Source: Gemmatimonadota bacterium (lineage in GTDB: Bacteria; Gemmatimonadota; Gemmatimonadetes; Longimicrobiales; Longimicrobiaceae). From it: 12,174 bases of DNA. The first letter of the stretch is position 1; each line of letters starts with the position of its first letter. Below, one piece after another: positions 1 to 12,174 of the stretch. The notes under the pieces were generated by a model. It made no database searches. It had not been told where the DNA came from and saw nothing but the letters and a program-made list of their open reading frames with translations. The stretch is taken from assembly GCA_019240375.1 (NCBI GenBank), contig JAFAYN010000286.1, forward strand, positions 1 through 12,174, read 5' to 3'. The position numbers were made by a program, and so were the translations under genes.

Positions 1-1482
1 GTCACCTGGGAGCGGATCTCCCCCGACCTCACCGCCCACGACCCGCGCCGCCAGGTGCGCTCCGGCGAGCCGATCACCATCGACGTGACGGGCGAGGAGT
101 ACTACAGCACCCTGTACGCGATCCGCGAGTCCACCCTGGAGCCGGGGACCATCTGGGCCGGGGCCAACGACGGCCCGGTACACGTCACCCGCGACGGGGG
201 GAAGACGTGGACCGACGTCACCCCGCGCGGTCTCGCGCCGGGCGGGCGGGTGCAGAACATCGAGCCCTCGCCGCACCGGAAGGGCTCGGCGTACGTGGCG
301 GTGCTCCGCTACCAGCTGGGCGACTTCCGGCCATACATCTACCGCACCGAAGACTACGGCCACAGCTGGACCCTGCTTACGGACGGGAGCAACGGGATCC
401 CCGCCGACCAGCCGACCCGGGTGGTGCGCGAGGACCCGGAGCGCGAGGGGCTGCTGTACGCCGGGACCGAGTTCGGGATGTTCGTCTCGTTCGACAACGG
501 GCGGCGCTGGCAGCCGCTGCAGCTCAACCTCCCGGTCACGCCAGTCACCGACCTCAAGGTGCACCGCGGCGACCTGGTGGTGTCCACGCAGGGGCGCTCG
601 TTCTGGATCCTGGACGACCTGGCGCCGCTGCGGCAGCTGGGCGAGGTCCCGGCCGGCGGTGCGCACCTGTTCCGTCCGCGCGAGGCGGTCCGGATGCGCT
701 ACTCCACCCGCTTCGGCGGCGAGGAGTCCGAGCGAGAGTCGCCCGACCTGCCGCAGTACCCGGCCGCCGGGGCGATGATCGACTACCTCCTCCCCGACGG
801 CGCGGCCGACGTGACGCTGGAGATCCTGGACGAGGCGGGGCGGACCGTGCGCGGCTTCGCCACCCACCGGCCGACCCCGCAGGGCGACGTCGCGGTGAGC
901 GCCGCCGGGCTGGCGACCTCCGGGACGCCGCTCCTCCCCGCGAAGCCGGGGCTCAACCGGGTGGTGTGGGACCTGACCACCGCCGGCTCCTGGGACCCGA
1001 GCCCGCAGCGCAGCGGGCGCAACGGCCCCGCGGTGGTGCCGGGAACGTACCAGGTGCGCCTCACCGCAGGCGGGCGCGTGCTCACCCAGCCGCTGGTGGT
1101 GGTGGAGGACCCGCGCGTCCTGGCCGACGGCGTCACCCCGGCCGACCTGCGTGAGCAGTACGAGCACAACCTGCGCGTCCGCGACCTGGTCACGCAGGTG
1201 AACCTGCTGGTGGCGCGGGTGCAGCGCGAGCGGCAGCGGATCGGCACGGGGACGGGCGCGGCGGCCGATACCGCCCGGCGCCTGGCCGCCCTGGAGGCGA
1301 AGCTGGTGGCCGAGCCGGTGCGCTACGGGCGCCCCGGCCTGCAGACCCACGTCACCTACCTGTACGGCCAGACGCTGCGCGCCGACCAGAAGGTGGGGCG
1401 CGACGTGGTGGAGCGGTACGGGGTGCTGCGGCGGGAGCTGGACGCCGCCCAGGCCGAGCTGGGGAGCATCCTGGGGAGCTGA
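1..1482 (+). CDS. BNR/Asp-box repeat protein (sortilin/VPS10-like 'glycosyl hydrolase'), C-terminal part
   Basis: The reading frame is open from base 1 to the TGA at 1480-1482, so about 493 residues are present and the N-terminus lies outside the window. Three Asp-box motifs are visible, TRDGGKTW (residues 63-70 of the fragment), TEDYGHSW (116-123) and SFDNGRRW (163-170), typical of BNR beta-propeller blades. A beta-rich segment follows (about 258-357) containing LNRVVWDLT and PGTYQVRL, which resembles a FlgD/Ig-like module. The end (about 370-475) is charged and helical. Proteins of this layout are usually around 1000 residues, exported, and annotated loosely as glycosyl hydrolases or sortilin-like. 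No catalytic residues can be assigned here, so the enzymatic label is not proven. It is not obviously in an operon with infA, which begins 107 bases later with its own ribosome binding site. Confidence 0.85.
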
Positions 1483-1572
1483 GAACCTTTTGCTCCGGCG
1501 GGTGTAGAAGGGGGCAAGCCGGAGGGCCGAGCGGGTCCCGCGGGCTTTCAACTATGACGGGAACCGTTCCCT

Positions 1573-1580
1573 GGAGGAAG
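1573..1580 (+). promoter_or_regulatory. Ribosome binding site fixing the infA start
   Basis: GGAGGAAG lies 9 bases before the ATG at 1590. It supports that start over the in-frame ATG at 1554, which would add 12 residues not found in IF-1 proteins. Just upstream, GGGAAC and GTTCCC (1559-1571) form a small inverted repeat next to the site. Confidence 0.8.
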
Positions 1581-1589
1581 GCGAAATCT

Positions 1590-1808
1590 ATGGCGAAGCA
1601 GGAAGGAATCGAAGTGGAGGGGGTGGTCACCGAGGTGCTCCCCGACCGGATGTACCGGGTGCAGCTGGAGAACGGCCACAAGGTCCTCGCCTACGGGGCG
1701 GGGAAGATGACCAAGTTCAAGATCAAGGTGCTGGAAGGGGACCGCGTGACGCTCTCCCTTTCCCCGTACGACCTGACGCGGGGGCGGATCACCTTCCGCC
1801 ACAAGTAG
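1590..1808 (+). CDS. infA: Translation initiation factor IF-1
   Basis: The product is 72 residues, the usual IF-1 length, and is an S1-like OB-fold protein that binds the ribosomal A site of the 30S subunit during initiation. Recognisable family blocks are [12 protein letters not shown] near the N-terminus, [13 protein letters not shown] in the middle, and [13 protein letters not shown] at the C-terminus. The segment [12 protein letters not shown] replaces the more common HISGKMR-type loop and is rich in lysine, which is a variation and not a defect. The start at MAKQEG is chosen from the GGAGGAAG site and the family N-terminus. No rpmJ, rpsM or other ribosomal protein gene follows, so this copy stands apart from the usual ribosomal protein cluster. 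It is convergent with cspA across a terminator. Confidence 0.97.
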
Positions 1809-1812
1809 AAAC

Positions 1813-1833
1813 GGGATCCACCGACCGGATCCC
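1813..1833 (+). terminator. Small hairpin after infA
   Basis: GGGATCC (1813-1819) and GGATCCC (1827-1833) form a 7-bp stem with a 7-base loop, five bases after the infA stop. No T-run follows on the + strand, so it is a weak terminator candidate. It may only shield the mRNA end, with the larger inverted repeat downstream doing the stopping. Confidence 0.35.
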
Positions 1834-1836
1834 ACC

Positions 1837-1878
1837 AAAAAGAAGAGCCCTCCCGACCGCGTGGTCGGGAGGGCTCTT
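1837..1878 (-). terminator. Strong intrinsic terminator between convergent infA and cspA
   Basis: AAGAGCCCTCCCGACC (1843-1858) pairs perfectly over 16 bp with GGTCGGGAGGGCTCTT (1863-1878) around a GCGT loop. On the - strand the stem is followed by C and five Ts, which makes it a classical terminator for cspA. On the + strand only two Ts at the stem base are available, so termination of infA there would be weaker but possible. Confidence 0.9.
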
Positions 1879-1904
1879 CACGTCCGGCGCGGGGCCGGGA
1901 CGGC

Positions 1905-2114
1905 TCAGCCGACGCGGGCGACGTTCTCGGCCGCGGGGCCCTTCTGGCCCTGGACGATGTCGAACTCGACCTGCTCGCCTTCCTTGAGCGACTTGAAGCC
2001 GTTGCCCTGGATGGCCGAGTGGTGGACGAAGCAGTCCTTCTCGCCGTTCGACGGGGTGATGAACCCGTAGCCCTTCTCGTCGTTGAACCACTTCACGGTG
2101 CCGGTGGTACGCAT
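1905..2114 (-). CDS. cspA: Cold shock protein, CspA family
   Basis: The product is 69 residues, a single cold-shock domain of normal length. This is a five-stranded OB fold that binds single-stranded RNA and DNA and acts as an RNA chaperone or antiterminator. The N-terminus [15 protein letters not shown] (residues 5-19) holds RNP1, and CFVHHSAI (28-35) is RNP2, with Cys and His where many family members have Val and Phe. The end ENVARV is also typical. The ATG at 2114 is preceded by AGGAG (2128-2124) with 9 bases of spacing. The gene has a long upstream region with its own likely promoter and a hairpin, described separately. Its symbol is given by family; paralogues elsewhere in the genome are likely and could carry a different name. 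Confidence 0.96.
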
Positions 2115-2226
2115 GATACCTTACTCCTGTTGTTGATCGACGTCGAGCTGCGGTATTCTCCGTACCAGCCGAGCGCCTGTGTTCCGCGGGTGTCGTCGCC
2201 CCCCGCAACGGGCTTTCACGAGCAAC

Positions 2227-2263
2227 AAAAAAGGACCGGGGCCGCGAAGGGTCCAGGTCCTTT
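2227..2263 (-). terminator. Hairpin with T6 tail upstream of cspA: terminator or leader attenuator
   Basis: On the - strand AAAGGACC (2263-2256) pairs with GGTCCTTT (2237-2230), followed by a run of six Ts (2232-2227). The loop region contains a second GGACC-like element (2254-2250) that could compete for pairing. The simplest reading is the terminator of the beta-lactamase-like gene ending at 2350. However, the best promoter for cspA (2314-2342) lies upstream of this hairpin on the same strand. If that promoter is used, the hairpin sits inside the cspA leader and would act as an attenuator. Confidence 0.75.
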
Positions 2264-2298
2264 CCGCACACTGGCTCCGACCACATGGGCCGGATGAC

Positions 2299-2325
2299 GC
2301 TCGCTAGAGTGTAATTCTAGCGAGC
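2299..2325. repeat. 10-bp inverted repeat with AT-rich centre
   Basis: GCTCGCTAGA (2299-2308) and TCTAGCGAGC (2316-2325) are perfect inverted repeats around GTGTAAT. CTAG-containing, AT-rich DNA is uncommon in this GC-rich window. On the - strand the repeat covers the candidate -10 element of the cspA promoter and the expected transcription start, so it could be an operator or the 5' end of the leader RNA. Confidence 0.6.
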
Positions 2326-2342
2326 CCCGGCCGATTTCGCAA
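2314..2342 (-). promoter_or_regulatory. Candidate sigma70-type promoter for cspA
   Basis: On the - strand TTGCGA (2342-2337) and TAGAAT (2319-2314) are separated by exactly 17 bases and match 4/6 and 5/6 of the consensus. Transcription would start near 2307 and give a leader of about 190 bases before the cspA ATG, comparable to the long leaders known for cold-shock genes. It is the best-looking promoter I found in the window. Promoter consensus in this phylum is assumed, not known to me. Confidence 0.55.
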
Positions 2343-2349
2343 GTGCCGC

Positions 2350-3294
2350 TTACCGCGGAGGCGCGGCTCGGGCCGTGTCGGCCAGGAGGGTGGGGTCCAC
2401 GCGCGTCCCGTACGGCGTGGCGCCGGCCAGCCGCGCGAAGTGGGCGTACGCCGCCGCCGACACCCGCCGCACCGCTTCGGCGGCCGCGGCGTCGTCGCTG
2501 TAGGCGACCATCACCGCCACCGCGTAGGGGCGGCCGGGGAGCGTCACCACTCCCCAGGCGGTCGCCACGCCGGCGAGGTCGCCCGGCTTCCACGCCACCC
2601 GCACCCCGGCGGGGATCGGGGCGGGGAAGGCGCCCTCCTTGGGGATCTCCAGGGTACGGCGGATCTCGGCGCACGCGGCGGCGCTCACCGGGAGCCGGCA
2701 CCCGTCCAGCCGCGCCATCAGCTCCGCCGCCTCGGCCGGTGTGGAGAGGTTTTCCATGCCGCGGGCGCTTTCCCGGGGGCGGATCATCATCCGCTGCAGC
2801 CGGGTGTGCCGGAATCCCATCTCCTCGAGCGTGCGGTTCACGCTCGCCATCCCCACCCGCTCGATCAGCAGGTTGGTGGCGGTGTTGTCGGAGAGCACGA
2901 TCATCAGCGTCGCCAGGTCGCGCAGCGACAGCTCCGAGGTCCCGTCCCCGAAGTACTGCAGCACCCCGCTCCCCGCCGTCCGGTCGGCGGCGCGCGGCGT
3001 CACCCGGTCGTCCAGGCGGAGGCGCCCGGCCCCGGCCTGCCGGTGCAGCTCGATCAGGAGGGGGACCTTGATGGCGCTCCCCTGTGGGAAGACCAGCGTA
3101 TCGTTGACGCCCACCCGCTCGCCGGTGGCGAGGTCCACCACGGCAGCGCCCAGCACCCCGGGGGTCTCGTCGGCGATGCGCACCAGCTCACCGCGGAGCT
3201 TGCCGGCCAGGATGGAGCGCTGCGCCTCCTGCGCCGGGAGGGCACGAGGGACGAGGGAGAGGCACAGACAGAAGAGCGGCCAGACCTTTTTCAC
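2350..3294 (-). CDS. Class A beta-lactamase-like serine hydrolase, exported
   Basis: The start is the GTG at 3294, preceded by GGAGG (3303-3299) and followed by a signal peptide (KK, then a hydrophobic stretch, likely cleaved after ALPA at residue 21). The frame stays open upstream, but that part overlaps the divergent kinase and looks non-coding. The 314-residue product has the fold's key motifs: SAIK with the acylation serine (Ser73-Lys76) and SDN (135-137). The third motif is KPG (236-238) instead of KTG. The omega-loop region, with ESARGMENLSTP at 175-186, is shorter than the canonical ExxLN loop, so the deacylating glutamate is not certain (Glu175 is a candidate). It belongs to the PenP-like family. 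A true beta-lactamase, a slow penicillin-binding hydrolase or another serine hydrolase are all possible. It is divergent from the kinase at 3527. Confidence 0.88.
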   Translation of the reverse strand: MKKVWPLFCLCLSLVPRALPAQEAQRSILAGKLRGELVRIADETPGVLGAAVVDLATGERVGVNDTLVFPQGSAIKVPLLIELHRQAGAGRLRLDDRVTPRAADRTAGSGVLQYFGDGTSELSLRDLATLMIVLSDNTATNLLIERVGMASVNRTLEEMGFRHTRLQRMMIRPRESARGMENLSTPAEAAELMARLDGCRLPVSAAACAEIRRTLEIPKEGAFPAPIPAGVRVAWKPGDLAGVATAWGVVTLPGRPYAVAVMVAYSDDAAAAEAVRRVSAAAYAHFARLAGATPYGTRVDPTLLADTARAAPPR

Positions 3295-3335
3295 GGGGCC
3301 TCCGGCGGGGTGGGCGAGCGGGGATGGGGAGCGAA

Positions 3336-3364
3336 ATGATGTCTCGCCGCATCCGTCCCGGCAA
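3336..3364 (-). promoter_or_regulatory. Candidate promoter for the beta-lactamase-like gene
   Basis: On the - strand TTGCCG (3364-3359) and CATCAT (3341-3336) are 17 bases apart, each matching 4/6 of the sigma70 consensus. A start near 3329 would give a leader of about 35 bases before the GTG, which fits the chosen start. Confidence 0.4.
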
Positions 3365-3393
3365 GCTTCCGTCGCGCGCTTTCCGCCCCGCAT

Positions 3394-3413
3394 CCCGTTT
3401 CTTCCGGAACGGG
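3394..3413. repeat. Hairpin in the divergent bla/kinase promoter region
   Basis: CCCGTTTC (3394-3401) and GGAACGGG (3406-3413) pair over 8 bp, including one G-T, around a TTCC loop. It lies in the 232-base spacer between the divergent beta-lactamase-like gene and the histidine kinase. It could be an operator; no T-run follows in either direction. Confidence 0.35.
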
Positions 3414-3516
3414 GCCGAAAAGGAGCGGCGGCCATCGCCGTGGCGGCTTCGCGCTTGCGTGGCAGGAAACGGATCGCGCCGGTTTGTGGTCTCCGTGGGA
3501 GCGGTCCCCGGACCGT

Positions 3517-3521
3517 GGAGG
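3517..3521 (+). promoter_or_regulatory. Ribosome binding site fixing the kinase start
   Basis: GGAGG lies 5 bases before the ATG at 3527. The frame is open for almost 900 bases further upstream, but that stretch is the antisense of the beta-lactamase-like gene, so this site decides the start. Confidence 0.75.
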
Positions 3522-3526
3522 TCGAC

Positions 3527-5617
3527 ATGCGGGATCTGGACGAGCTGTTCGCGTCGGCCCTCGAAGCGCTGGACGTACGCGTCGCCGTGCTGGACGACGC
3601 GGGGACCGTCCTCGCCGTCAACCCGGCCTGGTACGCCTTCGCCTGCTCCGGCGCGGGGGGCGGCTCCGTCCGCGAGGTGGGCGAGGACTACCTGGCCGTG
3701 GCGGAGGCGGGGAGGGGGCCGGAAGGGGAGGCCGGACCGGCGATCGCGGTGGGGATCCGGGAGGTGCTGCACGGTCGCCGCAGGCGTTTCTCCCACGAGT
3801 ACCGGTGCGAGGAGGGATGGTTCGTGCTCCGGGCGACGCGGCTGGCGGGGACGCTCCCCTTGCGCGCGGTGGTGGCGCACCAGAACATCACGGAGTGGAA
3901 GCGGGCGCAGGCGCGGCTCCAGGAAAGCAACCAGCGCTTCCGCCAGCTCGCGGGGAACCTCCGCGAGAACCTGTGGATCTTCGACCCCGACTTCACCCGG
4001 GCGGTCTACGTCAGCCCCGCGTACGAGGAGATCTCGGGGCGCACGCTGGAAAGCCTGTACCGGGAGCCGGTCTCCTTCCTGGAAATCATCCACCCCGAAG
4101 ACCGTCCCGGGGTGGAGGCGGTGATGCGCACGGTGCGCGAGGGGGAGCAGGGGCTGGAGTTCCGTATCGTGCGGCCGGACGGGGAGGTGCGCTGGGGCCG
4201 GATGCGCGCCTTCCCGATCCGCAACTCCGATGGGGAGGTGTACCGGGTGGCGGGGATCACGGAGGACATCACGCGCCGCAAGCGCGTCGAGCAGGAGCAG
4301 CGTTTCCTGGTGGAGGCGGGGCGGGTGCTCTCTTCGTCGCTCGACTATGAGGAAACGCTCCGGCAGGTGGCGCGGCTGGCGGTGCCGCAGATCGCGGACT
4401 GGGCGGGGGTGTACGTGGTGCGCGAGGGGGGCGGGGACGCGGAGGTGCGCCGGGTGGAGCTGGCCCACGCCGACCCGGAGCAGTGGGAGCTGGCGGAGCG
4501 CTTCCGCACCATCGCCCTCCCGCCGGAGCACCCGGTGCGCCGCGTGGTGCGCACCGGGGAATCGCTCATGCTCCAGGACGTGCACGGCTCGTCGGCGAGG
4601 GACCCGGCGTACGTGGAGCTGGTCCGCCTGCTGGGCCCGCGCTCTCTGATCACCGTCCCGCTCCTGGCGCGGGGGCGGGTACTGGGGGCGATCCACCTGA
4701 TCTCCGCCGCGTCGGGGCGGCGCTACGGCCCGGACGACCTGGCGCTCGCCGAGGAGCTGGCCCGCCACGCCGCGCTGGCCGTGGACAACGCGGGGCTGTA
4801 CCGCCGGGCCACCCTGGCGCTGCAGGCCCGCGACGACGTGCTCGCCATCGTCTCGCACGACCTGCGCAACCCGCTGCAGGCCATCTCCCTGTACGCCGAC
4901 CTGCTGCGCGAGGCGGACTCGCCGGAGCAGCAGACCCGCTACCTGGACGCGATCCAGCGCTGCGCCCAGCGCATGGGGCACCTGATCCAGGACCTGGTGG
5001 ACGTGGCGAGCATCGAGATGGGGCGGCTGGCGATGGACCAGGCGCCGCTGGCGGTGGAGCCGCTGCTGAAGGAGGCATACGAGCTGTTCCACTCGCCGGC
5101 CGGGGAGCGGTCGCTGCACCTGGAGTTCGAGGTGGCGGACGACCTCCCCCCGGTACGCGCCGACCACCACCGCGTCCTCCAGGCGCTCTCCAACCTGCTG
5201 GGGAACGCCGTCAAGTTCACCCCGCCGGGGGGGAGGGTGCTGGTGCGGGTGGACCGGGAGGGGGAGGGGATCCGCTTCGCGGTGACGGACACCGGGCCGG
5301 GGATCCCCGAGGGGCAGCGCGACCGGGTGTTCGAGCGCTTCTGGCAGGGGCGGCGCACGTACCGCGGGAGCGCCGGGCTGGGGCTGGCGATCACCCGGGG
5401 GATCGTGGAGTCGCACGGCGGCCGGTCGGGGGTGGAGAGCCGCGAAGGGGAGGGGAGCACCTTCTGGTTCACCCTCCCGGCCGAGGGGACGGCGCCGCCC
5501 GTGCCGGCGGTGGAGGCGGTTCCCGCACGCGGCGGTACGCGGGTTGCGCGAGGGAGCGGGCCCGAGGCGGACACGAACGTTTCCGCGCATGGACCCGAAC
5601 CCGGACGTGAACGATGA
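3527..5617 (+). CDS. Soluble hybrid-sensor histidine kinase, PAS-PAS-GAF-HisKA-HATPase
   Basis: The product is 696 residues with no transmembrane segment or signal peptide, so it should sense a cytoplasmic or diffusible cue. In order it shows a degenerate PAS domain (about 1-122, ending QNITEWKR), a PAS with its C-cap (about 135-252, IHPEDRPGV and TEDITRRKR), a GAF domain (about 256-425, PRSLITVPLLARGRVLGAI), a dimerisation domain with the phospho-acceptor in SHDLRNPLQ (His444), and a catalytic domain with the N box (Asn560), DTGPGIP (Asp588) and GLGLAI (Gly617). A proline- and glycine-rich tail of about 45 residues follows. No receiver domain is fused and no response regulator is next to it. 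The stop codon overlaps the start of ytxJ (ATGA at 5614-5617), which implies translational coupling. The ligand cannot be told from sequence. Confidence 0.93.
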   Translation: MRDLDELFASALEALDVRVAVLDDAGTVLAVNPAWYAFACSGAGGGSVREVGEDYLAVAEAGRGPEGEAGPAIAVGIREVLHGRRRRFSHEYRCEEGWFVLRATRLAGTLPLRAVVAHQNITEWKRAQARLQESNQRFRQLAGNLRENLWIFDPDFTRAVYVSPAYEEISGRTLESLYREPVSFLEIIHPEDRPGVEAVMRTVREGEQGLEFRIVRPDGEVRWGRMRAFPIRNSDGEVYRVAGITEDITRRKRVEQEQRFLVEAGRVLSSSLDYEETLRQVARLAVPQIADWAGVYVVREGGGDAEVRRVELAHADPEQWELAERFRTIALPPEHPVRRVVRTGESLMLQDVHGSSARDPAYVELVRLLGPRSLITVPLLARGRVLGAIHLISAASGRRYGPDDLALAEELARHAALAVDNAGLYRRATLALQARDDVLAIVSHDLRNPLQAISLYADLLREADSPEQQTRYLDAIQRCAQRMGHLIQDLVDVASIEMGRLAMDQAPLAVEPLLKEAYELFHSPAGERSLHLEFEVADDLPPVRADHHRVLQALSNLLGNAVKFTPPGGRVLVRVDREGEGIRFAVTDTGPGIPEGQRDRVFERFWQGRRTYRGSAGLGLAITRGIVESHGGRSGVESREGEGSTFWFTLPAEGTAPPVPAVEAVPARGGTRVARGSGPEADTNVSAHGPEPGRER

Positions 5618-5946
5618 CTCCGCTTACCACGCGCGACGAGGTGGACGAGGTGCTGCGGCAGGACGGCGCGATCCTGTACAAGCACAGCACGCGCTGCCCG
5701 ATCAGCGCCATGGCGAACGAGCACATGCAGCGCTTCGAGCAGGAGCACCCGGACGCCCCGGTGTACCTGATCGACGTGAACGAGAGCACCGAGGCTTCGC
5801 GGTACGTGGCGGAGCGCACCGGGGTGGAGCACCAGTCGCCGCAGGTGATCCTGCTGCGCGACGGCGGGGTGGCCTGGCACGCCGACCGCTTCGACATCCA
5901 GCCCGAGGCGCTGGAGGAGCACCTGGCGGGGGGGGCGGGGCGCTGA
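5614..5946 (+). CDS. ytxJ: YtxJ-type monothiol bacilliredoxin
   Basis: The product is 110 residues with a thioredoxin-like fold. The signature KHSTRCPIS (residues 23-31) carries the only cysteine of the protein (Cys28), as in the YtxJ family (bacillithiol system redox-active protein). YLIDVNES, SPQVILLRDG and VAWHADRFDI are further family-like blocks. Known members are linked to bacillithiol metabolism and are thought to remove bacillithiol from mixed disulfides on proteins; that role is taken from the family, not seen here. The ATG overlaps the stop of the upstream histidine kinase, so the two are very probably co-transcribed and translationally coupled. If the assignment is right, the host should make bacillithiol or a related thiol; no biosynthesis gene (bshA, bshB, bshC) is in the window. 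Confidence 0.9.
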   Translation: MTPLTTRDEVDEVLRQDGAILYKHSTRCPISAMANEHMQRFEQEHPDAPVYLIDVNESTEASRYVAERTGVEHQSPQVILLRDGGVAWHADRFDIQPEALEEHLAGGAGR

Positions 5947-6001
5947 AGGAACGGGGCTCGCGCGAGGGCCGGCTCAGCACGGCCCCCATCCGGCGGCCCG
6001 A

Positions 6002-6037
6002 GAGCCGCCACTTTCCCCCAATTCTGGGGGAAGGCTC
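6002..6037. repeat. Nested inverted repeat downstream of ytxJ
   Basis: TTCCCCCA (6013-6020) and TGGGGGAA (6025-6032) form an 8-bp stem with an ATTC loop. Outside it GAGCC (6002-6006) can pair with GGCTC (6033-6037), leaving a 6-base bulge on the left side. No T-run follows, so it is not a standard terminator. It could be a dispersed palindromic element or an mRNA 3'-end stabiliser. Confidence 0.6.
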
Positions 6038-6056
6038 AAGAGCTGGGTACAGCAAC

Positions 6057-6086
6057 AGGGCGAGCACCCACGCGGATGCTCGCCCT
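6057..6086 (+). terminator. Terminator-like hairpin for the kinase-ytxJ operon
   Basis: AGGGCGAGCA (6057-6066) and TGCTCGCCCT (6077-6086) pair over 10 bp. The following bases are T-rich but interrupted (TCGTCGTTGTTG). It is 110 bases after the ytxJ stop and the best candidate for ending that transcript, although the broken T-tract makes it imperfect. Confidence 0.5.
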
Positions 6087-6124
6087 TCGTCGTTGTTGCC
6101 GTTCCCATAGTTCCCACAGCATGT

Positions 6125-6246
6125 GCGGAGGGAGACCACGGCAGTATCGTGGGCTCACTCCGCGGGCGGGGAGACTGCCGGTAGTTTGGCAGGCTCACCG
6201 CCCCCGTGCAGGAGACCGGCAGCAGTACCGCCGGGCTCCGGAGCGG
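6125..6246 (+). repeat. Three directly abutting covarying stem-loops (candidate structured RNA)
   Basis: Unit 1 is 6125-6163, unit 2 is 6164-6203 and unit 3 is 6204-6246, with no bases between them. Each has GGAGA on the left and GCTC(A/C) on the right. Within these, GAG pairs with CTC, flanked by an A/G opposition on the loop side and, in units 1 and 2, a G/A opposition on the outer side. The inner 5-bp stems differ but stay paired: CCACG/CGTGG, CTGCC/GGCAG, CCGGC/GCCGG. The outer 6-bp stems also differ but stay paired in units 1 and 2: GCGGAG/CTCCGC and GGGCGG/CCGCCC; in unit 3 the outer stem is imperfect. Loops are 7, 8 and 9 bases and share an AGT core. The mismatches are purine-purine if the + strand is transcribed, so I favour a + strand RNA. 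No known RNA family is recognised. Confidence 0.75.
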
Positions 6247-6265
6247 CCCCAACTCCCAGGAATGA

Positions 6266-8320
6266 TCAATCGCCCGAGACCGGGGCCTCCCCCGCCACCC
6301 CTTCGTGCACACCCAGGTTCCGCTGCAGAAGAGCAGCAGGATCCGGATCCCGCCCCATGAACTCCCGGAACAGCTCCCGCGGGTCCGCCCCGTCCCCCCG
6401 GGAAAGCACCGCGTTCACGAAGTCCCGCCCGACGGAACGGTTGAACAGCCCCTCGCGCTGGAACCGGGTGAACGCGTCCGCGTCCAGCACCTCGGCCCAC
6501 ATGTAGCTGTAGTACCCCGCCGCGTACCCTCCCGCGAAGATGTGCGTGAACGCCGTCAGGAAGTGGTTCCGCGCGAACTCCGGCCGCGCCACGAACCGCG
6601 ACATCACCTCCTGCGCGTACGGGATCACCTCGCCGTCGCGCCGGGGATCGTAGTGGACGTGCAGGTACAGGTCGAGCGTCCCGTAGCTGAGCTGCCGCAT
6701 CTGGAAGTTGGCCGCCATGAAGTTGCGCGCCGCCAGCATCTTCCGATACAGCTCGTCGGGGATCCGCTCTCCCGTCTCCCAGTGCCGGGCGAACAGGTCC
6801 AGCGCCTCCCGCTCCCAGGTCCAGTTCTCCATGATCTGCGACGGCAGCTCCACCCAGTCGCGCGACACGTTGGTCCCCCCGCGCGAGGTGACCTCCACCC
6901 GCGACAGGACGTGGTGCAGCAGGTGGCCGAACTCGTGGAAGATGGTCTCCACCTCGCGGTGGGTGAGGAGCGCGGGGCGGTCGCCCTCCGGCGGCGACAG
7001 GTTCCCGGCTAGCGACCCCAGATGCGGCTCCCACCCGCCGTCCGCCGGCCCGCCGGTGATCAGCCCGCTCATCCACGCCCCGGCGCGCTTGCTCTCGCGT
7101 GGGAACCAGTCGGCGTAGAAGCCGCCCAGGTAGCTCCCGGACTCGTCGCTCACGTCGTAGAACCGGACCTCCGGGTGCCAGGTCTCGGGGATCGGGTGCT
7201 CGGCGACCGTCACCCCGAACAGGCGGCGGGCGAGCTCGAACAGCCCGCTCAGCACGCTGTCCATCGGGAAGTACGGGCGCAGCTCCTCCTCGTCCAGGTC
7301 GTACCGGGCGCGGCGCATCCGCTCGGCGGCGAAGGCGGTGTCCCACGGCTCCAGCTCGTCGATCCCCAGCTCCTCGCGGGCGAACTCCGCCAGCTCCTCC
7401 ATCTCCCGCTTCCAGTACGGGCGGGTGCGCTCGGTCAGGTCCTCCTCGAAGGAGAGCGCCGTCGCCCCGTCGTGGGCCATGCTCTCGTCCAGCTTGTAGT
7501 CCGCGAAGTCGCGGTACCCCAGGAGCGTGGCCAGCTCGCGGCGCAGCTCCAGGATGCGGGCGATGACGGGGCGGTTGTCGTGCTCCCCCTCCGAGGCGCG
7601 GTTCATGTACGCCTCGTACAGCCGGCGGCGCAGCTCCCGGTCCTCGGCGTACTGGATGAAGGGCTGGTACGAGGGGACGTGCAGGGTGAAGCGCCACCCT
7701 TCCACCTCCCTGGCCTCGGCCGCGGCGCGCGCCTGCGCGACCGCCGTGGGGGGGAGCCCGCGCAGGTCGTCCGGGTCGGTCACCACCAGGTCGAAGGCGT
7801 TGGTGGAGTCCAGCGCGTTGTTGGAGAACTGGGTCTGCAGGGTGGACAGCTCCACCCGCAGCGCCTCCACGCGCGCCTTGTCCTCGGGCGGGAGGTCCGC
7901 GCCGGCGCGGACGAACTCGCGTACCGTCTTGTCCAGGTGGCGCCGCTTCACCCCGGTCAGGGCCCGCGCCTCCGCGGTGGCGGCGTACGCCTTGACGGCG
8001 CTCCACAGCCCCGGGTTCAGCGGGAGGCGCGCGTCCCAGGTGGAGATCTCGGGGAGCACGGTCTCGTACGCTTCGCGCAGCTCCGGGGTGTTCATCACCC
8101 CCAGCAGGTGCGACACCGGGTGGATCACCCGGCCCAGGCGCTCGTCCAGCGCGTCCAGGCGCGCGAGGGTGTTCTCGTAGGTGCGCTCGCCGGGCTCGTC
8201 GATCAGCGCCTGCAGCTCCCGCTCGGCGCGGGCCAGCGCTTCCCGGATGGCCGGGACGACGTGCTCGGCCCGGATCCGGTCGAACGGGATGCGCGGGGCT
8301 TCGGAAAGGAGTGGGTTCAT
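6266..8320 (-). CDS. prlC: M3 family zinc oligopeptidase, oligopeptidase A-like
   Basis: The product is 684 residues, close to the size of E. coli oligopeptidase A (OpdA/PrlC). Members are mostly cytoplasmic thimet-type metallopeptidases that cut short peptides, including cleaved signal peptides. The zinc site HEFGH is at 462-466, with Glu463 as catalytic base, and Glu491 in WVELPSQ is the third ligand at the usual 25-residue spacing. Other family blocks are PFDRIRAEHVVPAI near the N-terminus, SGSYLGGFYADWFPRESK upstream of the zinc site, and GGYAAGYYSYMWAEV near the C-terminus. The ATG at 8320 is chosen because it gives the family's typical N-terminus; the ribosome binding site there is weak (AGGCGA). 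No signal peptide is seen. It is divergent from the amidohydrolase gene. Dcp-type dipeptidase is the alternative, but OpdA fits better. Confidence 0.93.
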   Translation of the reverse strand: MNPLLSEAPRIPFDRIRAEHVVPAIREALARAERELQALIDEPGERTYENTLARLDALDERLGRVIHPVSHLLGVMNTPELREAYETVLPEISTWDARLPLNPGLWSAVKAYAATAEARALTGVKRRHLDKTVREFVRAGADLPPEDKARVEALRVELSTLQTQFSNNALDSTNAFDLVVTDPDDLRGLPPTAVAQARAAAEAREVEGWRFTLHVPSYQPFIQYAEDRELRRRLYEAYMNRASEGEHDNRPVIARILELRRELATLLGYRDFADYKLDESMAHDGATALSFEEDLTERTRPYWKREMEELAEFAREELGIDELEPWDTAFAAERMRRARYDLDEEELRPYFPMDSVLSGLFELARRLFGVTVAEHPIPETWHPEVRFYDVSDESGSYLGGFYADWFPRESKRAGAWMSGLITGGPADGGWEPHLGSLAGNLSPPEGDRPALLTHREVETIFHEFGHLLHHVLSRVEVTSRGGTNVSRDWVELPSQIMENWTWEREALDLFARHWETGERIPDELYRKMLAARNFMAANFQMRQLSYGTLDLYLHVHYDPRRDGEVIPYAQEVMSRFVARPEFARNHFLTAFTHIFAGGYAAGYYSYMWAEVLDADAFTRFQREGLFNRSVGRDFVNAVLSRGDGADPRELFREFMGRDPDPAALLQRNLGVHEGVAGEAPVSGD

Positions 8321-8340
8321 CGGTCGCCTGTCATGGGAAT

Positions 8341-8407
8341 CCGCGCCGGGAGAATGCTCCCCGCGCGGACGGGTCGCTCCGCTCCCGGAATGTTCGGGAG
8401 CCCGTCC
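8341..8407. repeat. Two adjacent hairpins in the prlC upstream region
   Basis: The first is CCGCGC (8341-8346) with GCGCGG (8363-8368), enclosing GGGAG (8348-8352), loop AATG and CTCCC (8357-8361). The second is GGACGG (8367-8372) with CCGTCC (8402-8407), enclosing GCTCCCG (8381-8387), loop GAATGTT and CGGGAGC (8395-8401). The first begins 20 bases upstream of the prlC start. Both lie between divergent genes and could be operators or leader structures of either. Confidence 0.55.
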
Positions 8408-8496
8408 GGGAATCGCCGTCACGAAACGTGCCCGCGGTACGCTCCCTGCTACGGCCCGAGTGGGGATACAAGATATCGCACCGGGCCCGGAGCCGC

Positions 8497-9321
8497 ATGC
8501 CGATCGTAGACTGCCACACGCACCTCAACCGCTACACCCCGGACCAGCCCGCCACGCTGGCGGAGCGCTGCGCCCTGCTGCGGGCCCAGATGGATGCCAA
8601 CGGGATCGAACGGGCGCTGGTCCTCTCGTCGTACGCCGTCAACGACGACCGCCCCGGCGCCGGGGAGATCCTGGACCACCTGGACGGCGACCCGCGCATC
8701 GGCGTGGTGGCCGGGGTGCGCCACGCCGACCTGGACCACCGGCAGCTGGACGAGCTGCGTACCCTGCTCGTGGCCCGCCGGATCCGTGGGCTGAAGCTGT
8801 ACCCCGGCTACGAGGCGTGCCACGTGAACGATCCCTGCTTCCGCCCGGTGTACGAACTGGCGGCGGAGCACGGGGTGCCGGTGATGATCCACACCGGCGA
8901 CACCTTCAGCCCCCGGGGCAAGGTGCGCTACACCAACCCGCTGGAGGTGGACGACCTGGCGGTGGACTTCCGCGAGGTGACCTTCGTGATCTGCCACCTG
9001 GGGAACCCGTGGTTCACCGACGCCATGGAGGTGATCTACAAGAACGAGAACGTGCTGGGCGACGTGTCCGGGCTCACCCTGGGCGAGTTCGAGCCGCGCT
9101 TCGAGCGCTTCATGCTCGCCCGGCTCAACGACGTGATCGCCTACGTGAACGACCCCGGCAAGCTGATGTTCGGGACCGACTGGCCGATCTCGGACGTGGC
9201 CAGCTACCTGCGCTTCGTGCGCCGCCTGGAGCTGACGAAGGAAGAGACGGAGGGGATCCTGTGGCGCAACGCGAGCCGGATCTTCGGACTGGGGATGGAG
9301 AGGGGCGATGGAGCGGAGTGA
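8497..9321 (+). CDS. Amidohydrolase family 2 metal-dependent hydrolase (TIM barrel)
   Basis: The product is 274 residues. It opens with IVDCHTHLNR, in which His7 and His9 form the HxH metal motif; VMIHTGD supplies His132, FVICHLGNPW His167 and FGTDWPIS Asp228. This is the full metal-site pattern of the Amidohydrolase_2 superfamily (COG2159), which includes decarboxylases and hydrolases. The substrate cannot be named. The ATG at 8497 is chosen because the metal motif sits at the very N-terminus, as in the family; GGAG at 8489-8492 is a short-spaced ribosome binding site. The upstream in-frame ATG at 8311 would add 62 low-complexity residues over the prlC promoter region and is unlikely. Its last 14 bases overlap the start of the GNAT gene, indicating an operon. 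The protein appears cytoplasmic. Confidence 0.9.
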   Translation: MPIVDCHTHLNRYTPDQPATLAERCALLRAQMDANGIERALVLSSYAVNDDRPGAGEILDHLDGDPRIGVVAGVRHADLDHRQLDELRTLLVARRIRGLKLYPGYEACHVNDPCFRPVYELAAEHGVPVMIHTGDTFSPRGKVRYTNPLEVDDLAVDFREVTFVICHLGNPWFTDAMEVIYKNENVLGDVSGLTLGEFEPRFERFMLARLNDVIAYVNDPGKLMFGTDWPISDVASYLRFVRRLELTKEETEGILWRNASRIFGLGMERGDGAE

Positions 9322-10018
9322 GGCGGACGGGCTGCGGGTGGTGGAGGTGGAGGACGAGCGGAGCGATCTGGCGCGTGCCGCGTTCGAGCTGATCGCGGAG
9401 TCGATCTGGGACGTGCAGCCCGAAAAGGACCTCCTCTCGGAGCTGGAGGAACGGCGGCGCGGGCTGGTCTCGGGCGGGGACTACCACCTGCTGGCGCTGG
9501 TGGACGCGGAGGGCGCGCCCGCGGCGGCGGTGGGCGGGGTGTACCTAGAGGCGGTCAACACCGGGTTCATCACCTACCTGGCGGTGCGCTCCGACCGGCG
9601 CGGCGAGCTGCTTGGGCGACGCCTGCGCGAGCACCTGGTGGAGGTGTTCCGGGCCGACGCCCTGCGCGTGCGCGGGACGGAGCCCGCGTGGACGGTGGGC
9701 GAGGTGAAGCGCGAGAGCCGCTGGCTGCGCACCCTGGTGCACGACGGGCGGGCGATCCCCTTCGACTTCGGCTACTTCCATCCCTGGATGCCCCGGCGCG
9801 CGGAGGGGGCGTACGTGCTGTACCGGGAGCCGGTCGGCGACGCGCGGGTCGATCTCCCGGCGGCGGAGGTGATCGCGCTGGTGTACGCCATCTGGCGGCG
9901 GGCGTACCGCTTCCGCTTCCCCCTGCAGAGCGACACCTTCTGCTACATGCTCCGCACCCTGGAGGGACGCGGGACGGTGGGGATCCACCCCGACTTCCTG
10001 GACGCCGCGGAGGAGTAA
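9308..10018 (+). CDS. GNAT family N-acetyltransferase-like protein
   Basis: The product is 236 residues. The stretch ITYLAVRSDRRGELLGRRLR (residues 88-107) resembles beta4 and the acetyl-CoA binding loop of GNAT proteins, but the usual R/QxxGxG/A is loosened to RRGELLG, so cofactor binding is probable, not certain. The part before it (about 1-86) fits the GNAT N-terminal half. The region after it (about 130-236) is long for a simple GNAT and contains conserved-looking aromatic blocks such as PFDFGYFHPWMPRRAEG, perhaps a substrate-binding extension. The ATG lies inside the end of the amidohydrolase gene with GGAG-type sequence before it, and the stop is directly followed by the next gene's TTG. 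It is the middle gene of the three-gene run; the substrate is unknown. Confidence 0.78.
   Translation: MERSEADGLRVVEVEDERSDLARAAFELIAESIWDVQPEKDLLSELEERRRGLVSGGDYHLLALVDAEGAPAAAVGGVYLEAVNTGFITYLAVRSDRRGELLGRRLREHLVEVFRADALRVRGTEPAWTVGEVKRESRWLRTLVHDGRAIPFDFGYFHPWMPRRAEGAYVLYREPVGDARVDLPAAEVIALVYAIWRRAYRFRFPLQSDTFCYMLRTLEGRGTVGIHPDFLDAAEE
10009..10013 (+). promoter_or_regulatory. Ribosome binding site supporting a TTG start
   Basis: GGAGG at 10009-10013, inside the last codons of the GNAT gene, lies 5 bases before TTG at 10019. No nearby in-frame ATG or GTG would keep the lipoprotein signal, so this site decides the start. Confidence 0.7.
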
Positions 10019-10840
10019 TTGCGAGTTAGGCGAGGCTTCTCCGGCGCGGCGGCCCTGGCGCTCCTCCTCCTGGGCGGGTGCCGGGTGGGGATCGACTACC
10101 CGGACCTCCGCGGGCCGCGCTACGCGGGCCCCACGCCCGCGGGCGCGTCGGCTGCGCGCGGGGTCGTGGACCGGCTGCGGATCGTCTCGTTCAATATCCA
10201 GTACGCCCGGCACGTGGACCGCGCCATCGCGCTCTTTGCCTCGGAGCCGGCGCTCCGCGGGGCGGACGTGGTCCTGCTGCAGGAGATGGACGCGGACGGG
10301 ACGCGCCGCATCGCCGAGGCGCTGGGGATGGGGTACGTGTACTACCCGGCGATCCTCCGCTTCGGCACCCGCCGCGACTTCGGCAATGCCGTCCTGTCGC
10401 GCTGGCCGATCGAGGCGGACGCCAAGCTGGTGCTGCCCCACCCGTCCCGCTACTCCCACAACCAGCGCATCGCGACGGCGGCGACGCTGCGCGTCGGAGG
10501 GGAGCGTGTCCGCGTGTACTCCACCCACCTGGGGACCTTCGCGGACGTGAGCGCCGGCCAGCGGCGCGACCAGCTCCGCGCGGTCCTGGCCGACGCGGCG
10601 GCGTATCCGCGGGTGGTGGTCGGCGGGGACCTGAACGATCACGACGTCGGCCAGGTCGCCCTGGAGGCGGGGTATGCCTGGCCCACCCGGCGCGAGCCGC
10701 CGACCCATCGCCTCGGGCGGCTGGACCACCTCTTCCTGAAGGGGCTGGCGCTCCCCGACACGGCGGCTTCCGGCACCGTGCCGGACGCACGCGGGGCCAG
10801 CGACCACCATCCGGTCTGGGCCGTCGGGCTCTTCCGCTGA
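10019..10840 (+). CDS. Lipoprotein of the endonuclease/exonuclease/phosphatase family
   Basis: The product is 273 residues starting at TTG. The N-terminus has basic residues, a hydrophobic core and the lipobox LGGC, so Cys21 should be lipidated and the enzyme held in the cell envelope. The EEP (DNase I-like) motifs appear in order: VSFNIQYAR, LLQEMD with the metal-binding Glu89, DFGNAVLSRWPI, YSTHLGTF, GGDLND with Asp204 and Asn206, RLDHLFL, and SDHHPV with Asp262 and His263. The full active site is therefore present. The family includes nucleases, sphingomyelinases and inositol phosphatases, so the substrate is open; an outer-envelope location suggests an extracytoplasmic one. The TAA of the GNAT gene directly precedes the TTG, which points to coupled translation within the operon. 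Confidence 0.9.
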   Translation: MRVRRGFSGAAALALLLLGGCRVGIDYPDLRGPRYAGPTPAGASAARGVVDRLRIVSFNIQYARHVDRAIALFASEPALRGADVVLLQEMDADGTRRIAEALGMGYVYYPAILRFGTRRDFGNAVLSRWPIEADAKLVLPHPSRYSHNQRIATAATLRVGGERVRVYSTHLGTFADVSAGQRRDQLRAVLADAAAYPRVVVGGDLNDHDVGQVALEAGYAWPTRREPPTHRLGRLDHLFLKGLALPDTAASGTVPDARGASDHHPVWAVGLFR

Positions 10841-10850
10841 GGAACGTATC

Positions 10851-10868
10851 GTACGTACCCGTACGTAC
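10851..10868. repeat. Double GTACGTAC palindrome after the lipoprotein gene
   Basis: GTACGTAC occurs at 10851-10858 and again at 10861-10868, two bases apart. Each copy is self-complementary, so the site is both a direct repeat and an inverted repeat. There is no T-run after it. It lies between the lipoprotein gene and the second kinase and could be a regulator-binding site. Confidence 0.6.
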
Positions 10869-10946
10869 AGGGTGGCACAAACTCCACTCCCGCATTATCA
10901 TCCGTGCAGTACCCACGTAGTGCTTTGCCCCCGAAGCCGACCCTGC

Positions 10947-12174
10947 ATGTCCCTTCCCGAGCCGGTTCCGCTGCACGTACCGCCTCCGGCGCCGCCCGGG
11001 AGCGGCGAGATGTACCGCCTCCTGGTGGAGAACGTCACCGACTACGCCATCTTCATGCTGAGTCCCGAGGGCGTGGTGGCGAGCTGGAGCGAGGGGGCGG
11101 AGCGGATCCTGGGGTACACGGAGGCGGAGATCCTGGGGAGGCACTTCTCGGTGCTCTCCCCCCCGGAGGAGGTCGAGGCGGGGAAGCCGGAGTTCGCCCT
11201 GGGCGCGGCCATCCGCGAGGGGCGCTGGGAGGACGTGACGTGGCGGGTGCGGGGGGACGGGTCGCGGCTCTGGGGATCGGTGGTGCTCACCGCGGTGGTG
11301 GACGAGGCGGGGCGGCTGGTGGGGGTGGGGCAGATCATCCGCGACCTCACGGAGCGGCGCGAGATCGCCCAGCAGTACGAGGAGAATCGGCAGCGCTACC
11401 GCTCGCTCTTCGACTACAACCCGGACGCCATCTGCTCGTTCGACCTGCAGGGGACGCTGCGCAGCGCCAACCCGGCCGCGGAAACGCTGTGCGGGTGCCC
11501 CGCCGACGACCTGGTGGGGACCCGGTTCGCGGAGCTGGTGGCCCCCGAGGACACCGAGCTGGCGGACCGCCACTTCCGCCGGGCGGCGGCGGGCGAGCCG
11601 CAGCAGGTGGAGATGGGGATCGCCCACCGCGAGGGGCGCCGGGTGGAGGCGCGGCTCACCGTCTTCCCCATCGTGGTGCACGGCGAGATCCTGGGCGTGT
11701 ACGCCATCGCCGAGGACATCACCGAGCGGAAGCGGGCCGAGACGGACCGGGAGGTCCTCCTCGCGCGTGAGCGGGTCGCCCGTGAGGCGGCCGAGGCGGC
11801 GAGCCACGCCAAGTCCAGCTTCCTGGCGGTGGTGTCGCACGAGCTGCGGACGCCGCTCAACGTCATCACCGGCTATGCCGACATCCTGTACGACGGGGAG
11901 GCGGGTCCGCTCACCACGGCGCAGCACCGGCACCTGGGGCGGATCCGCGACACGGCGCGCCACCTGAGCGGGATGATCGAGCAGGTGCTCAGCTTCGCCC
12001 GGATGGAGTCCGGGCGGCAGGAGGCGCAGCCGGAGACGGTGGACCTGGCGGCGCTGGTCCGCGAGGCGGCGGCCACCGCGGAGCCGCTGGCGCAGGAGCG
12101 CGGGCTGGCCTTCCGCCTGGAGTGCCCGGCGGACACCTGGGTGCGCGACACCGACCCGACGCTGGTCCGCCAGG
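10947..12174 (+). CDS. Soluble PAS-PAS histidine kinase, 3' end cut by window
   Basis: The frame runs from ATG 10947 past the window end, with 409 full codons visible. The first PAS (about 22-135) begins YRLLVENVTDYAIFML and ends with IIRDLTERRE; the second (about 143-262) begins YRSLFDYNPDAIC and ends with EDITERKRA. A charged helical linker leads to the dimerisation domain, with the phospho-acceptor in VVSHELRTPLN (His298). The catalytic domain is only begun (VREAAATAEPLAQERG). No transmembrane segment is seen. The start is uncertain: ATG 10947 has no clear ribosome binding site, whereas ATG 11010 (residue 22) is preceded by GGGAG with 7-base spacing, and codons between them have lower third-position GC. 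It is the second orphan-looking kinase in the window; its partner may lie beyond the edge. Confidence 0.88.
   Translation, partial: MSLPEPVPLHVPPPAPPGSGEMYRLLVENVTDYAIFMLSPEGVVASWSEGAERILGYTEAEILGRHFSVLSPPEEVEAGKPEFALGAAIREGRWEDVTWRVRGDGSRLWGSVVLTAVVDEAGRLVGVGQIIRDLTERREIAQQYEENRQRYRSLFDYNPDAICSFDLQGTLRSANPAAETLCGCPADDLVGTRFAELVAPEDTELADRHFRRAAAGEPQQVEMGIAHREGRRVEARLTVFPIVVHGEILGVYAIAEDITERKRAETDREVLLARERVAREAAEAASHAKSSFLAVVSHELRTPLNVITGYADILYDGEAGPLTTAQHRHLGRIRDTARHLSGMIEQVLSFARMESGRQEAQPETVDLAALVREAAATAEPLAQERGLAFRLECPADTWVRDTDPTLVRQ
10998..11002 (+). promoter_or_regulatory. Ribosome binding site for the alternative kinase start at 11010
   Basis: GGGAG lies 7 bases before the in-frame ATG at 11010. 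No comparable site precedes ATG 10947, so this site may mark the true start of the second kinase. Confidence 0.45.

Follow-up and report, generated by a model that had tools for sequence, protein, structure and literature searches.

The window analysed here, a stretch of 12,174 nt, carries a run of three abutting hairpins between two convergent genes, together with a conserved lead, a variable tail and two associated upstream repeats (Table 1). The three hairpins were found where the first-pass annotation had placed them, and the YtxJ-type gene is co-directional with this copy and 155 nt away from it. Its description of a GAG/CTC stem flanked by purine mismatches holds for the loop-side A.G of all three hairpins and for the outer G.A of H1 and H2, but in H3 the outer position is a G-C pair, followed by an internal loop; likewise, a common loop is indeed present, but the AGT core assigned to it is better given as G(C/T)NGT. 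The plus-strand fold of the array reaches -81.1 kcal/mol, whereas shuffled sequences average -67.1 (z -3.4; none of 200 shuffles as low), and, as the minus strand is likewise stable (z -4.2), folding energy alone cannot pick the strand. A consensus scan of positions 5940-6330 for sigma-70-like promoters and intrinsic terminators returned neither on either strand, and at the window copy it gave no support to a terminator-like reading, made by eye, of the upstream palindrome.

Table 1. Features of the hairpin array and its surroundings (window coordinates)
Feature	Coordinates	Strand	Remarks
YtxJ-type bacilliredoxin gene, upstream	5614..5946	+	NCBIfam TIGR04019, above cut-off
Associated upstream repeat, hairpin CTTTCCCCC/GGGGGAAGG	6006..6036	+	Recurs 5' of many copies
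Associated palindrome with GTTGTTG tail	6057..6097	+	Recurs just 5' of many copies; no match to a simple terminator consensus
Conserved 5' lead, GCCGTTCCC...GTTCCCA...ATGT	6098..6124	+	Unpaired in the structure used; aligned in 31, then 77 copies
Hairpin H1	6125..6163	+	Outer stem GCGGAG/CTCCGC, G.A, GAG/CTC, A.G, apical CCACG/CGTGG, loop GCAGTAT
Hairpin H2	6164..6203	+	Outer stem GGGCGG/CCGCCC, G.A, GAG/CTC, A.G, apical CTGCC/GGCAG, loop GGTAGTTT
Hairpin H3	6204..6246	+	CCGT/GCGG, GCA/GGA internal loop, G-C, GAG/CTC, A.G, apical CCGGC/GCCGG, loop AGCAGTACC
Conserved core end	6247..6249	+	GGAGCGGCCC spans 6240-6249; 3' boundary sharp
Variable A/C-rich, T-poor tail	6250..6265	+	Ends at the stop codon of the convergent gene; composition from 72 own-genome copies
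Convergent M3 oligopeptidase A-like gene	6266..8320	-	Best model PRK10911, below its equivalog cut-off; stop 16 nt from the element

With its three hairpins, 6125-6246 forms part of one copy of an element of about 150 nt that is dispersed through the incomplete own genome (G000; 3.46 Mb assembled in 632 contigs, completeness 62%) in about 90 copies. The repeat unit starts about 27 nt 5' of H1 (near position 6098) and stops at 6249. BLAST with the array gave 40 own-genome matches, the best 40 of 147 candidates being scored, and a pattern spanning H2 and H3 had 77 exact matches in the same genome and none in the reversed control. A covariance model trained on 77 aligned copies (71 of G000 and 6 of G001, a genome of the same genus) yielded 101 own-genome matches when the best 150 of 4651 candidates were scored. 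These comprise (i) 83 matches at 129 bits or more, (ii) 7 copies scoring 36-97 bits that are variant or cut, contig ends truncating 2, and (iii) 11 matches that do not exceed 31 bits, among them 8 opposite-strand readings of known copies. One further contig-end copy (C331) turned up by pattern search alone. Among the options listed in the first-pass annotation was a dispersed palindromic DNA element; the view, also given there, that the pattern does not reflect recent sequence duplication has to be divided: it stands for the three units within one array, but the array as a whole is a dispersed repeat that has multiplied within lineages.

Exact matches to an H3 pattern were distributed over six genomes (G000, 82; G001, 14; G004, 2; G006, 30; G007, 24; G008, 1), with none in the reversed controls and none in seven other members of the family, one of which, G015, has diverged matches. 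By BLAST, 7 of 41 genomes were positive and, with the covariance model and filters stricter than those of BLAST, 7 of 298, own genome included in each case; the array is therefore no sole occurrence. All matching genomes belong to the own family except G083, a member of the same class, in which six loci match over one hairpin only. At the gathering threshold, the window and 12 further loci had no match among 4227 Rfam families, in keeping with the earlier statement that no known family could be recognised, and a permissive setting over 5950-6320 gave one match, with an E value of 2.7 and a score far under its gathering score. No match was obtained by blastn in plasmid and phage collections, and three pattern matches in viral contigs were discarded, the best reaching 15 bits with the covariance model and two being without a score. 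A pattern scan of GTDB contigs recovered at least 56 stretches, 38 of which were scored with the covariance model, the 18 left unscored all coming from the isolate Gemmatimonadetes RYN_364. Among the 37 scored stretches outside that isolate, one from Gemmatimonadetes CSSed162cmA_48 (L150) was good, at 58 bits, and one from another Gemmatimonadota record (L175) weak, at 18 bits (E 0.015); a stretch of RYN_364 itself (L131) holds two model matches of 56-59 bits. Pattern matches in other phyla (Methylobacterium, Streptomyces and others) were taken as chance, since no good model score was obtained among the stretches scored. In open-licence articles on Gemmatimonadetes, Longimicrobium or interspersed repeats, we did not find the element described.

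Common to the copies are a 5' lead containing GTTCCC or GTACCC, the three hairpins, and a 3' end, GGAGCGG(C/T)CC, that hardly varies. Every hairpin follows one plan: the outer stem, then GAG/CTC, the inner A.G mismatch and the apical stem, in most cases topped by a G(C/T)NGT loop; both G004 copies have other loops in its place. Mismatches were counted in a model-made alignment of 98 distinct sequences (84 from G000 and 14 from G001), which made no demand on H3 and included variant loci. The inner A.G is kept in 96 (H1), 93 (H2) and 95 (H3) of the 98, and the G.A and A.G of the H3 internal loop in 97 each, the outer G.A being less constant, with a G-C pair in its place in 54 (H1) and 21 (H2). 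Expressions requiring GAGAC, GGCTC and GAGCGG(C/T)CC in H3 had served to choose both the first-alignment set (77 copies) and the arm-shuffle set (71), so that the fixity of these H3 bases in those sets is partly by construction. Copies of G006, G007 and G008 (e.g. L122, L373 and L071) have a longer H2, with an extra inner arm around the apical stem that in G006 and G007 reads ACGGAGG...CGGAGGAGGAGG. A similar insert was observed in one G000 copy (L066), but in H1. Variants with one or two hairpins also occur in G000, and two of the loci L338-L341 (L339 and L340) resemble H2/H3 recombinants by eye. There was no 5' truncation as in retroposition, as no model match of at least 36 bits lying away from a contig end begins inside the model.

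Beyond the core, the G000 tail is about 28 nt long, A/C-rich and variable, and it follows the core whichever way the next gene points; it contains more G in G001, and is C- and G-rich in G006 and G007. Over the first 12 nt of the tail, 72 G000 copies gave C at 0.41-0.56, G at 0.12-0.16 and T at 1-9%, the share of G being 0.18-0.27 in G001 and 0.28-0.35 in G006 and G007. The C-rich, G-poor, rut-like composition of a Rho-dependent terminator is accordingly seen in G000, less so in G001, and not in G006 or G007. An intrinsic terminator, that is, a GC-rich hairpin with a U-run, was not found at the 72 core ends, which lead into the T-poor tail.

Pairing was assessed with and without a fitted alignment. 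When the apical stems were simply anchored on GAGAC/GGCTC, 93, 98 and 100% of cells paired in H1, H2 and H3, respectively (71 of 71 copies), against arm-shuffle means of 49, 73 and 71% and 15-46% in slid controls; an earlier parse failed to separate the three units in 4 of the 77 copies. In the model-fitted alignment, which leans towards structure, 95.9% of cells are paired, against 84.2% after shuffles that ignore the relatedness of the copies (none of 500 as high) and at most 47% when slid. Both sides change in 20 of the 40 pairs; the covariation score reaches 0.285, whereas sliding leaves it at 0.039 or below. RNAalifold rendered H1 poorly on a MAFFT alignment because the apical arms were misaligned, and the structure was then set by hand and checked by arm shuffles. 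Compensatory change on a conserved fold, first noticed among the three hairpins of the window, is strongly supported: paired stems covary across about 100 copies, and the covariation extends well beyond that single array.

At the 40 pairs, G.U was recorded in 108 cells (11 pairs), A.C in 9 (7 pairs) and A.G or G.A in 128. The excess of G.U over A.C favours folding of the plus strand, though most of it comes from four pairs and a mutational bias between strands may add to it. The stem type of one hairpin is independent of those of the others: mutual information among H1, H2 and H3 does not exceed that of shuffles (P = 0.81, 0.54 and 0.18). In five cells, the inner A.G has turned into A-T (H1 of L104; H2 of L011, L344 and L221; H3 of L342), and those hairpins read as nearly perfect palindromes. 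Arm-to-arm templating in DNA is thus a real alternative source of covariation, but the mismatches that are retained indicate that it is not the whole story.

The gene settings of 80 own-genome copies were determined with a home-made gene caller. None of the 80 overlaps a called gene; the settings are convergent (n = 30), tandem same/same (n = 15), tandem opp/opp (n = 14), divergent (n = 3) or at contig ends (n = 18), and where the downstream gene is an opposing one (n = 53), its stop codon falls no more than 40 nt from the 3' end of the element in 42 cases. In G001, G006 and G007, overlaps with a called gene concern 1 of 14, 1 of 27 and 2 of 24 copies, convergent settings number 2, 4 and 5 (the G006 and G007 copies being mostly tandem), and opposing stop codons lie 4-93, 14-157 and 23-143 nt away, respectively. 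The convergent excess and the tight stop spacing are not family-wide.

The 5' flanks in the own genome are repetitive over 150-300 nt (62 of 72 copies at 25-50 nt), while the 3' flanks are single-copy sequence (1 of 68-72 copies repetitive at 0-250 nt), so that other repeat families accumulate on the 5' side only. No gene carried between repeats was found in the flanks of 72 copies, up to 1.2 kb on each side. Two repeat families recur 5' of many copies, namely the CCCCC-AATTCT-GGGGG hairpin (window 6006-6036) and a GGGCGAGCA...TGCTCGCCC palindrome (6057-6097). A short repeat of the GACAGGTTACAGGGGACAG type was noticed by gene ends, in both orientations (L084, at about 1365-1385, 5415-5440 and 7825-7850).

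Hairpins of related design were encountered in other dispersed repeats. A second repeat of G001 (L232-L242; e.g. L239, at about 1475-1610) is made up, in this order, of GCGTGAGGGATGCGAGCCCG, a GGGGCGAGAC...GGCTCGCC hairpin and a long stem, whose loop is GGTCGTTTC or GGTCGTATC and whose arms vary between copies yet pair; the hairpins of this repeat have the same GAGAC/GGCTC frame, with a GNNGTTT-type loop, and the CCCCC-AATTCT-GGGGG hairpin also lies 5' of several of its copies. A third dispersed palindrome, from G083 and hence outside the family (L195, L201, L204, L208, L212 and L216), has a single GAGAC...GCNGTTT...GGCTC hairpin, which is enclosed by GCGTTGGAACGC-like and GCGTTCCGC-like arms as part of a long palindrome. 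As the G001 and G083 repeats share the hairpin, the module is wider than the three-hairpin array.

Five own-genome sites were looked up in G001, and none was kept. Two own-genome sites are empty there with both flanks kept, 98 versus 672 nt (where the extra DNA exceeds the element length) and 59 versus 500 nt separating the homologous blocks, and two more sites of the same stretch are rearranged, with no element next to the matching genes. At the window site, no copy lies in the 450 nt next to the peptidase gene in G006, G007 or G008, and no element end in the roughly 50 nt between that gene and the contig end in G001. A tree of 88 copies (24 of the about 90 from G000, 14 from G001, 26 from G006 and 24 from G007; bootstrap not settled) shows 5 changes of genome label against 47.8 when shuffled, the copies mostly clustering by genome, and two G006 copies fall among those of G007.

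Shared neighbours were compared over 160 loci, some of them overlapping, from seven genomes, 8 loci yielding no element to the search expression. Homologous genes no more than 400 nt from a copy in each of two genomes made up 12 pairs, and side and orientation agree in 11 of the 12 (chance agreement per pair about 0.31, a hand estimate from the own-genome setting counts); the shared gene is on the 3' side in 9 of these 11. Four of the 11 pairs rest on weak or partial homology (L352/L380, L080/L375, L109/L368 and L006/L383). Firmer shared neighbours are (i) rny, mreB and an ornithine cyclodeaminase-like gene for G000/G007, (ii) alaS for G000/G006, (iii) a PLP decarboxylase-like gene and a response regulator of c-di-GMP phosphodiesterase type for G000/G001, and (iv) the end of a regulator gene, which we take to be of the Fis type, for G001/G006. 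Outside this tally, the element lies upstream of the same gene, presumably ATP-grasp-like, in G007 and G008. Eight gene neighbours, rny, mreB and alaS among them, are common to species or genera in the same arrangement, and the distances to shared anchors are 54/55 nt for mreB, 64/63 for the decarboxylase gene and 46/56 for alaS. At the decarboxylase locus, a 2.4-kb match is 79% identical, yet all three stems differ and still pair. Positional partners in the own-genome set exist for 2 of the 14 G001 copies. Site sharing is real for some sites and a minority overall.

The element was compared with known systems. Integron attC sites are sequence-variable, structure-conserved hairpins recognised as one DNA strand, with many per genome; unlike them, the copies studied here lie in both orientations among ordinary genes, without a cassette array, and no attC box was recognised by eye. 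PMC8266576 and PMC3733652 describe REP, BIME and REPIN sequences as imperfect palindromes between genes, present in many copies, with mismatches conserved in the stem and features specific to one strand. Our element resembles them in these respects, but it has three hairpins on one plan, a length of about 150 nt, freely replaced stems and some positions common to genera. REP/RAYT elements, as portrayed in PMC8266576, carry a palindrome of 20-50 nt after a conserved tetranucleotide, mostly GTAG. No GTAG stands at the 5' foot of the window hairpins, and TnpA_REP (Y1_Tnp, PF01797) was not detected in G000 (62% complete, its absence there being unproven), G001 (96%), G004 or G010; Y1_Tnp is present in G006, G007, G008 and G013, without these hairpins in the fetched flanks. 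With two defining features of GTAG-REP/RAYT thus not found, the element is not placed in that family. A table in PMC2267715 lists Bcr1 with sizes of 167 and 147 and copies of 31(21) and 12. To judge from that source, bcr1 and SLS are, like our element, dispersed repeats of about 150 nt with a common predicted fold, but they belong to another host group, and the three-unit architecture with a common mismatch motif sets our element apart, bcr1 being distinguished by description and not by sequence. With regard to MITE features, the 5' lead and the 3' end are not inverted repeats on inspection, and the two empty G001 sites are too diverged for target-site duplications to be read. We therefore describe a new structured interspersed family that is REP/bcr1/SLS-like in kind, differs in anatomy and is not a member of GTAG-REP/RAYT.

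Tentatively, and as a possibility that we prefer to the others, we propose a dispersed, non-coding, structure-conserved intergenic element whose plus-strand fold is read by a common factor, and which persists by serving the sequence on its 3' side, a transcript boundary being the leading mechanism. The plus strand would fold, most likely as RNA, and the common factor would recognise the fold through its pattern of mismatches and loops. Recombination between copies would renew the elements, swapping their stems, and copies would persist where they serve the 3'-side sequence, be it where an opposing gene terminates or the stretch leading into a co-directional one. There, a plus-strand transcript boundary, by termination or roadblock, would keep transcription out of the right-hand unit. 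This boundary or termination role is the least supported part of the proposal and represents our best guess. Several findings count against the proposal as a whole: in the tandem opp/opp settings, no upstream plus-strand gene feeds the element; 5940-6330 gave no promoter or terminator match; most sites are unshared; tail and context are not family-wide; the outer G.A is often G-C; and the G004 loops differ. A repeated protein-binding hairpin is possible.

Somewhat unlikely, in our judgement, is a selfish non-autonomous mobile element (REP/MITE-like) without host role, whose hairpins would be taken as single-stranded DNA by a recombinase encoded elsewhere. Copy numbers of 82 versus 14 exact matches within one genus, the two empty G001 sites, the clustering of copies by genome and the related hairpin units in other dispersed repeats of G001 and G083 all fit such an origin, and TnpA_REP is stated in PMC8266576 to recognise mismatched hairpins strand-specifically. 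However, Y1_Tnp is missing from G000 and G001 as assembled, and none of nine Y1_Tnp loci from G006, G007, G008 and G013 has such a hairpin within about 1.5 kb. Few copies are decayed, the same arrangement is shared at core genes between genera, and no longer, gene-carrying version is seen, as the similarity between 5' flanks runs out within about 450 nt and the sequence on the 3' side is not shared between copies.

We consider neutral upkeep at the DNA level distinctly unlikely; here, template switching between arms would perfect the stems and so mimic compensatory change, and shared positions would reflect recurrent insertion at favoured sites. It would account for the five A-T cells and is in line with stems being swapped between copies and with the two apparent H2/H3 recombinants. 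Such correction should, however, erase mismatches, whereas each inner position retains A.G in 93-96 of 98 sequences; by itself it would not produce the G.U excess over A.C, and the matching distances at mreB and the decarboxylase gene favour retention over recurrence. That the array is a stand-alone small RNA, or one derived from the 3' end of the kinase-ytxJ operon, as also put forward in the first-pass annotation, is very improbable in spite of the nearby co-directional gene, given that the element is dispersed beside many unrelated genes, is absent from the 450 nt next to the peptidase gene in G006, G007 and G008, and has no sigma-70-like promoter within the span scanned.

In its most far-reaching form, the proposal of a plus-strand fold read by a common factor would make the element a new structured RNA class, an orientation-specific, genome-wide boundary element with possibly more than 100 loci per full genome. 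A dedicated protein would then read the mismatch and loop code, and copies would be kept by core genes (rny, mreB and alaS) across genera while their stems are rewritten by recombination between copies. We hold this to be unlikely.

Bacterial interspersed repeats are usually read as selfish palindromes. The present family has multiplied in the manner of mobile elements, its stems covary as those of an RNA do, its mismatch code is nearly fixed and some of its gene neighbours are common to genera, and this set of features suggests a structured RNA, or a single-stranded DNA, with a job at gene boundaries. It offers a good test case for whether interspersed repeats become working parts of transcription units, and for the spread of compensatory change by recombination between copies.
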